Source: Isosphaera sp.
GTDB lineage: Bacteria > Planctomycetota > Planctomycetia > Gemmatales > Gemmataceae
Reading direction: 5' to 3'
DNA length: 64,000 nucleotides
NCBI GenBank assembly: GCA_013822345.1
Contig: PNKH01000029.1
Span: 1-64,000 of the forward strand
A program made the position numbers and the translations under genes. Positions 1 to 64,000 of the stretch are shown piece by piece; position 1 is the first letter of the stretch; each line of letters opens with the position of its first letter. The notes beneath the pieces were generated by a model. It had not been told where the DNA came from. It ran no database searches and was given only the letters and a program-made list of their open reading frames with translations.

Positions 1-28
1 GCTAACCGGGGTTCGAACCCACCACCCT

Positions 29-898
29 ATGTCCCCTTTCACCTCTGAAGAATCGGCCGCCTGCCGCCGGCTGGTCGACCTCGCGCTCGCCGAGGACCTG
101 GGCGACACCGGCGACCGGACCAGCCTGGCCACCATCCCCGAAGACGCGACCGGCCGGGCGGCGTTCGTCGCCCGCTCCCCCGGCGTGGTCGCCGGGCTGC
201 CGGCGGCCGGGATGGTCTGCGCCGCCGTCGACCCGAAGCTGGCATTCGCCGTCATCTCTCCCGACGGGTCACCGGTGACGCGCGGGACCGTTCTCGCTAT
301 CGTCGCCGGCACGCTGCGGGCGGTCCTCGCGGCCGAGCGGACGGCGCTGAACTTCCTCCAGCGGCTCAGCGGCGTCGCCACCCTGACCCGGGCGTTCGTC
401 GACGCGGCCGCCGGCCACCGGGCCAGGCTCCTCGACACCCGCAAGACCACGCCCGGGTGGCGGCTGCTGGAGAAGTACGCGGTCCGGTGCGGCGGCGGGT
501 CGAACCACCGGGTCGGATTGTACGACGGCGTCCTGATCAAGGACAACCACCTGGCCGGGCTCGGCGGGGACGTGCGGCGGGCGGTCGCGGCGGCCCGGGC
601 GTACCCCGGGAACGCCGGCCTGCCGGTGGAGGTCGAGGTGGACACGCCCGAGCAGTTGGAACACGCCCTGGCGGTGCGGGCCGACATCGTTCTGCTCGAC
701 AACATGACGCCGGACCAGTTGCGGGCCGCAGTCGCCCGCCGCGACGCGGTCGCCCCCGGGGTGCTGCTGGAGGCGTCCGGCGGGGTGAACCTGGCGACCG
801 TCGCCGGGATCGCCGCGACCGGCGTGGACCGCATCAGCGTCGGGGCGCTGACCCACTCCGCACCGGCCCTCGACATCGGCCTGGACTACCGCGCGTGA
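29..898 (+). CDS. nadC: Nicotinate-nucleotide pyrophosphorylase (carboxylating), NadC
   Basis: This 289-residue cytosolic enzyme converts quinolinate and PRPP to nicotinate mononucleotide, CO2 and pyrophosphate, the entry step from de novo quinolinate into NAD. The length is normal for the family. Visible family motifs are ERTALNFLQRLSGVAT (about residues 103-118), the substrate-binding DTRKTTPGWRLLEKYAVRCGG, the following GSNHRVGLYDGVLIKDNHL, VEVEVDT, the DIVLLDNM strand and a C-terminal EASGG plus DRISVGALTHS phosphate-binding end. The ATG is the first in-frame start and gives a standard N-terminus (LVDLALAEDLG). The stop codon overlaps the GTG of birA, so the two are probably translated together. 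Confidence 0.97.
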   Translation: MSPFTSEESAACRRLVDLALAEDLGDTGDRTSLATIPEDATGRAAFVARSPGVVAGLPAAGMVCAAVDPKLAFAVISPDGSPVTRGTVLAIVAGTLRAVLAAERTALNFLQRLSGVATLTRAFVDAAAGHRARLLDTRKTTPGWRLLEKYAVRCGGGSNHRVGLYDGVLIKDNHLAGLGGDVRRAVAAARAYPGNAGLPVEVEVDTPEQLEHALAVRADIVLLDNMTPDQLRAAVARRDAVAPGVLLEASGGVNLATVAGIAATGVDRISVGALTHSAPALDIGLDYRA

Positions 899-1665
899 CC
901 CCCCTCCCCCGCGCCGAGTGGCGCCTCGACACCCACCGCGTCGGCCGCCGCGTGCTCTTCTTCGACTCCCTGGATAGCACCAACACGACCGCCGCCGCGC
1001 TCGCCGAGGACGGGCTCGCCGTCGTCGCCGACTTCCAGACGGCCGGCCGCGGGCAGTACGGCCGCGTCTGGCAGGCCCGGCCGGGGGGTTCGCTCCTGAT
1101 GTCGGTCGTGCTGCGGCCGCCGCCGGAGCTGTGCCGCCCGGTCGTCCTCACCGCCCTCGCCGCGGTCGCCGTCGCCGACGCGGTCTACGCCCTGACCGGC
1201 TGCCAGGCCCGGGTGAAGTGGCCGAACGACGTGCTCGTCCGCGGGAAAAAGGTGTGCGGCATCCTGATCGAGAGCGCCGCGGTCGCGGTCGTCGGCATCG
1301 GGTTGAACCTGAACCAGACGGCCGACGAGTTCGCCGCCGCCGGTCTGCCGGGCGCCGCGTCGCTGCGGGTCTTTTCGGGCGCCGAGACCGACCCGGCCGA
1401 CGCCGCGGCCGTCGTCCTCCGGAAGCTCAACGCCGAGTACGAGCGACTGTTGGGCGGCGAGCAGGTCGGGGTGGAGGCGGACTGGAAGTGGCGCGTCGGG
1501 CTGCTCGGCCGGCCGGTCGTGGCGGAGCTGGCGGACGGGACGGCGGTCGCCGGCCGGCTGCGGGAGATGACGTTCGACGGACTGGAACTCGACGCCCCCG
1601 ACGGAATGCGGGTGCTGGTGCCGGAGACGGTGCGGCACCTCCGTCCGTCCGAGCCGGACGCGTGA
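895..1665 (+). CDS. birA: Biotin--[acetyl-CoA-carboxylase] ligase, BirA
   Basis: This 256-residue protein ligates biotin through biotinyl-AMP to the carrier lysine of acetyl-CoA carboxylase. The biotin/ATP loop is seen as GRGQYGRVWQARPGGSLLMS, followed by KWPNDVLVRGKKVCGILIE and VVGIGLNLNQ; a small C-terminal SH3-like domain follows. There is no N-terminal helix-turn-helix, so this is the monofunctional ligase form rather than the E. coli-type repressor. The start chosen is the GTG that overlaps the nadC stop as GTGA, which gives a normal N-terminus just before the DSLDSTN motif. The last codons run into a long inverted repeat. Confidence 0.95.
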   Translation: MTPLPRAEWRLDTHRVGRRVLFFDSLDSTNTTAAALAEDGLAVVADFQTAGRGQYGRVWQARPGGSLLMSVVLRPPPELCRPVVLTALAAVAVADAVYALTGCQARVKWPNDVLVRGKKVCGILIESAAVAVVGIGLNLNQTADEFAAAGLPGAASLRVFSGAETDPADAAAVVLRKLNAEYERLLGGEQVGVEADWKWRVGLLGRPVVAELADGTAVAGRLREMTFDGLELDAPDGMRVLVPETVRHLRPSEPDA

Positions 1666-1709
1666 GCGACGGCTTTCCGAAGACCGTCGCTCACGCGTCC
1701 GGCTCGGAC
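1647..1709. repeat. 26-bp perfect inverted repeat overlapping birA stop
   Basis: Arms 1647-1672 and 1684-1709 are perfectly complementary over 26 bp with an 11-base loop. The left arm encodes the last residues of BirA (SEPDA) and its stop codon. It could fold as a transcription terminator, but no T-tract follows. It may instead be a repeated palindromic element. Confidence 0.85.
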
Positions 1710-1753
1710 CGATCGGATTCGTGTAATGCCCCCCGGACGCGTCGGTATCCGCC

Positions 1754-1759
1754 TACAAT
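1754..1759 (+). promoter_or_regulatory. Possible -10 element TACAAT
   Basis: TACAAT lies 55 bases before the start of the first beta-propeller gene, just after the birA palindrome. No convincing -35 hexamer is visible at 17 bp. The call rests on the hexamer and position only. Confidence 0.35.
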
Positions 1760-1814
1760 TGGTTGCCCGGAATCCCGCCGCCGCACGCCCCCGTCGAACC
1801 TCTTGAGGCTGTCC

Positions 1815-3107
1815 ATGCGTCGTCCGCCCGCCCTCGCCGCGGCCTGTCTGGTCGTCGGACTGTCCGCCGCGTCCGCCGCCGACTGGCCGCAGTGGCGCGG
1901 GCCGAACCGCGACGGCGTGTCGGCCGAGACCGGGCTGCTCAAGGCGTGGCCGAAGGAAGGGCCGAAGCTCCTGTGGAAGGCGGACCTCGGCGGGGTCGGG
2001 TACTCCAGCCCGGTGGTCGCCGCCGGCCGGCTGTACGTCGCCGCCGCCACCGACCCGGACAAGGGGACCGGCGAGTTCGCCGCCTGCCTCGGCGCGGCGG
2101 ACGGCAAGCAACTGTGGAAGGTCTCGCTGCCGGCCGGGGACGGCGGGTACGACCACGGGTACGGGAACGGGCCGCGCTCGTCCCCGACGGTGGACGGCGA
2201 CCACGTCTACGTCCTCGGGGCCCGCGGCGACCTCGTGTGCCTGAAGGCCGCCGACGGCGGCACCGTCTGGGCGGTGAACCTGAAGAAGGACTTCGGCGGC
2301 TCGATCCCGAACTGGGGGTGCGCCGAGTCCGTCCTGGTCGACGGCGACAAGCTGGTCTGCACCCCCGGCGGGTCGAAGGGGACCCTCCTCGCGCTCGACA
2401 AGAAGACCGGCAAGCCCCTCTGGCGGGCGACCGACCTGAAGGACGGGGCCGGGTACGCCTCGGTCGTCGCCGGCGACATCGCCGGCGTCCGCCAGTACGT
2501 CACCCAGACGTCGTCGGCGGCCGTCGGGGTGCGGGCGTCCGACGGGAAGTTGCTGTGGCGGGTCGCGGAGCTGCGGCGGTCGGTCGCGGTCATCCCGACC
2601 CCGGTGGTCGACGGGAACCTGGCGTTCTTCACCAGCGGGTACAACGCGGGGTGCGAGCTGATCCAGGTCGAGTCGGCGGGGGACGGGGCGGTGAAGGCGG
2701 CCCCGGTGTACACCAAGAACCCGGCGGTCTCGAACCACCACGGCGGGGTGGTCCGGGTCGGCGAGTACCTGTACGGCCACTCCGACCGGGGCGGGTGGTT
2801 CTGCTACGACTTCAAGAAGGGCGGCGAGGATTACGTCTGGCAGAGCAAGACCCCGGGCAAGGGGTCGGTGACGGCCGCCGGCGGGATGCTGTACTGCCTC
2901 GACCAGGACCCGAAGAAGGGCCTGCTGGTCCTCGCCGAGGCGAGCCCGGACGGGTGGAAGGAGAGGGGCCGGCTGGAGCTGCCGGAGAAGAGCAAGTTCC
3001 CGCGGAAGGGGGGGTCGCTGTGGACCCACCCGGTGGTCGCCGACGGCCGGCTGTACCTCCGCGACCACGAGCTCTTGTTCTGCTACGACGTGGCGGCCGC
3101 GAAGTAG
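1815..3107 (+). CDS. Secreted PQQ-like beta-propeller protein (1 of 4)
   Basis: A 430-residue exported protein with an N-terminal signal peptide (MRRPPALAAACLVVGLSAASA) followed by DWPQWRGPNRDGVS, the signature start of planctomycete PQQ-like (BamB/quinoprotein dehydrogenase fold) propellers. Repeated blade signatures are visible: LLWKADLGG, YSSPVVAAGRLYV, GKQLWKV, LVCLKAADGGTVWAVN, LLALDKKTGKPLWR and GKLLWRV. No clear catalytic acidic residue or PQQ ligand set can be assigned by eye, so it may be a structural or binding propeller rather than an enzyme. The ATG at 1815 is chosen because it begins the signal peptide; longer readings upstream are arginine-rich and shadow birA. Function unknown. 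Confidence 0.88.
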   Translation: MRRPPALAAACLVVGLSAASAADWPQWRGPNRDGVSAETGLLKAWPKEGPKLLWKADLGGVGYSSPVVAAGRLYVAAATDPDKGTGEFAACLGAADGKQLWKVSLPAGDGGYDHGYGNGPRSSPTVDGDHVYVLGARGDLVCLKAADGGTVWAVNLKKDFGGSIPNWGCAESVLVDGDKLVCTPGGSKGTLLALDKKTGKPLWRATDLKDGAGYASVVAGDIAGVRQYVTQTSSAAVGVRASDGKLLWRVAELRRSVAVIPTPVVDGNLAFFTSGYNAGCELIQVESAGDGAVKAAPVYTKNPAVSNHHGGVVRVGEYLYGHSDRGGWFCYDFKKGGEDYVWQSKTPGKGSVTAAGGMLYCLDQDPKKGLLVLAEASPDGWKERGRLELPEKSKFPRKGGSLWTHPVVADGRLYLRDHELLFCYDVAAAK

Positions 3108-3117
3108 TGGACAGTGG

Positions 3118-3194
3118 GAGTGGTCAGTGGTCAGCCGGAACACGCCGTGTCGATGGGATCTGACAGACCACTGACCACTGACCACTGACCACTC
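3118..3194. repeat. GACCACT heptamer tandem repeat with inverted copy
   Basis: Four exact tandem copies of GACCACT occupy 3166-3193, and an inverted two-copy version (AGTGGTC) lies at 3119-3132. The 16-base arms 3118-3133 and 3179-3194 are perfectly complementary. The repeat ends three bases before the next ATG, so there is no room for a normal ribosome-binding site. Confidence 0.85.
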
Positions 3195-3196
3195 GG

Positions 3197-4450
3197 ATGA
3201 CTCCCGACACGCCACCCGCCGAACTCCGCGCCGGGCAGTTGGCCCGGGTCCGGGAACTGCTCCGGGTGGTCCTGCCGGGGAACCGGTTCTACGCCCGCAA
3301 GCTGGCCGGGTGCGACCTCGACGACTTCGACCGGCTGCCGTTCACGACCAAGGCGGAGTTGGCCGCCGACCAGGCCGAGCACCCGCCGTACGGGTCGGCC
3401 CTGACGTACCCGCCGGACCGGTACTGCCGGCTCCACCAGACGTCCGGCACCAGCACCGGCCGGCCGCTCCGGTGGCTCGACACCCCGGAGTCGTGGGACG
3501 ACCTGCTCCGGTGCTGGCGGGTCAGCTTCCCGTTCATGGGGCTGACCACCCGGGACAAGGTGTTCTTCCCGTTCTCGTTCGGGCCGTTCCTCGGGTTCTG
3601 GACGGCGTTCGAGGCGGCGACCCGGGCCGGGCACCTGTGCATCCCCGGCGGCGGGATGACCAGCACCGCCCGGCTCCGCTACTTGGTCGAGCACGGGTGC
3701 ACGGTGGTGTTCGCCACCCCGACCTACGCCCTCCACCTGGCCGAGCTGGCCGCGAAGGAGGGGGTCGACCTCGCCGGCAGTGGGGTCCGGGCGGTGGTGG
3801 TGGCCGGCGAGCCCGGCGGGAACATCCCGGCGACCCGGGAGCGGATCGGAACCGTGTGGGGCGCCCGCGTGTTCGACCACTACGGGATGACCGAGGTCGG
3901 CCCGGTCGCGGTCGAGGCGGCCGACCAGCCCGGGAAGATGTACCTGCTGGAGTCCGAGTACCTCGCCGAGGTGCTCGACCCCGAAACCGCTCGCCCGGCC
4001 GCCGCCGGCGAGTACGGCGAGCTGGTGCTGACCACGCTGGGCCGGGTCGGCAGCCCGGTGGTCCGCTACCGGACCGGCGACCTGGTGCGGGTGGCGACCG
4101 ACCCGGACCCGACCGGGCGGACGTGGCGGCGGCTCGACGGCGGGGTGCTCGGGCGGGCGGACGACATGATCCACGTCCGCGGCAACAACCTGTACCCGGC
4201 CGCGATCGAGGCGATCGTCCGGCGGTTCGGGCGGGTGGCCGAGTACCGGATCGTGATGGACCACACCGGCCCGCTCGCCGACCTGCGGATCGAGGTCGAG
4301 GCGGACGCCGGGGACGGCCGCGACCTCGCCGACGCGGTCGGCCGGGCGGTGCGGGACGAGCTGCTGTTCCGCGTCGAGGTGACCGCGGTGCCGGGCGGCA
4401 CCCTCCCCCGGTTCGAGATGAAGGCGCGGCGCCTCGTCCACCGGCGGTGA
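3197..4450 (+). CDS. Phenylacetate-CoA ligase (PaaK)-like adenylate-forming enzyme
   Basis: A 417-residue cytosolic enzyme of the acyl-adenylate-forming superfamily, closest in layout to phenylacetate-CoA ligases. Visible core motifs are HQTSGTSTGRPLRW (ATP-binding loop, about residues 76-89), VVVAGEPGG, the acyl-binding FDHYGMTEVGP, the hinge region VRYRTGDLVRV and a C-terminal lid ending in LPRFEMKARR, which holds the candidate catalytic lysine. It should activate a carboxylate to an acyl-AMP and perhaps a CoA thioester; the substrate cannot be told. It is co-directional with the reductive enzymes downstream. The ATG is preceded directly by a heptamer repeat instead of a Shine-Dalgarno sequence, so the true start could differ. 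Confidence 0.85.
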   Translation: MTPDTPPAELRAGQLARVRELLRVVLPGNRFYARKLAGCDLDDFDRLPFTTKAELAADQAEHPPYGSALTYPPDRYCRLHQTSGTSTGRPLRWLDTPESWDDLLRCWRVSFPFMGLTTRDKVFFPFSFGPFLGFWTAFEAATRAGHLCIPGGGMTSTARLRYLVEHGCTVVFATPTYALHLAELAAKEGVDLAGSGVRAVVVAGEPGGNIPATRERIGTVWGARVFDHYGMTEVGPVAVEAADQPGKMYLLESEYLAEVLDPETARPAAAGEYGELVLTTLGRVGSPVVRYRTGDLVRVATDPDPTGRTWRRLDGGVLGRADDMIHVRGNNLYPAAIEAIVRRFGRVAEYRIVMDHTGPLADLRIEVEADAGDGRDLADAVGRAVRDELLFRVEVTAVPGGTLPRFEMKARRLVHRR

Positions 4451-4453
4451 TCG

Positions 4454-4616
4454 GAGGCCCGAAGGGCCGGCCTCCCCCAGCCCAGGCCGACGGCCTGGGT
4501 CGGGGCGCGAGGCGCGAGACGAGGTTCGCGGCGGATAAGATGACACCGTACCCGCGCCGGGCCGCGCGAACCCAGGCCGTCGGCCTGGGCTGAGGAAGGC
4601 CGGCCCTTCGGGCCTC
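4454..4616. repeat. Composite inverted repeat, two nested arm pairs
   Basis: Outer arms 4454-4473 and 4597-4616 (20 bp) and inner arms 4479-4499 and 4571-4591 (21 bp) are perfect complements. Each inner arm is itself almost palindromic. The 71-base centre contains TAAGAT (4536-4541), a weak -10 candidate for the next gene. Confidence 0.85.
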
Positions 4617-4636
4617 AGAACACCCCGGAGTACCGC

Positions 4637-6964
4637 ATGCTCCCCGCTCTCCGCTTTCTCCTTCTGACGTGTTGCTTCTGCCTTCCCGCCGCCGCTTCCG
4701 CCGCGGACTGGATCCACTGGCGCGGGCCGGAGCAGAACGGGTTCTCCCGCGAGACGAACCTGCCGGCCGACTTCGACCCGGCCCAGAAGGAGAAGGGGAA
4801 CGTCGTCTGGACCGCCCCCTACGGGGGCCGCTCCGCCCCGCTGGTCATGGGCGGGCGGGTGTACGTCCTCCAGGGGACCGGCAGCGGGCTGGACGAGAGC
4901 GAGCAGATGGTCTGCGTCGACGAGAAGACCGGCAAGCCCCTCTGGACGTACCGGGTCGGCGTGTTCCACACCGACATCGTCTCCACCCGGCTGTCGTGGG
5001 CCCCGCTCACCGGCGACCCGGAGACCGGGTACGTGTACGCCCAGACGACCGGCGGGCTGATGCTCTGCCTGGACACGGCCGGCAAGCTCGTCTGGCAGCA
5101 CAGCCTGACCGAGGAGTACGGCCGGGCGACCGGGTACGGCGGGCGGATCCCGGCCCCGATCTTCGACAGCGGCCTGGTCGTCGTCGGGATGGTCAGCTCG
5201 AGCTGGGGCGACTTCGCCCGCGGCACCAACCGGTACGTCGCGTTCGACGGCAAGACCGGGAAGGTGGTGTGGTGGCACGACACCGCCAACCCGGGGAAGG
5301 AGACGTACTGCTCGCACCCGGTGGTGGCGGTCATCAACGGCCAGCGGCTGCTCATCAGCGGCGGGGCCGACGGGTACCTCCACGCGATCAAGCTCCGGAC
5401 CGGGGAGAAGGTGTGGAGCTACCACTTCTGCAACGGGGCCGCCAACGGGGCCCCGATCGTCGACGGCAACCTGGTGTACGCCACCCACGGGGACGACAAC
5501 CCGGAGGGCGGGCCGTACGGCCGGATCATCTGCGTCGACGGGTCGCAGGTGGACGCCAACGGCAAGCCGAAGCTCGTCTGGGAGTTCCGCAAGTCGGTCC
5601 GGTTCGGCCTCGCCTCCCCGGCCCTGGCCGAGGGGAAGCTGTACGCCCCGGACGACGCCGGCGACCTCCACTGCTTCGACGCCAAGACCGGTAAGCCGCA
5701 CTGGAAGTACCGGTACGCGAACGAGGTCCGCGGCTCCCCGCTCGTCGCCGACGGCAAGGTGTACATCATGGACGTCCAGCGGCGGATGATGATCCTCACC
5801 CTGGACAAGGACCGGACCAAGAAGCCGGACGAGCTGGACACGTTCGAGTACCGGTTCAAGGAGCCGAAGGGGATCTACTCGGAGACGAACGGCACCCCGA
5901 TCGCCGTCAACGGCCGGCTCTACTTCGTCTCGGCCGGGACGCTCTGGTGCCTCGGCACCCCCGGCGCCAAGCCGGCGGCCGTGAAGTACACTCCCCTGCC
6001 GGCCGAGGTGCCGTTCAAAGAGAACGCGGTCGTCGGGGCCCGGCTGTTCCCCGCCGACGTGGTCGCCAGGCCCGGCGAGACGGTGAAGTTCGAGGTCGTG
6101 TACGTCGACGCGAACGGCCGGACGGTGAAGGACAACCGGCCGTCGCCGCCGGCGACGTGGTCGATCCCGCTGCCGCCGAAGACCCCGGCCGGGGCGCAGC
6201 CGCCGGCGCTGGCGGGCGAGGTCCAGGGCGGGGCGCTGACGATCGCCAAGGGGCCGCCGACCCAGCAGGGGTACGTCGAGTTCGCCGAGGGGGCAGACGG
6301 CAAGGGGATCAAGGCCCGGGCCCGGGTGCGGGTCGCCGCCACGGTCCCGTGGACCCAGGACTTCGAGAAGGCCCCGGTCGGGTCGTCGCCCGGCGGGTGG
6401 GTGAACGCGAACGGGAAGTTCACCGTGGTGAAGCTGCCGGACGGCAACCTCGCCCTGATGAAGAACAACAACGACCCGCGGCCGCCGCTGGCCAAGGCGA
6501 ACACGTTCTTCACCCTGCCGGACAGCGCGAACTACACCATCCAGGCCGACTTGATGGGAACGCAGGTCCGCGGCGGGATGGCCGACTTCGGGCTGATCAA
6601 CAGCCGGTACGCCCTGGTGCTGGACGGGAAGACCGACCCGGATAGCAAGCAGCGGCAGGTCCGGCTGGTGTCGTGGGAGGCCCGCCCGCGGTTCACCAAG
6701 GTGGTCGACTTCGACTGGCAGCCGGACACCTGGTACACGGCGAAGCTGGCGATCGAGCACAAGGAGAAGACGGCGGTCGTCCGCGGGAAGGTGTGGAAGA
6801 AGGGTGACCCGGAGCCGAAGGAGTGGACGCTGGAGATGGAGGACACGTACCCGAACCGGGTCGGGTCCGCCGGGCTGTACGGGTACGTGACCAACAGCAC
6901 CGCGACCGAGACCGGGGCGCACGCGTACTACGACAACATCGCCGTCACCCCCGACAAGAAGTGA
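4637..6964 (+). CDS. Secreted PQQ-like beta-propeller protein with C-terminal extra domain (2 of 4)
   Basis: A 775-residue exported protein. A signal peptide (LRFLLLTCCFCLPAAASA) leads into DWIHWRGPEQNGFSRE, the planctomycete propeller start. The first 450 residues or so carry blade signatures such as KTGKPLWTY, AGKLVWQ, GKVVWW, GEKVWSY and KTGKPHWKY. Residues about 480-560 are a Pro/Ala-rich linker with a beta-sandwich look. The last 200 residues (from VPWTQDFEKAPVG) resemble the jelly-roll modules of DUF1080-type or LamG-type proteins. This suggests a secreted carbohydrate or surface-binding protein. The substrate is unknown. It is flanked by palindromic elements on both sides. Confidence 0.86.
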   Translation: MLPALRFLLLTCCFCLPAAASAADWIHWRGPEQNGFSRETNLPADFDPAQKEKGNVVWTAPYGGRSAPLVMGGRVYVLQGTGSGLDESEQMVCVDEKTGKPLWTYRVGVFHTDIVSTRLSWAPLTGDPETGYVYAQTTGGLMLCLDTAGKLVWQHSLTEEYGRATGYGGRIPAPIFDSGLVVVGMVSSSWGDFARGTNRYVAFDGKTGKVVWWHDTANPGKETYCSHPVVAVINGQRLLISGGADGYLHAIKLRTGEKVWSYHFCNGAANGAPIVDGNLVYATHGDDNPEGGPYGRIICVDGSQVDANGKPKLVWEFRKSVRFGLASPALAEGKLYAPDDAGDLHCFDAKTGKPHWKYRYANEVRGSPLVADGKVYIMDVQRRMMILTLDKDRTKKPDELDTFEYRFKEPKGIYSETNGTPIAVNGRLYFVSAGTLWCLGTPGAKPAAVKYTPLPAEVPFKENAVVGARLFPADVVARPGETVKFEVVYVDANGRTVKDNRPSPPATWSIPLPPKTPAGAQPPALAGEVQGGALTIAKGPPTQQGYVEFAEGADGKGIKARARVRVAATVPWTQDFEKAPVGSSPGGWVNANGKFTVVKLPDGNLALMKNNNDPRPPLAKANTFFTLPDSANYTIQADLMGTQVRGGMADFGLINSRYALVLDGKTDPDSKQRQVRLVSWEARPRFTKVVDFDWQPDTWYTAKLAIEHKEKTAVVRGKVWKKGDPEPKEWTLEMEDTYPNRVGSAGLYGYVTNSTATETGAHAYYDNIAVTPDKK

Positions 6965-7030
6965 CCGTGGGCGAGGCACTCCTGCCTCGCCGCGGACGGA
7001 TCGGGCGAGGCAGGAGTGCCTCGCCCACGG
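6965..7030. repeat. 27-bp perfect inverted repeat
   Basis: Arms 6965-6991 and 7004-7030 are perfect complements around a 12-base loop. The repeat starts at the base after the upstream stop codon and ends 33 bases before the next start. The internal direct motif GCGAGGCA also recurs within each arm. Confidence 0.86.
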
Positions 7031-7063
7031 AGACAGAACAACCCCCCGAGGAACACGATACCC

Positions 7064-8839
7064 ATGCGCGTCTGCACCTACCTGGCCGCCGCGGCCGCCG
7101 CCCTCCTCGCCGCCCTGGTGCCGGCCGTCGGCCCGGGGGCCGGGGCGGCCGACCTGCCGCCCCCGGCGGCCACCAACCCCGGGAAGAACGACTTCACCAT
7201 GTTCGGCGGCACCCCGTCCCGGAACATGGTCAACCTGACCGCCGCCGGCCTGCCGACCGTCCCGCTGGACATCAAGGCGATGGTGCCGGACCCGAAGGAC
7301 CCGGACAAGATGGTCGAGAAGGTGGTCCGCCCGGCGGACGGGACGGTGCTGTGGCGGGCCGACCTCGGGTCGAAGTCGTACGGCGGGCCGGTGGTGGCCG
7401 GCGGCCGGGTGTACGTCGGGACGAACAACCAGCAGCCGCGGAACGACCGGGACACCGCCCGGGCGAAGACCGGGGAGGTGGAGCCGATCGACCGCGGGAT
7501 CCTGATGTGCTTCGACGAGAAGACCGGGAAGTTCCTGTGGCAGGCGGTCCACGACAAGCTCGAGTCCGGGCGGGTGAACGACTGGCTGGAGGAGGGCGTC
7601 TGCTCGACCCCGACGGTCGAGGGCGACAAGGTCTACTACGTCAGCAACCGGTGCGCCGTGGTGTGCGCCGACGTGCACGGGATGGCGAACGGGAACCAGG
7701 GGTTCCAGGGCGAGAAGTACAAGGAGAAGACGGACGCGGACGTGCTCTGGCAGCTCGACATGATGAACGAGCTGGGGGTGTTCCCGCACAACATGTCGGC
7801 CGGGTGCCCGCTGATCGTCGGCGACATCCTGTTCGTCCACACCGCCAACGGCGTCGACGACGGGCACCTGAACCTGCCGGCCCCGAACGCCCCGAGCTTC
7901 ATCGCGGTGGACAAGAACACCGGCAAGCTGCTGTGGAAGAGCAGCCTGCCCGGGAAGAACATCATGCACGGGCAGTGGTCGAACCCGACGTACTTCGAGG
8001 TCGACGGGGTCCGCCAGGTGCTGTTCGCCGGCGGGGACGGGTGGGTGTACAGCTTCGTCCCGGAGACCGGGGAGCTGATCTGGAAGTTCGACGGCAACCC
8101 GAAGGACGCGGTGTACGAGCTGGGCGGGGTCGGCACCCGGAACGACTACATCGCCACCCCGGTGGTGTACGACGGCAAGATCTACATCGGCCTCGGGCAG
8201 GACCCGGAGCACAGCTCGGGCATCTCCCACCTGTGGTGCCTGGCCCCGAAGAAGGACACCAAGGGGGACATCTCGAAGGTGCTGGAGGTCCGGGAGAAGG
8301 GGGCGGACGGGAAGGTGAAGGTCGGCGAGAAGCCGAACCCGAACTCGCACGTCGTCTGGCACTTCGGCGGGGAGGAGACCCGGAAGTGGGCGATCCGGGA
8401 CTACAAGTTCGGCCGGACCATGTCGACCGTCGCGATCGTGGACGGCATCCTGTACGTCCCGGAGCTGGCCGGGCAGATGCACTGCCTGAACGCCAAGACC
8501 GGCGAGCACTACTGGCAGTACGACATGAAGGCCGGGGTGTGGGGGTCGGCGTACTACGCGGACGGGAAGCTGTACGTCGGGACGGACGCCGGCGACCTGT
8601 TCGTGTACCGGCACGACAAGAAGCCGGAGAAGTTCGACGAGCTGGCCGCCGCGCAGGCGGCGTCGAAGCAGCAGGACGCCCGGCGGGCGATCAAGGAAGT
8701 GCAGAAGCAGGTGGCCGACAAGTACCTGCTGGCGAAGGTCGAGATGGACGCCCCGGTCCGGTCCACCCCGATCGTCGCCAACGGCGTCCTGTACGTGATG
8801 ACCGAGAAGTCGCTGTACGCGATCAAGGGCGGGAAGTAG
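7064..8839 (+). CDS. Secreted PQQ-like beta-propeller protein (3 of 4)
   Basis: A 591-residue exported quinoprotein-fold protein. The signal peptide begins MRVCTYLAAAAAALLAALV; the ATG at 7064 is chosen over an upstream ATG at 7016 because the latter lies inside an inverted repeat and would bury the signal sequence. Propeller signatures include GTVLWRADLGS, KTGKFLWQAV, DVLWQLDM, NTGKLLWKSS, ETGELIWKF, SHVVWHFGG and EHYWQYDM, with long hydrophilic insertions between blades. The pattern of large blades resembles PQQ-dependent alcohol dehydrogenases, but I cannot identify the adjacent-cysteine disulfide or the catalytic Asp by eye. An electron-donor or scaffold role alongside the neighbouring dehydrogenases is possible but unproven. 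Confidence 0.86.
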   Translation: MRVCTYLAAAAAALLAALVPAVGPGAGAADLPPPAATNPGKNDFTMFGGTPSRNMVNLTAAGLPTVPLDIKAMVPDPKDPDKMVEKVVRPADGTVLWRADLGSKSYGGPVVAGGRVYVGTNNQQPRNDRDTARAKTGEVEPIDRGILMCFDEKTGKFLWQAVHDKLESGRVNDWLEEGVCSTPTVEGDKVYYVSNRCAVVCADVHGMANGNQGFQGEKYKEKTDADVLWQLDMMNELGVFPHNMSAGCPLIVGDILFVHTANGVDDGHLNLPAPNAPSFIAVDKNTGKLLWKSSLPGKNIMHGQWSNPTYFEVDGVRQVLFAGGDGWVYSFVPETGELIWKFDGNPKDAVYELGGVGTRNDYIATPVVYDGKIYIGLGQDPEHSSGISHLWCLAPKKDTKGDISKVLEVREKGADGKVKVGEKPNPNSHVVWHFGGEETRKWAIRDYKFGRTMSTVAIVDGILYVPELAGQMHCLNAKTGEHYWQYDMKAGVWGSAYYADGKLYVGTDAGDLFVYRHDKKPEKFDELAAAQAASKQQDARRAIKEVQKQVADKYLLAKVEMDAPVRSTPIVANGVLYVMTEKSLYAIKGGK

Positions 8840-8840
8840 G

Positions 8841-8935
8841 ATTTGTGATTTCAGATTTGTGATTGACGATTTCAAGTCACCAACCGGACAAGGCGGTGAC
8901 TTGAAATCGTCAATCACAAATCTGAAATCACAAAT
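8841..8935. repeat. 41-bp perfect AT-rich inverted repeat
   Basis: Arms 8841-8881 and 8895-8935 are perfect complements over 41 bp with a 13-base loop. It is far richer in A and T than everything around it, and each arm repeats ATTTGTGATT. The composition suggests a mobile palindromic element rather than a simple terminator. Confidence 0.9.
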
Positions 8936-8984
8936 ACCGCCGCCTATCAATACCGGTGCCCCGACTCACCCCCGAGAGCCCGCC

Positions 8985-10115
8985 GTGAACGACACCCCCG
9001 GCAAGCCGACCCCCGTGACCGGCGCCACCCTGGACGAGAAGGTCAAGAACGCCCGGGCGCAGCTCGACGCCCACGTCCGGGAGACGGTCCGCTGGCACTT
9101 CAGCCCGGACACCGGCACCCCGTTCTGGCTGGACAAGGCCAAGACCCTGAACTTCGACCCGTTGACCGACGTGAACGGGTGGGACGACATCAAGAAGTTC
9201 CCGTTCTTCGAGGACGAGTGGCTCCGCGGCGGGCCGGTGAACCGCTGGATCCCGAAGGGGATGAAGGACCGGGCGTGGTACGTGTTCGAGACCGGCGGGA
9301 CGACCGGCATCCCGAAGAGCCGGGTGGTGTGCGACGACTTCAAGATCGACTACGAGATGTTCTCCGACACCCTGCCGGAGAAGTTCTTCCCGCGGAACTC
9401 GAACTGGCTGATGCTCGGGCCGAGCGGCCCGCGGCGGCTGCGGCTGGCGGTCGAGCACATGTGCCAGTACCGCGGCGGCATCTCGTTCTGCGTCGACCTC
9501 GACCCGCGGTGGGTGGTGAAGGTGATCAAGAAGGGGTGGATGGAGCACCTGAAGGCGTACCAGGACCATTGCATCGACCAGGCGATGACGATCCTGTCGG
9601 CGAACCACGACGTGCGGTGCATGTTCACCACCCCGAAGCTGCTCGACGCCCTGTGCAAGCGGCTGGAGCAGGAGGGGTCGAGCCTGGAGAAGAAGGGGAT
9701 CACCGGGGTGTTCTGCGGCGGGACGGAGATGACCTCGCAGTGGATCCGGTTCGCGATCGAGGAGTACCTGGGGCCGAAGGTGTACATCGCCCCGACGTAC
9801 GGGAACACGCTGATGGGGCTGGCCGCGGCCGAGATGCCGACGGCGAAGGAGAAGTACAAGATCGCGTACTACGCCCCGCAGCCGCGGGCGGTCGCCGAGG
9901 TGGTGGACTTCAAGGACTACAACACGCTGGTGGCGGTCGGCGGGACCGGGCGGGTGCTGCTGACGACGCTGACGAAGGAGTTCTTCGTGCCGCGGTTCGC
10001 GGAGCGGGACGAGGGCGAGCGGGAGGCCCCGTCGGAGAAGTACCCGTGGCACGGGGTGAGCGGCGTCCGCCCGTTCCACGAGACGGCGGCGACCACCACC
10101 GTCGGGGTATACTGA
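8985..10115 (+). CDS. LuxE/EhpF-like acyl-adenylate synthetase
   Basis: A 376-residue enzyme of the adenylate-forming superfamily without the full C-terminal lid domain, which matches the shorter acyl-protein synthetase (LuxE) or phenazine-type EhpF branch. The ATP-binding loop is FETGGTTGIPKSR; later motifs are VFCGGTEMTSQW, IAPTYGNTLMG and GGTGRVLLTTL. In this last motif the usual TGD of ligases is absent. It probably activates a carboxylic acid as acyl-AMP for reduction. The GTG at 8985 is chosen because the only upstream ATG lies inside the AT-rich inverted repeat; it gives a plain hydrophilic N-terminus. It lies upstream of aldehyde and alcohol dehydrogenase genes, separated from them only by two small genes. 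Confidence 0.78.
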   Translation: MNDTPGKPTPVTGATLDEKVKNARAQLDAHVRETVRWHFSPDTGTPFWLDKAKTLNFDPLTDVNGWDDIKKFPFFEDEWLRGGPVNRWIPKGMKDRAWYVFETGGTTGIPKSRVVCDDFKIDYEMFSDTLPEKFFPRNSNWLMLGPSGPRRLRLAVEHMCQYRGGISFCVDLDPRWVVKVIKKGWMEHLKAYQDHCIDQAMTILSANHDVRCMFTTPKLLDALCKRLEQEGSSLEKKGITGVFCGGTEMTSQWIRFAIEEYLGPKVYIAPTYGNTLMGLAAAEMPTAKEKYKIAYYAPQPRAVAEVVDFKDYNTLVAVGGTGRVLLTTLTKEFFVPRFAERDEGEREAPSEKYPWHGVSGVRPFHETAATTTVGVY

Positions 10116-10130
10116 GGCGGGAGGCGAACC

Positions 10131-10331
10131 ATGAGCGACGCGAACGAGCCGGACGTGACCGAGAAGCCTAAGGCGAAGCCGCTGCCGTACGAGCCGGACG
10201 GCGAGGTGCTGGACTGGGACGCGTACGTCCCCCCCCCGCCGCCTCTCCGGCGCGGGAAGATCCTGGTCCGGTTTCGTCGCCGCGAGGCCACCCCGCTCCC
10301 GTACCCCGACCCGGACGAGGAGCAGTCATGA
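10131..10331 (+). CDS. Small acidic/proline-rich hypothetical protein
   Basis: A 66-residue hydrophilic protein with a run of five prolines (YVPPPPPLRRGK) and acidic ends. A good ribosome-binding site (GGGAGG, 9 bases before ATG) precedes it, and its stop overlaps the next start as ATGA, which argues it is real and translationally coupled to the following gene. No known family recognised. Confidence 0.65.
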   Translation: MSDANEPDVTEKPKAKPLPYEPDGEVLDWDAYVPPPPPLRRGKILVRFRRREATPLPYPDPDEEQS

Positions 10332-10867
10332 CCGGGCCGGGGTACCCGTGGTACGGCGTGGTGACCGGCGACGGCTTGGAACAGGGTGACGTGCTGGACT
10401 CCTTACCCGTATTCCTCCCGCCCGACGACTTGGAGGATTGGAACGAAGGGTCGGCGGCGTTTTTCTCCACGGAGGAGCGGAACGTCGTCGTCATGACCCA
10501 GAGTTGCGACCTGGTGAGCGGCAGGGAGAAGGTTTCCGAAGTCCTCTTCTGTCCGGTGTGGTCGCGGTCGCGGTACGCGGCCGGCGAATTCCTTGGCACG
10601 CCGAAGGGTCTGGAGGAGGCGCGCCGCGGAACCCTACCCGGCATCCACCTGTTGGCGGCGTGCGCCCTACCCGGACTCGAGCGCGACGTCGGCATCGTCG
10701 ACTTCCGCCAGACCTACGCGCTCCCGGTAGGGTTCGTACGCAAACGTGCTGCCGCCGCCGGTCCGCGCCGCCGACTACTGCCGCCGTACCGCGAACACAT
10801 GGCCCAGGCGTTCGCCCGGTACTTCATGCGGGTCGGACTGCCGACCGACATCCCGCCGTTCAAGTGA
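10328..10867 (+). CDS. Hypothetical protein with MTQSCDLV motif
   Basis: A 179-residue soluble protein of unknown function. The strand-like VVVMTQSCDLVSG near residue 53 and the paired EVLFCPVW following it resemble a widespread group of uncharacterised bacterial proteins with a TQSCDL motif; both cysteines could bind a metal or be catalytic, but this is a guess. It begins with a 4-base overlap with the small acidic gene. Codon use is looser than in the flanking enzymes (TTA, GTA and TTT codons appear early), which hints at later acquisition of the pair. It sits between the acyl-adenylate synthetase and aldehyde dehydrogenase genes. Confidence 0.75.
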   Translation: MTGPGYPWYGVVTGDGLEQGDVLDSLPVFLPPDDLEDWNEGSAAFFSTEERNVVVMTQSCDLVSGREKVSEVLFCPVWSRSRYAAGEFLGTPKGLEEARRGTLPGIHLLAACALPGLERDVGIVDFRQTYALPVGFVRKRAAAAGPRRRLLPPYREHMAQAFARYFMRVGLPTDIPPFK

Positions 10868-10897
10868 CCAACCTGCCACACCCGGAGAGCCGCTGAC

Positions 10898-12331
10898 ATG
10901 ATCAAGATCCCCGTCCTGCGCTGGGGCGAGCCGTACGAGAGCCTGGAGGCGGACAAGGTCGTCCACTTCGCCACCGGCGAGGTGCTGGCCGAGGTCGGGC
11001 GGGCGAACGCGGCGATGGTCGAGCGGGACATGCGGTTCGCCCAGCGGGCCCGCGACGTCCTCCGCGAGATCCCGATCGCCGACCTCCTCCAGATGATGAA
11101 GAAGGCCGGCGAGCTGTACGCCAAGGCCGAGCTGCCGCTCGGCGACGGCACCCAGACGCCGGCCCAGTTCGCCCGGATGCAGTCGGCCACCACCGGCCTG
11201 CCCGAGCACATGTGCAAGTTCAACATGGAGAAGAACAACTTCGTCCTCGGCAACATGGACAAGATCCTCGACTCCCTCACCCGCGGGCTGGACCTGAACG
11301 TCCTGTCCCGCGGGTACGGGATCGAGGCCCGCGGGGTGCCGATCAGCTACCAGGCCCAGTCGCCCGTCCTCGGCATGGTCCTGCCGTCCAACTCCCCCGG
11401 CGTCCACACCCTCTGGCTGCCGATCATCCCGATGCAGGTCGGCCTGGTCCTCAAGCCCGGCCCGCAGGAGCCGTGGACCCCGTACCGGATGTTCAACGCC
11501 TTCGTCCAGGCCGGGGTCCCGCGGCAGGCCATGTCCATCTACCCCGGCCTCGGCGACATCGGGGCGGCGGTGCTGAACAGCTGCCCGCGCAGCCTGATCT
11601 TCGGCGGGACGGCGACCGTCGAGCAGTACAAGGGGAACCCGCGGGTGCAGGCCCACGGCCCCGGGTTCAGCAAGATCATCCTCGGCGACGACAAGGTCGA
11701 CCAGTGGGAGAAGTACGTCGACCTGATGGCCGACAGCATCTACACGAACAGCGGCCGCGGGTGCATCAACTGCTCGGGGGTGTGGGCGTCGCGGCATACC
11801 GAGAAGATCGCCGAGGCGATCGCCGCCAAGATCGGGCCGGTCCAGCCGCTCCCGCCGGAGGACCCGAAGTCCGGCCTGGCCCCGTTCACCGTCCCCGGCC
11901 AGGGGGAGGGCGTGAACAACGACATCGAGGCCGCCCTGAAGGAGGCCGGCGTCACCGACGTGACCGGGCCGAAGTACGGGAACCGGATGGGCAAGCGGGA
12001 GCGGTGCGTCTACCTCCGGCCGACGGTCATGCACAGCGCCTCCCCGGACACGGCGATGGCCAAGAAGGAGTACATGTTCCCGTTCGCCACGGTGGTGAAG
12101 TGCCCGCAGGACCAGATGCTGGAGAAGATCGGGCCGACGCTGGTGTGCTCGGCGATCACCGACGACAAGAAGTTCCAGCGGGCGCTGATCGACGCCACCC
12201 ACATCGACCGGCTGAACCTCGGCCCGGTGCCGACGATCAAGCTGAACTGGCTCCAGCCGCACGAGGGGAGCATCGTCGACTTCCTGTTCCGCGCCCGGGC
12301 GTTCCAGCACGAAGGGCCGGTGACCGCGTGA
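10898..12331 (+). CDS. LuxC-like aldehyde dehydrogenase / acyl reductase
   Basis: A 477-residue NAD(P)-dependent aldehyde dehydrogenase-superfamily protein. The nucleotide-binding region shows VLPSNSPGVHTLW (about 161-173) and LVLKPGPQEPWTP; the catalytic cysteine is most likely C289 in NSGRGCINC, with a second cysteine at 292. The length and SNSPGVH motif resemble acyl-CoA or acyl-protein reductases such as LuxC more than ordinary aldehyde oxidisers. With an acyl-adenylating enzyme upstream and an alcohol dehydrogenase 33 bases downstream, reduction of an activated acyl group to an aldehyde is a reasonable inference; the reverse direction cannot be excluded. RBS region: GGAGAG 10 bases before ATG. 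Confidence 0.85.
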   Translation: MIKIPVLRWGEPYESLEADKVVHFATGEVLAEVGRANAAMVERDMRFAQRARDVLREIPIADLLQMMKKAGELYAKAELPLGDGTQTPAQFARMQSATTGLPEHMCKFNMEKNNFVLGNMDKILDSLTRGLDLNVLSRGYGIEARGVPISYQAQSPVLGMVLPSNSPGVHTLWLPIIPMQVGLVLKPGPQEPWTPYRMFNAFVQAGVPRQAMSIYPGLGDIGAAVLNSCPRSLIFGGTATVEQYKGNPRVQAHGPGFSKIILGDDKVDQWEKYVDLMADSIYTNSGRGCINCSGVWASRHTEKIAEAIAAKIGPVQPLPPEDPKSGLAPFTVPGQGEGVNNDIEAALKEAGVTDVTGPKYGNRMGKRERCVYLRPTVMHSASPDTAMAKKEYMFPFATVVKCPQDQMLEKIGPTLVCSAITDDKKFQRALIDATHIDRLNLGPVPTIKLNWLQPHEGSIVDFLFRARAFQHEGPVTA

Positions 12332-12363
12332 CCGCCGGGCCCCGCGCCCCCCGAGGCGACTTC

Positions 12364-13545
12364 ATGACCGGAACCGCCCCCCCGACCGCGACCGCCGGCG
12401 GCCCGCTGCCGGCGTTCGACTTCCACCCGCCCGGCCGGGTGCTCTGCGAGCCGGGCGCGCTGAACCGGCTCGGGGAGGCGGTCCGGTCGGTCGGCGGGAC
12501 CCGGGCCCTGCTGGTCACCGACCCGGGGCTGGAACACGCCGGCCACCCGCAGCGGGCGGCCCGGGTGATGGCCGAGGCCGGGGTCGAGGTGTTCACGTTC
12601 GACGGGGTGAAGGAGAACCCGACCGAGCGGGAGGTGGCCGCCGGGGTGGTGTTCGCCCGCACCCACGCGGTCGACTGCATCGTGGCCGTCGGCGGCGGCA
12701 GCTCGATGGACTGCGCCAAGGGGGTGAACTTCCTGCTGACCAACGGCGGGCGGATGGCCGACTACAAGGGGCACGGCAGGGCGACGAAGCCGATGCTCCC
12801 GTCGGTGGGGGTGCCGACCACCGCCGGGACCGGGAGCGAGGCCCAGAGCTACGCCCTGATCACCGACGACCGGACCCACCAGAAGATGGCCTGCGGGGAC
12901 AAGAAGGCGGCGTTCCGCGTCTCCGTCCTCGACCCGGAAGTGACCCTGTCGCAGCCGCGGGCGGTGACCGCGGTGACCGGGATCGACGCCGTCGCCCACG
13001 CGGTCGAGGCGTTCGTCTGCGCGAAGCGGAACCCGGTGTCGTCGATGTGCGCGGCGGCCGCGTTCCGGCACCTGGCGCCGAACTTCGAGACGGTCCTTCA
13101 CACCCCCGGGGACCTGGCGGCGCGGGCGGCGATGCAGGTCGGGGCGCACCTCGCCGGGATGGCGATCGAGAACGCCATGCTGGGGGTGTGCCACAGCTGC
13201 GCGAACCCGCTGACCGCGCACTACGGGGTCACCCACGGGGTGGCGATCGGGGTGATGCTGCCGCACGTCGTGCGGTTCAACGCGGCGGCGGTGAGCCACC
13301 TGTACGGGGAGCTGATGGGGGAGCACGGGCCGGCGAACGGCCAGCCGGCCGGGGAGGCGCTGGCCGCCCGGGTGTCGCAGCTGGTGGCCGCCGCCGGGCT
13401 GCCGCGGTCGCTGCGGGAGTGCGGGGTGAGCGACACCATCCTGCCGCTGCTCGCCGAGGAGGCGAACCAGCAGTGGACGGCCCGGTTCAACCCCCGCCCG
13501 GTGGACGAGGCCACGATCCTTTCGATCTACCAGGCCGCGTGGTGA
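12364..13545 (+). CDS. Iron-containing (group III) alcohol dehydrogenase
   Basis: A 393-residue NAD(P)-dependent dehydrogenase that interconverts an aldehyde and a primary alcohol. The dinucleotide-binding motif is VAVGGGSSMDCAKG (about 108-120), and GVPTTAGTGSEA follows. The four metal ligands are recognisable as D208 and H212 in GIDAVAHAVEAF, H277 in GVCHSCANP and H291 in GVTHGVAIG. The ATG at 12364 has GAGG 8 bases upstream; an in-frame GTG at 12328 overlapping the previous stop is an alternative that would add 12 residues. Likely the final step of the acid-to-alcohol series. Confidence 0.92.
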   Translation: MTGTAPPTATAGGPLPAFDFHPPGRVLCEPGALNRLGEAVRSVGGTRALLVTDPGLEHAGHPQRAARVMAEAGVEVFTFDGVKENPTEREVAAGVVFARTHAVDCIVAVGGGSSMDCAKGVNFLLTNGGRMADYKGHGRATKPMLPSVGVPTTAGTGSEAQSYALITDDRTHQKMACGDKKAAFRVSVLDPEVTLSQPRAVTAVTGIDAVAHAVEAFVCAKRNPVSSMCAAAAFRHLAPNFETVLHTPGDLAARAAMQVGAHLAGMAIENAMLGVCHSCANPLTAHYGVTHGVAIGVMLPHVVRFNAAAVSHLYGELMGEHGPANGQPAGEALAARVSQLVAAAGLPRSLRECGVSDTILPLLAEEANQQWTARFNPRPVDEATILSIYQAAW

Positions 13546-13570
13546 CCCGACCCCGCCGGAGGTACTCGCC

Positions 13571-14671
13571 GTGTCCCGCCTTCTCGCCGCCCTGTTCGTC
13601 CTCTCCTGCGCCGCCGCGCCGGCCGCCCCGGGCGACTGGCCGCTGTTCCGCGGCGACCCGCTGATGACCGGGGCCGGCGCCGCCGACCTGCCGGACCAAC
13701 TCGACGAGCGGTGGACGTTCAAGACCGGGAACGCGATCGAGGGCGCCCCGGTGGTCGCCGGCGGGGTCGTCTACGTCGCCTCCCTGGACAAGCACCTGTA
13801 CGCGGTCGACCTGAAGACCGGGAAGCCGAAGTGGAAGGCCAAGCTCGGGGCCATGAAGGCGTCCCCGAGCGTCCGGGGGGACCGGGTGTACGTCGGCACC
13901 CTGGACGGCGTGTTCCACTGCCTGAAGGCGGCCGACGGGTCGTCCGCCTGGAAGTTCGAGGCCGACGGCGAGATCCAGGCGGCGGCCAACTTCCACGGGG
14001 ACAAAGTCCTGTTCGGGTCGCACGACTCGCACCTGTACTGCCTCGACCCGGGCGGGAAGAAGGTGTGGGCGACCAAGGTGGACGGGCCGATCAACGCGGC
14101 CGCCGCGGTGGTCGGGGACAAGACGTTCGCCACCGGGTGCAGCGACGGGATCCTCCACGTCATCGACGCCAGGACCGGGAAGGAGCTGGGGTCGGTCGAC
14201 CTGGGCGGGGAGACGGTGGCGACGGCCGCGGTCGCCGGGGACCGGGTGTACGCCGCGATGGTGTCGAACCAGGTGGTGGCCGCGGACCTGAAGAAGATGG
14301 AGAAGGTGTGGGCGTTCGAGGCCCCGAAGCGGCAGCAGCCGTTCCACGCGTCGGCGGCGGTGGCCGCCGGGCTGGTGGTGGCCGGGAGCAAGGACAAGAA
14401 GGTGTACGCGATCGACGCGGCGACCGGCAAGGAGGTGTGGAACTTCACCACCGGGGGCCAGGTGGACGCCTCCCCGGTCGTCGTCGGCAACCGGGTGTAC
14501 GTCGGCTGCCTGTCGGACGACGGGGAGTTCTACGTCCTGGACCTGAAGACCGGGAAGGAGCTGCAGAAGCTGGAACTGGACTCGGCGGTGACCGGGTCGG
14601 TCGGGGTCGGCCCGGACTGCGTGCTGGTCGGGACCGATAAGGGGACGCTGTACTGCCTCGGCAAGAAGTGA
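13571..14671 (+). CDS. Secreted BamB-like PQQ propeller (4 of 4)
   Basis: A 366-residue exported eight-bladed-type propeller, the shortest of the four. A signal peptide (MSRLLAALFVLSCAAAPAAP) is followed by GDWPLFRGDPLMTG and evenly spaced blades of the form APVVAGGVVYVASLDKHLYAVDL and KTGKPKWKAKLG. The motif hhYxhDxxTGxxxWxf recurs about seven times. It resembles the outer-membrane assembly lipoprotein BamB in fold but lacks a lipobox. The start is a GTG with GGAGG 8 bases before it. It follows the alcohol dehydrogenase by 25 bases and may share its transcript. Confidence 0.87.
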   Translation: MSRLLAALFVLSCAAAPAAPGDWPLFRGDPLMTGAGAADLPDQLDERWTFKTGNAIEGAPVVAGGVVYVASLDKHLYAVDLKTGKPKWKAKLGAMKASPSVRGDRVYVGTLDGVFHCLKAADGSSAWKFEADGEIQAAANFHGDKVLFGSHDSHLYCLDPGGKKVWATKVDGPINAAAAVVGDKTFATGCSDGILHVIDARTGKELGSVDLGGETVATAAVAGDRVYAAMVSNQVVAADLKKMEKVWAFEAPKRQQPFHASAAVAAGLVVAGSKDKKVYAIDAATGKEVWNFTTGGQVDASPVVVGNRVYVGCLSDDGEFYVLDLKTGKELQKLELDSAVTGSVGVGPDCVLVGTDKGTLYCLGKK

Positions 14672-14700
14672 GCCGGCGCACGCACGAGAACGGCCCGCGT

Positions 14701-14762
14701 CCGGGAGGGCGAGGCTCCCGCCGAGCCGGGGCTACGGCTCGGCGGGAGCCTCGCCCTCCCGG
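14701..14762. repeat. 27-bp perfect inverted repeat
   Basis: Arms 14701-14727 and 14736-14762 are perfect complements around an 8-base loop, 30 bases after the propeller stop codon. It probably also ends transcription between the convergent genes, although no T-tract is seen. Confidence 0.86.
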
Positions 14763-14768
14763 GGTAGA

Positions 14769-14865
14769 CGCCGGGCCGCCACGGAGGGCGACCCCTACCG
14801 GCGAGGGACGCGGCCCGTGCCCCGTCGTCCGGTAGGTCGGGGCCGCCCTCCGTGGCGGCCCGGCG
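14769..14865. repeat. 22-bp perfect inverted repeat, wide loop
   Basis: Arms 14769-14790 and 14844-14865 are perfect complements with a 53-base centre. The element directly abuts the previous inverted repeat, so two different palindromes are stacked in the same gap between convergent genes. Confidence 0.84.
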
Positions 14866-14897
14866 ACACCGCTCCGGCAACCTTCCGAACCGGCCCT

Positions 14898-15389
14898 TCA
14901 CTTCTTCTTCCCCTCCGGCTCCTCCTTGAAGTCCCCGGCATACGGCTTGCCCTCCACCACCCCGCTGAGCGTGCCGGCGAACTCCTGTTCCTTGACGAAG
15001 TTGTCGTGGGACCCGACGAACCGCGAGGCGGTCCCGGCAGGGTCGCCCGCCTGGGGGTCCGGCTTCAGCTCGACCTGGAACGCCGGCTCCTTGACGCTCA
15101 GCACCAGCTTGTCCGCCTTGATCGGGGCGGCCGTCTTCTCGTCGCTGCCGAGGACGTAGACCGTCGCCTGCTTCTTCCCGTGGTCCACGCGGAACTCGCC
15201 GTGCCACTTGCCGAAGTCGAACACCGTGCCGCCGTGCGGCCCGGTACCGTGCCCGTGCTCCGGTTCCTTCCCGTCCCCCTTCACCGGGACCTTGTCGCCG
15301 CCCTTGGGCGACCCGCCCGGCGGGTTGTTGCAGCCGGCGGCGACGGCGAGCACCGCCGCGCCGATCCCGACCAGGTAGAGCTTCCTCAT
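14898..15389 (-). CDS. Putative metal-binding lipoprotein of efflux operon
   Basis: A 163-residue exported lipoprotein (MRKLYLVGIGAAVLAVAAGC gives a lipobox ending at Cys20). A Gly/Pro/Lys linker leads into a histidine-rich patch (EHGHGTGPHGG) and a beta-rich domain (FDFGKWHGEFRVD). The last gene of the minus-strand efflux operon, 45 bases after the RND permease. A periplasmic metal-sensing or metal-buffering role is inferred from the histidines and context; I do not recognise the family. The ATG has GAGGGGG upstream. Confidence 0.8.
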   Translation of the reverse strand: MRKLYLVGIGAAVLAVAAGCNNPPGGSPKGGDKVPVKGDGKEPEHGHGTGPHGGTVFDFGKWHGEFRVDHGKKQATVYVLGSDEKTAAPIKADKLVLSVKEPAFQVELKPDPQAGDPAGTASRFVGSHDNFVKEQEFAGTLSGVVEGKPYAGDFKEEPEGKKK

Positions 15390-15434
15390 GAGACATCCCC
15401 CTCGTGGTGAGTGACCCGAACATCGGGGCCGGCG

Positions 15435-18400
15435 TCAGGCCGGCCTGCCAGATAGCAGGGCGGCCTCGCCCCCCTGCCCCTCCCTCGCCAGCCGCTCGGC
15501 GTCCCGGCCGCTGAACCGCCAGAACAGGCCGGGGTGGAGTAGGAACTCGCAGAACGTGGACGTCACCAGCCCGCCGAGGATGACGGTGGCGACGGGGTAA
15601 AGGATCTCCAGCCCAGGCTTCTGCCCGCCGAGGACGATCGGCAGCAGGGCGATGCCGGCGGTCAGGGCCGTCATCAGCACCGGGGCCAGCCGCTCCAGGC
15701 TCCCCCGGACCACCATCCCCGGGGTGAACCCCTCGCCCTCCTCCCGCATCAGGTGGAGGTAGTGGGTGACCAGCAGGATGCCGTTCCGGACGGCGATCCC
15801 GCCCAGGGACACGAACCCGACCAGGCTGGCCACGGTCAGCGTCTGCCCGGTCAGCACCAGGGCCGCCACCCCGCCGACGAACGCCGCCGGGACGGCGTTC
15901 AGGATCTGGAGCACCACCCGCACCGACGGCTGGAGCATCAGCAGGACGACGAACATGCCGGCCACCGACACCCCGGCCAGCACCCCGATCAGCAGGGTGG
16001 CCGACCGCTGGCTCTGGAACTGGCCGCCGTACTCGACCGTGTACCCCTCGGGCAGCACCACCTGACCCTTCACCCGCCGCTCGATGTCGGCGACCGCCCC
16101 CCCGAGGTCCCGCCCGGACACGTTGCACCGGACCACCGCCCGCCGGCGGACGTTCTCCCGCATCAACTGGTTCGGCCCGACCGACCCGTCCGGGAAGTCG
16201 GCCACGTCCCCCAGCCGGACCTGCCCCCGGCCGTCCGGCAGGTCGAGCCGCAACTCCCGGAGCCGGGTGTAGTCGCTCCGGTGCGGCTCCCGCAGCTTCA
16301 CCACCAGGTCGAACCGCCGCCGCCCGTCCAGCACCGCCGACACGGCCTCGCCCCGGAGGGCGGTCTGGACGAACTCGGCCACGTGAGCCCGGCTCACCCC
16401 GTGGAACGCCAGGTCGTCCGGCCGGAGGACGACGTGCAGCTCGTCGACCTGCACCTGCGGCTCGATCACCGGGTCGGTGACCCCCGGCACGCCCCCGACC
16501 ACGGCCTCGACCTCCCGGGCGACCCGCCGGAGGACGTCCACGTCGTCCCCGTACACCTTGACCGCGATCTGGGCCTGCACCCCGGACAGCATGTGGCTGA
16601 TCAGGTGGGCGAGCGGCTGCTCGGCCTCGATGTCCACCCCGGGCAGGTCCTCCTTCAGCCCGGCCAGCAGGTGCCGTAGCGTCTCCTCCCGGGTCCGCCC
16701 GGAGTCCGGGTTCATGCTCAGGATGTACTCCCCGGCGGTGACCGGGGCGGCGTGCTCGTCCAGCTCCGCCCGCCCGGTCCGGCGGACGAAGTGGAGCACC
16801 TCGCCGCCGGGGTTGTCCGCCGTCTTCTGCATCCGCCGGAGCCGGGCGTCGATGACCGCCGCCGCCTCGTTGGACGCCTGCAGCGACGACCCGGGCGGCA
16901 GGTTGACGTTGATCTGGACGCTCCCCTCGTCGAACTGCGGGAGGAAGTCGGTGCCGAGCCGGGTCAGTTGCCAGGCGCTGAGCCCGACCAGCGCCCACGT
17001 CAGCAGCAGCAGCGCCCCGGCCCGCCGCATGCTGAACCGGACCAGGTGTCCGGCCCCCCACTTCAGGACCCGCAGGAGGAGGCCGTCGTTCGCCCGGTGG
17101 GCGGCCCGGGACCGGGGGAGCAGGTAGTAGGACAGGACCGGGGTCACCGTCAGGGAGACCAGCAGGGAGGCGAGGATGGACACGACGTAGGCGACCCCGA
17201 GCGGGGCGAACAGCCGGCCCTCGACCCCGCTCAGGGCGAACAGCGGGAGGAAGGCGAGGACCACCACCGCCGTCCCGAACACGACGGCGGTGCGGACCTC
17301 CCGGCTGGCCTCGTACACCACCCGCAGGGCCGGCCGGGGGGCGGGCGAGGCGTTGTTCTCCCGCAGCCGGCGGTGGATGTTCTCCACGTCCACGATGGCG
17401 TCGTCGACCAACTCGCCCATCGCCACGGCGATCCCGCCCAGCGTCATCACGTTGATCGACAGCTCGGTCCCGGTCAGTGCCCCGATCAGCCGGAACACCA
17501 GCGTCGTCACCACCAGGGACAGCGGGATCGCGGTCAGGGTGACGAACGTGGTGCGGACGTTCAGCAGGAACAGGAAGAGGATGACGACCACCAGCCCGGC
17601 CCCGAGGACGAGCGCCTCGCCGACGTGGTACACGCCCCGGTCGATGAACGTCTTGAGCTGGAACAGGTCGGTGTTGACGGCGAGGTCGGCCGGCAGCCCC
17701 TCCTCGACCGACCGCAGGGCCGCCTTGACGGCGTCGGTCAGGCCGCGGGTGTCGGCGTGCGGCTGCTTGACGACGGTGATCACCACCCCGGGGTGGCCGT
17801 CGATGCTCCCGTCGCCCCGCTTCGGCTCCGGCCCCTCCTCGACCCGGGCCACCTGCCCGAGCAGGACGGTGCGGTGCGGGGTCGTCTTGACCGGCACCTT
17901 CCGCAGGTCGTCCACCACCTTCTCCGGGAGCGGGCCGAGCCGCCCGATCACCCGCACCGGCCGCTCCGCCTGGCCCTCGGCGGTGAACCCGCCGCTGGCG
18001 TTCAGGTTGTTGTCCCGGACGGCCCGCTCGACCTGCCCCAGGGTCACGTCGTGTTCGAGCAGGGCGTCGGGGTCGACCAGCACCTGGTACTGCTTCCGGT
18101 CCCCGCCCATGACGAGGACCTCGGCGACGCCCGGGATCTGCAGCAGCCGGGGCCGGACGACCCAGTCGGCCGTGGCCCGCAGGTCCATCTGCTGCTGGAG
18201 CGGGGTGCGGAGGACGACCTCTTGCGGCCGGCCGCCCACGGTCACCCGGACCCGGCGCTCCCGGTCCTCCCCGGCCGGCGGCGGGGCGTCCCAGACGACC
18301 CGGTCGGCCGTCACCCGCTCCCAGGTCGCCGGGTCGTTCCGGTCCCGGGGCCGCCACACGGCCAATTCCGACCCGGTCCGCTCGACCAGCAACCCGGTCC

Positions 18401-18878
18401 GGCCCAGCGGGAACAGGTCGCCACCCTGCGGGCCAGCCCGCCGGTACAGGCCGGCGTGCATGAACTGACCCATGATGGACGTGGGCGGCATCATCTGTGG
18501 GCGGACGCCGTCCGGCAGGGCGCCGGCCAGGGTCGCCAGCCGCTCCTGCACCACCTGCCGGGCGGCCCGGGTGTCGGTGCCCCAGCCGAACTCGGCGTAG
18601 ATCACCACCAGGCCCATGCTCGACTGGCTGCGGACGGCCTGCACCCCGGCCGCCCCGAGCAGGGAGGTCTCGACCGGGTGGGTGACCAGGGCCTCGACCT
18701 CCTCCGGCGACAGGCCGGGGCACTCGGCGAGGACGACCACCCGGGGCCGGTCGAGGTCCGGGAACACGTCGATCGGCATCGCGGTCGAGAGGTAGCCCCC
18801 GTAGGCCATCACCGCCAGGGCGAGGACGACCACCAGCGGTCGGTAGCGGAGGGAGAGCCGGATGACGGCGTCGAGCAC
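15435..18878 (-). CDS. CzcA/CusA-family heavy-metal efflux RND permease
   Basis: A 1147-residue inner-membrane proton-driven pump that exports metal ions from periplasm or cytosol through an adaptor. Twelve membrane segments in the usual 1+5/1+5 pattern are visible, starting PLVVVLALAVMAYGGYL. The transmembrane proton-relay segment reads AMGELVDDAIVDVEN; the first acidic residue of the CzcA pattern is Ala here, as in Cu(I)/Ag(I) exporters. About 80 extra residues (roughly 147-228, Arg/Pro/Gly-rich) interrupt the first periplasmic porter domain between QFMHAGLY and LRATADWVVRP. The C-terminal tail is short. It is 12 bases downstream of the adaptor gene. Metal specificity is not certain. Confidence 0.93.
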   Translation of the reverse strand: MLDAVIRLSLRYRPLVVVLALAVMAYGGYLSTAMPIDVFPDLDRPRVVVLAECPGLSPEEVEALVTHPVETSLLGAAGVQAVRSQSSMGLVVIYAEFGWGTDTRAARQVVQERLATLAGALPDGVRPQMMPPTSIMGQFMHAGLYRRAGPQGGDLFPLGRTGLLVERTGSELAVWRPRDRNDPATWERVTADRVVWDAPPPAGEDRERRVRVTVGGRPQEVVLRTPLQQQMDLRATADWVVRPRLLQIPGVAEVLVMGGDRKQYQVLVDPDALLEHDVTLGQVERAVRDNNLNASGGFTAEGQAERPVRVIGRLGPLPEKVVDDLRKVPVKTTPHRTVLLGQVARVEEGPEPKRGDGSIDGHPGVVITVVKQPHADTRGLTDAVKAALRSVEEGLPADLAVNTDLFQLKTFIDRGVYHVGEALVLGAGLVVVILFLFLLNVRTTFVTLTAIPLSLVVTTLVFRLIGALTGTELSINVMTLGGIAVAMGELVDDAIVDVENIHRRLRENNASPAPRPALRVVYEASREVRTAVVFGTAVVVLAFLPLFALSGVEGRLFAPLGVAYVVSILASLLVSLTVTPVLSYYLLPRSRAAHRANDGLLLRVLKWGAGHLVRFSMRRAGALLLLTWALVGLSAWQLTRLGTDFLPQFDEGSVQINVNLPPGSSLQASNEAAAVIDARLRRMQKTADNPGGEVLHFVRRTGRAELDEHAAPVTAGEYILSMNPDSGRTREETLRHLLAGLKEDLPGVDIEAEQPLAHLISHMLSGVQAQIAVKVYGDDVDVLRRVAREVEAVVGGVPGVTDPVIEPQVQVDELHVVLRPDDLAFHGVSRAHVAEFVQTALRGEAVSAVLDGRRRFDLVVKLREPHRSDYTRLRELRLDLPDGRGQVRLGDVADFPDGSVGPNQLMRENVRRRAVVRCNVSGRDLGGAVADIERRVKGQVVLPEGYTVEYGGQFQSQRSATLLIGVLAGVSVAGMFVVLLMLQPSVRVVLQILNAVPAAFVGGVAALVLTGQTLTVASLVGFVSLGGIAVRNGILLVTHYLHLMREEGEGFTPGMVVRGSLERLAPVLMTALTAGIALLPIVLGGQKPGLEILYPVATVILGGLVTSTFCEFLLHPGLFWRFSGRDAERLAREGQGGEAALLSGRPA

Positions 18879-18890
18879 GGCGGCCCCCGG

Positions 18891-20252
18891 TCAGTGGTTC
18901 TTGTGGACGGTCCCGTCGGCGTGGACGTGGAACCCCGGGGGCGGGCCGGCCCCGGCCTTCAGCGCCCGGTTCAGCTGGGCGGCCCCGGCCCGGGCCACGA
19001 ACACCCCGGGCGGGACGCTCCCGTCGTTGGCGACGACGGCGTGCTCCCGGTCCTGGTACACGACCCGGACCGGCTTCCGGTCGAACACGTCCCCGTTCTG
19101 CCGGAACACGTACGCCTCCGCCCCCTCCCGGGCGACGGCGGCGGCCGGGAGGACGAACACGTCGTCGAGCCGCTCGACCCGGACGTGCAGGCGGACCTTC
19201 TGGCCGGGCCGGAACCGCCACAGCAGGAGCGACCGCCCGTCCCGCTCGTAGGTGCGGGACTGGTTGGCCAGGGGGACGAAGAAGGCGAACGTCCGGGTGG
19301 CCGGGTCCACGGTGTTGGCGACGTGGCGGACGACGAACTCCTGCCCGAGCGGCGGCCAGTCGCCCTCCCCCTCCAGGAACTCGACCCGGACCGGCCACCC
19401 CTCCCGGGCGGCCCGCTCGACCAGCGCCGTCTCCTGCCGGAACGCCCGGCCCTCGATGAGCAGCGACTGGTGGTCCGACAGGGTGGCCAGCGTCTGCCCG
19501 GCCTGCACCTGCTGGCCCAGGTCCACCTTGAGGTCCTGGAGCTCGAACGGCGGGGCTTCCCGGGAGGTCGAGGCGGACGGGGCCGGAGGGGCGGCGACGA
19601 CGACCTCGGCGACGAACCGGCCGTCCGCCGCGCCGTCGACCTGGTCCGGGGTGAACCCCTTGGTCTGCAGCTCCTGCCGGTACGCCTTGGCCGCCACGGC
19701 GAGGCGGCGGAGCTGGTTGTCGAGCTCCAGGACCCGGGCCTCGGAGATGGCCCCCGAGGTCGCCAGCGGGGCCAGCCGCTTCCGCTGGTCCTCGACGATC
19801 CTCGCCTCCTGGGCGTTCTTGAACAGCTCGGTCTGGGCGAGTTGCAGGGTCTCGCTGAGCAGCCGGAGGGTGACCACCGGCTCCCCCGGCCGGACGGTGT
19901 CGCCCGGGGAGTGGTGGACGGTGGTGACCACCCCGGTGACCGGGGCGACCAGGTTCCGGTCGCTGTGGGCCGGGCGGTCCACGACCGTCCCGGGGATCTG
20001 GACCGTCCGCCAGAAGGTGCCGACCGCCAGCGGCTCGGGCGCCAGCCGCAGGTTAGCCTGGGCCTGGGGCGAGAGCCTGACCTGCTGCGGCTCACCGGCG
20101 GGGCCGTGGTCGTGATCGTGGTCGTCCTCGACCTCCGCGGCCGGCGGGAAGAGCCGGGGGACCCACGACCCGCGGGTGAGGTAACCCACCCCGCCCACCC
20201 CGGCGAGCAGGGCGGCGCCGGCCAGCGGCTTCAACACGGCCCACAGACGCAT
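18891..20252 (-). CDS. HlyD/CusB-family periplasmic adaptor of RND efflux
   Basis: A 453-residue membrane-fusion protein that links the RND pump to an outer-membrane channel. An N-terminal membrane anchor (LKPLAGAALLAGVGGVGYL) is followed by a short acidic/histidine run (EVEDDHDHDHGP), a barrel-sandwich lipoyl-like half motif (APVTGVVTTVHHSPGDTVRPG), a coiled-coil hairpin rich in Gln/Leu/Arg, and the second lipoyl half (VDLGQQVQAGQTLATL). The start at 20252 is preferred over one nine codons upstream because AGGGGGA precedes it at a good distance. No outer-membrane factor gene lies nearby. Confidence 0.92.
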   Translation of the reverse strand: MRLWAVLKPLAGAALLAGVGGVGYLTRGSWVPRLFPPAAEVEDDHDHDHGPAGEPQQVRLSPQAQANLRLAPEPLAVGTFWRTVQIPGTVVDRPAHSDRNLVAPVTGVVTTVHHSPGDTVRPGEPVVTLRLLSETLQLAQTELFKNAQEARIVEDQRKRLAPLATSGAISEARVLELDNQLRRLAVAAKAYRQELQTKGFTPDQVDGAADGRFVAEVVVAAPPAPSASTSREAPPFELQDLKVDLGQQVQAGQTLATLSDHQSLLIEGRAFRQETALVERAAREGWPVRVEFLEGEGDWPPLGQEFVVRHVANTVDPATRTFAFFVPLANQSRTYERDGRSLLLWRFRPGQKVRLHVRVERLDDVFVLPAAAVAREGAEAYVFRQNGDVFDRKPVRVVYQDREHAVVANDGSVPPGVFVARAGAAQLNRALKAGAGPPPGFHVHADGTVHKNH

Positions 20253-20381
20253 GGCGATGTCCCCCTGCGGGTGATGCACCGGGCGAGGTCGGTGTCGGGG
20301 TCGACGCGCAAACGGGACCGCCCCGCCGACGGCCGGCGGGCGCGAACGCGCCCGTCGCCGCCCGGGTCGGCGGGGCGGAGC

Positions 20382-20786
20382 TTACAGGAGGAGGGAGAGG
20401 TTCCGCAGGTAGGTGGGACAGGAGCCGCACCGCGGTCCGGGCGGCGGGTGGGGCCGGACGGAGCCGCCGGCGAAGGACATCGGGGCCGGCGCGAAGGCGT
20501 CCGCCGGCAGGCCGGGGTGGGCGGCGGGCGGGTCGTCCGCGCCCGGTCCGGCCGGCGCCGGCGGCACCGTCAGGACCGGAACGTCGACGGCATCGGCGTC
20601 GTGGTCGGAGCAGTCGCCCGGGTGGTCGTGGTGCCCGGTCGGGTCGCCGAAGAGAGCGCCGAGGTGGAGGTGCGGTCGGGCGTCGTGTCCTGAAGGCAAG
20701 CCGCCCTCGTGGCAGTGGCCGACGCCGGCCCACTGGGTCGCGAGGACCATCGGCACCAGCACCAGGGATGCGACCCGCCGCAACAT
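20382..20786 (-). CDS. Histidine-rich small exported protein
   Basis: A 134-residue secreted protein heading the efflux operon. After a signal peptide (MLRRVASLVLVPMVLATQWAGVG) come many histidines (HCHEGG, HDARPHLHLG, HHDHPGDCSDHD), a Pro/Ala-rich middle and a C-terminal CGSC motif. The composition suggests periplasmic binding or delivery of metal ions to the pump. No family recognised by eye. The gap to the adaptor gene is 129 bases with nothing notable in it. Confidence 0.75.
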   Translation of the reverse strand: MLRRVASLVLVPMVLATQWAGVGHCHEGGLPSGHDARPHLHLGALFGDPTGHHDHPGDCSDHDADAVDVPVLTVPPAPAGPGADDPPAAHPGLPADAFAPAPMSFAGGSVRPHPPPGPRCGSCPTYLRNLSLLL

Positions 20787-20921
20787 GCCCGTTCCTTCAG
20801 ACGACCGGTCCGGTCACTTTACTCGGCCCGGGCGGCGGATTCAACACGCCCGTCCCGGGCGGGTTCGGCCACCCACGTTCTCCCGGTCCGGAGAACACGT
20901 AATGTCCGACCGGGGCGGCGG

Positions 20922-20927
20922 TACAAT
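20922..20927 (+). promoter_or_regulatory. Possible -10 element TACAAT in GGTACAAT
   Basis: TACAAT preceded by GG, 53 bases before the radical SAM start, in the 194-base divergent gap with the histidine-rich gene. No clear -35 hexamer is visible. Confidence 0.38.
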
Positions 20928-20980
20928 ACCGTGCCGGTCCCGTGCCGATCCCGGTTGCCGTCCGGCCCGGAGGTGTTGCG

Positions 20981-22300
20981 ATGACGGGAGTTGAGCAGGA
21001 AAAGACCGGGCTCGGCAACTACTTCATCGCCAACTACCCGCCGTTCTCGTTCTGGAAGCCCGGCTACCTGCCGGATGCCGAGGCGGCCCTGCACTCGCCG
21101 CCGCGGCACGGCACCCCGCTCGGGCTCTACCTCCACATCCCGTTCTGTCGGAAGCGGTGCAAGTTCTGCTACTTCCGCGTCTACACCGACAAGAACGCCC
21201 GCGACATCGAGGTCTACCTCGACGCCCTCGTCAAGGAAGTCGAACTCCTGTCGCGGACGGCGTGCGTCGGCGGCCGGCCGCTCGACTACGTCTACTTCGG
21301 CGGCGGCACCCCGTCGTACCTGAGCGCGGCGCAGCTCGACGGCCTGATGACCCGGCTGCGGCAGATCATGCCGTGGGACCAGGCCCGCGAGGTGACGTTC
21401 GAGTGCGAGCCGGGCACCCTCCAGAAGCACAAGCTCGAAACCCTCCGCGCCCAGGGTGTCACCCGGCTGTCACTCGGGGTCGAGAACTTCAAGCCGGAGA
21501 TTCTGCAGTACAACGGCCGGGCGCACCTGGAGGACGAGATCTACCGGGCGTTCGGGTGGGCCCGCGACCTCGGGTTCCCGCAGATCAACCTCGACCTGAT
21601 CGCCGGCATGGTCGGCGAGGACTGGGACAACTGGCGGCGGTGCGTGGCGAAGACGATCGAGCTCGCCCCGGACTGCGTCACGATCTACCAGATGGAGCTG
21701 CCGTACAACACCGTCTTCTCGAAGGAACTGAAGGTGGTCGGGAACGACGAGCCGGCGCTGGCGGTCGCCGACTGGCCGACCAAGCGGGCGTGGGTCCGGT
21801 ACGCCTTCGACGAACTGGAGAAGGCCGGGTACGCGGTGTCGAGCGCCACGACCGTGGTGAAGGACCCGGCGAAGACGCGGTTCGTGTACCGCGAGGCCCT
21901 GTGGCGCGGGGCCGACATGTTCGGCACCGGCGTCGCATCGTTCGGCCACCTGAACGGCGTCCACCTCCAGAACGTCGACACCTGGGAGCAGTACGTCGAG
22001 AAGCTGAACCGGGACGAGATCCCGCTCGGCCGGGCGTTCCCGACGACCGAGCGCGACCGCCTGGTCCGCGAGGTGGTGCTGCTGCTCAAGACCGGCCACC
22101 TCGATGTCGGCTACTTCCGCGACAAGTACGGCGTGGACATCCGCGACGAGTTCCGGGCGGCGTTCGACCAGCTGGAGGCGGACGGCTGGCTGGCCGTGTC
22201 CGGCGAGTCGATCGACTGCACCCCGGACGGCCTGATCCAGATCGACCGCCACCTGCCCGCGTTCTTCGACCCGCAGTACATCAGCAGCCGGTACACCTGA
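20981..22300 (+). CDS. HemN/HemW-like radical SAM protein
   Basis: A 439-residue radical S-adenosylmethionine protein of the coproporphyrinogen dehydrogenase-like group. The [4Fe-4S] motif is CRKRCKFCYF (CxxxCxxC) in LYLHIPFCRKRCKFC; YVYFGGGTPSYL, VTFECEPGTL, RLSLGVENF and NLDLIAGMVGE are family signatures. The family includes true HemN, the heme chaperone HemW and enzymes of unrelated pathways. Its neighbours are not heme genes, so a different role is likely. The GTG/ATG choice: ATG at 20981 with GGAGG 7 bases upstream. The C-terminal HemN-type region (residues about 350-430) is present. Confidence 0.88.
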   Translation: MTGVEQEKTGLGNYFIANYPPFSFWKPGYLPDAEAALHSPPRHGTPLGLYLHIPFCRKRCKFCYFRVYTDKNARDIEVYLDALVKEVELLSRTACVGGRPLDYVYFGGGTPSYLSAAQLDGLMTRLRQIMPWDQAREVTFECEPGTLQKHKLETLRAQGVTRLSLGVENFKPEILQYNGRAHLEDEIYRAFGWARDLGFPQINLDLIAGMVGEDWDNWRRCVAKTIELAPDCVTIYQMELPYNTVFSKELKVVGNDEPALAVADWPTKRAWVRYAFDELEKAGYAVSSATTVVKDPAKTRFVYREALWRGADMFGTGVASFGHLNGVHLQNVDTWEQYVEKLNRDEIPLGRAFPTTERDRLVREVVLLLKTGHLDVGYFRDKYGVDIRDEFRAAFDQLEADGWLAVSGESIDCTPDGLIQIDRHLPAFFDPQYISSRYT

Positions 22301-22388
22301 CGGCCGGCGCCTTCTCACCCGCGGCTCATTCGCCGGGTCGGCCGCGGCGTGGTAAGGTGGGGCTTCGTCCCCGTCCGGAGTAGCCGCC

Positions 22389-23186
22389 ATGTGTCGCCGC
22401 GGGTTGTGGGTCGCCGCCGTGTTCGGGCTCTCGTGCCAGGTCCTCGCGGCCGAGCCGCGGGCCGCGGCCCCGGCCCCCCGGCTGGTCGTCGGGGCGGTGT
22501 CCGACGACCTCCGCACCCGCCTGAAGCTCGACCCGTTCTACGAGAAGTACACGGACTACAAGGGCCTCCCGGTCCTGAGTTCGGCGAGGGTGTCGGACGC
22601 CGGCCTGGCCGAGGCCCGCCACCTGATCGGCCGGATGCTCGCCAACCGCGACGACGTGACGGCGGCGATGGTGAAGGCCGGGTGCCGGTTCGTGGTCATG
22701 GCCCCGACCGAGATGACCACCGACGTGCCCGAGCAGCGGAACATGACCCCGAAGGACTACTGGGACAAGCGGGCGCGCGGCCTCGGCGGCCGGATCACGT
22801 CGTGCGGCGAGGAGAACCTGCTGAACCTGAAGGGCGACCGGTACGGCCGGGAGAACATCCTGATCCACGAGTTCGCCCACTGCATCCACCAGTACGGGCT
22901 GCGGGCGGTGGACCCGAAGTTCGACGCGAGGCTGCGGGCCGCCTACGCCCGGGCGGTCGACGGCGGGCTGTGGAAGGACACCTACGCGGCGACGAACCAC
23001 AGCGAGTACTGGGCGGAGGGGGTGCAGTCGTACTTCGACTGCAACAACCCGCCGAACAAGGGCGTCCACAACGACGTGGACACCCGCGAGGAGCTGGTGA
23101 AGTACGACCCGGAGCTGTTCGCCCTGATCGACGACGCGTTCCGGAAGTCGGACTACCGCTACGTCCGGTACGACAAGCGGAAGTGA
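22389..23186 (+). CDS. Exported zinc-metallopeptidase-like protein
   Basis: A 265-residue protein with a signal peptide (LWVAAVFGLSCQVLA). It has the zinc-binding helix HEFAHCIHQ (HExxH, around residues 157-165), and a downstream NHSEYWAEGVQSYFDC whose glutamate could be the third ligand. There is no obvious propeptide. It resembles uncharacterised planctomycete secreted metallopeptidase-like proteins; the substrate is unknown. The stop codon overlaps a possible GTG start of the next gene. RBS: GGAG 8 bases before ATG. Confidence 0.78.
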   Translation: MCRRGLWVAAVFGLSCQVLAAEPRAAAPAPRLVVGAVSDDLRTRLKLDPFYEKYTDYKGLPVLSSARVSDAGLAEARHLIGRMLANRDDVTAAMVKAGCRFVVMAPTEMTTDVPEQRNMTPKDYWDKRARGLGGRITSCGEENLLNLKGDRYGRENILIHEFAHCIHQYGLRAVDPKFDARLRAAYARAVDGGLWKDTYAATNHSEYWAEGVQSYFDCNNPPNKGVHNDVDTREELVKYDPELFALIDDAFRKSDYRYVRYDKRK

Positions 23187-23191
23187 CGCCG

Positions 23192-23662
23192 ATGCCCGAG
23201 TCACGGACGTTCCTGATGGGGAAGCACCCGGCCGAGTTGCCGGGCGACCTGCGCTACTGCAAGAACCACATGTGGTGCCGGCCCGGCCCCGCCGGCGTCC
23301 ACCGGTTCGGGTTCACCGCGTACGCCGTCCGGCTGATGCAGGACGTGTACTTCCTCGAGTGGCGGATCGACCCGGGCCTGGTGACGGCGAAGCAGGAGAT
23401 CGGGTACATCGAGACGCAGAAGGCGACTTCGGGCTTGTACGCCCCGCTCCCCGGGCGGATCACGGCGTTCAACGCCGCGCTGCTCGAAGACCCCGGCACG
23501 ATCAACGTCGACGAGTACGGCCGCGGGTGGCTGTTCGAGTTCGCCGGCGACCTGGCCGACACCCTCGACGTGGACGCCTACTACGCCCACCTCGAAGCCG
23601 GGTGGGAGGCGACGCAGCGGATCCTGAAGGCCGAGGTGAACAAGGCCGGGGATGACGACTGA
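23192..23662 (+). CDS. Orphan glycine-cleavage H-protein-like lipoyl carrier
   Basis: A 156-residue small carrier protein of the GcvH fold. The lipoylation lysine is K77 in IETQKATSGLYAPLPGRI, and VDEYGRGWLFEF is the conserved C-terminal strand region. No glycine cleavage P, T or L genes are nearby, so it may be a specialised lipoyl-carrier protein rather than part of glycine breakdown. An in-frame GTG at 23183 overlapping the upstream stop (GTGA) is an alternative start that adds three residues. Confidence 0.88.
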   Translation: MPESRTFLMGKHPAELPGDLRYCKNHMWCRPGPAGVHRFGFTAYAVRLMQDVYFLEWRIDPGLVTAKQEIGYIETQKATSGLYAPLPGRITAFNAALLEDPGTINVDEYGRGWLFEFAGDLADTLDVDAYYAHLEAGWEATQRILKAEVNKAGDDD

Positions 23663-23681
23663 CGCGGCGGCCCGGCCGCGG

Positions 23682-23687
23682 TAGAAT
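23682..23687 (+). promoter_or_regulatory. Possible -10 element TAGAAT in GGTAGAAT
   Basis: TAGAAT preceded by GG, 29 bases before the ATP-grasp start, right after the H-protein gene. No matching -35 is convincing. Confidence 0.38.
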
Positions 23688-23716
23688 CGACCCACCGCCC
23701 GGCCGAGGAACCGCTG

Positions 23717-24670
23717 ATGCCCGCCCGCCCGTTCGCGATCTACCACGAGCACCCCGACTGGTTCCGCCCGCTGTTCGCCGAGCTGGAGCGGCGGGCCATC
23801 CCGTTCGTCCGCCCCGACCCGCGGGCGCACCTCTACGACCCGGCCGAGCGCGAGTCGCCGTACCGCCTCGTCTTCAACCGGATGAGCCCGTCGGCGTACC
23901 TCCGCTGCGGGGTGCAGGGGATGTTCTTCACCCTCGGATACCTGACCCACCTGGAGCGCCTCGGGGTGCCGGTGGTGAACGGGTCGCGCGGGTTCGGGTA
24001 CGAGATCTCGAAGGCCCGCCAACTGACGCTGCTGGAGTCGCTCGGCCTGCCGTACCCGCGGGCGCGGGTCATCAACCACGCGTCGAAGGCGGTCGCGGCG
24101 AGCGACGGGCTGCGGTTCCCGGTGGTGGTGAAGGCGAACGTCGGCGGGAGCGGGGCCGGGATCGTGAAGTTCGAGAACCGCCAAGTTCTCGCCGCGGCCG
24201 CGGAGGCCGGGCAGCTCGACTTCGGCGTCGACCACACGGCGCTGGTGCAGGAGTTCGTGCCGGCGCGGGGCGGGCACATCACGCGGGTCGAGACGCTCGG
24301 CGGAAAGTACCTGTACGCGATCAAGGTGTTCACCACCGGGGAGTCGTTCAACCTGTGCCCGGCGGATATTTGCCAGCGGGCGGACGGGGTCGAGTTGGTG
24401 CGGAGCGCGTGCCCGGTGAACGCCCCGAAGACCGGCATGAAGGTGGAGGGGTACACGCCGCCGCCGGAGGTGGTGTCGGCGTGCGAGGAGATCATGCAGA
24501 CGGCGGGGATTGATGTGGGCGGCATCGAGTACATGGTGGACGACCGCGACGGCCGGGTCGTCTACTACGACATCAACGCGCTGTCGAACTTCGTCGCCGA
24601 CGCGGTGAACGTGGTCGGGTTCGACCCGTTCGCACGGCTGGTGGATTATCTCGAGCGACGTGCAGCGTAG
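23717..24670 (+). CDS. RimK-like ATP-grasp ligase
   Basis: A 317-residue ATP-grasp enzyme, which forms an amide or ester by way of an acyl phosphate. The central ATP-binding strand and loop are FPVVVKANVGGSGAGIVKF, preceded by ARQLTLLESLGLPYP; VGGIEYMVDDRDGRVVYYDIN gives the metal-binding acid and Asn near the C-terminus. It resembles RimK/alpha-L-glutamate ligase proteins. The substrate is unknown; neighbours are a lipoyl carrier, two small proteins and a flavin monooxygenase. RBS region GAGGAA is 8 bases before ATG. Confidence 0.87.
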   Translation: MPARPFAIYHEHPDWFRPLFAELERRAIPFVRPDPRAHLYDPAERESPYRLVFNRMSPSAYLRCGVQGMFFTLGYLTHLERLGVPVVNGSRGFGYEISKARQLTLLESLGLPYPRARVINHASKAVAASDGLRFPVVVKANVGGSGAGIVKFENRQVLAAAAEAGQLDFGVDHTALVQEFVPARGGHITRVETLGGKYLYAIKVFTTGESFNLCPADICQRADGVELVRSACPVNAPKTGMKVEGYTPPPEVVSACEEIMQTAGIDVGGIEYMVDDRDGRVVYYDINALSNFVADAVNVVGFDPFARLVDYLERRAA

Positions 24671-24709
24671 CCTGGCGCCTTCCGGCCGGACGGGGGCGGG
24701 GGTATCATC

Positions 24710-24898
24710 ATGGGCAGGAAGAAAGACCTGCGCCGGGTGGACGCCGTCGCCCGGGAGTTCGGCATCGACCGGGACGAATTCGGGGCGTACCTGGAGGACT
24801 GCAAGGCCCACGGCGACCGCGGGACCGAGAACGACCGCGGCGACTTCACCTGGGACGAGATGCGCGAGAAGGCCCGGGAGTTCAAGGACCAGCAATGA
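24710..24898 (+). CDS. Small hypothetical protein
   Basis: A 62-residue highly charged protein (GRKKDLRRVDAVAREFG, then an acidic/Lys helix with DEMREKAREFKDQQ). It ends in a 4-base ATGA overlap with the next gene, so it is probably coupled to it. No family recognised; the helix-rich layout could suit a protein-binding partner. Confidence 0.6.
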   Translation: MGRKKDLRRVDAVAREFGIDRDEFGAYLEDCKAHGDRGTENDRGDFTWDEMREKAREFKDQQ

Positions 24899-25473
24899 CC
24901 ACCGCGACCGATCCCCGGCCGCCGGCCGCCGGCCCGGGCCCGCACCTGCTGCGGCTCGTCGGCGAGCCGTTCCTGTTCCTGCGCCGCAGCTACGGCGACG
25001 AACTGGTGCTGCACTTCGGCGAGCGGGTGTTCGGGCCGGCCCGGCGGACCAGGCACGGCGAGTTCCGGTACGAGCACGGGACGTACCGCCTGCACCTGCG
25101 GGGGTCCGCGTGGGTGGTGAAGGCGGGCGGGGTGCCGGGCGTGTACGCCGGCGGGCTGCCGGTCGGGGACGGGGACGACCCCGGCCGGCCGCTTGACCCG
25201 GAGGACCCGACGCCGGCCGTGACCCCCGGGGCGCGGGTGACGGCGGTGATCCCGTTCGGGGTCGACCGCCCGGCGGTCACGGGGATCGGGCTGCGGGTCG
25301 AGCTGTCCGACGGCGCGACCGTCGTGGTCATCCCCACCCGGCCGGACGAACCCGAACCCGGCCCCGACGGCACCCCCCTCCCCGACCCCGCCGACTGGGA
25401 ACTCCGCGCCCCTGACGGCACCCTCGCCGCCGGCCCGGGCCGCCGTTGGCACTTCACGCCGGCCGGCGGTTGA
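24895..25473 (+). CDS. Hypothetical soluble protein
   Basis: A 192-residue protein of unknown function. It has a Pro/Ala-rich N-terminus, then a short alpha/beta region (LLRLVGEPFLFLRRSYGDELVLHFGERVFGP, seen in part) and a C-terminal Pro/Asp-rich tail. No signal peptide or membrane segment. Overlap with the small upstream gene and 19-base spacing to the monooxygenase suggest one transcript with them. Confidence 0.65.
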   Translation: MTTATDPRPPAAGPGPHLLRLVGEPFLFLRRSYGDELVLHFGERVFGPARRTRHGEFRYEHGTYRLHLRGSAWVVKAGGVPGVYAGGLPVGDGDDPGRPLDPEDPTPAVTPGARVTAVIPFGVDRPAVTGIGLRVELSDGATVVVIPTRPDEPEPGPDGTPLPDPADWELRAPDGTLAAGPGRRWHFTPAGG

Positions 25474-25492
25474 CCCCACACGAGACGCCCCC

Positions 25493-26521
25493 ATGCGCTA
25501 CGGGTACTGGATGCCGGTGTTCGGCGGGTGGCTGCGGAACGTCGACGACGAGGGGATGGCCCCGACGTGGGAGTACAACCGCCGCCTGGCCGTCCGGTCC
25601 GAGCAGATCGGGTTCGACCTGTCGCTCGTCGCCGAGCTGAACCTCAACGACATCAAGGGCGAGGAGGCCCCGTCGCTCGACGCCTGGAGCACCGCCGCGG
25701 CGCTCACGGCGGTCACGTCGCGGCTCGAGCTGATGGTCGCGGTCCGGCCGACGTTCCACAACCCGGCGCTGCTCGCCAAGGCGGCGGCGAACATCGACCA
25801 CATCGGCGGCGGCGGCCGGCTGTCGCTGAACGTGGTGTCGAGCTGGTGGCGGGACGAGGCGACGATGTACGGCGTCCACTTCGAGCAGCACGACGACCGG
25901 TACGCCCGCACGGCCGAGTGGCTGGCGGTCGTGGACGGCGTCTGGAAGCAGGACCACTTCAGCTTCGAGGGGAAGTATTACCGCGTCGCGGACAACGTGC
26001 TGCAGCCGAAGCCGGCGACCCGGCCGCGGCCGGTGATCTACGCCGGCGGCGAGAGCGAGGCGGCGAAAAATCTCATCGCGAAGACGTGTGACGCGTACGT
26101 GATGCACGGCGACCCGCCGGAGCGGATCGCGGAGAAGGTCGCCGACATGCGGCGGCGCCGCGAGGGTTTCGGGTTGGGGCCGATGATCTACGGCGTCGCG
26201 GGTTACAGCATCGTGCGGAACTCGGAGGCGGAGGCGAAGGCGGAGCTGGCCCGGATCACGGACGTGAAGCAGAGCGCGGCGGGGTACCACAACTACCAGC
26301 AGTGGCTTGCCGGCACGCAATTGGAGCAGCGGGTGTCGCTGGAGGACTACTCGGTGTCGAACCGCGGGCTGCGGGCCGGGCTGATCGGCACGCCGGGGCA
26401 GGTGGTCGAGCAGGTGAAGCGGTTCGAGGCCGCGGGCGTGGACCTGCTGCTGCTGCAGTGCAGCCCGCAGCTGGAGGAGATGGAGCGCTTCGCCGAGCAG
26501 GTCATCCGGGCCGCGCGATGA
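25493..26521 (+). CDS. LLM-class flavin-dependent monooxygenase (SfnG/SsuD-like)
   Basis: A 342-residue FMNH2-dependent oxygenase of the bacterial luciferase family. The N-terminus MRYGYWMPVFGGWLRNV resembles alkanesulfonate/dimethylsulfone monooxygenases; other marks are RLELMVAVRPTFHNPALLAKAAANIDHI, NVVSSWWRDEA, HDDRYARTAEWLAVV and the C-terminal GLIGTPGQVVEQVKRFE. It probably breaks a C-S bond of a sulfonate or sulfone with O2, but the substrate is unproven. It needs a flavin reductase, which is not seen nearby. Its stop overlaps the next start (ATGA). Confidence 0.87.
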   Translation: MRYGYWMPVFGGWLRNVDDEGMAPTWEYNRRLAVRSEQIGFDLSLVAELNLNDIKGEEAPSLDAWSTAAALTAVTSRLELMVAVRPTFHNPALLAKAAANIDHIGGGGRLSLNVVSSWWRDEATMYGVHFEQHDDRYARTAEWLAVVDGVWKQDHFSFEGKYYRVADNVLQPKPATRPRPVIYAGGESEAAKNLIAKTCDAYVMHGDPPERIAEKVADMRRRREGFGLGPMIYGVAGYSIVRNSEAEAKAELARITDVKQSAAGYHNYQQWLAGTQLEQRVSLEDYSVSNRGLRAGLIGTPGQVVEQVKRFEAAGVDLLLLQCSPQLEEMERFAEQVIRAAR

Positions 26522-27264
26522 GTCGAAAGCTGGCGGTTACCGAGCGGCAATGGCGCGCCGGCAAAGACCCGGAGCAGTTACTGGCGGTTCTGGGCGCCAA
26601 GTGCAGCTCGCGGAAGCGGCGGTTGTTCGCCTGCGCGTGCTGCCGGCGGATCTGGGACTGGGTCGAAGGAACGCCGGCCGCACTTGCGGTCGAGGCTGCC
26701 GAACGCTTTGCGGACAATCCACTGGGCGGGGCAGAACTCACGACGGCCTTATCCGGCACCGTAGCCCTGGCAACCAGAGAGTACAAGGAGTACTGTTCGT
26801 CCAACAGTACCCAGAGTTACGTCTTGCACCTCGCAGCCAGTGCTTGCGGGTGCGCGTGTGCCCCTCCCAAGGCACTGCGAGCCTATCGCGGTTATCGCGT
26901 CGCCGACAGCGCTCGACTCGCCCGGCAAGTGCCGGGTTTCGATGCGGAAGGGGCTGAGGAGCACGGCCGACGCTGGGACCGATACACGGCCCGCGAGGCG
27001 GCGGCCCAGGCCGCGCTCGTGCGGGAGATCTTCGGCAACCCGTTCCGCCACGTCGTGGTCGACCCGGCGTGGCGCACGTCCACGGTCGTCGCCCTCGCCG
27101 CCGGCGTCTACGACGAGCGGGCGTTCGACCGGCTGCCGATCCTCGCCGACGCGCTCCAGGACGCCGGGTGCGACAGCGACGACCTCCTGACCCACCTCCG
27201 CGACCCGAACGCCACCCACGTCCGCGGGTGCTGGGCGCTCGACCTCGTCCTCGGCAAGGAATGA
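26518..27264 (+). CDS. Gemmata-type ACCRRIW family protein
   Basis: A 248-residue soluble protein of a family that is expanded in Gemmata-group genomes: it opens TERQWRAGKDPEQLL and has RKRRLFACACCRRIWDW, then FGNPFRHVVVDPAW, YDERAFDRLPILADAL and VRGCWALDLVLGKE at the end. The clustered cysteines suggest a metal-binding or redox site. Function unknown. Base composition is mosaic: bases 26518 to about 26950 use looser codons than the very GC-strict C-terminal part, as if two segments were joined. The ATG overlaps the monooxygenase stop. Confidence 0.85.
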   Translation: MSRKLAVTERQWRAGKDPEQLLAVLGAKCSSRKRRLFACACCRRIWDWVEGTPAALAVEAAERFADNPLGGAELTTALSGTVALATREYKEYCSSNSTQSYVLHLAASACGCACAPPKALRAYRGYRVADSARLARQVPGFDAEGAEEHGRRWDRYTAREAAAQAALVREIFGNPFRHVVVDPAWRTSTVVALAAGVYDERAFDRLPILADALQDAGCDSDDLLTHLRDPNATHVRGCWALDLVLGKE

Positions 27265-27272
27265 CCCGGTGT

Positions 27273-27414
27273 AGCCCCGGAGGGGCGGCCGAGTGTAGCC
27301 AGGGGTGGAGCGCAGCGCAACCCCCGGCGAGCGTCGGCGGGGGGGTCTCCGTAGGCCGCCAGGGGTTGCGCTGCGCTCCACCCCTGGCTACACTCGGCCG
27401 CCCCTACCGGGGCT
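27273..27414. repeat. Long near-perfect inverted repeat (about 52 bp arms)
   Basis: Arms 27273-27324 and 27362-27414 are complementary over about 52 bp with a single bulge (a versus ta). The 37-base centre is GC-rich. The right arm ends 33 bases before a -10 candidate (27448) of the sigma-54 activator gene, so the element may be a transcription barrier or a repeated mobile palindrome. Confidence 0.87.
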
Positions 27415-27447
27415 CAAGCAGGCGCGGTTTGTTGTCCGATCGCGTGG

Positions 27448-27453
27448 TAGAAT
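27448..27453 (+). promoter_or_regulatory. Possible -10 element TAGAAT in GGTAGAAT
   Basis: TAGAAT preceded by GG, 31 bases before the activator start and just after the inverted repeat. The nearest -35 candidates (TTGTTG at 27429-27434) are badly spaced at 13 bp. Confidence 0.35.
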
Positions 27454-27484
27454 CACGGAAACACCCGTCGCACCCCGTTCTCTC

Positions 27485-29095
27485 ATGACCCCGTCCCCGC
27501 CCACGCCCGGACTCGTTCGGTCGCCGCCCGACCAGCGGCCCGGGGTCCTCCTCGCCGTCGCCCAGGCGGTCGCCGCCCACGCCGACCTCGCCGCCCTCCT
27601 CCGCGACCTCGCCGCCGCCCTCGCCGGCCACCTCCCGGCCGGGTACGTCTCGTTCGCCCTCGCCGACCCCGACACCCGCTCCGCCCGGCTCCAGTTCCTC
27701 GAACCGGTCGGCGGGGCCGCGCCCCCCGCCCCCGCCGACACCCCCACCGAACTCCCCGCCGCCGAGTCGCCCACCGCCCACGTCTGGGGCACCCAGGAGC
27801 CGCTCTGGATCGACGCCGCCCACCCCGACGCCCGGTTCCCGGTCCTCCGCGCCGCCCACGCCCGCCAGGGCGTCCGCGCCGCCTGCTTCATCCCCCTCAC
27901 CACCCCGCGCCGCAAACTCGGCGCCATGGGCTTCGCCTCCTACTCCGACGCCGCCCCCGCCTCCGGCGATGTTGAGTTCGTCACCCAGATCGGACGGCTC
28001 GTCGCCCTCGCCGTCGAGGGGGCGCTGACCCGCCGCGAGCTGGAGAAGGCCAACGCCCGGCTCGCCGCCGAGAAGCTGTACCTGGAAGAGGAACTCCGCG
28101 CCGACCGGCGGATGGGCGAGGTGGTCGGCGGCGGGGCCGCGATGCGCGAGGTCCTCCGCCAGGTCGAGGTGGTCGCCCCGACCGACTCCGCCGTCCTGAT
28201 CACCGGCGAGACCGGCACCGGGAAGGAGTTGATCGCCCGCGCCGTCCACCAGGACAGCCGCCGCCGCGACCGGACGTTCGTGAAGCTGAACTGCGCCGCC
28301 ATCCCGACCGGGCTGCTCGAGAGCGAGCTGTTCGGGCACGAGAAGGGGGCGTTCACCGGGGCAGTCGAGCGCCGGCTCGGCCGGTTCGAACTGGCCGACG
28401 GCGGGACGCTGTTCCTGGACGAGGTCGGCGACATCCCGCCGGAGCTGCAGCCGAAGCTGCTCCGCGTGCTGCAAGAGCAGGAGTTCGAACGGCTCGGCAG
28501 CGGCAAGACGATCAAGGTCGACGTCCGGCTCGTCGCCGCGACGCACCGGAACCTGGCCAAGATGGTCGCCGCCGGCACCTTCCGGTCCGACCTGTACTAC
28601 CGGCTGCACGTCTTCCCGGTCCACGTCCCGCCGCTGCGGGAGCGGCGCGAGGACATCCCGGAACTCGTCCGCCACTTCGCCCGCCTGTTCGCCGGCCGGC
28701 TCGGGAAGTCGATCGACACCATCCCGTCCGAGACGATGGCCGCGCTGGTCGCGTACCCGTGGCCGGGGAACGTCCGCGAACTGCAGCACCTGGTCGAGCG
28801 GGCGGTAATCCTGACGCCGGGGGGTGAACTCCGGGTGCCGCTGGTCGAGCTCGCCGCGGACCCGGCGGCCGCCCCGCCCGTCGCCCCGCCGCCCGCCCCG
28901 CGGCCCGGGACCCTGAAGGAGGCGGAGCGGGAGCTGATCGTGCGGACGTTGAACGACTGCCGGGGGGTGGTCGGCGGGCCGAACGGGGCAGCCGCCCGGC
29001 TCGGGATGAAGCGGACCACCCTGGTGTCGCGGATGAAGAAGCTCGGGCTCGGCCGGAAGGAGCCGCGGGGTGCCGAAACCTCGACCACCCCGTGA
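27485..29095 (+). CDS. Sigma-54-dependent activator with GAF sensor (FhlA type)
   Basis: A 536-residue enhancer-binding transcription factor. Residues about 20-185 form a GAF-type sensor, 215-440 the AAA+ motor and the end a Fis-type helix-turn-helix. The motor is complete: Walker A GETGTGKE (241-248), the sigma-54 contact loop GAFTGA (288-293), Walker B LFLDEVGD (309-316) and the arginine-finger region FRSDLYYRLHVFPVHVPPLRER. The HTH is GAAARLGMKRTTLVSRMKKLG. No receiver domain is present, so a ligand or partner, not phosphorylation, should control it. The ATG at 27485 avoids an upstream reading through the inverted repeat. Targets are unknown. Confidence 0.92.
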   Translation: MTPSPPTPGLVRSPPDQRPGVLLAVAQAVAAHADLAALLRDLAAALAGHLPAGYVSFALADPDTRSARLQFLEPVGGAAPPAPADTPTELPAAESPTAHVWGTQEPLWIDAAHPDARFPVLRAAHARQGVRAACFIPLTTPRRKLGAMGFASYSDAAPASGDVEFVTQIGRLVALAVEGALTRRELEKANARLAAEKLYLEEELRADRRMGEVVGGGAAMREVLRQVEVVAPTDSAVLITGETGTGKELIARAVHQDSRRRDRTFVKLNCAAIPTGLLESELFGHEKGAFTGAVERRLGRFELADGGTLFLDEVGDIPPELQPKLLRVLQEQEFERLGSGKTIKVDVRLVAATHRNLAKMVAAGTFRSDLYYRLHVFPVHVPPLRERREDIPELVRHFARLFAGRLGKSIDTIPSETMAALVAYPWPGNVRELQHLVERAVILTPGGELRVPLVELAADPAAAPPVAPPPAPRPGTLKEAERELIVRTLNDCRGVVGGPNGAAARLGMKRTTLVSRMKKLGLGRKEPRGAETSTTP

Positions 29096-29236
29096 CGAGG
29101 TGTCGAACCCCCGACCGCCGTCGGCGCCGGGGATCGATCCCCGCACGTCCTTCCGACGCCCCCGGCGATTGGTACGCCACCTGCATCCGTGTCCCTCATC
29201 TCTCCACTTCGGTCGGTCATTTCCGGGAGGTGCCCC

Positions 29237-30307
29237 GTGTCGCTCCGCGACAAGACCCGCGACCGCGGGCCCACGCCGTTCCTGGAGCGCGGCCGTCCCG
29301 GCCGCTGCCTGACGAAGAGCGGCCGGGACGGCCGCGCTCCGGGCGGGTTCACGCTGATCGAGCTGCTGGTGGTGATCGCCATCGTCGCCGTCCTGGTCGG
29401 CCTCCTGCTGCCGGCGGTGCAGAAGGTGCGGGAGGCGGCGGCCCGGTCGAAGTGCCTGAACAACCTGAAGCAGCTCGGCCTGGCCCTGAACCAGTACCAC
29501 GACGTGTACGACCGCTACCCGCCGTACCGGTCCGCCGGGCTCGCGACGACCGACCCCCGCCGTTACACCGAGAACTGGACCTACCTGCTCCTCCCGTACC
29601 TCGAGCAGACGGCGATCTACAACCAGCCGTTCGCCACCGTGGCCCAGTACGACGCCCTGGTCCGCCCGCAGCCGATCCCGACGTTCAACTGCCCGTCCTC
29701 GCCGATCCCCGGGACGACGACCAACGGCACCGTGGTCACCAACCTGACCCACTACCTCGGGGTGACCGGCCGGCACCGGGGGGACTGGCGGACCCAGGCC
29801 AACGGGGGCGTCGAACAGGACCTCGGGATCATCGCGGTGACCGACGTGACCGGCAGGCCGATCAAGGTGAGCGTGTCCGGGGTGCAGGACGGGACGAGCA
29901 GCACGATCGCGTTCGGGGAGCGGCCGCCGGTGGCCCACCCGACCACCGGCGGGTACTACGACTGGGGCTGGGGCCTCCGCGGGGAGCCGAACTACGACAG
30001 CCTGGTCTGGGCCGTCCACCGGGGCACCACGTTGCCGGGCAGCACCTCGCTGATGGACACCCCGATCATGGGGGCGGGCAACCCGGCGGTGGACGCGGTC
30101 GGCCCGTGCCCGTTCCCGATGTACTTCCAGGCCCCGGCTACCCCGACCCCGCGGCGGTGCGACGCCCACCACATGTGGTCGTACCACGCCGGCGGGGGGA
30201 ACTTCGCGTTCGCCGACGGGAGCGTCCGGTTCCTGAACTACCGGGCCGGGACGACCGTGGTCCCGGCCATGTCCACCCGGGCCCTGGGGGAGGTGGTGTC
30301 CGAATGA
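29237..30307 (+). CDS. DUF1559 prepilin-like protein with palindrome in leader
   Basis: A 356-residue secreted/pilin-like protein. The type IV prepilin signature [17 protein letters not shown] (from residue 37) marks the cleavage site after Gly, and the adjacent hydrophobic helix and the [23 protein letters not shown] continuation match DUF1559. Unusual: the leader before FTLIELL is about 37 residues and contains a 57-base inverted repeat (29284-29340), where sister proteins have 8-11 residues. The C-terminal domain has the [11 protein letters not shown] and ADGSVRFLN motifs. The GTG is chosen from GGGAGG 6 bases upstream. The next gene overlaps its stop. Confidence 0.85.
29284..29340. repeat. 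23-bp perfect inverted repeat inside coding sequence
   Basis: Arms 29284-29306 and 29318-29340 are perfect complements with an 11-base loop. It is read through in frame as about 19 codons (LERGRPGRC, then SGRDGRAPG), lengthening the prepilin leader. Confidence 0.88.
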
Positions 30308-30750
30308 CCCCACTCCTGCGAGCCGCGGCGGCCGCCGCGACCCTGTCCGCCGCCGGGTGCGGGGGCGGGGTCGCGGACGTGGCCGGGACGGTCAAGTACC
30401 AGGGGAAGCCGGTGGTGTACGGCAGCGTGGTGGTGATCGGGTCGGACGGCGTCCCGAAGTCCGGGACGATCCGCCCGGACGGCACCTTCCGGGTCGACGG
30501 GGTGCGGGTCGGGGCGGCGCGGGTGGCGGTGTCCAGCCCGCGGCCGCCCGGGTCCGAGCCGCCCCCGGCCCCGAAGCCCAAGGGCGGCCGCGAGGAGGCG
30601 GTGGACAAGCCGGTCCCGCCGGTCGACCCGGCCGACCCGGAGGTGATCCGGAACTGGGTCGCCCTGCCGGCGAGGTACGGCGACCCGGACAAGTCCGAGC
30701 TGACCGCCGACGTGCAGTCCGGCCGGCCCCTCGACCTCGACCTGAAGTGA
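30304..30750 (+). CDS. Small lipoprotein, carboxypeptidase regulatory-like
   Basis: A 148-residue lipoprotein (lipobox LSAAGC ending at Cys19). The rest is a small beta-sandwich: [21 protein letters not shown] and [17 protein letters not shown] are the transthyretin/CarboxypepD_reg pattern, followed by a Pro-rich loop. Such genes often follow DUF1559 genes in planctomycetes, as at 56004-57369 in this window. The ATG overlaps the prepilin stop. The role is unknown. Confidence 0.8.
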
Positions 30751-30780
30751 CGCCGGCCCCGCTTCCGAACCGTAGCGCCC

Positions 30781-30809
30781 CGCCCCGCCGGCGACCCGGC
30801 GGGGCGATT
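30781..30809 (+). terminator. Hairpin with short T-run after lipoprotein gene
   Basis: Perfect 11-bp stem (arms 30781-30791 and 30796-30806) with loop CGAC followed by ATTT. It is the most terminator-like hairpin in the window, though the T-run is only three bases. Confidence 0.55.
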
Positions 30810-30889
30810 TCCGTTCCCGCGGTACGCCACGTGCATTACCCTTCAGCATCGTCATCCCAGTTCCCGCACCGTCTCTTCCGGGGTGTCCC

Positions 30890-31882
30890 GTGTCCCGCCA
30901 GGTCCGTACCCGCGGCTTCACGCTGATCGAGCTGCTGGTGGTGATCGCGATCATCGCGATCCTGATCGGCCTCCTGCTCCCGGCCGTGCAGAAGGTGCGG
31001 GCCGCGGCCGCCCGGATCAAGTGCCAGAACAACCTGAAGCAGATCGGGATCGCCCTGCACAACTACCACGGCACGTTCCAAAACTTCCCGCGGCACAACG
31101 GCCCCGGGAACTCCAGCGTGCTGGTGCAACTCCTCCCGTACGTGGAGCAGGCGAACAAGTACGACCAGTTCGACTTCTCGGTCGCCGACCTCCACACCAG
31201 TGCCAGCACCGCGAACAACGTCGCCCGGGTGCAAGACATCCCGATCTTCCTGTGCCCGTCCGACCCGTCCGGGGCCTTGTTCAGCCCGGCGTACGGCCGG
31301 AACAACTACGTCTTCGCCCTCGGGAACACCGCGAACGCCTGGCTGTCGACGTTCCGGGCGGACCCGACCGGGGCGAACGCGTCGCGGGTCGGGATGTTTA
31401 CCGCCCTGGTGAACACGAAGCTGACCGATGTCCTCGACGGGACGAGCAACACCGCCTGCTTCTCGGAGATCCGCCGGGGACAGGGCACCACCGGCGGGTC
31501 GGGTGTGGCCCCGGTCGACCTGTGGGACGCCCGGATCGTGTCGGCGTGGCCGGTGACCGCCACCGCGGACGACTACGCCCGGCCCGCGGCGTGCGACTCC
31601 TCCACCGGTTCGTACCGGTACGCCGGGTTGCAATACTACCGCGGGGCGCTCCCGATCAACAACTTCTACACCCACACGATGGCACCGAACGCCCCGCAGT
31701 CCCACTGCATCAGCGGCGGCGACATCAAGGCCCACATCGCCGCCCGGAGCTACCACACCGGGGGGGTGAACGTGGTGTTCGGGGACGGGAGCGTCCGGTT
31801 CGTCCGCGACAGCGTGAGCCCGCAGAACTGGGCCGCCGCCGGCACCCGCGCCGGCGGCGAGGCGAACGCAAACCTCGACTGA
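30890..31882 (+). CDS. DUF1559 prepilin-like protein
   Basis: A 330-residue prepilin-like protein. A 7-residue leader (MSRQVRT) precedes [17 protein letters not shown], the standard type IV prepilin cleavage and membrane anchor; [20 protein letters not shown] and the C-terminal [14 protein letters not shown] are DUF1559 signatures. The start is a GTG. It probably forms part of a pseudopilus or a secreted surface protein; the substrate is unknown. The stop is followed 4 bases later by an inverted repeat. Confidence 0.88.
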
Positions 31883-31885
31883 CCT

Positions 31886-31943
31886 CGTAGCACAACCGTC
31901 CTCGGTTGTGCCGGGGAGCACAACCGAGGACGGTTGTGCTACG
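31886..31943. repeat. 26-bp perfect inverted repeat carrying a stop codon
   Basis: Arms 31886-31911 and 31918-31943 are perfect complements around a 6-base loop, made of GTAGCACAACCG and GTCCTCGGTTGTGC. The right arm supplies the TAG stop of the downstream minus-strand gene (31939-31941). Confidence 0.9.
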
Positions 31944-33384
31944 GGACCTCGACCGGCTCGCCCGCCCGCCCGGCCCGGTCGACCAGGCTCACCACCGACC
32001 GCCCCGCCGGGGCGGGCACCGTCGCCGAGCCGCCCGCCACCCCGACCACCGCCGTCGCCCACTTCCCGTCCGCCTCACTCCGCACCACGACGAACCGGGC
32101 GCCGACCGGCCCCTTCACCCGCAGCACCGGCTTGCCGTCCGCCGTGCCCCGCGCCACCTCCGGCTTGCCGACCGGCTCCTTCCCGGCCAGCCACGGCGAC
32201 TCCGGCACCAGCGCCGGCTCGGCGTACGCCGCCCGCAGCTCGTCCGCGACCCCGCCGGTGTTCCGCACCAGCGCCTTCGCGCTGAAGTGGACGGCCCCGC
32301 CGGCCTTCGCCTTCCGGGTCAGCTCGACCTGGTCGGCGACCTCCTTCGCCGGCCATCCCTTCTCGGCCCCGGTCACCCGGCTCGTGTACAGCCCCGGCCA
32401 CAGGTGCCGCCCCTTCGTGTTCTCGCCGGCCCACCAGTCGAGCAGCTTCGGGAAGCTCTGCTTCTCCTGGGCGATCGGCCAGTACAGCTGCGGCGCCCAG
32501 TAGTCGCACCACCCCTCGTTCCACCACAGCCTCGCGTCGGCGTACAGCTCCGCGTACTGGTCGAGGCCGGCGATCCCGGGCGGGTGGCCCGGCCGCCAGA
32601 TGCCGAACGGGCTGACCCCGACCTTCACCCACGGCTTCGCCTTCTTCACGTCCTCGTACATCCGGCGGACGAACCGGTTCACCGCGTCGCGCCGCCAGTC
32701 GTCCCGGGCCAGTTTGCCGCCGTCCTTCTGGTACTTCGCCCAGGTGTCGTCGTCCGGGAACGGGATGAGCTTCCCGTCCGCGTCCTTCTCCTTGTACGGG
32801 TAGAAGTAGTCGTCGATGTGGACCCCATCCACGTCGTACCGGTCGACCACGTCGAGGATGACGGCGAGGGAGCGGTCCTGCACCTCGGGGTGCGTCGGGT
32901 TCATCCAGTGGTGGGTGCCGTACGGCTTGGCGAGGTCCGGGCGGGTTCTGGTGACGTGGTCGGCGGTGGCGGGGGACTTGGCGGTCGGGGTGCGGGCCCG
33001 GTACGGGTTGAACCAGGCGTGCAGCTCCAGCCCGCGGGCGTGGGCCTCCGCCACCGCGAACGCCAGCGGGTCGTACCCCGGGTTCTTCCCCGACTCGCCG
33101 GAGAGGAACTCCGACCACGGCTCCAACTTCGACTCGTACAGGGCGTCGGCCATCGGCCGGACCTGGAACACGACGGCGTTCAGCCGCAGCTCGACCGCCT
33201 TGTCGAGCAGCGCGACGAGTTCGGCCTTCTGGGCGTCGGCCGGGAGGCCGGGCTTCGACGGCCAGTCGATGTTCGAGACGGTGGCGACCCACACCCCGCG
33301 GAACTCGCGCGGCAGCGGCGGCGGGTCGGCGGCGGGGGCGGCGGCGGGGGTGAACAGGAGGACGGCGGGAAGGAGGCGGGACAT
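31939..33384 (-). CDS. GHL10-type glycoside hydrolase (YngK-like)
   Basis: A 481-residue exported enzyme with the GHL10/DUF187-like TIM barrel. A signal peptide leads into EFRGVWVATVSNIDWP, which is the family start; the conserved segments LNAVVFQVRPMADALY, GLELHAWFNPYRA, DVVDRYDVDGVHIDDYFYP (candidate catalytic acids) and WVKVGVSPFGIWRPG are in the normal order. These proteins are predicted glycosidases that hydrolyse an unknown (possibly cell-wall) glycan. The C-terminal 120 residues form a beta-domain. Neighbours on the same strand encode an amino-sugar enzyme and a symporter. Confidence 0.87.
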   Translation of the reverse strand: MSRLLPAVLLFTPAAAPAADPPPLPREFRGVWVATVSNIDWPSKPGLPADAQKAELVALLDKAVELRLNAVVFQVRPMADALYESKLEPWSEFLSGESGKNPGYDPLAFAVAEAHARGLELHAWFNPYRARTPTAKSPATADHVTRTRPDLAKPYGTHHWMNPTHPEVQDRSLAVILDVVDRYDVDGVHIDDYFYPYKEKDADGKLIPFPDDDTWAKYQKDGGKLARDDWRRDAVNRFVRRMYEDVKKAKPWVKVGVSPFGIWRPGHPPGIAGLDQYAELYADARLWWNEGWCDYWAPQLYWPIAQEKQSFPKLLDWWAGENTKGRHLWPGLYTSRVTGAEKGWPAKEVADQVELTRKAKAGGAVHFSAKALVRNTGGVADELRAAYAEPALVPESPWLAGKEPVGKPEVARGTADGKPVLRVKGPVGARFVVVRSEADGKWATAVVGVAGGSATVPAPAGRSVVSLVDRAGRAGEPVEVP

Positions 33385-33414
33385 GGGGTAGCTCCGCGAG
33401 GGTTGTCGACCCCC

Positions 33415-33458
33415 GGTTAGCGACGCGTCGGAGACGCGTCCGCGACGCGTCGCTAACC
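33415..33458. repeat. 16-bp perfect inverted repeat
   Basis: Arms 33415-33430 and 33443-33458 (GGTTAGCGACGCGTCG) are perfect complements with a 12-base loop. It fills the gap between the MurQ-kinase fusion and the glycosidase gene. Confidence 0.82.
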
Positions 33459-33481
33459 AGTTTAGTTTCGGACGGGTGAGT

Positions 33482-35317
33482 TCAAACGGCGGCGGCGAGT
33501 GCCAGGCGGACCGCCCCTTCGGCGGGCTCGGCGACCACGGTGACGGGGGACGCGGACAGGCCGCGGGCGGCGAGGGCGGCCGCGAAGCGGTCGCGGTACG
33601 CCGCGGACGAGACGAACAGCCCGCCGGCCAGGGCGACCGGGAACGCCGGCCCGAGCCCGAGCTGACGGGCGGCGGAGGCGACCGCGGCGGCCAGCTCGGC
33701 GGCGGCCGACCCGACGATCCCGTCGGCCACCGGGTCGCCGTCCGCGGCGGCGGCGAGGACCACCGGGGCGAGGGCCGCGAGGGCGGCCCGGTCCGTCCCG
33801 CCGTACACCGCCCCGACCAGGTCCTCGGGCCGGTCGACCCCGCAGGCGGCCAGCAGCCGGGCGGACAGCGGGGTGGTCGGGGCCCGGCCGTCGGCCGACC
33901 GGGTGACCGCCCGCAGCCCGGCCAGCGCGACCGCGTACCCGCTCCCCTCGTCGCCGAGCAGATAGCCCCACCCGCCGGCCCGGGCGGTGCGGCCGGCCGG
34001 GTCGCGGCCGAACGCCATCGACCCGGTCCCGGCGACCACCGCCACGCCCCACCCGTCCGGGGTGCCGGCGGCCGGCAGCAGGGCCGCGTCCTCGATCACG
34101 TCCACGGTCGCCGCGAGACCGACCCGCCCCGCCCAGTCGCGGATCACGTCCTTGTCCCCGTCCCGGCCGGCCCCGGCCAGCCCCAGGCACGCGGCCCGGA
34201 CCGTCCGCCGCGGCTTCCCGGCGGCGGCGAACGCGGCGTCGGTCGCCTCGTCCAGCGCGGCCAGCGCCGCCGGCGTCCCGACCGCCTGCCGGTTGCTCGG
34301 CCCGGACTCGCCCCGGCCGAGCAGCTTCCACCCCCCGGGGCACCGGGCCGCGAGCAGGGCGACCGTACCCGTCCCCCCCCCGTCGATCCCGAGGACCAGG
34401 TCCGCCGACCCGTTGACCGCCGCGTGCCCGTTCCGCCCGACCGCCGGCCGCACCCGCCCGCCGGCCGCCCGCAGGCGGTCCCGGGCGGCGTCCGCCGGCA
34501 CCCCGGCGAGGTGCGCCACCAGCGCCGTCTTCAGCTCGCGCCCGCACCGGTCCAGCAGGGCGTCGGCCGACGGGGCGTCCAGCCCGGTCGCCTCACGGAC
34601 GATCCGGTTCGTCCGCCGCCGCAGCTTCTCGTTCGTCGCCCGCAGGTCGACCATCAGGTTCCCGAACGTCTTCCCGAGGAGCACCATCGTCCCCGTGCTC
34701 AGCATGTTCAGCACCAGCTTCGTCGCCGTGCCCGCCTTGAGCCGGGTCGACCCGCTGAGCACCTCCGGGCCGACCACCGGGGTGATCGCCAGGTCGACGC
34801 GCGGGATCAGGTCCGAGTCGGGGTTGCAGGACAGGCCGATGGTGAACGCGCCGAGGCCGCGGGCGTGGTCGACGGCCGCAAGGACGTAGGGCGTGCGGCC
34901 GCTGGTGGCGATGCCGACGAGCACGTCGGCGGGGGAGAAGGAGATGGCGGCGAGGTCGCGGGCCGCGGCGTCCGGGTGGTCCTCGGCCCCTTCGACCGCC
35001 CGGGTCAGGGCCGCCGGCCCGCCGGCGATCACCCCGACCACCATCCCGGGCGGGGCGTTGAACGTCGGCGGGCACTCGCTGGCGTCGAGCACCCCGAGCC
35101 GGCCGGACGTGCCGGCCCCGACGTAGACGAGCCGGCCGCCGGCCCGGACCCGGTCGGCGATCACCCCGACCGCCCGGGCGATCGCCCCGGCCTCGGCCGC
35201 CACCGCCGGGGCGACCTTCGCGTCCTCGGCCGCCATCACCCGGACGAGTTGCAACGGGGTGAGTTCGTCCAGGTTCACCGACGCGGGGTTGCGGGCCTCG
35301 GTGACGAGATGATCCAT
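33482..35317 (-). CDS. MurQ etherase fused to BadF/NagK-type sugar kinase
   Basis: A 611-residue fusion. Residues 1-300 match N-acetylmuramic acid 6-phosphate etherase: the sugar-phosphate loop GAGTSGRLGVLDASECPPTF (with Glu81) and AVEGAEDHPDA (Glu112) hold the two catalytic glutamates. From about 305, LVLGIDGGGTGTVALL begins a BadF/BadG/BcrA-type ATPase/N-acetylhexosamine kinase, with AGTGSMAFGRD and ALAGGLFVSS further on. The fusion would phosphorylate MurNAc (or anhydroMurNAc) and then cleave its D-lactyl ether to give GlcNAc-6-P, so two steps of cell-wall sugar recycling are joined. Which sugar the kinase prefers is inference. A symporter and a glycosidase flank it. Confidence 0.93.
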   Translation of the reverse strand: MDHLVTEARNPASVNLDELTPLQLVRVMAAEDAKVAPAVAAEAGAIARAVGVIADRVRAGGRLVYVGAGTSGRLGVLDASECPPTFNAPPGMVVGVIAGGPAALTRAVEGAEDHPDAAARDLAAISFSPADVLVGIATSGRTPYVLAAVDHARGLGAFTIGLSCNPDSDLIPRVDLAITPVVGPEVLSGSTRLKAGTATKLVLNMLSTGTMVLLGKTFGNLMVDLRATNEKLRRRTNRIVREATGLDAPSADALLDRCGRELKTALVAHLAGVPADAARDRLRAAGGRVRPAVGRNGHAAVNGSADLVLGIDGGGTGTVALLAARCPGGWKLLGRGESGPSNRQAVGTPAALAALDEATDAAFAAAGKPRRTVRAACLGLAGAGRDGDKDVIRDWAGRVGLAATVDVIEDAALLPAAGTPDGWGVAVVAGTGSMAFGRDPAGRTARAGGWGYLLGDEGSGYAVALAGLRAVTRSADGRAPTTPLSARLLAACGVDRPEDLVGAVYGGTDRAALAALAPVVLAAAADGDPVADGIVGSAAAELAAAVASAARQLGLGPAFPVALAGGLFVSSAAYRDRFAAALAARGLSASPVTVVAEPAEGAVRLALAAAV

Positions 35318-35413
35318 GAGGTCGAACCACCGGCCCGGGGGTTACCGTCTCGCCACAAACTCAAGCCGCCGTTTCGGGCCGAATCGATGCAACCGACGTG
35401 CCGGCCGGCGTGG

Positions 35414-35509
35414 TAGGGTGGGACTCGCCCGGCGAAGCGCCGGGCGAGTCCCACCACCGCCTCCGTCGGGTGGGACTCGCGGGCGAAGCGCCCGCTTCGG
35501 CCCACCCTA
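35414..35509. repeat. Composite inverted repeat supplying symporter stop codon
   Basis: Outer arms TAGGGTGGG (35414-35422) and 35501-35509 enclose an inner hairpin with 17-bp arms 35418-35434 and 35438-35454 and a degenerate second hairpin. The right outer arm contains the TAG stop of the symporter gene (35507-35509, minus). Confidence 0.85.
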
Positions 35510-36970
35510 CTTCATCCGCACGCGGTCCGCCAGCAGGGCCACGGCCACCGTCGTCCCGGCCCCGACCGGGGCGTACCACGGCCAGGCGAGCAGCGGCGGC
35601 CCGAACACCGACGGGAGCCACACGGCGGTCACCGCCAGGAACCCGCACACCATCCCGGCCAGCGCCGCCCACGACCGCACCGGCCGCCGCATGCTCCCGA
35701 GGAGGAACAGGCCGAGCAGCAGCCCGGTCGTGAACCCGGCGACCGCCAAGACCTGCTCGACGACGCTCTTCTCCCCGCCGAACCGGTAGGCCGCGTAGGC
35801 GACGCCCATCTGGGCCACGCCCCACCCGGCGGTCGCCACTCGCGACAGCAGGACGTACCACCGCTCCGGGTGGTGCGGCCGGAGCGGGCGGTAGAAGTCG
35901 GTGACCAGGGCGTTCGCCGAGCTGTTCAGCGACGAGGACAGCGTCGACATGGCCGCCGCCAGCACCGCCGCCACCAGCACCCCGACCACCCCGGTCGGCA
36001 GCCGGGTGACGATGAACAGCCCGAACACCTCGTCGTTCCGCTTCCCCGCCGCCTCCGGGAACAGGCCGGCCTGGAACAGCAAGAACATCCCCACCCCGAC
36101 GGCGAGGAACAGCAGGAACTGGACCAGCACGGTGAACCCGCTCATGACCAGCGCCAGCCGGGCCTGACCGAGCGACCGGGCACACAGGTACCGCTGGACC
36201 ATCAGCTGGTCGGCCCCGTGGCTGGCCATCGAGAACACCGCCCCGCCGACCACCCCGGCCCACAGGTTGAAGGCGTTCGCCGGGTCGAAGGCGGTGTCGA
36301 AGAGTCGAAACTTCCCCTCCGCGGCGCCGGCGGTGACGAACTGTTGCCACCCGCCCGGCAGCAGGAGAAGGACGTACACCCCCGCCAGCACCGCCCCGGC
36401 GATCTTGATCACGAACTGGATCAGGTCGGTCCAGATGACCGCCTTCATCCCGCCCAGGTACGTGTAGACGATGGTCACGAGGCCGACGACGAGGATGGCC
36501 GACTCGACCCCGCCGAGGACGAACTGGAGGAGGAGGGCGGTGAGGAAGATGCGGAGCCCGTCGGCGACGGTGCGGGTGGCGAGGAATAGCCCGCTGGCGA
36601 CCCGCTGGACGGTCGGGTCGAACCGCTCCCGGAGGACCTGGTAGGCGCTGAACAGGTCGCCCCGCATGTACTGCGGCAGCAGCAGCCAGGCGACCAGGCA
36701 CCGGCCGGCAACGTACCCGAGGGCGAGCTGGAGGAACCCGAGGTTCCCGCCGTTCGGGTTGTACGCGAGGCCGGGGACGCTGAGGAAGGTGACGGCGCTG
36801 GTCTCGGTCGCGACGATCGAGACGAGGACCAGGAACCAGCCGACGTTCCGCCCGCCGACGAAGTAGGTGCGGAGGTCCTTCTGGGCGCGGGCGAACCACA
36901 CCCCGAGGAGGGTCATCCCGAGGACGTACCCGGCGACGATCGCGAGGTCGAGGTCGGAGAGGCGCTGCAT
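35507..36970 (-). CDS. Sodium:solute symporter family permease
   Basis: A 487-residue inner-membrane transporter of the SSS family with about 13 hydrophobic segments, starting LDLAIVAGYVLGMTLLGVWFA. Family marks are TYFVGGRNVGWF, SIVATETSAVTFLSVPG, YTYLGGMKAVIWTDLIQF and STLSSSLNSSANALVTDFYRP. It should bring in a sugar or related solute with Na+. The gene lies upstream of the MurQ-kinase fusion and the glycosidase on the same strand, which suggests uptake of an amino sugar or cell-wall fragment. The direct substrate is unproven. Confidence 0.9.
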   Translation of the reverse strand: MQRLSDLDLAIVAGYVLGMTLLGVWFARAQKDLRTYFVGGRNVGWFLVLVSIVATETSAVTFLSVPGLAYNPNGGNLGFLQLALGYVAGRCLVAWLLLPQYMRGDLFSAYQVLRERFDPTVQRVASGLFLATRTVADGLRIFLTALLLQFVLGGVESAILVVGLVTIVYTYLGGMKAVIWTDLIQFVIKIAGAVLAGVYVLLLLPGGWQQFVTAGAAEGKFRLFDTAFDPANAFNLWAGVVGGAVFSMASHGADQLMVQRYLCARSLGQARLALVMSGFTVLVQFLLFLAVGVGMFLLFQAGLFPEAAGKRNDEVFGLFIVTRLPTGVVGVLVAAVLAAAMSTLSSSLNSSANALVTDFYRPLRPHHPERWYVLLSRVATAGWGVAQMGVAYAAYRFGGEKSVVEQVLAVAGFTTGLLLGLFLLGSMRRPVRSWAALAGMVCGFLAVTAVWLPSVFGPPLLAWPWYAPVGAGTTVAVALLADRVRMK

Positions 36971-37014
36971 CGTGGCCCACTGTATGGGCCGCGCCCGGGG
37001 CCGCCAACAGAGTT

Positions 37015-37088
37015 TAGCCGCGACGCGGAGTCCGCGGAGCGGAGCGCGGGCGGCTCCGCCGCGCTCCGCGGACTCCGCGTCGCGGCTA
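37015..37088. repeat. 27-bp perfect inverted repeat
   Basis: Arms 37015-37041 and 37062-37088 are perfect complements, with a 20-base centre that partly pairs. It sits between the symporter start and the tryptophan-rich prepilin gene stop. Confidence 0.86.
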
Positions 37089-37102
37089 CACGGGGGGGTC
37101 CG

Positions 37103-38425
37103 TTACCAGTCCCCGACCGGCTGGCCGTCCCGCGGCTTCAGCAGCCGGGCCCACGTCTGGGCCGACACCCCGGCGGCGATCGACCGGACGCTCCCGTCGG
37201 CCAGGCTGACGTTCATCACGCTGTGCCCGGCCTGGGCCGCCCAGTTGTTGCAGCAGTCCTCCCCGATCGGGCAGTCCTGCACCGACAGCGTCTTCGGCTT
37301 GATCTGGAACATGATGGTGTTCGGCATTCCGTTCGGGAAGTGGACGTTCTTGTCCCCCTGCCCGTAATCCACGGACGCGTGGTGCAGCGCCCAGGTCAGA
37401 CCGAACCCGTGGTAGTCCCAGGCGTTCAGGGCCAGCCGCCCCTTCCCGTCGCACCACGAGTACCCCTCGCCGAGAAGGATCGTGTTCGCCTGGCCGTCGG
37501 TGATGTTCTTGAACCGCTGGAACTGGGCCGTGTACCCGCGGTTCGGGTCGTCCCCGGCCAGGGCGTGCCAGTTCGCCATGTAGTTGGTGCTCCCCCACCC
37601 GCCGTTCTGGTGGGTCAGGTACACCTTCCCCCGGCCGGCGTCCGGGTAAGACCCGGGGCTCGGGTCGGACGGGCACTGCAGCAGCGGGAAGGTGGTGTCG
37701 TTGGCCCCCGGCATGAAGATCCCGCCGGGGTTGTCGACGTGGGTGGTGCGGGTCCGCTGGACGGCGACGTGGTGCCCGGTCGCCGGGTGATAGACGCCGC
37801 CGTTCTTCTGCCAGTGCCCGACCTGCGGGTGGTACGTCCCGCCGTGGCTCACCCAGTGCCCGGTGGCCGGCACCCACACCTGCTCCCAGTGGGTGTGCCC
37901 GTTGTACCCGCCGATCCGCCACTCGAAGTGGCCCGGGGTGTCCTCCACCCACTCGTCCGGCGTCCCCTCCCAGTACGCCGGCTTGTCCACCACGTAGCTG
38001 TCCGGCGGCCCCTCCCAGTACCCCGGCTTGTCCTGCACCCACTGGTACTCGGTGTACGTCTCGGTCACGTCGTACCCGTCCCAGTTCGACCCGGTCCGGC
38101 GGATGTTCTCCATGAGCTGGTCGTAGAACGGCTGCTGCTCGACGTACGGCAGCAGGTGGACGAACCAGCACCCCTTGACCGACGGGCTGTCCGGCTTCGG
38201 GTACGCGTCCCAGTACGGGGGGAGCGAGCCGTTGGCCTCGTGGAAGTGCTGGAAGGCGATGGCCAGCTGCCGCATGTTGTTCGCGCACTTCGCCCGGGCG
38301 GCGGCCTCCCGCACCTTCTGCACCGCCGGCAGCAGGAGCAGCAGGATGATGGCGATGATGGCGAGGCTGACGAGCAGCTCGACGAGGTTGAACCCCCGCC
38401 GGGGGGCGCGTGCGGTCGGCGTCAT
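37103..38425 (-). CDS. DUF1559-like prepilin with tryptophan/histidine-rich insert
   Basis: A 440-residue prepilin-like protein. The anchor is GFNLVELLVSLAIIAIILLLLLPAVQ (in two parts: GFNLVELLVSLAII, then AIILLLLLPAVQ); a DUF1559-type continuation REAAARAKCANNMRQLAIAFQ follows. Between about residues 118 and 235 (roughly 37721-38074) there is an unusual Trp/His/Tyr/Pro-rich stretch with repeated W-containing units (KPGYWEGPPD, KPAYWEGTPDEW, TGHWVSHGGTYHP, VGHWQKNGGVYHP). It resembles WXXGXW-type repeats. The ATG is chosen from AAGGAG 5 bases upstream. The C-terminal DGSVRSIAAG is the usual family end. Confidence 0.86.
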   Translation of the reverse strand: MTPTARAPRRGFNLVELLVSLAIIAIILLLLLPAVQKVREAAARAKCANNMRQLAIAFQHFHEANGSLPPYWDAYPKPDSPSVKGCWFVHLLPYVEQQPFYDQLMENIRRTGSNWDGYDVTETYTEYQWVQDKPGYWEGPPDSYVVDKPAYWEGTPDEWVEDTPGHFEWRIGGYNGHTHWEQVWVPATGHWVSHGGTYHPQVGHWQKNGGVYHPATGHHVAVQRTRTTHVDNPGGIFMPGANDTTFPLLQCPSDPSPGSYPDAGRGKVYLTHQNGGWGSTNYMANWHALAGDDPNRGYTAQFQRFKNITDGQANTILLGEGYSWCDGKGRLALNAWDYHGFGLTWALHHASVDYGQGDKNVHFPNGMPNTIMFQIKPKTLSVQDCPIGEDCCNNWAAQAGHSVMNVSLADGSVRSIAAGVSAQTWARLLKPRDGQPVGDW

Positions 38426-38641
38426 GGGCGGCTCCTTGCGGGCCCGGGGCGGCGAGTCTCGCCCCGGGCGGGTTCGGGCGGCGCGGGGCCGGAATAATCG
38501 GGAGAGGTACGGCCGCCGGAAAGGGGGGCGGGCGGCACGCCGAACCGTAGTGCGCGGCCGGGCGCCGGGCAACCGGCCGGGCCGGCGTTTTCCGTTCTAC
38601 GCTCGACTGCCGACTCTCACGCCCCGACGGGAGGACCCGCC

Positions 38642-39919
38642 GTGCCCGCCCCCGCCACCGCCGACGACTTCCTGTCCGTGGTCGAGAAGAGCGGGCTGCT
38701 CGAGCCGGACGAGCTGGACGTGTACCGGCTGCGGGCGGCCGCCGACCCGTCGCCCCCGGCCGCCCTGGCCGACTGGATGCGGGCGGACAACGCCCTGACC
38801 GCGTTCCAGGCCGGGATGCTGTTGGAGGGGAAGTCCCGGCCGTTCTTCGTCGGGGCGTACAAGGTGCTGGCCCGGATCGGGCACGGGAGCATGGGCCAGG
38901 TGTACCTGTGCGAGCACCTGGACATGCGGCGGAAGGTAGCGATCAAGGTCCTCCAGGCCCGGCGGGCGCGGGACGAGGTGGCCCTCCAGCGGTTCGACCG
39001 GGAGGCCCGGGCGGCCGCCGCCCTCGACCACCCGAACGTGGTCCACGCCCTGGATGTCGGGTGCGAGGGGGACCTCCACTACCTCGTGATGGAGCACGTC
39101 GACGGGCGGAGCCTGAAGGCCGTCGTGATGGAGGACGGGCCGCTCCCCCCGCGGCGGGCGGCCGACCACCTGCGGCAGGCGGCCGCCGGGCTGGCCCACG
39201 CCCACGCCGCCGGGCTGATCCACCGGGACGTGAAGCCGTCGAACCTGATGGTCGACCGGAACGGGCAGGTGAAGCTGCTCGACCTCGGGCTGGCCCGGTT
39301 CGCCGACGGGGACGAGGAGCTGACCCGCGGGGTGCTCCTCGGCAGCGCCGCGTACATGGCTCCCGAACAGGCCCTGGACAGCCATGCGGTCGACGCCCGG
39401 GCCGACCTCTACGCCCTCGGGGCGACGTTCTACCTGGCCGCCACCGGCCGGGCCCCGACCCCGGGGGCCGGGGTCCCCGCCGACACCAAGCCGCCGAAGG
39501 GGGCCGACCCGGCCGACTTCGCCCGGCTGCTGGCGGTCCTGCGGAAGATGGCCGACCCGGACCGGGAGAAGCGGTACCAGACGGCGGCCGAGGTGGTGGC
39601 CGAGCTGACCGCCTGGGTGCCGCCGGTCGCCGCGGCCGCCCCGACCCCGCCCCCGGCGGCGGAGACGGACTCGGACCCGCTGCTGGACCTGGACGAGGAC
39701 TTCACCGCCGCGGCGCGGGCGGCCTCCCGCCGGCGGGAGGCGGAGCGCGGGAAGCCCGCCCCGCCGCGGCGCGGGCGGTGGCGGTGGCCGGCGGCGGTCG
39801 GGGCCGGGCTGGCGGTCGCCGCCGTGCTTGCCGTCGTCGCCCGGGGGAACCGGCCCGAGGAGGCCAAGACCTCGCCGCCGAAGCTGGCCCCGCGCCAGAT
39901 CAGCCCGAACTCGCCGTAG
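38642..39919 (+). CDS. Ser/Thr protein kinase with C-terminal membrane anchor
   Basis: A 425-residue protein kinase, probably membrane-anchored with its catalytic domain in the cytoplasm. A 75-residue N-terminal helical region (residues 1-72) precedes the kinase: Gly-rich loop IGHGSMGQVYL, VAIKVL lysine, HRDVKPSNLM catalytic loop, DLGLARF in place of DFG, and AAYMAPEQALD. The C-terminal 120 residues are Ala/Pro-rich, then WPAAVGAGLAVAAVLAVVA crosses the membrane, leaving a short Pro-rich tail. The start is a GTG. The last codon's TAG lies in an inverted repeat. Its substrate is unknown; a divergent prepilin gene is 216 bases away. Confidence 0.9.
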   Translation: MPAPATADDFLSVVEKSGLLEPDELDVYRLRAAADPSPPAALADWMRADNALTAFQAGMLLEGKSRPFFVGAYKVLARIGHGSMGQVYLCEHLDMRRKVAIKVLQARRARDEVALQRFDREARAAAALDHPNVVHALDVGCEGDLHYLVMEHVDGRSLKAVVMEDGPLPPRRAADHLRQAAAGLAHAHAAGLIHRDVKPSNLMVDRNGQVKLLDLGLARFADGDEELTRGVLLGSAAYMAPEQALDSHAVDARADLYALGATFYLAATGRAPTPGAGVPADTKPPKGADPADFARLLAVLRKMADPDREKRYQTAAEVVAELTAWVPPVAAAAPTPPPAAETDSDPLLDLDEDFTAAARAASRRREAERGKPAPPRRGRWRWPAAVGAGLAVAAVLAVVARGNRPEEAKTSPPKLAPRQISPNSP

Positions 39920-40023
39920 GGTGGGCCGGACCGCGGCGCTTCGCCGCGGTCCGGCCCACGCGGGTGACGTGGACGTGGCGCGTGGGCCTCCCCGGGCGAA
40001 GCACCCGGGTCCGGCCCACCCTA
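39917..40023. repeat. Composite inverted repeat supplying kinase stop codon
   Basis: Outer arms TAGGGTGGG (39917-39925) and 40015-40023 enclose an 18-bp hairpin (39921-39938 with 39942-39959) and an imperfect second hairpin. The first three bases of the element are the TAG stop of the kinase. The structure is like the one at 35414-35509. Confidence 0.85.
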
Positions 40024-40043
40024 CCAGCACCGCGGAAACGAAC

Positions 40044-40069
40044 CCGCGGCCCGGAACACCGGGCCGCGG
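40044..40069. terminator. 11-bp hairpin between convergent genes
   Basis: Perfect stem (arms 40044-40054 and 40059-40069) with loop AACA. It sits between the kinase (+) and DUF892 (-) stop codons and could terminate both; no T-tract on either side. Confidence 0.5.
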
Positions 40070-40108
40070 CATGCGGTCGTCACGGACAGGCGCGAGGGGG
40101 CCCTCTCG

Positions 40109-40600
40109 TCACTTGTCGGCCTTCCGGTTGATCCCGCGCTCGGCGAGCCGGGTGAGCCGCTCGTCGGTCCGCTTCTCCTCGTCGAGCGTCTGGTGGAGGA
40201 CGGAGGCGGCCTGCTGGTGGCCGAGCTGCCGGGCGAAGGTGCACAGGGTGCCGTACAGGGCGATCTCGTAGTGCTCGGCCTTCTGGGCGGCGGCGATCAG
40301 CCCGGCGTCGAGGGCGTCCGGGTCGAGGCCGAGGTCCATCACCTCCTCGCCCTCGGACACCAGCCCCTCCATCGCCTCGCAGGTGTTCGCCCCGGGGTCG
40401 CACCCGACCTGGGCGCACACCTGCTCGAGCCGGGCGAGCTGGCTCTTCGTCTCCGCCAGGTGCTGTTCGAACGCCGCCCGGAGGTCCGCCGCGGTGGCCG
40501 CCTTCGCCATCTTCGGCAGCGCCTTGGTGAGCTGCGTCTCGGCGCTGTACGCGTCCTGCAGCTGGTCGTGGAACAGGTCGGTCAGGGTCTTCGAGGCCAT
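40109..40600 (-). CDS. YciE/YciF-type DUF892 protein
   Basis: A 163-residue four-helix ferritin-like protein of the DUF892/YciE family, linked with general stress and oxidative conditions in other bacteria. It begins TLTDLFHDQLQDAYSAETQL; EHLAETKSQLARLEQV and AEHYEIALYGTL carry the conserved metal-ligand-like Glu and His residues. The last gene of a minus-strand group with a small unknown and a DUF4142 protein; there are 34 bases to the upstream gene. The exact reaction is not established. Confidence 0.9.
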   Translation of the reverse strand: MASKTLTDLFHDQLQDAYSAETQLTKALPKMAKAATAADLRAAFEQHLAETKSQLARLEQVCAQVGCDPGANTCEAMEGLVSEGEEVMDLGLDPDALDAGLIAAAQKAEHYEIALYGTLCTFARQLGHQQAASVLHQTLDEEKRTDERLTRLAERGINRKADK

Positions 40601-40634
40601 CGCTCGGCTCTCCGGTTCGGGTGGAACGATCGGG

Positions 40635-40886
40635 TCAGGGGGCGTCGTTGTCCGGGGCCAGGCCGGCCGCCCGGTCGGCGTCGGCCTTGGCCCGGCGGGC
40701 GTCGGACGACTCGTCCTCGTACGGGGAGTTGTCGACCCCGCCGGCCGCCCCGTCGGCCCCGCGCGGCTGGGGCCCGGTGGGGGCGGCCGGCGGGTCGCGC
40801 GGGTCGACCTTCGGGTCGCGCTTCTCGACGCCGGTGCGGTCGGGGTCCATCGTCGGGGTCTCCGGGCGGCGGTCGGGGCCGGTCAC
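40635..40886 (-). CDS. Small hydrophilic hypothetical protein
   Basis: An 83-residue protein that is almost all polar and proline-rich (DPDRTGVEKRDPKVDPRDPP), likely unstructured. The GTG start overlaps the DUF4142 stop as GTGA, and it lies between two stress-type genes on the same strand, which supports it being real. No family recognised. Confidence 0.55.
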   Translation of the reverse strand: MTGPDRRPETPTMDPDRTGVEKRDPKVDPRDPPAAPTGPQPRGADGAAGGVDNSPYEDESSDARRAKADADRAAGLAPDNDAP

Positions 40887-41401
40887 TCGCCGGCGCCCTG
40901 CATCTTCTTGAGCATCTCCAGGTGACCCTTGACGACCGGGAGCGTCTTGGCCGCGAACGCCTTCAGCTCCGCGTTCTTCAGCCCCTTGGAGGCCCGCTCG
41001 AACAGGTCGGCCGACTCCTGGTGGCTCTTCAGCTGGTCGGCCAGGTAGCGGCGGTCGAACTCGTCACCCTTGGCCTCCCGGAGGGCGTCGACCGCCTTCT
41101 GGTCCTTCTCCATCATCTTGTCGGGGATGGTCAGCCCGGCCGCCTTGGCCGCGGCCTTCAGCTCCTCGTTCGCCTTGGTGTGGTCGTCGACCATCTTCTG
41201 GGCGAACTTCTTCACCGGCTCGGCCTTGGCCTGGGCCAGGGCCACCTTGCCGGCCTCGACCTCGTGCATCCCGCCGCTGGCGGCCATCTTCACGAACTCG
41301 GCGTCGTCGAGCGGCCTGGCGTCCGGCTTCGGGGCCTGGGCGGCGACGGCCGCCCCGGCGAGGAAGGCGAGCAGGGCGGACAGGCGGACGGTGCGGGTCA
41401 T
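40883..41401 (-). CDS. DUF4142 exported protein
   Basis: A 172-residue secreted helical protein: signal peptide LSALLAFLAGAAVAAQA, then a ferritin-like DUF4142 domain with FVKMAASGGMHEVEAGKVAL, VKKFAQKMVDDHTKANEEL and HQESADLFERA. The ATG at 41401 is chosen because it starts the signal peptide (a 27-residue upstream extension is arginine-rich). Its neighbours are DUF892 and a small polar protein, often found together in stress-response regions. Function not known. Confidence 0.9.
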   Translation of the reverse strand: MTRTVRLSALLAFLAGAAVAAQAPKPDARPLDDAEFVKMAASGGMHEVEAGKVALAQAKAEPVKKFAQKMVDDHTKANEELKAAAKAAGLTIPDKMMEKDQKAVDALREAKGDEFDRRYLADQLKSHQESADLFERASKGLKNAELKAFAAKTLPVVKGHLEMLKKMQGAGE

Positions 41402-41478
41402 GGGTTGGTACCGGGGTTGTGGGGGTTGGGAACGAGAACCCGGCCGGCGACGGTCGCCGGCCGGGGGTTCGGGTCGGG

Positions 41479-42294
41479 TCATTCCTTGTCGCGCTTCGGA
41501 GCGTCGCCGCCGGCCCGCCTCAGGATGACCGTCATGTACGTCTTGGTGTTCGGCCGCGTGGCGTCATCGCCCGCCGCCCCGCCGGGCTGGCCGCCCGCCG
41601 TCCCGCCCGGCTGCGTGGTGGTGCCGGTCCCGCCCGGCTGGGTCCCGGTGCCGCCGGCCGGCGGGGTGGTCCCGGTGCCGGGCTGGCCGCCGGGGCGCGT
41701 CTCGGGGTCGGCCCCGCCGGGCCGGGTGCCGCCGGCCGAGTCCTCGTGGACGGACAGGGCCAAGTAGTCCTGGGTCAGGATGTACACCCCGGACTTGGTC
41801 CCGTGACTCGTGGCGCCGCCGGCCGTGCCGCCGGGCTGGGTGGCCGACCCGGCGGTCCCGCCCGGCTGGGTCCCGGTCCCCTTCTCCTTCTCGGTGCCGC
41901 CGGCCGGCGGGGTGGTCCCCGTCCCGGGCCTGGTCCCCTTGTCGTCGCCGGAGCCGCCGAACTTCCCGTCCGCCCCCGCCTCGGTCACCCGGACGGTCGA
42001 GTTCGGGCCGAACGATAGCCGCAGGGCCTTCATCTTGCCCGGGGTGGCGCCGGTCGCCCCGCCGGCCCCGGTGAAGGTGACGACGTTGTCCCGCACGGTC
42101 ACCGACAGGTTCTTCGCCTCGGCCACCGGCTGGCCGTTCATCTCGGCGGCCACCACGGTCCAGTTCCCGTCGAACGGGGCGGACGGCGACGCCTTGTCCG
42201 CCCCGCCGGTCGGGCGACCCTGGCCCGGCTGGCCGGTCTGCCGGTCGTCGATCACGAGGAGGGCGAGCAATCCGGACAACAGGAACACGTACAT
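41479..42294 (-). CDS. TIGR03067-like exported protein with Gly/Thr/Pro repeats
   Basis: A 271-residue exported protein. A signal-like N-terminus (MYVFLLSGLLALLVI) is followed by GNWTVVAAEMNGQPVAEA and VRDNVVTFTGAGG, the start of a planctomycete TIGR03067-type beta domain. Two low-complexity blocks of TQPGGT/PPAGGT-type repeats (about residues 130-165 and 210-250) interrupt the domain and separate its last strand YMTVILRR. The repeats are in coding register and probably expanded by slippage. Function unknown. Confidence 0.75.
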   Translation of the reverse strand: MYVFLLSGLLALLVIDDRQTGQPGQGRPTGGADKASPSAPFDGNWTVVAAEMNGQPVAEAKNLSVTVRDNVVTFTGAGGATGATPGKMKALRLSFGPNSTVRVTEAGADGKFGGSGDDKGTRPGTGTTPPAGGTEKEKGTGTQPGGTAGSATQPGGTAGGATSHGTKSGVYILTQDYLALSVHEDSAGGTRPGGADPETRPGGQPGTGTTPPAGGTGTQPGGTGTTTQPGGTAGGQPGGAAGDDATRPNTKTYMTVILRRAGGDAPKRDKE

Positions 42295-42443
42295 CGCGGA
42301 CTCCGGGGCCGAACCGAAGGGGGGTGCCGCCGGTCGTTCGGCCCGGCGCCGGCGGCGGGGCGTTCCGCGCCCGCCGTCACCGAATGCAACGGTGGTGCCC
42401 CGCGCCGGGGGCGGGCTGGCATTGCCGATTCCCCCGACCGGGC

Positions 42444-42476
42444 CCGTCCGCGGCCAGCGCGTCGGGCCGCGGACGG
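42444..42476 (-). terminator. 12-bp perfect hairpin
   Basis: Arms 42444-42455 and 42465-42476 are perfect complements with a 9-base loop, downstream of the minus-strand metallo-hydrolase gene. It probably helps end its transcript; no T-tract is seen. Confidence 0.45.
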
Positions 42477-42568
42477 ACCCCGGCGGGTCGTCCCGAAGTG
42501 ACGGGGAGGCGTGCGCGCGAGAAGTCGGGTGCGCGGCCCGGGGCACCGGCGTTCGTCGGGAAAACGCG

Positions 42569-43492
42569 TCACCCCCGGGCCGGCCGGCCGAGCCAGTACC
42601 CGGCGGCGACGGCCAGGCCGGTGCCGGCGAGCACGGTCGGGAGCGGGGCCGGGGCCGGCGGCGGCACGAAGAACGTCCCGTTCTCGTCCGCCCGGGCCGG
42701 CGACCGGACGTACCGCCCGTCCGACGGCACCGCCGCCCGGCGGAAGTCGGCCGCGAGCCGGGCGAGCTCCTTCCGCATCTCTTCCCCGCGGACGGGCACC
42801 CCGTGCCCGGTCGCCGCCACCTCCGGCCGCAACTGGGCGAGCCGCCGGACCGACCGCTCGGCCTCGTCCCAGTCGGTGGTGAAGTACGCCGGCGGCCCGT
42901 GGATCACGCGCGGCTTGAAGACCGCGGCGACGGCCGACTCCTGCCGGGTGGTGACGAACGCGTCCCCGGCGATCAGCGTCCGGTCGGCGTCGCGGAAGAA
43001 GGAGACGTGCCCGGGGGTGTGGCCGGGGGTGTGGACCGACCGCCACCCCGGCATCGCCGGCACCGCCCCGCCCTCCGGCAGCGGCCGGGCCAGGCCGGAC
43101 AGGTCGATCCCGCGGCGGGAGTAGAGCGGCGACAGGAGGGCCATCAGCCCGCCGCCGACCGACGGGTCCGGCGGCGGGTAGTCGGACCGCCCGGTCAGGT
43201 ACGGGAGTTCGAGCCGGTGGGCGTACACCGGGGCGTCCCACCCCTCGGCCAGCGGCTTCAGCGCCCCGACGTGGTCGAAGTGCCCGTGGGTCAGCACGAC
43301 CGCGGCCGGCCGGGACCCCGGCCCGTACACCGCCGCGGCCGCCGCCCGGATCGCCCCGAGCGAGATCGACAGCCCGGCGTCCACCAGCACCCACCCGCGG
43401 TCCGCGGCCCCGGCCGGGCCGACGAGGTAGGCGTTCACGATCGACAGGCGGACGCGGAACACGCCGCCCGCGACCTGGTCCGGCATCCCCAT
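42569..43492 (-). CDS. Metallo-beta-lactamase-fold hydrolase with membrane tail
   Basis: A 307-residue MBL-fold protein. The metal site is THGHFDHVG (HxHxDH, from about residue 71), followed by HTPGHTPGHVSFF, LIAGDAF and ATGHGVPV. A hydrophobic C-terminal tail (TVLAGTGLAVAAGYWLG) may anchor it in the membrane. The family hydrolyses thioesters, lactones or similar esters; the substrate is unknown. Start: the ATG at 43492 with GGAGG about 9 bases upstream. Confidence 0.87.
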   Translation of the reverse strand: MGMPDQVAGGVFRVRLSIVNAYLVGPAGAADRGWVLVDAGLSISLGAIRAAAAAVYGPGSRPAAVVLTHGHFDHVGALKPLAEGWDAPVYAHRLELPYLTGRSDYPPPDPSVGGGLMALLSPLYSRRGIDLSGLARPLPEGGAVPAMPGWRSVHTPGHTPGHVSFFRDADRTLIAGDAFVTTRQESAVAAVFKPRVIHGPPAYFTTDWDEAERSVRRLAQLRPEVAATGHGVPVRGEEMRKELARLAADFRRAAVPSDGRYVRSPARADENGTFFVPPPAPAPLPTVLAGTGLAVAAGYWLGRPARG

Positions 43493-43607
43493 CGCTGACC
43501 CTCCTCCGGGTGTGATGTCCGGACGGCGGGCCAAGCAACATCGGTGCCGGGCGGCACGGCGGCTGCACGACCCGGCCGGAGGCGGACACGCCGCCGAGGA
43601 GGTTGAC

Positions 43608-43964
43608 ATGGCGAACGAGACCAAGCCGTCGGGGAACGGTGGCGAGTTACGAGGCGGGACCCAGGGCGGGGGCGGACAGGCCCCGCTGACCCAGGTCGGC
43701 ACCCTTCCGGGCGGGAACAACGCCGTCCAGCCGAGCGGCGGGCCGCGGCCGAAGGGGACCAACGGCGACCCGCCGGACCGCGAGGAGGAGGGCGCCCGCC
43801 GGGACGACCTGTACCGCGTGTTCGAGGACGACAGCCGCAAGCCGTCGGCCGCGGCGGCGACCCAGCAGGCCCGGGCCGACGCGAACGTGCCGCCGGACGT
43901 GAGCCGGTCCGGGGTCGACGAAGACAACCCGCGGCAGATCCCGCCCGAGACGCCGACGACGTGA
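43608..43964 (+). CDS. Hydrophilic hypothetical protein
   Basis: A 118-residue polar protein (Gly, Pro, Asp, Arg and Gln rich; GGELRGGTQGGGGQAPL, then DREEEGARRDDLYRVFEDD) with no predicted core, probably disordered. The ATG has GGAGG 6 bases before it. It precedes the C45 acyltransferase by 16 bases. No family recognised. Confidence 0.6.
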   Translation: MANETKPSGNGGELRGGTQGGGGQAPLTQVGTLPGGNNAVQPSGGPRPKGTNGDPPDREEEGARRDDLYRVFEDDSRKPSAAAATQQARADANVPPDVSRSGVDEDNPRQIPPETPTT

Positions 43965-43980
43965 CCCGGCGGAGACCGCG

Positions 43981-45084
43981 GTGGCTACGTTCCGTTATCC
44001 CGAGGGGACGGCCGGCGGCGGGACCCTTTCCTACGCCGGCCCGGTCCCGGTCCTGCGCGCCGGCGGGAGCCCGGAGGAGATCGCCGGGCAGACGTTCGCC
44101 CTCGCCCTCCGGCCCGCCCTCCGGCTCCTCGACTACCCGGTCGACCTGCTCGCGTACCACCTCGGCGGCCGGCTCCTCGCCCGGCTGGCAGTACGGCCCC
44201 TCGACCGGCTCGGCCGGCGGCTCCTGCCCCGCTTCCCGGCCCCACACCGGCGCGAGTTGGAAGCGCTGGCGCTGCTCGCCGGCGACCCGCGGCGGGTGTA
44301 CCGGGCGAACACCCTGTTCGACCTGAAGAACGTCCAGCCCTGGCGGCTGTTCGGCTGCTCCAGCCTCGCCCCGGACCCGACCCGCAGCGGCACCGGCGGC
44401 CCGCTCCTCGGCCGCAACCTCGACTTCTTCCCGCTCGGCTACCTCCACGAGTACGGCCTGGTCACGGTGTACGCCCCGGACGGGTGCCGGCGGTTCGCGG
44501 CGGTCGGGTTCCCCGGGGCGGTCGGGTGCTTCTCCGGGATGAACGACGCCGGGCTGGCGGTGGTGAGCCACGAGGTGTACGGGGCGTCGGGCCGCGGGTT
44601 CGACGCCCGCGGGGTGCCGTTCGCGGCCGCCATCCGCCGGGTGCTGGAGACGTGCGCGACGGTCGGCGAGGCGGAGGCGTTCTTCCGGGCGCACCGCCGG
44701 ACGACGTGGGTGAGCCTGGTCGTGTGCGACCGGGACGGCCCGGCGGTGCTGGAGGTCGGGCCGGGGGCGGTGGTGCGGCGCGACCCGGCGGACGGGGTGA
44801 GCGTCTGCACCAACCACTTCGTCGGCCCGGGGCTGGCGTCGGCGCGGCCGGCGAACACCTTCGGCACGGTCCGCCGGCACCGGCTGCTGGAGCGGGTGGT
44901 GCGGGCCGGCAGGCGGCTCGGGGTGGCGGACCTGTTCGCCACCCTCCACGCCGCGAACCTGGGGCCGTTCACCATCCAGACGATGGTGTTCGAGCCGGCC
45001 CGCCTGCGGCTCCACCTGGCCCTCGGCCCGGGCCCGTCGTCCGCCCTCCCGCCCACGGAACTGTCGCTGGCGGACTGGTTTTGA
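43981..45084 (+). CDS. C45 peptidase/penicillin acyltransferase-like Ntn hydrolase
   Basis: A 367-residue protein of the acyl-CoA:6-APA acyltransferase (peptidase C45) type, in which a precursor self-cleaves before the nucleophile cysteine. The likely cleavage Cys is C126 in WRLFGCSSLAP, followed by GPLLGRNLDFF; VSLVVCDRDGPAVLEVGPG and VCTNHFVG (substrate-pocket asparagine) are also typical. The N-terminal 125 residues would be the small subunit. It probably acts on an amide or acyl group, as do bile-salt hydrolase relatives; the substrate is unknown. The start is a GTG. Confidence 0.8.
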   Translation: MATFRYPEGTAGGGTLSYAGPVPVLRAGGSPEEIAGQTFALALRPALRLLDYPVDLLAYHLGGRLLARLAVRPLDRLGRRLLPRFPAPHRRELEALALLAGDPRRVYRANTLFDLKNVQPWRLFGCSSLAPDPTRSGTGGPLLGRNLDFFPLGYLHEYGLVTVYAPDGCRRFAAVGFPGAVGCFSGMNDAGLAVVSHEVYGASGRGFDARGVPFAAAIRRVLETCATVGEAEAFFRAHRRTTWVSLVVCDRDGPAVLEVGPGAVVRRDPADGVSVCTNHFVGPGLASARPANTFGTVRRHRLLERVVRAGRRLGVADLFATLHAANLGPFTIQTMVFEPARLRLHLALGPGPSSALPPTELSLADWF

Positions 45085-45170
45085 AGCCCGCCGGGCCGAA
45101 TCCGATTCCGCCCGCCGGCCTCTAACGGGTGTCGGCCATTCTCGGCCGCACCACCCGATCCGAGGTCACC

Positions 45171-45554
45171 GTGAACGACACCACCCTCCCGCCCGCGGCG
45201 GGCGCCGCGGCCGATGTCATCCCCGCCCCGACGCCGGAGCCGACCCCCGCGCCGGCGGTCGATCCCGTTCGCGCCGCCGCCGGCCGGCTCGGCGCCCAGC
45301 GCTTGCTCAAGCTCGCGGAGCTCGGCCGGGAGTACGAGCGCGAGCACGGGCTGACCCCCGGCCGGCAGCGGCGGCGGCAGCTCATCCAGCTCGGGAAGCG
45401 GTACGAGTACGAGCACGGGCTGCGGACCCCGAAGGCCCGGCGGCGCGCCCGCGGGGACGCCTGGTCCGAGTTCGTGGCGGCCCTGGCCCGGGTGGTCAAG
45501 CCGGCCCACCGGCCGGCGGTCGAGAAGCTGGCCGCGGCGCTGCGGGCGGCGTGA
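45171..45554 (+). CDS. Hypothetical protein with duplicated LGxxYExEHGL motif
   Basis: A 127-residue protein with a Pro/Ala-rich N-terminus and a duplicated helix motif: LAELGREYEREHGLTPGR then LIQLGKRYEYEHGLRTPK, each followed by a short basic linker. The GTG at 45171 has GAGG 5 bases upstream; an in-frame GTG at 45129 would add 14 residues. After the TGA stop at 45552-45554 the same frame continues for 27 sensible codons to a TAG, so the gene may have been longer. No family recognised. Confidence 0.6.
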   Translation: MNDTTLPPAAGAAADVIPAPTPEPTPAPAVDPVRAAAGRLGAQRLLKLAELGREYEREHGLTPGRQRRRQLIQLGKRYEYEHGLRTPKARRRARGDAWSEFVAALARVVKPAHRPAVEKLAAALRAA

Positions 45555-45638
45555 GGCTACGACGAGCAACTCGACCCGCGTGAACCCACGCCGGCGGGCG
45601 ACCTCGACGGTATCCCCCCCGCCCGCTACGCCGAGTAG
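45555..45638 (+). pseudogene. In-frame coding remnant after TGA
   Basis: Directly after the TGA of the upstream gene and in the same frame are 27 codons (GYDEQLDPREPTPAGDLDG then IPPARYAE) ending in TAG. The composition is typical of the local proteins. It may be the lost C-terminal end of the preceding gene (for example CGA changed to TGA). Confidence 0.4.
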
Positions 45639-45677
45639 TGTGACACCGACCCGTCGGCCGACACCCGCGAGTCCGCC

Positions 45678-47147
45678 ATGTCGATCAACCGTACCCTCCT
45701 CGCCCTGCCCCTGGTGCTCGCGGCCGCCCCGGCCCGGGGGGCCGACCGCCCGCCGAACGTCGTCCTGATCGTCGCCGACGACCTCGGGTACGGCGACCTC
45801 GGGTGCTACGGGGCGAAGGACATCAGGACCCCGAACCTCGACCGCCTCGCCGCCGGCGGGACGCGGTTCACCAGCTTCACCGTCGCCCAGCCGGTCTGCA
45901 CCGCGTCCCGGGCCGCGCTCATGTCCGGGTGCTACCCGAACCGGATCGGCCTGGCCGGGGCGCTGAACCACACCAGCACCGTCGGCATCCACCCGGACGA
46001 GACGCTGCTGCCGGAGCTGCTGAAGGCGAAGGGGTACGCGACCGCCCACTACGGGAAGTGGCACCTCGGCACCCGGCCCGTCTTCTTCCCGACCCGGAAC
46101 GGGTTCGACGAGTGGTTCGGCCTGCCGTACTCGAACGACAACGGCCCACTCCACCCGACCGTCCGCGGCATCCCCGCCCTCCCCCTCTACGACAACGACA
46201 CGGTCGCCGAAAAGGACCCGGACCAGGCCGGGTTCACCCGCCGGTTCACCGAGAAGGCGATCGGGTTCATCAAGGCGAACAAGGCGAAGCCGTTCTTCTT
46301 GTACCTTCCCCATGTGATGCCGCACGTCCCGATCTTCGCGTCGGAGCGGTTCAAGGGGAAGTCGGCCCGCGGATTGTACGGCGACGTGGTGGAGGAGTTG
46401 GACTGGTCGGTCGGCGAGATCCTGAAGGCGGTCAAGGACGCGGACCTGGAGGCGGACACGCTCGTGCTGTTCCTGTCCGACAACGGGCCGTTCCTGAGCT
46501 ACGGCAACCACGCCGGGAGCGCCGGCCCGCTCCGCGAGGGGAAGCTGACGACGTTCGAGGGCGGGGTGCGGGTGCCGTTCCTCGCCCGCTGGCCGGGGAA
46601 GGTCCCCGCCGGCCGGGTGTCCGACGAGTTGATGACCGGCCTCGACCTGCTGCCGACGGTCGCGAAGCTCGCCGGCGCGGGGCTGCCGGAGGCGAAGATC
46701 GACGGCGTCGACCTGTCCGGGCTGCTGCTCGGCAAGGACGTGGCGAACGGCCGGGCGTCGTTCGCGTACTTCTCCGGGTCGGAGCTGCACGCGGTCCGCG
46801 AGGGGCGGTGGAAGCTCCACCTGCCGCACGAGTACCTGTCGGTCGACGGCACCCCCGGGAAGGACGGGAAGCCGGCGAACCACGAGAAGATGAAGCCGGA
46901 CGCGATCGAGGAGTCGGGGATCCGCGGGATCGCCAGCCGGCACGGGTACCGGGTGGAGAAGATCGGCCGGTCGCTGTTCGACCTGTCGGCCGACCCGGGC
47001 GAGCGGAGGGACGTGTCCGCGGACCACCCGGACGTGGTGAAGCGGCTCGCCGGCCTGGCCGACGAGGTCCGCCGCGACCTCGGCGACCCGCTGGCCGGGG
47101 TGAAGGGGACCGGGCTGCGGCCCGCGGGCCGGGACGACCGGAAATAG
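45678..47147 (+). CDS. Exported sulfatase with CTASR active site
   Basis: A 489-residue secreted sulfatase. A signal peptide precedes NVVLIVADDLGYGDLGCYG (metal-binding Asp pair); the catalytic cysteine, which must be oxidised to formylglycine, is C74 in VCTASRAALMSG. The usual motif has Pro where this has Ala. Other marks are HYGKWHLG, LFLSDNGPFLS and the C-terminal SADPGERRDVS. It should remove a sulfate ester from an unknown glycan or aryl substrate in the periplasm or outside. Three upstream genes are unrelated. Confidence 0.94.
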   Translation: MSINRTLLALPLVLAAAPARGADRPPNVVLIVADDLGYGDLGCYGAKDIRTPNLDRLAAGGTRFTSFTVAQPVCTASRAALMSGCYPNRIGLAGALNHTSTVGIHPDETLLPELLKAKGYATAHYGKWHLGTRPVFFPTRNGFDEWFGLPYSNDNGPLHPTVRGIPALPLYDNDTVAEKDPDQAGFTRRFTEKAIGFIKANKAKPFFLYLPHVMPHVPIFASERFKGKSARGLYGDVVEELDWSVGEILKAVKDADLEADTLVLFLSDNGPFLSYGNHAGSAGPLREGKLTTFEGGVRVPFLARWPGKVPAGRVSDELMTGLDLLPTVAKLAGAGLPEAKIDGVDLSGLLLGKDVANGRASFAYFSGSELHAVREGRWKLHLPHEYLSVDGTPGKDGKPANHEKMKPDAIEESGIRGIASRHGYRVEKIGRSLFDLSADPGERRDVSADHPDVVKRLAGLADEVRRDLGDPLAGVKGTGLRPAGRDDRK

Positions 47148-47233
47148 TGCGGGCGGCGGGGGGAGTGTATCGGACAAGATCACAGGATCCGGCGGATCAG
47201 CTACCGGACGCACGGCCGGTGGCCGGGCGGACA

Positions 47234-49111
47234 TCACCCGTGGAGTAAGCCGCGGAAGAACCCGACCCCGCCGCGCCACGGCTCGCTCCCGTCGGACGGC
47301 TCCGGCAACCCGACCAGCACGGCCCGGTCGAGGAGCCGGTTGAACGCCTCGCACGACGTCTCCGGCAGCAGCATGCAGGCGTGGCACGCGGCGAGGTTCA
47401 GCCGCTCCGACGCCGACTGCAGCCCCTCCACGCACAGCGGGTCCGACGAGCACCACGCGGCCGACCGGACCGCCCGGGCGACGGCCGGCACCAGCCGGTC
47501 CCCCCGGGCCTGCCGGCACAGCCCGCCGAGGGTGCCGTCCGCGTCCGCCGACGCGGTGTACACCAGCACCCCGCACATGTCCCGGTCCCCCTCCCCGACG
47601 TACAGCCGCTCCCGCAGCGCCGCCGACGAGTACCCGCAGTCGAGGGCGAGCTGGCGGATCAAGGCGTGGGCAAACGAGTGGACCAGGAGCAGCCGCGGGG
47701 TGACCGGGGCCGGCGGCTCGCCCCCGCCGTGCCGCTCCCGGAACTCGTCGGCGTACGCCTGCCCGACCCGCGCCGCCCGCCGCCGGACCTCGCCCCCGGA
47801 CGGCGACCCGAGCCAGGCGTCGAGCGCGTCCCGGCGGAACTCGAGGAACACGCCCTCGCCGCGCACCTCGGCCGCCGGCAGCCAGTTCTTCCGCCCGCGG
47901 GCGATCGGGGCGAACGGCACGTCCGGGCCGGTGCTCTCCCGCCAGTCGGCCGGCGGCTTCAGCCGGGTGAACGCCCGCAGGGCCCGGACCTCCCGCAGCC
48001 GGGTCACCCGGACGACCCGGGAAAACACCGCGGCGAGTTCCGGCGGGACCGGCTCCGGGTGCGCCTCGAACTCGCTCCGCCCGGCCGGCGCCGCCCGGTC
48101 GGCGGTGAGCTGCCGGTACTCGTCGTACCGCAGGGCGTCCGGGCCGTTCCCGGCGAGCGCCGTGAGGCTCCGGTTCACCTCCGCGAGCATCGCGTCCGGG
48201 GTCATCCCCTGGGCCAGGTGGAGGTCGTTCGCCTCGATGATGGCGCGCCGCTTCGCGTCGGTCGGGGCGGCCCGGAGCCGGGCCCAGTCGATCGGGGCGA
48301 TCCGCTTGTGGAACTCGTGCGCCCACGGCGGGATGTCGAGGGCCGAGACGACGACCGGGAATTAGACGTTGGTCGCCCCGCGGAGCAGCGCCCGCGGCTC
48401 CTCCGAACACGCCTCCTCGTCCCCGAGCCACGGCCGCCGCCCGCGGCAGGAGAGCCCCGGGAACGCCTTGCCGGAGAAGCAGCCGTCCAGCGACCGCTCG
48501 GCCCCGCACGCCGGGCAGCCGAGGAGGAGCCCGGCCAGGCCCGGGCCGGTGGGGGTGAGCCGGAGCGGGCCGTCGGGGTTCGCGCAGCCCGGCCGGTGGC
48601 GGACCCAGACGTGCCACGGGAACTCGTCCAGGTGGCCGCGGCGGCAAGCGGTGACGAACCGGACCGGGACGACGTGGGCCCGGCGCGGGGTCCGGTGCGA
48701 GCACTCGCCGCAGTACAGGGCCGGGTCGCCGGGGTCGGCGCTCCAGTCGTCCGCCCGCCGCAGCACCCGGCAGCCCGGGCACCGGAGCCACTGCGGGAAC
48801 CGGACCCCGACCAGCCGCTGCGGCAGGGTGTACCGCCCGTCCTCGTCGGCCGGGACCGCCGGCGGCAGCCGGAACCCGTCGACCCCGAGCACGTCCTGGA
48901 GCCGCGGCTCGTTGATCACCTGCGGGTGGTTGAGGCCGTCCTGCCCGTCCTGGCCGGCCGACTCGTCCCAGGCGTCGAGCCCGGCGGCGACGACCGACAC
49001 CGGCGCCCCGCCGCGGCCGCCGGCCCGGAAGTCGACGACCGCCCCCGGGCCGAAGGTGGTCACCACCTGGCTGCGGCGCATCTCGCCGAGCTCGAGGAAC
49101 CGCGGCGGCAC
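47234..49111 (-). pseudogene. DrmB-like DUF1998 protein, broken by in-frame TAA
   Basis: The reading frame spans 624 codons plus two stops. A TAA at 48362-48364 splits it into an N-terminal part (48362-49111, 249 residues) and a C-terminal part (open up to 47234; its first ATG is at 48205). The protein reads across the stop as GATNV-stop-FPVVVSALDIPPWAHEF, where relatives have an aromatic residue (NVYFP). The N-terminus RRSQVVTTFGPGAVVDF and Cys clusters (CPGC, YCGEC, CRRGHLDEFPW) and C-terminal LLVHSFAHALIRQLALDCGYSS and DPLCVEG are DUF1998/DrmB-like. DrmB works with the DrmA helicase in the DISARM phage defence. GTG start. Confidence 0.82.
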
Positions 49112-49125
49112 GGGTCAAACCCCTT

Positions 49126-49238
49126 CGTAGGGTGCCGTCGAGCCGGGCGCTTCGCCCGGCGACGACGCACCGTTCCCCGTCGACGTAGTGGCGGTGCGTC
49201 GTCGGGCCGCGAAGCGCGGCCCTCGACGGCACCCTACG
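49126..49238. repeat. Cruciform-like triple inverted repeat
   Basis: Outer arms 49126-49142 and 49222-49238 (17 bp), middle arms 49160-49171 and 49193-49204 (12 bp) and two small hairpins (49143-49159 and 49205-49221) nest as a cloverleaf. It lies between the drmA-like and drmB-like genes and opens with CGTAGGGTG, like the elements at 35414 and 39917. Confidence 0.87.
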
Positions 49239-49246
49239 GACTCCGA

Positions 49247-52200
49247 TCACCCGCCGGGTTTCAGGCGGCTCACCAGCTTGAACGGGGCGCCCGGCTCGAC
49301 GTCCCGCATCGAGTTCGGCGTCGGCCAGGCGTCCCCGCCCGGCAGCCCGGCGGCGACCTCCCGGGCGTACCGCTCGGCCGACACCAGCAGCGACTCCGCC
49401 GGCGCCGTCTCCTTCCAGTACCCCGGATCGGCGTCCGGCCGGGCGGCCCACTCGCGGCACCGCCGCTCCCACCCGTCGAGCAGCTGCCGGAGGTGGCCGC
49501 GGACGGCGTCGGCCTCGCCGGGGTCGACGCTCCCCACCCGGGCGAGGACCAGCGGCAACACCTCGGCCTCGACCAAGGCGCGGCGGTCCGGGGTCAACTC
49601 CGGGCTCGTCGCCATCCCGCAGACGAGGTGGCGGACGAGGACCACCAGCACCGCGTGCAGCGCCTTGTCGACCGCCCGCGGGGCGAACGGGGTGACGCTC
49701 GTCGCCTCCACGTCCCGGTACAGCGACCCGTGCCAGGTGGCGAACGTCTCGTAGCACGACCGGTCCCGGGCCCGCCTGCCGTTTTACACGCACACCACCA
49801 GCCCCGGGTGCTCCCGCCCGACCCGGCTCGTCGACTGGATGTACTCCGCCACCTGCTTCGGCTGGCCGTTCACCACCATCAGCCCGAGCCGCGGCACGTC
49901 CACCCCGACGCTCAGCATGTTCGTCGCCAGCACCACGTCGTACGCCGCCGGGTCCGGGCGGCCGCGGCCGAGCCGGTCCAGCACCTCCGGGATCTCCCGC
50001 GACGTCTTCCGGCTGGTCAGCTCGTCCACCGCCCGGACCGGCCGGGCCGGCTCCCCGCGGCGGGCCGAGTAGTCCGCGACCGACGCCGGCACGTCGTCCC
50101 GGGTCATGACCAGCGCCCCGCCGAGTTCCCGCAGCGAGTTGAAGTACCCGACCAGCGTCCAGTACGGGTCGTGCCCGGCCGCCCCGGCGGCCTGGAGCAG
50201 GCTCGCGTACACCGCCTGGAGGGCGAACTTCGGGGACCGGCCGGCGGTCGTCACCCCGACGTACTGCCGCCCCGGGGCCGTGTCGTCCCGGCGGGCGAAG
50301 CAGGAGTTCGCGGCGTCGAGGACCGGCGGCGGGAACAGGCAGGTGCCACGGTCGAACAGGGCCCGGATCTGCTCCGTCGCCGCCCGGATGGTGGCCGTCG
50401 ACCCGACCACCTTCGGCCGCAGCCTGGTGCCGCCGGGCCCGGGCCGGGAGCACAGCTCGTCGACCGCGATCTCGTACAGCGCCGCCACCGTCCCGAGCGG
50501 GCCGGAGATGAGGTGCAGCTCGTCCTGGACGACGAGGTCCGGCGGGTCGCGGCCGTCGCCGCCGAACAGCACCCGGGCGTCGCGGTTGCGGGCCACCTGG
50601 GTGAACTTGTCGACCGTCCCGATGACCAGCGACGGCCGCTCCCGGTACACGTCCTCGTCGACCGTCCAGACCGGGAGGTGCGGGTCGGCCGACCCGCCGA
50701 ACTCGCACGCCTTCTCCCGGCACCGGACGCGCACCTTCCGGGGCGGGTGCGTCTTACCCGGCGGCGGGGCGGCGCCGCAGCGGCGGCACTTCGCCCCCGC
50801 GAGTTCGCCCTCGTGCCGGCACGCCCGGCACTCGTGGACGAGGTACCAGTCGAGCGCCGGCTTCTGGCAGACCGGGCAGGCGGCGAGCTGCCGCGGGGTC
50901 GCGTCGCCGGCCCCGTGGAGGTCGCGGGCCGCGTCCTCGACCCGGTTCGGCGTCGCCCCCGCCCCGACCCACAGCCCGACCGAGAACGGCACCGCCCCGA
51001 ACCGCCCCGCTGCCCCGCGGCGGAGGTGTTCGCACGCCGCGACCAGGGTGGCCGCCCGCTGGAACTGCTGGACGGTGAGGAGCCGCAGGGTGTACCGCAT
51101 CAGGACGGCGACGCCCGCCCCGGCGTCCGGGTCCGGGCCGCGGAGCCGGCGGTGGAACAGGAGGAACGCGACCAGGCCGAGGTACGCCTCGGTCTTGCCG
51201 CCGCCGGTCGGGAACCAGAGGAGGTCCATGACCGCCCGGTCCGGGTGCTCGCGCCGGGCGAGGGACGCGAGGACGAGGAGCTGGAACCCGAGCTGGAACG
51301 GTCGCCACGTGAGCCGCCGGGCGTCGGGCGGGTCGTTCCGCCGCGCCCACCGTCGTTGAAGTGCCATCGCCCGGTTGGCGAGCCGGAACGCCTCCAGCGC
51401 CGCCGGGTCCGCCAGCAGGTCGATCCCCTCGCGCATCCGCCGACTCACGTCCCGCGCCGCGGCGACGTGCTCCGCCGCCCGGGCGCGGTGCCGCGGGTCC
51501 AGCGCGGGAACCTTCGCCTCTTCCGCGGCGAGCCACGCCTCGTAGGCGTCGGGGAGGAGGGCGAGGGCCGCCCGCAGGTCGGCGACCGGCGCGGCCGCGA
51601 GCCACTCGGCGGACCGCGGGTTGAGCGCCGGGTCGGCCGTGAGCCGCTTCAAGATGTCGTCGCCCTCCGGGGAGACCGCCGGGACGACGTGCTCCGGCAG
51701 CCAGGTGGTCGCGACCTCGCGGACCGTGCCGCCCTCGACCTGCCACTCCGCCGAGCAGGTGTGGCCGGCGGCGTACTCGACCGCGTCCCGGTAGACGAGG
51801 GCGTCGGACGGGTCCTCGTCCGCCCGCCGCGCCGGCCGGGAGACGAGGACGGAGCCCGGCCCGGGCCGGGCGCGGAGCTCGACCTGGAAGAACGACGCCT
51901 CGTCGGCCCGGGCGCGGCCGTCCTGCGGCGGGTGGGCGTTGACCAGGACCGCGGTGACCAGCCGGTCCGGCCCCGCGTCCGCCGTCTGGACGCGGAGGTG
52001 CAGGCCGGGCACCGGGTTCGACGGGAGCGCGCCGAGGTCGATGACCGGGAGCATGCCGCGCGGCAGCGGCGTCGGCGGGAGCACGACCCGGTGGTCGGTC
52101 CGCCGCCAGGCGGGGCGCTGCCCCGCGTGCTCGGCCGCGGTCGCGGCGCCGGTGGCCGGGTCTTCCCACCGCCGGGCGTACACCCCGCACCGCACCTCGA

Positions 52201-52477
52201 ACACCACCGCCGGGTCGCCCGTCTCACACCGGACCGCGAACGACACGCCCGCCGACGCCGGCCGCGCCCCGGCCGACGGGGCCGCCGCGTCGGCGCCGGC
52301 GTCCTCGTCGTTCGCCCCGCCCGCCAGCTCCTCGTCCTCCTCGGCGGCCCGGGTGCGCGGCGGGGAGAGGACGCCGGTCAGGTAGTAGTCGGACGGCCGC
52401 GCGGGGAGCACCTCGTCCGCCGCGGCCGGGCCGACGAGGTCGAGGAGGAGCCGCCGGCGGAGTTCGTCGCGGACCAT
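49247..52477 (-). pseudogene. DrmA-like helicase, broken by in-frame TAA
   Basis: A 1075-codon frame (plus two stops) with a TAA at 49784-49786, codon 898 of the frame. It reads SRVGREHPGLVVCV-stop-NGRRARDRSCYETFATW, where relatives have an aromatic residue before Asn. Before the stop: Walker A LWFPTGGGKTEAYLGL, a Cys-rich zinc-finger region (CPVCQKPALDW, CRACRHEGE, CRRCG), DExH-type motif VVQDELHLISG and STSRVGRE (motif VI). After it come 178 codons including SVTPFAPRAVDKAL and TPNSMRDVEPGAPF. The family is the DrmA-type helicase of DISARM. It overlaps the UvrD-like stop by one base (TGATG). The stop removes the C-terminal domain. Confidence 0.82.
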
Positions 52478-54348
52478 CACCCGCCCCTCCGGAAGAAGCA
52501 CCACGGGTACCCGAGGACGACCGGGGCGAGGAGGAACCCGCTCGACCGGTACGGCTCGTGAAGGGCCTGCCTCCCCGGGTCGCCGTCCGCGACGGCGACA
52601 GTGCGTACCGCGAACAGGTGGAGTCGCTCGATCTTCCGCGGCTTCGTCACGACGGCCCGGAAGTGGTCGCGGAACCAGGCCCGGACCTCGAGCAGGTCGC
52701 GGCCGACCCGCGGGGTGAACTCCCCGACCCACCGCCCGGGGCGGGCGGCGAGCTCGAGCCGGAAGGCGTCGTAGTCCCACTCCTTCGAGCAGTGGGCGGT
52801 CACCCGCGCCGGGTCGGCGGCTTCGGCCAGGAGCCGCTGGGCGTCGGCGGCGTCTTCCGGGGTGGCCGCGAGCGGCGGCCGGACCGCGGCCGTCGGGTCG
52901 GTGTCCCCGTCCAGCCCGAACTCGACGGCCGCCGCCAGGTACTGGGGCCACGGCGCCCGGCGGACGCACCAGAGCCGGCCGGACGCGAGCGGGTACGCCC
53001 GCACCGCGGCGGCGTCGTGGACCCGGAGCCGCTTCCGCGGCCGGGTCGCGCCGACGTACAGCACCCGCGTCTCCTCGGCGATGTCGTCGCCTTCGCGCGG
53101 GGGCGGCGGGAGGGCGAGGACGACCTCGTCCGCCTCGCGCCCCTTCGACGCGTGGATCGTCCCGAGGATCGGGCCGGACGTGCCGCACGCGGTCGCGCAG
53201 ACCTCGACCGGTGGGCGGGCGCGGGCGAGCTGCGTCCGGACGCGGTCGAGGTCGACGCGCCCGGCCTCCCCGGGGCCGAGGCCGTACAGGGTGTGGAAGC
53301 AGCGGTCCGGGTCGTCACCGGGGAACAGTCGCGGCATCTCCCGCTCGGCCCACAGCCGCGCGAACCCGGCCTGGTCGAGGTGCCGGGCGGTGAACGGGGC
53401 GAGGAGCCAGCCGATCCAGGGGTCGACGACGACCGGGGTTCGGGCCATCCGGAGGCGGTGCGGGACGTTCGCCTCGGCGAGCCGCTGGGAATGAACGAGG
53501 ACCTCCCGGCGGTAGCGGAACAGGAGGAGGTGGTCGTCGCGGCCGCGGAGGTCGTCCGGCTGCGGGACGGGCGCCGCGGCGCGGGCGCGGAGGACGCGGC
53601 GGAGTTCGGTGTTCGCGTCCGGGTCGGCCCGGCCGAGGAGCGGGCGGGTGCCGGTGAACACCTCCCGGAGCTACGGCGAGTCGGTGCGGTGGATCGTGGC
53701 GAGCGACACCGCCTCGAACGGCGGCCCGCCGGCCCCCGCGAGGCGGGCGAGGAAGTCGGCCCCGGCTTCGTTCCGCCGCCCGTCCTCGGAGGTGAACCCG
53801 TAGATCGCCTGGCCGGGGTCGGCGAACACCGTAACCCCGCACTCCGGGCGGACGTGGCGGACCAGCCCGAGGGCGAGGGCCGCCCGGACGCCGGTCAGGT
53901 CCTGGGCCTCGTCGACGACGAGGTGGCGGAACCGGCGGAGGTAGTCGGCGACTTCATCACCGGGGGAGCGGAGGAGCGCGGCGACGGCCCCGACGTTCGC
54001 CTCGTACCCGCCGAGGAGGGACGCCTCGTCCGGGCCGAACCCCTGGTTCAGCCGGAACGCCTCCGCGTCGAGGGTGGCGAGCCGGACGGCGGCGGCCCGG
54101 CGGTCGTCGCCGACGGCCGCGGCGAGCCGGTCCCGCAGCTCGGCGACCGCGGTGCGGGTGAAGCTCAGGACGAGGACGTTGGCCGGCGGGACGAGGTGCC
54201 GGGCGAGGAGGGCCGCGACCCGGGCGCAGGCGACCGCGGTCTTGCCGGTCCCCGGCCCGGCGCCGACGAGCAGCCGGGCGGCCGGCGGGGCCGAGACGAC
54301 GGCGAGTTGGGCGGCGTCCCAGGTGGGGGCGGCGGGCGGGCGGTGCAT
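52477..54348 (-). pseudogene. UvrD/Rep-like helicase, broken by in-frame TAG
   Basis: A 622-codon frame (plus two stops) with a TAG at 53671-53673, codon 226. The protein reads ATIHRTDSP-stop-LREVFTGTRPLL. N-terminal half: Walker A GAGPGTGKTAVACAR (29-43), LSFTRTAVAELRDRL, motif II LVVDEAQDL and DPGQAIYGFT. Second half: TIHASKGREADEVVLALP (motif V) and ETRVLYVGATRPRKRLRV (motif VI). Hence both helicase halves are intact and only the stop separates them. It is the first gene of a three-gene set with the DrmA- and DrmB-like genes. Truncation removes motifs IV-VI. Confidence 0.84.
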
Positions 54349-54685
54349 GGCCGGTCGGACCCCGGCGTCGGCGGGTGGCGTCCCGGTGGGTCAGTATACC
54401 CCCTCCTCCGCCTCTCACCACGACGGTAGGGGACGTGACCCGGAATTGACTGGAACCAGAACGGTCTCGCAGCCGCTGGACCGGCGCGGCAGAGCCCCCG
54501 CGCCTCGGCCCGCGGGGCGAGTTCGCCACGTCGGCCGCCGCGGCCCCGTGCCCGGACACGTCCGCGGGCGTGGGCCGGGTGATCCGCCCGCACCCGCGGA
54601 GCGGCACGGAACGATGGCTCGCGGTCGTCGGCGCCGTCTCACGGTCGTCGCGGGGCGGGTCGTCCCCACGCCCGCGGCGGGGCCG
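54349..54685. other. 337-base gap between UvrD-like and AraC-type genes
   Basis: The gap holds no convincing ORF on either strand. It contains the promoter candidate listed separately (54393-54398, minus) and GC-rich sequence with some local palindromic pairing. I see no repeats with arms longer than about 10 bp. Confidence 0.5.
54393..54398 (-). promoter_or_regulatory. Possible -10 element TATACT for the helicase operon
   Basis: On the minus strand the sequence reads GGGTATACTGACC; TATACT is close to the TATAAT consensus and lies 44 bases before the UvrD-like ATG at 54348. No good -35 hexamer is seen. Confidence 0.4.
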
Positions 54686-55861
54686 TCACGCCCTCCCCTT
54701 CAACTGTCGCTGCTCCCGGTACGCGCCCGGGCTCATGCCGAGTTCGCGGCGGAACACCTCGTACAGGCGCTGGATGGTCCCGAAGCCGGCGTCGCGGGCG
54801 ATCGCGGCGAGCGGCCGGTCGCTCTGGGCCAGCTCCCGCTTCGCCCGCTCGATCCGGACCCGGCGGATCTCGGCGGCGATCGGCCGCTTGAGGGTGTCCC
54901 GGAAGTAGTTCTGCAGGGTCCGCGTGCCGGTGCCGACCGCACCGGCGATGTCGTCCGGGCCGATGCGGCGGTGGCTGTGCGCGGCGATGTACGCGAGTGC
55001 GGCCGCCACCACCTGGTTGTCCACGGCGAAGAAGTCGGTCGACTCCCGCACGACGAGGCCGAGCGGGGTCACCCGGACCGGCCCGGGCGGGGGGTCGTGC
55101 CCGGCCATCAGCCGGCCGAGCAGCTCGGCCGCCGCGTACCCGATCCGGTCGTACCCGATCTCGACGCTGGTGAGCGACGGCCGCGGGCGCTCGCACAAGG
55201 TCTCCTGGTTCCTGCCGGCGATGATCGCGACGTCGTCCGGGACGCGCCACCCGCACCGCTGGCTCAGCTGCACCACCAGCCGCCCGCACACCTCCTGGCC
55301 GACGTACACGCCGACCGGCGGCCTCCACCCGCCCATCGCGCGGGCGATCAGCCGCTCCGTCTTCCGCCAGTTGGCCACGTCCCGGTACGGGTCCTGCGGC
55401 ACGTAGGCCGACGCGCAGCCGAAGCCGGCCTCCCGGACCAGCCGGGAGAACTCCCGCACCTCCAGCTCGTTGTCCGCGTTCCTCGGCGAGGTCAGGGTGG
55501 CGAACGTGCGGAACCCGCGGGCCAGCAGGTGCTCGGCCAGCAGCCGGCCCGTGGCCGCCGAGTCGGGGAACACCCCGGGCAGGAGGTGCCGGGCGGGCGA
55601 ACTGGGCCACACGTTCACGACCGGCACGCCCCGCCGGACCGCGCGCCGCGCGAGCAGGTGGTTCGCCCGCGCGAGTATGCCGTCGTAGCGGTCGGCGTGG
55701 GTCGGCTTGCGGCGGAGGGTGTCGTGCGCGAACTCGTCGATGACCGTGACCCAGCCCCGCTCCTCTGCGTACCGTTGGACGCCGGCGTACACCTCCGAGT
55801 GCCGTTTGTACGGCCACTGGATGTCCAGCATCAGGGCGACGCGGCGGGGTTCCCGTTCCAC
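54686..55861 (-). CDS. XylR-type AraC-family regulator
   Basis: A 391-residue DNA-binding regulator. The N-terminal 270 residues form a LacI/PBP-like sugar-binding domain (VALMLDIQWPYKRHSEVYAGVQRY at the start; VPDDVAIIAGRNQETLCERPRPSLTSVEIGYDRIGYAAAELL before the linker). The C-terminus is an AraC HTH: AGAVGTGTRTLQNYFRDTLKRP and AGFGTIQRLYEVFRRELGMSP. This combination is the XylR-type of sugar-responsive activators. It is transcribed divergently from the glycan-degradation genes at 56004-63489, which it probably controls. The inducing sugar is unknown. Confidence 0.92.
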   Translation of the reverse strand: MEREPRRVALMLDIQWPYKRHSEVYAGVQRYAEERGWVTVIDEFAHDTLRRKPTHADRYDGILARANHLLARRAVRRGVPVVNVWPSSPARHLLPGVFPDSAATGRLLAEHLLARGFRTFATLTSPRNADNELEVREFSRLVREAGFGCASAYVPQDPYRDVANWRKTERLIARAMGGWRPPVGVYVGQEVCGRLVVQLSQRCGWRVPDDVAIIAGRNQETLCERPRPSLTSVEIGYDRIGYAAAELLGRLMAGHDPPPGPVRVTPLGLVVRESTDFFAVDNQVVAAALAYIAAHSHRRIGPDDIAGAVGTGTRTLQNYFRDTLKRPIAAEIRRVRIERAKRELAQSDRPLAAIARDAGFGTIQRLYEVFRRELGMSPGAYREQRQLKGRA

Positions 55862-55897
55862 AACGTGCCTTCCCGGGTTCGTTACTTTTTTTCCTAG

Positions 55898-55912
55898 GAG
55901 CGTGACTCGCTC
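55898..55912. promoter_or_regulatory. Divergent promoter region with dyad GAGCG-N5-CGCTC
   Basis: The 142-base gap between divergent genes has a 15-base dyad (55898-55912, 5-bp arms). On the minus strand TTGACC is followed 17 bases later by TAGGAA, a plausible promoter for the regulator that spans this dyad; on the plus strand TACATT (55922-55927) is a weak -10. The dyad is a candidate operator for autoregulation. Confidence 0.4.
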
Positions 55913-56003
55913 GGGTCAAACTACATTCTTACCCCGCGCCGGTCCTGGCGGCGGCGCACGGCCGGGCAACCCGGCGCCGGCCCGTAGACAGGACGATCCG
56001 GAC

Positions 56004-56372
56004 ATGACTCGTGTCGCACGGCTGATCACCTTGGGAACCTTGGCTTCCCTCGTGGCGGGTTGCGAGACCCAGTACGCGACGGTGAAGGGCCGGGTGACCC
56101 TCGACGGCAGGCCGCTGAAGGGCGCGCTGGTGGGGTTCTACCCGAACCAGGGCCGCGGGTCGCACGGCGAGACCGACGCCGACGGGCGCTACGAGCTCAG
56201 GTACACCAACAAGAAGGCCGGCGTCCCGCCGGGGCCTTGCGTCGTCCGCATCACCACCGCGGATGCGAACACGCCCGAGAGATTGCCGGCACGATACCAC
56301 GAGAAGTCCGAGTTGGCCGAGGAGGTCAAGCCCGGGGACAACGTGTTCGATTTCGAGCTGAAATCCAAGTGA
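56004..56372 (+). CDS. Small lipoprotein, carboxypeptidase regulatory-like
   Basis: A 122-residue lipoprotein (lipobox LASLVAGC, Cys20). The remaining beta-sandwich has VKGRVTLDGRPLKGALVGFYP and GETDADGRYELRYT, the CarboxypepD_reg/transthyretin pattern. It is followed by a DUF1559 gene, as at 29237-30750 but in the opposite gene order. It starts the run of co-directional genes that diverge from the AraC-type regulator. Likely surface or periplasmic; function unknown. Confidence 0.8.
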   Translation: MTRVARLITLGTLASLVAGCETQYATVKGRVTLDGRPLKGALVGFYPNQGRGSHGETDADGRYELRYTNKKAGVPPGPCVVRITTADANTPERLPARYHEKSELAEEVKPGDNVFDFELKSK

Positions 56373-56439
56373 CCCGCGGGTTGTAACACCGCCCGCTTCG
56401 TCGCCCGCATCTTCTCTCCCTAACTGGCAGGTGTTCGTC

Positions 56440-57369
56440 ATGTCACGTCACCCGCATCGGAAGGCGTTCACGCTGATCGAGCTGCTGGTCGTGATCGCCA
56501 TCATCGCCGTCCTCGTCGGCCTGCTCCTCCCCGCGGTGCAGAAGGTGCGCGCCGCCGCGGCGCGCACGAAGTGCCAGAACAACCTCAAGCAGATCGGCCT
56601 CGGCCTGCACAACCACCACGACACCTTCGGCCGGTTCCCCGTCGGGTTCGACAGCGACACCGGCTGGGGCTGGGGCACGTTCCTGTTGCCGTACGTGGAG
56701 CAGGACAACCTCCACTCCCAGTTGCGCGCGGCGTCGAACAACTTCACCGCGGTCATGGCCCTCGGGGACCCCACGCTGGTCGGGCTCCTCAGGACCCGAC
56801 TCCCGGTCTACCGCTGTCCGGCCGACGTGGCGCCTGATGTCAACGACCGGCGCGTGCCGAACGTGGTCAACACCACGACCGGGGCGTCCCTCGGCTCGGC
56901 CCAGATCGGGTCGTCCAACTACGTCGGCGTCGGCGGGGCGTACACCTTCAACGCCAACACGGACCCCGTTCAGTTCACCGGGGTGCTGATCCCCAACCTG
57001 ACCCGCAAGATCCGTGACATCACCGACGGGACGACCAACACCCTCGCCGTCGGGGAGCGCGACTACCTGTACCACAACGCCGCGCTCTGGGCGGGCACCT
57101 CGAACAAGCGGCCCAACCGGTTCAACGGCCCGAACATGCACTTCAACCTGCAGGACGGCACCGGGGGCGGCATCAACGCGGTCCCCGGCAACAACTTCGC
57201 CAGCCTGCACTCCGGCGGCGCCAACTTCGTCCTGTGCGACGGCTCCGTCCGGTTCCTCCGCGAGAGCCTCAGCTCGGTCGGCACCACGTCCACCCCCAAC
57301 CCGACCACGAATACGCTCGGGGCGCTCGGCGCCATCAACGACGGTCAGGTTCTCCCCGGGGACCTGTAG
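56440..57369 (+). CDS. DUF1559 prepilin-like protein
   Basis: A 309-residue prepilin-like protein with an 8-residue leader (MSRHPHRK) and [17 protein letters not shown]; the residue before the cleavage Phe is Ala rather than Gly. [22 protein letters not shown] and GDGTTNTLAVGE-like DGTTNTLAVGERDY, plus LCDGSVRFLRES at the end, mark DUF1559. It probably forms a pseudopilin or surface protein co-expressed with the catabolic genes. An ATG nine bases upstream is an alternative start. Confidence 0.88.
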   Translation: MSRHPHRKAFTLIELLVVIAIIAVLVGLLLPAVQKVRAAAARTKCQNNLKQIGLGLHNHHDTFGRFPVGFDSDTGWGWGTFLLPYVEQDNLHSQLRAASNNFTAVMALGDPTLVGLLRTRLPVYRCPADVAPDVNDRRVPNVVNTTTGASLGSAQIGSSNYVGVGGAYTFNANTDPVQFTGVLIPNLTRKIRDITDGTTNTLAVGERDYLYHNAALWAGTSNKRPNRFNGPNMHFNLQDGTGGGINAVPGNNFASLHSGGANFVLCDGSVRFLRESLSSVGTTSTPNPTTNTLGALGAINDGQVLPGDL

Positions 57370-57442
57370 GTGAACGGCACCAGACGGGCGGATCAAGTTG
57401 TTCCTGACGGTAGCGAGGCGACCCCTACTCCGAGGTGTCAGT

Positions 57443-58381
57443 ATGAAGCGCCCCCCGATCCGTGCCGCCCTGTGCGGTGCCCTTTTCCTCGTGCTCTCGG
57501 CCCCCGCCCCCGCGGCCGACAAGCCGGTGAAGGTGTTCGTCCTCGCCGGCCAGTCGAACATGGAGGGGCACGGGTTCGTCGCGGCCGACCCGAAGCGGAA
57601 CGACGGCAAGGGGAGCCTGGAGTACGTCACCAGGCAGCCCGACACCGCCGCCCGGTTCAAGCACCTCGTTGGCAAGGACGGCAAGTGGGCGGCGCGGGAC
57701 GACGTGTGGATCCACTACCTCGACCGCAAGGGGAAGCTGACCGCCGGCTTCGGGGTGAAGGACGACCGGATCGGCCCGGAACTCGGGTTCGGGTGCGTGG
57801 TCGGCGACACCTTCGAGGAGCCGGTGCTGCTCCTCAAGCTGGCGTGGGGCGGGAAGAGCCTGGCGAAGGACTTCCGCCCGCCGGGCGCGGGGGGCGAGGT
57901 CGGCCCGTTCTACAAGGAGGTGATCGACCGCACGAAGGCGGTGCTGAAGGACCTGAAGAAGGAGTTCCCGGAGTTCGGCGACCGGGGCTACGAGCTGGCC
58001 GGGTTCGGCTGGCACCAGGGGTGGAACGACCGCATCAACCAGGCGTTCGTGGACGAGTACGAGAAGAACATGGCGCACTTCATCCGCGACGTCCGCAAGG
58101 ACCTCGGGGTGCCGAAGCTGCCGTTCGTGATCGCCGAGAGCGGCCAGGGCGGGAAGGATGAGAAGCACCCGCGGGCGCTCGCCCTCATGAAGGCCCAGGC
58201 GGCGCCGGCCGGGTACGAGGAGTTCAAGGGGAACGTGGCGTTCGTGAGCACGACCGGCTTCTGGCGGACGGAGGACGTGTCGCCGACGAAGCAGGGCTAC
58301 CACTGGAACAGCAACGCCGAGACGTACTACCTGATCGGCGAGGCGATGGGCCGCGCGATGACGAAGCTGTGCGGGAAGTAG
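57443..58381 (+). CDS. SASA-type carbohydrate acetylesterase (1 of 2)
   Basis: A 312-residue exported esterase of the sialate O-acetylesterase (SASA) type. A signal peptide (IRAALCGALFLVLSAPAPA) precedes KVFVLAGQSNMEGHG, with the nucleophile Ser in GQSN; the conserved GFGWHQGWND and GNVAFVSTTGFW are further along. It should remove acetyl groups from sugars. The ATG has GAGG 7 bases upstream. It is followed 44 bases later by the next gene. The sugar is unknown, but a paralogue lies at 60097. Confidence 0.9.
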   Translation: MKRPPIRAALCGALFLVLSAPAPAADKPVKVFVLAGQSNMEGHGFVAADPKRNDGKGSLEYVTRQPDTAARFKHLVGKDGKWAARDDVWIHYLDRKGKLTAGFGVKDDRIGPELGFGCVVGDTFEEPVLLLKLAWGGKSLAKDFRPPGAGGEVGPFYKEVIDRTKAVLKDLKKEFPEFGDRGYELAGFGWHQGWNDRINQAFVDEYEKNMAHFIRDVRKDLGVPKLPFVIAESGQGGKDEKHPRALALMKAQAAPAGYEEFKGNVAFVSTTGFWRTEDVSPTKQGYHWNSNAETYYLIGEAMGRAMTKLCGK

Positions 58382-58425
58382 CCCACCAGGTGAGCCCCCG
58401 CCCGTCGCCCCACGGAGACCAACGG

Positions 58426-60051
58426 ATGCCGAGCCTTCCCGTCCGCACCGCGGCGTGCCTCGCGGCGCTGCTCCTCGCGCGCCCCGCCGGCGGGGCCGAC
58501 CCCGCGCCGCCGCAGAAGGCGGAGATGGCCGGCTACCTGCTCGTCCCGCACGAGCGGGTGGACAAGCAGTACAACGCCGGGTTCTCGATGTACGTAGCCG
58601 CGTGGCCGCTGCTGAAGAACTACCCCGGGCAGGAGTTCCAGAGCGGGCTGTTCGGCACCTGGATGTTCTCCCAGTACGACGGGCCGAAGCCGGAGAAGGC
58701 GTACTCGGACATCGAGGGCGGACTCGGCTGGTGGCGCGACACCCGGTTCGCCACCGAGACGCCGAAGTTCATCATGGGCGGCGTCGCGCTGAACTTCGTC
58801 GAGTGGGCCAACGGCCCCGGGGCGGGCAAGGGCCGCGACTGGAAGAACCCCAAAGGGCACTACGCCATCGCCCAGCTCAGTCCGTGGGTGCTCTGGCCGC
58901 CGGATGGGTTAAACCTCAAGCAGGGCACGTCGGGCGAGCTGTTCGGGTACGGCTACCTGCCGCTGCCGCTCACCGCCGCCAAGAAGACGACCGCCGGGAA
59001 GGACGTGCCGACCGGCGACCAGTGCTGGACGCTGTTCCTGAACGCCGGCAACTTCAAGGGGCCGGTCACGTTCTTCGTGCCGTACTTCTGGTCGAAGCCG
59101 ACGACCGAGCGCACCGATTTGGCCGGCATGTTCCTCGACACCCGCCCGTCGGAGCCGAACAAGGCCATCCAGATGGAGACGCAGCACGTCCCCGCGTTCA
59201 TCGCGAAGGACGCGAAGGGCGACACCTACGCGCGGGTCGCGCCCACCCAGTTCCCGGCGAGGCCGGACGGGGACGCGCCGCTCATCCACCGTGTCACCGC
59301 GTACCGCAAGGCGGCCCTGTGGGACGGCGTGCAGGCGTGGTTCGACGGCGGCAAAGCGGTCTCCGGCGCCATCGACCCGAAGGCGGCCGCCGTCCACACC
59401 TTCAAGGGCGGGGGCGGGGCGACCTGGCGGATCTACCCGCCGAACACCGAGCGCGACAAGCGGGTGCCGCTGGCCTGGGGTTCGTTCGCCACACCGACCG
59501 CACTCGACGAGACCACCTACGGCTACAGGTGGGCGAAGGAGGTCGTGGCGAAGGACGGTTCGCGGGTCACCCTGCCCGAGTACTACCGCCTGGAGAAGGA
59601 CAAGAAGGACAAGGAGCGGTGGGTGGTGGCGAGCGCGAAGGACGTGCCGGCCGAGACCGGGCTGACGAAGGTGGAGTTCCGCCAGGGGCGGACCGCCAAG
59701 CCGCAGCCCTACGTCACCCCGGACGACGCGGCGAGCAGCTGGAAGAAGCCGGGGCCGGCGGCCGGGCCGTTCGAGGCGAAGCTCGGGGACGGCAGCGTGG
59801 TCACCTACTCCTGGTACCGCTTCGCCGACCAGCCCGCCCTGCTGAACGCCGACCTGACCGCCGACGAGCGGGAGGCGCTCCAGAAGCGGGTGGAGCTGCT
59901 GCACAAGAACTGGACGAAAGACCGCGAGTACCTCCCCCCGCCGACCGCCGGCAAGCTCGCCGACCTCGACCCCGCCGTCCTCGTCACCCCGCCGAAGGGG
60001 TTGGATATCGGGTACGTGCCGATCGTCACCCGCCAGGGCATGAAGGAATAG
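58426..60051 (+). CDS. Large exported protein of unknown function
   Basis: A 541-residue secreted protein. Signal peptide MPSLPVRTAACLAALLLARPAGG. The body is rich in Trp, Tyr, Lys and Pro with a beta-rich look (GFSMYVAAWPLLKNYPGQEF, SGLFGTWMFSQYDGPKP, WEGVQAWF-like DGVQAWFDGGKA) and no catalytic motif that I recognise. It lies between two SASA esterases, so a role in binding or cleaving the same glycan is possible. RBS: GGAG 9 bases before ATG. Confidence 0.75.
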   Translation: MPSLPVRTAACLAALLLARPAGGADPAPPQKAEMAGYLLVPHERVDKQYNAGFSMYVAAWPLLKNYPGQEFQSGLFGTWMFSQYDGPKPEKAYSDIEGGLGWWRDTRFATETPKFIMGGVALNFVEWANGPGAGKGRDWKNPKGHYAIAQLSPWVLWPPDGLNLKQGTSGELFGYGYLPLPLTAAKKTTAGKDVPTGDQCWTLFLNAGNFKGPVTFFVPYFWSKPTTERTDLAGMFLDTRPSEPNKAIQMETQHVPAFIAKDAKGDTYARVAPTQFPARPDGDAPLIHRVTAYRKAALWDGVQAWFDGGKAVSGAIDPKAAAVHTFKGGGGATWRIYPPNTERDKRVPLAWGSFATPTALDETTYGYRWAKEVVAKDGSRVTLPEYYRLEKDKKDKERWVVASAKDVPAETGLTKVEFRQGRTAKPQPYVTPDDAASSWKKPGPAAGPFEAKLGDGSVVTYSWYRFADQPALLNADLTADEREALQKRVELLHKNWTKDREYLPPPTAGKLADLDPAVLVTPPKGLDIGYVPIVTRQGMKE

Positions 60052-60096
60052 CCACACACGATTCCGGTTTTGAACCATCCACAAGCACGGTGATCC

Positions 60097-61182
60097 ATGC
60101 CGCGTCGAATGATCTTAGCCCTCGCCGCTGTCATCGCGGCAGTCGGCGTCGGTTCCGCCCAGGAACCCCGCCCGGCCCTCCCGAAGCCGGACGGCAAACC
60201 GGCCGACCACACCAAGAAGGTGAAGGTGTTCATCCTGCTCGGCCAGTCCAACATGCTCGGCTTCGGGCGCGTCGGGCCGAAGGAGACCAAGGGCTCCCTC
60301 GAATACATGATCCACGAAAAGGGGAAGTACGGCTTCCTCGTCGACGACGACAAGACGTGGACGACCCGCAAGGACGTGCGCTCCGTCCACGTCATGGATC
60401 AGCGGGGCGTCGACTACAAGGACATGGAGAAGTTCGGCGACGTGAAGAACGACTGGCTCACGGTGAAGGGCAACTTCGGCCCGGAGTTGGGCTTCGGCCA
60501 CGTCGTGGGCCACGTCCTGGACGAGCCGGTGCTGGTGCTGAAGGCGTGCATCGGCAACCGCAGCCTCGGGTGGGACCTGCTCCCGCCGGGGAGCGAGCGG
60601 TACGAGTTCGAGGGCAAGGTGTACGCGGGGTACAAGGACGTCGCCCCGTCGTGGGACAAGGGGGCGGAGCCGAAGGCGGTGCCGTGGTACGCGGGCCGGC
60701 AGTACGACGCGGACACCGCGCACGCCAAGGCGGTGCTCCAGAACCTCAAGAAGTACTTCCCCGATTACAAGGACCAGGGGTACGAGGTGGCCGGGTTCGT
60801 CTGGTGGCAGGGGCACAAGGACCAGAACGCCGCGCACGCCGGCAAGTACGAGGAGAACCTCGTGCGGCTCATCAAGTCGCTGCGCAAGGACTTCGACGCG
60901 CCGGGCGCGAAGTTCGTGCTCGCCACCGGGTGCGGGAACCCGGGGCGCGAGGGCTTCGGGCTGAAGATCGCGGAGGCCCAACTCGCCGTCGGCGACGCGA
61001 CGAAGCACCCGGAGTTCAAGGGCAACGTGAAGGCCGTGGACACCCGCGACCTGTGGCGCGAGGCGGCCGACTCGCCCACCAACCAGGGCTACCACTACAA
61101 CCACAACGCCGAGACCTACATGGAAACCGGCCTCCGCCTCGGCTGGGCGATGGCGGACCTGCTGAAGGGCGAGAGGAAATGA
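60097..61182 (+). CDS. SASA-type carbohydrate acetylesterase (2 of 2)
   Basis: A 361-residue exported paralogue of the SASA esterase at 57443. Signal peptide MILALAAVIAAVGVGSA; VKVFILLGQSNMLGFGR holds the nucleophile Ser, and FVWWQGHKDQN and GNVKAVDTRDLWREAAD follow. It differs by an insertion (around YKDVAPSWDKGAEPK) and is only moderately similar. Its stop overlaps the sulfatase start (ATGA), so they are one transcript. Substrate: an acetylated sugar, identity unknown. Confidence 0.9.
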   Translation: MPRRMILALAAVIAAVGVGSAQEPRPALPKPDGKPADHTKKVKVFILLGQSNMLGFGRVGPKETKGSLEYMIHEKGKYGFLVDDDKTWTTRKDVRSVHVMDQRGVDYKDMEKFGDVKNDWLTVKGNFGPELGFGHVVGHVLDEPVLVLKACIGNRSLGWDLLPPGSERYEFEGKVYAGYKDVAPSWDKGAEPKAVPWYAGRQYDADTAHAKAVLQNLKKYFPDYKDQGYEVAGFVWWQGHKDQNAAHAGKYEENLVRLIKSLRKDFDAPGAKFVLATGCGNPGREGFGLKIAEAQLAVGDATKHPEFKGNVKAVDTRDLWREAADSPTNQGYHYNHNAETYMETGLRLGWAMADLLKGERK

Positions 61183-62705
61183 CCCGCACGGCCCTCCTGT
61201 GCCTGCTGCCGCTGGCGGGCGCGCCGCCGGCCGTCGCCGCCGGCAAGCCGAACGTCGTCTACATCCTGGCCGACGACCTCGGGTACGGCGACATCGGCTG
61301 CTACAACCCCGCGTCGAAGATCCCCACCCCGAACCTCGACCGGCTGGCCGGGGAGGGGGTGCGGTTCACCGACGCGCACTCGCCCTCGGCGGTCTGCACG
61401 CCCACCCGGTACGCCCTCCTCACCGGCCGGTACGCCTGGCGGACGCGGTTACAGCGGAACGTGATCGGGCCGTTCTCACAGCCTCTCATCGCGGAGCGGC
61501 AGCTCACCGTCCCGGCGATGCTCCGCGAGCAGGGGTACGCCACCGCGTGCGTCGGCAAGTGGCACCTCGGCTGGGGCTGGCCGAAGCCCGGGGACGGCGG
61601 AAGACGAGACTTCACGAAGGCGATCCCCGACGGCCCCACCGCCCGCGGGTTTGACACGTACTTCGGCACCGACGTGCCGAACTACCCCCCGTACTGCTTC
61701 ATCGAGAACGACAAGACCGTCGGCCTGCCGACGGAGACGGCACCCGTCGGGCGCGACTCGTTCAACATCGCCGGCCCGATGCTGCCCGGCTGGAAGCTCG
61801 TGGACGTGCTGCCGGGGCTGGAGAAGCGCGCGGTCGAGTACATCGGAACGGCCGCGAAGGGGAACAAGCCGTTCTTCCTGTACCTGCCGCTCACCTCGCC
61901 GCACTTCCCGGTCGTGCCGTCGGCCGGGTTCAAGGGGAAGGGCCGGGCGGGCGAGTACGGCGACTTCGTGGCGCAGACGGACGCGGTGGTGGGCAGGGTG
62001 CTCGACGCCCTGCGGGCGGCCGGCGTCGCCGAAAAGACGCTCGTCATCTTCACCAGCGACAACGGTCCGGAGGTCACCGGCGAGGTGAGCCCCGGGGTGT
62101 ACGACCGGCTGAAGGAGTTCGGGCACGCGAGCATGGGGTCCCTCCGCGGGGCGAAGCGGGACGCCTGGGAGGGCGGGCACCGCGTGCCGTTCGTCGCCCG
62201 CTGGCCGGGGAGGATCGCGGCGGGCACCACCTGCGACGAGACGATCTGCCACGTCGACTTGATGACCACCCTCGCCGGGTTGCTCGAGGTGAAGCTCCCC
62301 GCCGCCGCCGGGGTGGACAGCGTGAACATCCTCCCCGCGCTCCTCGGCGAGAAGCGGCCGGCCCCGCTGCGGGAGGCGACGGTGCACCACAGCGCGCAGG
62401 GCAAGTTCGCCGTCCGCAAGGGCGACTGGGTGCTCATCCTCGCCCCGACCGGGGACGACAACGCCAAGAAGGGCGAGCCGGATTGGTTCAGGAAGGACCG
62501 CGGGTACACCGCCCACACCGAACCGGGCGAACTGTACAACCTGGCCTCCGACCCGACTCAGAAGAAGAACGTGTACGCCACCGAGGCCGCGAAGGTGAAG
62601 GAACTGGCCGCCCTGATGGAGAAGTACGTGACCGACGGCCGGAGCACGCCGGGGGCGAAGCAGCCGAACGACGTGGACATCGCCTGGGACAAACGGGCCA
62701 GGTGA
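61179..62705 (+). CDS. Exported sulfatase with CTPTR active site
   Basis: A 508-residue secreted sulfatase. After the signal peptide come NVVYILADDLGYGDIGCYN and the catalytic C73 in AVCTPTRYALLTGRY, a canonical CxPxR motif for oxidation to formylglycine. Other marks are CVGKWHLGWGW, IFTSDNGPEV and YNLASDPTQKKN. Together with two acetylesterases it suggests an acetylated and sulfated polysaccharide substrate. The gene starts inside the previous stop (ATGA). Confidence 0.95.
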   Translation: MTRTALLCLLPLAGAPPAVAAGKPNVVYILADDLGYGDIGCYNPASKIPTPNLDRLAGEGVRFTDAHSPSAVCTPTRYALLTGRYAWRTRLQRNVIGPFSQPLIAERQLTVPAMLREQGYATACVGKWHLGWGWPKPGDGGRRDFTKAIPDGPTARGFDTYFGTDVPNYPPYCFIENDKTVGLPTETAPVGRDSFNIAGPMLPGWKLVDVLPGLEKRAVEYIGTAAKGNKPFFLYLPLTSPHFPVVPSAGFKGKGRAGEYGDFVAQTDAVVGRVLDALRAAGVAEKTLVIFTSDNGPEVTGEVSPGVYDRLKEFGHASMGSLRGAKRDAWEGGHRVPFVARWPGRIAAGTTCDETICHVDLMTTLAGLLEVKLPAAAGVDSVNILPALLGEKRPAPLREATVHHSAQGKFAVRKGDWVLILAPTGDDNAKKGEPDWFRKDRGYTAHTEPGELYNLASDPTQKKNVYATEAAKVKELAALMEKYVTDGRSTPGAKQPNDVDIAWDKRAR

Positions 62706-62736
62706 CGACCCACCCCACCCGTCGAGGAGAAGCCGG

Positions 62737-63489
62737 ATGACCCCCGCCGCCCTGCTCGCGCTCGCCCTGCTCCCGGCCGACCCGGACTTCAAGCCGGACC
62801 AGGGCAAACTCCCCGTCGCGCCCCCGAAGGGGGCGACCGTGCTCCTCGACGAGAAGGGGAACCACTCGTTCCTGAGCATGGCGGGCGAGAAGACCGACTG
62901 GCCGGTCGAGGACGGGGTGATCACCTCCACGTCGAACAAGAAGAACCAGAACCACGTCGTCTCGAAGCTCCACTTCCGGGACGCCGACATCCACGTCGAG
63001 TTCCTGCTGCCGGAGAAGGGGGCGGCGAACAGCGGGGTGTACATCCACGGCAACTACGAGATCCAAATCCTCAACTCGTTCGGCAAGGAGAAGGTGACGC
63101 AGGACGACGCCGGCGCGCTGTACGGGTTCTCGCCGCCGCTCGAGAACGCCTGCCGCAAGCCGGGGGAGTGGCAGGTGTTCGACATCCGCTACCGCGCCCC
63201 GCGGCGCGACGCCGCGGGCAAGATCGTCGAGAACGGGACCGTCACGGTGTGGTTCAACGGGAAGAAGGTGCAGGACGGCACGCCGTTCGGCGAGCCGAAG
63301 TCGGCGTTCCACCCGTTCCGGTACGGCACGACCCCGTACCTGGAGAAGGTCCGCGACCGGCAGAAGGCGACGATGACCGGCCCGGTGTTCCTGCAGGACC
63401 ACGGCAACCCGGTGAAGTTCCGCAACGTGTGGGTCCTCCCGGCGGACGACCGCGCCTTCGTGTACGAGCCCAAGGCCGACAGCAAATGA
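62737..63489 (+). CDS. DUF1080 protein (3-keto-disaccharide hydrolase-like)
   Basis: A 250-residue secreted jelly-roll protein of the DUF1080 family, which is widely found in planctomycete and Bacteroidetes sugar-degradation loci; related proteins cleave 3-keto-glycosides. Visible marks: signal-like N-terminus, DADIHVEFLLPEKGAANSGVYIHGNYEIQIL, ALYGF, GEWQVFDIRYRAPR, VTVWFNGKKV and GPVFLQDHGNPVKFRNVWV. The enzyme activity is inferred from the family. It lies 31 bases after the sulfatase. Confidence 0.9.
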   Translation: MTPAALLALALLPADPDFKPDQGKLPVAPPKGATVLLDEKGNHSFLSMAGEKTDWPVEDGVITSTSNKKNQNHVVSKLHFRDADIHVEFLLPEKGAANSGVYIHGNYEIQILNSFGKEKVTQDDAGALYGFSPPLENACRKPGEWQVFDIRYRAPRRDAAGKIVENGTVTVWFNGKKVQDGTPFGEPKSAFHPFRYGTTPYLEKVRDRQKATMTGPVFLQDHGNPVKFRNVWVLPADDRAFVYEPKADSK

Positions 63490-63549
63490 GCCCGCGGGTG
63501 GTCCGCCCGCCCGGCCCCCGCGCCTCCGAGTCCGAGGAGTCGTCACACG

Positions 63550-64000
63550 ATGCGGATCGCCAGAATCCTCGCGCACCGGGTCGAGTTGCCGCTGCGCGAG
63601 GGGAGTTACAAGTGGTCGGGCGGCAAGTCCGTCACCGTCTTCGACAGCACCGTCGTCGGCGTCGAGACGGACACGGGCCTCGTCGGCTACGGGGAGGTCT
63701 GCCCGCTGGGGCCGTTCTACCTGCCCGCCTACGCCGAGGGCGTCCGGACGGGCCTGCGGGAGCTCGCCCCGCACCTGATCGGCCACGACCCCCGGGAGTT
63801 GCTCAAGCTCAACCGGCGGATGGACGCGGCGCTGAAGGGCCACCCCTACGTCAAGAGCGGCGTCGACATCGCCTGCTGGGACATCCTCGGCCGGGCGACC
63901 GGTCTCCCCGTCTGCGTCCTGATGGGGGGGCGCTTCGGCGACGCGGTCCGGCTGTACCGCGCCATCTCGCAGGAGTCGCCCGACGAGATGGCGGCCAAGG
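63550..64000 (+). CDS. Enolase-superfamily (mandelate racemase/MLE type) enzyme, cut by window edge
   Basis: The first 150 codons of a gene that runs beyond the window end. The N-terminal capping domain is visible: [38 protein letters not shown] and [10 protein letters not shown], then [20 protein letters not shown], the start of the barrel. This arrangement is typical of muconate-lactonising or mandelate-racemase family members such as hydroxyproline-type dehydratases/epimerases. The catalytic Lys and metal ligands lie beyond the edge. It continues the glycan-type cluster and may handle a sugar acid. Confidence 0.8.

Follow-up and report, generated by a model that had tools for sequence, protein, structure and literature searches.

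The window, a stretch of 64,000 nucleotides of an Isosphaera sp. genome (contig PNKH01000029.1), contains the three genes of a DISARM-like operon that are listed in the table. As originally predicted, each of them is interrupted by one in-frame stop codon, a TAG in the UvrD-like gene and a TAA in the DrmA-like and in the DrmB-like gene; the positions and frames have been confirmed, and there is no second in-frame stop in any of the three. The claim that the protein family motifs stay in frame on both sides of the stops is also borne out: the coding signal is alike upstream and downstream of each stop in all three genes, the profile matches continue, and no frameshift intervenes.

Table. Features of the three-gene locus, with the stop in a methyltransferase gene on another contig
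Feature	Position	Strand	Remarks
GajB/UvrD-like helicase gene	52480..54348	-	623 codons, first gene of operon, one in-frame stop
In-frame TAG	53671..53673	-	residue 226 of UvrD-like gene
drmA, helicase	49250..52477	-	1076 codons, one in-frame stop
In-frame TAA	49784..49786	-	residue 898 of drmA
Palindromic three-way-junction element	49126..49238		113 bp, between drmA and drmB
drmB (DUF1998/MZB)	47237..49111	-	625 codons, GTG start, one in-frame stop
In-frame TAA	48362..48364	-	residue 250 of drmB
Methylase in-frame TAG	C150:9173-9175		only stop inside gene

When the joined proteins are searched with DISARM models, DrmAS and DrmB_fam match across the stops. DrmA, read through its stop, matches NCBIfam DISARM_DrmAS with E 1.7e-275 (917 bits, slightly below the cut-off of 950) and PDB chain 7s9v_A with E 2.8e-151, and it is 48-53% identical to five intact relatives. 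DrmB matches NCBIfam DrmB_fam over residues 8-601 (E 3e-147; 492 bits, above the cut-off of 240), Pfam MZB at 480-580 and PDB chain 7s9v_B (E 7.7e-84). The product of the first gene matches Pfam UvrD-helicase (E 4.7e-23, best stretch 12-92), UvrD_C (397-443) and the PADLOC model GajB (E 5e-22), and is 38-39% identical to that of the operon's first gene in two related loci, L032 and L033. The label DISARM-like is accordingly right for DrmA and DrmB, but the UvrD gene is, to our knowledge, not a known DISARM component.

Two of the stops had been thought to lie where an aromatic residue is expected. This holds strictly for DrmB, whose site is occupied by Tyr in 33 and by Trp in 21 of 54 non-self alignments (some loci being counted twice), whereas at the DrmA site homologue alignments offer a mixture (Leu 25, Phe 15, Tyr 7, Gln 2); the UvrD site is variable in the five operon relatives (R, E, S, S, G). 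Given three stops, their falling one to a gene has p = 0.20, and so is not rare. Truncation at the stops deprives the UvrD-like protein of its C-terminal helicase half, DrmB of its DUF1998 half, and DrmA of its pivot arm and of the region of a DNA-contacting valine: residues 645-1065 of the DrmA query align to 859-1301 of the Serratia DrmA chain, and the stop at 898 precedes the part aligned to the C-terminus, which includes V1296. In Serratia DrmA, mutating V1296 or deleting the pivot arm severely reduced protection or abolished it (PMC9142583).

Intact operons occur in five relatives (L032, L033 and L213-L215); those of L033 and L213-L215 agree with the present locus in the kind and order of their first three genes, with identities of 29-53% for the individual genes. 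In all five operons each gene is a single open frame; the same split as separate functional genes, which was looked for in relatives, was not seen. In a search of 149 genomes, this one included, neither the DrmB matches of 24 others nor those of DrmA in 26 others contain a stop. The methylase matches of other genomes are free of stops as well. The UvrD family is rare: at E 1e-20, one of 95 genomes of the taxonomic family and, phylum-wide, two of 392 carry it, with the present genome counted both times, and at E 1e-30 it is found on five plasmids of Rhizobium and Azospirillum. This distribution points to a horizontal origin of the operon. Viral contigs with DrmB provided no relative of the present locus.

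Here drmB adjoins drmA as a separate gene, 135 bp away, with the palindromic element between them. Its fold has a z of -8.4 (none of 200 shuffles was equally good), and the 1.97 Mb sample searched with nhmmer holds five full copies, this one included (the others are in L198, L199, L155 and L158). A NERD helicase is present in four of the five operon relatives; NERD (PF08378) has no match in this genome. Among 14 other frames between 41.5 and 62.7 kb (12 of them predicted genes; the small predicted gene at 56040-56372 was left out), Pfam finds neither the PLD domain of drmC nor the SNF2 domain of drmD, nor, with general rather than specific models, domains of a PglX-like methylase or a BrxHII-like helicase. 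A regulator and a sulfatase gene flank the locus, and both are conserved within the genus; but the alignments stop at gene ends, and in G001 the two genes are ~40 kb apart, so that the search for an empty site gave no clean example.

The three-gene scope of the original prediction, while accurate as to the three stops, is incomplete, for a fourth gene is also stopped, quite apart from the palindrome and the absence of NERD. The sole C5 methyltransferase (PF00145) gene of the assembly, on contig C150, has a single internal TAG, at a site where seven of nine relatives have GAG. The conserved motifs of C5 methylases, PCQ among them, are well known; truncation removes everything beyond the catalytic PCQ motif. 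The protein has matches to DrmMII-type models (the best being PDLC02648, E 5.6e-62), which rank after three MTase_II models, and it is 59% identical to a methylase encoded 4.1 kb from the operon on NZ_MK318970 and 57.5% identical to one on the operon-bearing plasmid NZ_CP029836. By this resemblance to plasmid methylases found with the operon, it is probably the partner of the DISARM-like operon; two methylases from related loci, used as queries against contig C29, gave no match. A methylase accompanies the operon in all five operon relatives. Nine loci of methylase relatives were fetched, in each of which the methylase is one open gene: two share a plasmid with this type of operon, one is found with a more distant DrmA/DrmB pair (35% and 33%), and six have neither the operon nor distant DrmA/DrmB in the fetched stretch. 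The chance that four stops fall one each in the four genes is p = 0.08. The contexts of these stops are unlike (TAGC, TAAA, TAAT, TAGG).

The genome is a draft in 226 contigs, 95.2% complete. A sample of 2.37 Mb, or roughly 32% of it, yielded no other homology-backed TAA or TAG inside a gene. A frame scan of 1.97 Mb, with a sensitivity of 58% over 1.53 Mb of coding sequence, brought up 11 other TAA/TAG candidates; ten were tested with Pfam (L137, open for 12 codons upstream, was left out), and none has an above-cut-off domain across the stop, L179 having no Pfam match at all and L189 a weak, below-cut-off match that passes the stop by six residues. Seven of 30 in-frame TGA candidates were tested by Pfam, and two look like selenoproteins (AhpC/TSA-like in L172, deiodinase-like in L176), thereby doubling as positive controls of the scan; recoding of the selenocysteine type is known for UGA only. 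Frameshift-like disruptions number 11 candidates at 37% sensitivity. Among the six that were tested, a Pfam domain clearly crosses the junction in L153 and L186, L267 (crossed by six residues only) and L203 (below cut-off) are marginal, L270 is not crossed, and L083, which we take to be Argonaute-like, has no Pfam match; candidate L164 looks false.

A genome-wide change of code is very unlikely, and genome-wide recoding was rejected: no tRNA with a UUA or CUA anticodon, reading UAA or UAG, is recognised in 66 of the 67 tRNAs over cut-off in the assembled part (95.2% complete), and of 1,943 stops preceded by strong coding, 519 are TAG (386) or TAA (133), the four in-gene stops being among them. 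The remaining tRNA (L150 8801-8905) has a long insertion in the anticodon loop and is called Arg(GCG), doubtfully, only with introns allowed.

Neutral decay is expected to bring ~13-23 missense changes per nonsense change, plus indels (the operon being counted as 2324 codons). What is seen is otherwise. No frameshift was seen in any of the four stopped genes; conserved columns of DrmA and DrmB together are violated at 6 of 245 positions, against 5, 6, 7, 11 and 8 in the intact relatives, and those of the methylase at 4 of 138. Eight of the methylase relatives have 0-6 such violations; the most distant one, L278, which was excluded from the methylase baseline of the joint test, has 23. The wide alignments kept 29 DrmA and 31 DrmB relatives, from 53 and 56 raw matches, after filtering for length and duplicates. 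They were preferred to six-sequence alignments, a weak test, in which 45 of 618 invariant columns are changed in the present genome (relatives: 13-61 of 586-634) and 18% of its own changes look random, with 0-70% supported. Jointly, nonsense without frameshift or missense excess has a p between 0.0002 and 0.05 according to what is assumed, the indel ratio being taken as 0.05-0.1 per substitution. The nonsense-only pattern is odd, and plain neutral decay would seem to fit it poorly. That UGA is missing among the stops is uninformative, because, of the 472 nonsense opportunities that the operon offers, only 93 are TGA.

The best explanation, to which we assign a probability of roughly three in four, is that a horizontally acquired DISARM-like system has recently been switched off by nonsense mutations, one per gene, methylase included. 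Of the 149 genomes searched, the present one is the only one in which a DrmA or DrmB match is interrupted by a stop, and no tRNA reading UAA or UAG is recognised in it; inactivation is therefore the best supported of the three options originally put forward, with read-through and concentrated errors less likely. The picture is that of pseudogenes: the early stops cost the proteins important parts and occur in this genome alone, while the relatives are intact. By analogy with DISARM, an intact version would load onto the DNA of a phage by way of its DrmA-DrmB complex, DNA modified by the methylase would be spared, and the helicases would block or process the DNA of the phage. Each truncation removes an important part of its protein and would presumably abolish function, and the palindrome, apparently mobile, would further break the operon. 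The order of events, the cognacy of the methylase and the recent date are what we infer on the inactivation reading.

That the real genes are intact and that the stops are errors of sequence or consensus, such as G-to-T oxidation damage at low coverage, is unlikely. The genome is a draft, and if what was lost is Tyr in drmA and drmB (TAC in several relatives) and Glu in the methylase, these changes are all G:C to T:A, as the change in the UvrD gene could be too; but under ordinary spectra 47-55% of nonsense opportunities are of that kind anyway, so that opportunity alone gives about half, the spectrum is unremarkable, and the transversion signature was given no weight. Moreover, errors would strike all genes, whereas the stops are concentrated in one system on two contigs (errors everywhere were rejected for the sample), and random ones would also bring the missense changes referred to above. 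Somewhat less likely still is translational gating, with the stops read through under some condition, the system being off at rest and switched on once a phage or plasmid, for example, supplies a UAA/UAG-reading tRNA. It speaks for gating that four genes at two loci each carry one UAA or UAG as their sole defect, without frameshift or missense excess and without a homology-backed counterpart elsewhere in the sample. Suppressor tRNAs of phages are a familiar subject. Phages that read TAG as glutamine exist (PMC9523058), but a Gln-inserting tRNA would not supply the Tyr or Trp of the DrmB site, and UAA and UAG together would require an ochre suppressor. Nor is the arrangement conserved, the DrmA, DrmB and methylase matches of other genomes being uninterrupted; the host has no recognised tRNA of the required kind, the stop contexts differ, and the missing UGA is unsurprising. 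A more elaborate form of this idea is highly improbable: a complete system at two loci would be held untranslated like a lock, and an invader that brings or causes UAA/UAG decoding, for example with its own suppressor tRNA, would trip the defence. No precedent for it was met in the literature at the level of titles and abstract openings.

Selected loss, in which a DISARM core that lacks an adequate methylase or partner would carry a cost and loss-of-function changes would have been favoured rather than drifting in, is a decidedly unlikely variant. It would suit the lack of a NERD gene, the unlinked and broken methylase and the small missense load, and also the observation that the DrmAB ATPase is stimulated more by unmethylated than by methylated DNA, methylation status and a trigger loop having been proposed to spare self (PMC9142583). 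A single knock-out would be enough, however, four being needed only if every protein is costly, and frameshifts would be expected as well. That each gene is in reality two functional pieces, the downstream one re-initiated at an internal start, is likewise highly improbable. Possible starts exist (a GTG directly past the methylase stop, another four codons past the UvrD stop and a third 25 codons past that of drmA, with an ATG 53 codons past the drmB stop), and PADLOC includes short models for DrmA (269 positions) and DrmB (314 positions). But restarts in drmA and drmB would lose conserved sequence, five operon relatives and nine methylases are each one open gene, and it is improbable that four genes of one genome should be split together. 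The disrupted wider relatives do not show this split: DrmB of G087 lies in two frames, divided elsewhere, near residue 490, and G049 has short remnants found in the DrmA/DrmB searches.

If inactivation is correct, the locus cleanly captures a defence system of several genes in the course of its loss. Every component found has been hit, even the probable partner on another contig, with hardly any other decay, which suggests that defence systems are lost as units and allows the order of loss to be asked about. Annotation will list these genes as fragments, and the system will be missed. If the stops are read instead, they would represent a new gating of immunity that ties defence to the genetic-code tricks of phages. 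The locus also brings to light a DISARM-like operon that includes a GajB/UvrD helicase gene and, in four of the relatives, one for a NERD helicase; in the parts of PMC12458937 and related literature that were available, no description of an operon combining UvrD, DISARM-like and NERD genes was met.

The genes that mark the classes of DISARM are common knowledge. The present system resembles DISARM (the Serratia DrmAB structure, 7s9v/7s9w) in having DrmA and DrmB, recognised by NCBIfam, PADLOC and PDB matches, in the order drmA-drmB, and in that the genome also encodes a C5 methyltransferase that matches DrmMII-type models. It differs in that a GajB/UvrD-like helicase gene comes first, that no PLD or SNF2 domain occurs among the neighbouring frames scanned, that the methylase lies outside the operon on another contig, and that all four genes are broken. 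ARMADA type II (PMC12458937, as far as its available text goes) likewise combines a YprA-type helicase, a GajB-like UvrD helicase and a methyltransferase, but has its own BrxHII-like helicase and PglX-like methylase and a UvrD protein with a RelE-like RNase domain, whereas DrmA and a separate DrmB of the DISARM type are found here. There is a further likeness to the UvrD-DrmA-DrmB-NERD operons of Azospirillum and Rhizobium (plasmids L213, L214 and L215) and Phyllobacterium (L033), which share the first three genes and their order; theirs are intact, with drmA and drmB overlapping (as annotated in L213-L215) and the NERD helicase gene next, whereas here NERD is absent and a palindrome has been inserted.

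The three in-frame stops that the original prediction placed in the UvrD-like gene, drmA and drmB are all present as described (see the table), and the frames of these genes hold no further ones. The coding signal, scored per base with a hexamer model trained on the same genome, is similar on the two sides of each stop (before and after, 0.095 and 0.078 for the UvrD-like gene, 0.080 and 0.086 for drmA, 0.089 and 0.107 for drmB). DrmA and DrmB are identified from NCBIfam, PADLOC and solved structures; the first gene of the locus is GajB/UvrD-like.

Features of the locus, the methylase gene and the genome background (L numbers are fetched stretches of DNA)
Feature	Location	Strand	Remarks
UvrD-like gene	window 54348-52480	minus	TAG at residue 226
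drmA	window 52477-49250	minus	TAA at residue 898
drmB	window 49111-47237	minus	TAA at residue 250
113-bp palindrome between drmA and drmB	window 49126-49238		three-way-junction fold, z -8.4
Other full copies of palindrome	L198 10416-10527; L199 3349-3459; L155 9351-9458; L158 7523-7622
C5 methylase	L251 9520-8063 (contig C150)		485 codons, TAG at residue 116
Selenoprotein-like gene	L172 near 3495	+	in-frame TGA; AhpC/TSA family
Selenoprotein-like gene	L176 near 7291	-	in-frame TGA; iodothyronine deiodinase family
Frameshifted integrase	L153 6518		Pfam domain clearly across junction
Frameshifted glycosyltransferase	L186 10667		Pfam domain clearly across junction
IS630-type transposase, frameshift less certain	L267 8450		junction crossed by six residues
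Sigma factor, frameshift less certain	L203 18537		Pfam match below cut-off

An intact set of these three genes, in the same order, is found in a Planctomycetota MAG (L032), in Phyllobacterium (L033) and on Azospirillum and Rhizobium plasmids (L213-L215). By tblastn a NERD helicase gene lies downstream in four of these five; it is absent from the MAG and from the Isosphaera genome. Among 149 genomes searched, DrmB matches occur in 25 and DrmA matches in 27 (Isosphaera counted throughout); only in Isosphaera does a stop fall inside a match. The UvrD family has members at E 1e-20 in one of 95 genomes of Gemmataceae and two of 392 of the phylum, Isosphaera again counted. At the drmB stop site the relatives have solely Tyr or Trp, at that of drmA Leu, Phe or Tyr plus Gln twice; the UvrD-like site is variable. 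Genome G087, which lacks a DrmA match, has a DrmB relative that is broken near query residue 490 into two frames, of 407 and 131 aa (G087:C79:11367-12801; L025, L030); this is another decayed DISARM-type locus, by frameshift, a decay of a different sort from the Isosphaera stops. G049 carries short remnants alongside an intact pair. In G134 (G134:C54:658-5307; L024, L056) both matches fall within a single 1782-aa open frame, possibly a DrmA-DrmB fusion.

Because a C5 methylase lies close to the operon in each of the five relatives, the Isosphaera genome was searched with PF00145. (The methylase lies inside the fetched stretch in L032, where it is of DrmMII type, L033, L214 and L215, where it is annotated dcm; in Azospirillum it shares the operon's plasmid, 8.4 kb away when counted through the origin.) This search, which was aimed at a methylase partner and not at stops, found one gene only, on contig C150, and that gene has one internal TAG, past which the frame is kept and the second half scores as coding. 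Nine plasmid relatives are 50-63% identical to it and have GAG (seven), GAC (one) or TCC (one) at the stop site, but they are not nine independent cases, since two pairs within them are 94-95% identical. At E 1e-60 the methylase is found in five of 397 genomes (Isosphaera included), with an internal stop in Isosphaera alone. It is likely, not proven, that the methylase is cognate with the UvrD-DrmA-DrmB operon: among the nine, those of R. rhizogenes and Azospirillum share their plasmid with this operon, one (Deinococcus gobiensis) adjoins a more distant DrmA and DrmB (35% and 33% identical) with this UvrD gene absent, and the fetched stretches of the other six hold no DrmA or DrmB match. On D. 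gobiensis plasmid P4 (L271 2414-17317), AAA ATPase, DrmA-like and DrmB-like genes are divergent from a methylase-hypothetical-DUF2357-VSR cassette, which is common to P4, Rhizobium and Azospirillum; the same methylase is also found by Z1/PD-(D/E)XK genes.

The background was sampled in 120 stretches totalling 2,366,023 bases, or ~32% of the assembly (7.47 Mb). These were scanned for stops flanked, before and after, by strongly coding sequence that stays in frame; the scan, whose sensitivity measured on the first 1.97 Mb was 58% over 1.53 Mb of coding sequence, gave 45 candidates among 1,943 stops following strong coding, the four defence and methylase genes included. In none of ten tested among the 11 other TAA/TAG candidates does a Pfam domain above cut-off span the stop (one of the ten, in L179, has no Pfam match at all and is uninformative). 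Seven of 30 TGA candidates were tested; the two with a domain across the stop look like selenoproteins, and the same genome has a tRNA-Sec (L152 14518-14613). A frameshift scan (sensitivity 37%, 32 of 86 planted deletions recovered) gave 11 candidates; among six tested, a Pfam domain clearly crosses the junction in two and marginally in two, and these four are pseudogenes, programmed shifts or assembly indels. Setting nonsense in the defence and methylase genes against frameshifts elsewhere gives p = 1/70 with four and 1/15 with two, a hand calculation on small numbers. Another of the tested frameshift candidates, seemingly Argonaute/PIWI-like and without a Pfam match, is on the window's contig, at its end (L083 near 7894; C29 about 71894, minus).

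A horizontally acquired DISARM-like system, recently silenced, is the best account, with a probability of about three in four; the nonsense-only pattern across four genes on two contigs is its remaining oddity. The sequence is GC-rich, and few random point changes give stops in it (2.3-4%, and 4.8% of pure G:C to T:A changes); about 13-23 missense changes are expected per nonsense change. Of 245 columns in which at least 95% of relatives agree, six are changed in Isosphaera (DrmA 5/171, DrmB 1/74), as against 5, 6, 7, 11 and 8 in the five operon relatives. Two of the five DrmA changes are radical; those relatives have none or one, and this is a hint of some decay. In the methylase, four of 138 conserved columns are changed, as against 0-6 in eight relatives and 23 in the most distant. 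No frameshift was seen in the four genes. The joint probability of this pattern under neutral decay is 0.0002-0.05, varying with the spectrum, the indel ratio (0.05-0.1 assumed) and the number of attention-drawing stops discounted, and 0.014-0.16 when the indel term is omitted. The low missense load and the lack of frameshifts thus speak against neutral decay, suggestively and short of proof.

Regulated read-through of the stops, of whatever kind, we think very unlikely; a stop-gated defence system, the boldest reading left, is more improbable still. TAG and TAA are ordinary terminators in this genome, making up 386 and 133 of the 1,943 stops found after strongly coding sequence (the four in-gene stops counted). 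None of the 66 tRNAs read by ARAGORN, among 67 hits above the Rfam cut-off in the assembled part, reads UAA or UAG. In the remaining hit (L150 8801-8905; C72 33801-33905; 38.9 bits), which is tRNA-like, the anticodon loop contains a long insertion and the anticodon is ambiguous, ARAGORN calling it Arg(GCG) only with introns allowed. A suppressor tRNA could possibly be supplied by a visiting element or by sequence missing from the assembly. Apart from the dispersed tRNA genes there are two arrays, of 18 tRNAs (L135 2297-4034, C1) and eight (L142 5441-6152, C43) by ARAGORN; several score low in Rfam and none is a suppressor.

The drmA and drmB genes of the annotated relatives (L213-L215) overlap. 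In Isosphaera a palindrome with ends GTAGGGTGC/GCACCCTAC disrupts that overlap and may lower drmB expression. It is dispersed and MITE-like: the 1.97 Mb sample holds five full copies (the one at the locus among them) along with many diverged fragments.

Unless the stops are read through, all four proteins would be expected to lose function, because the stops cut off most of the methylase, the C-terminal helicase part of the UvrD-like protein (397-443), the MZB/DUF1998 part of DrmB (480-580) and the arm region of DrmA. In the Serratia DrmAB structure this arm is C-terminal and wraps DrmB, V1296 contacts DNA, and V1296 mutation or removal of the arm severely reduces or abolishes protection (PMC9142583). 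Placed from alignment end points, the Serratia V1296 region corresponds to about residue 1060 of Isosphaera DrmA, past the stop at 898.
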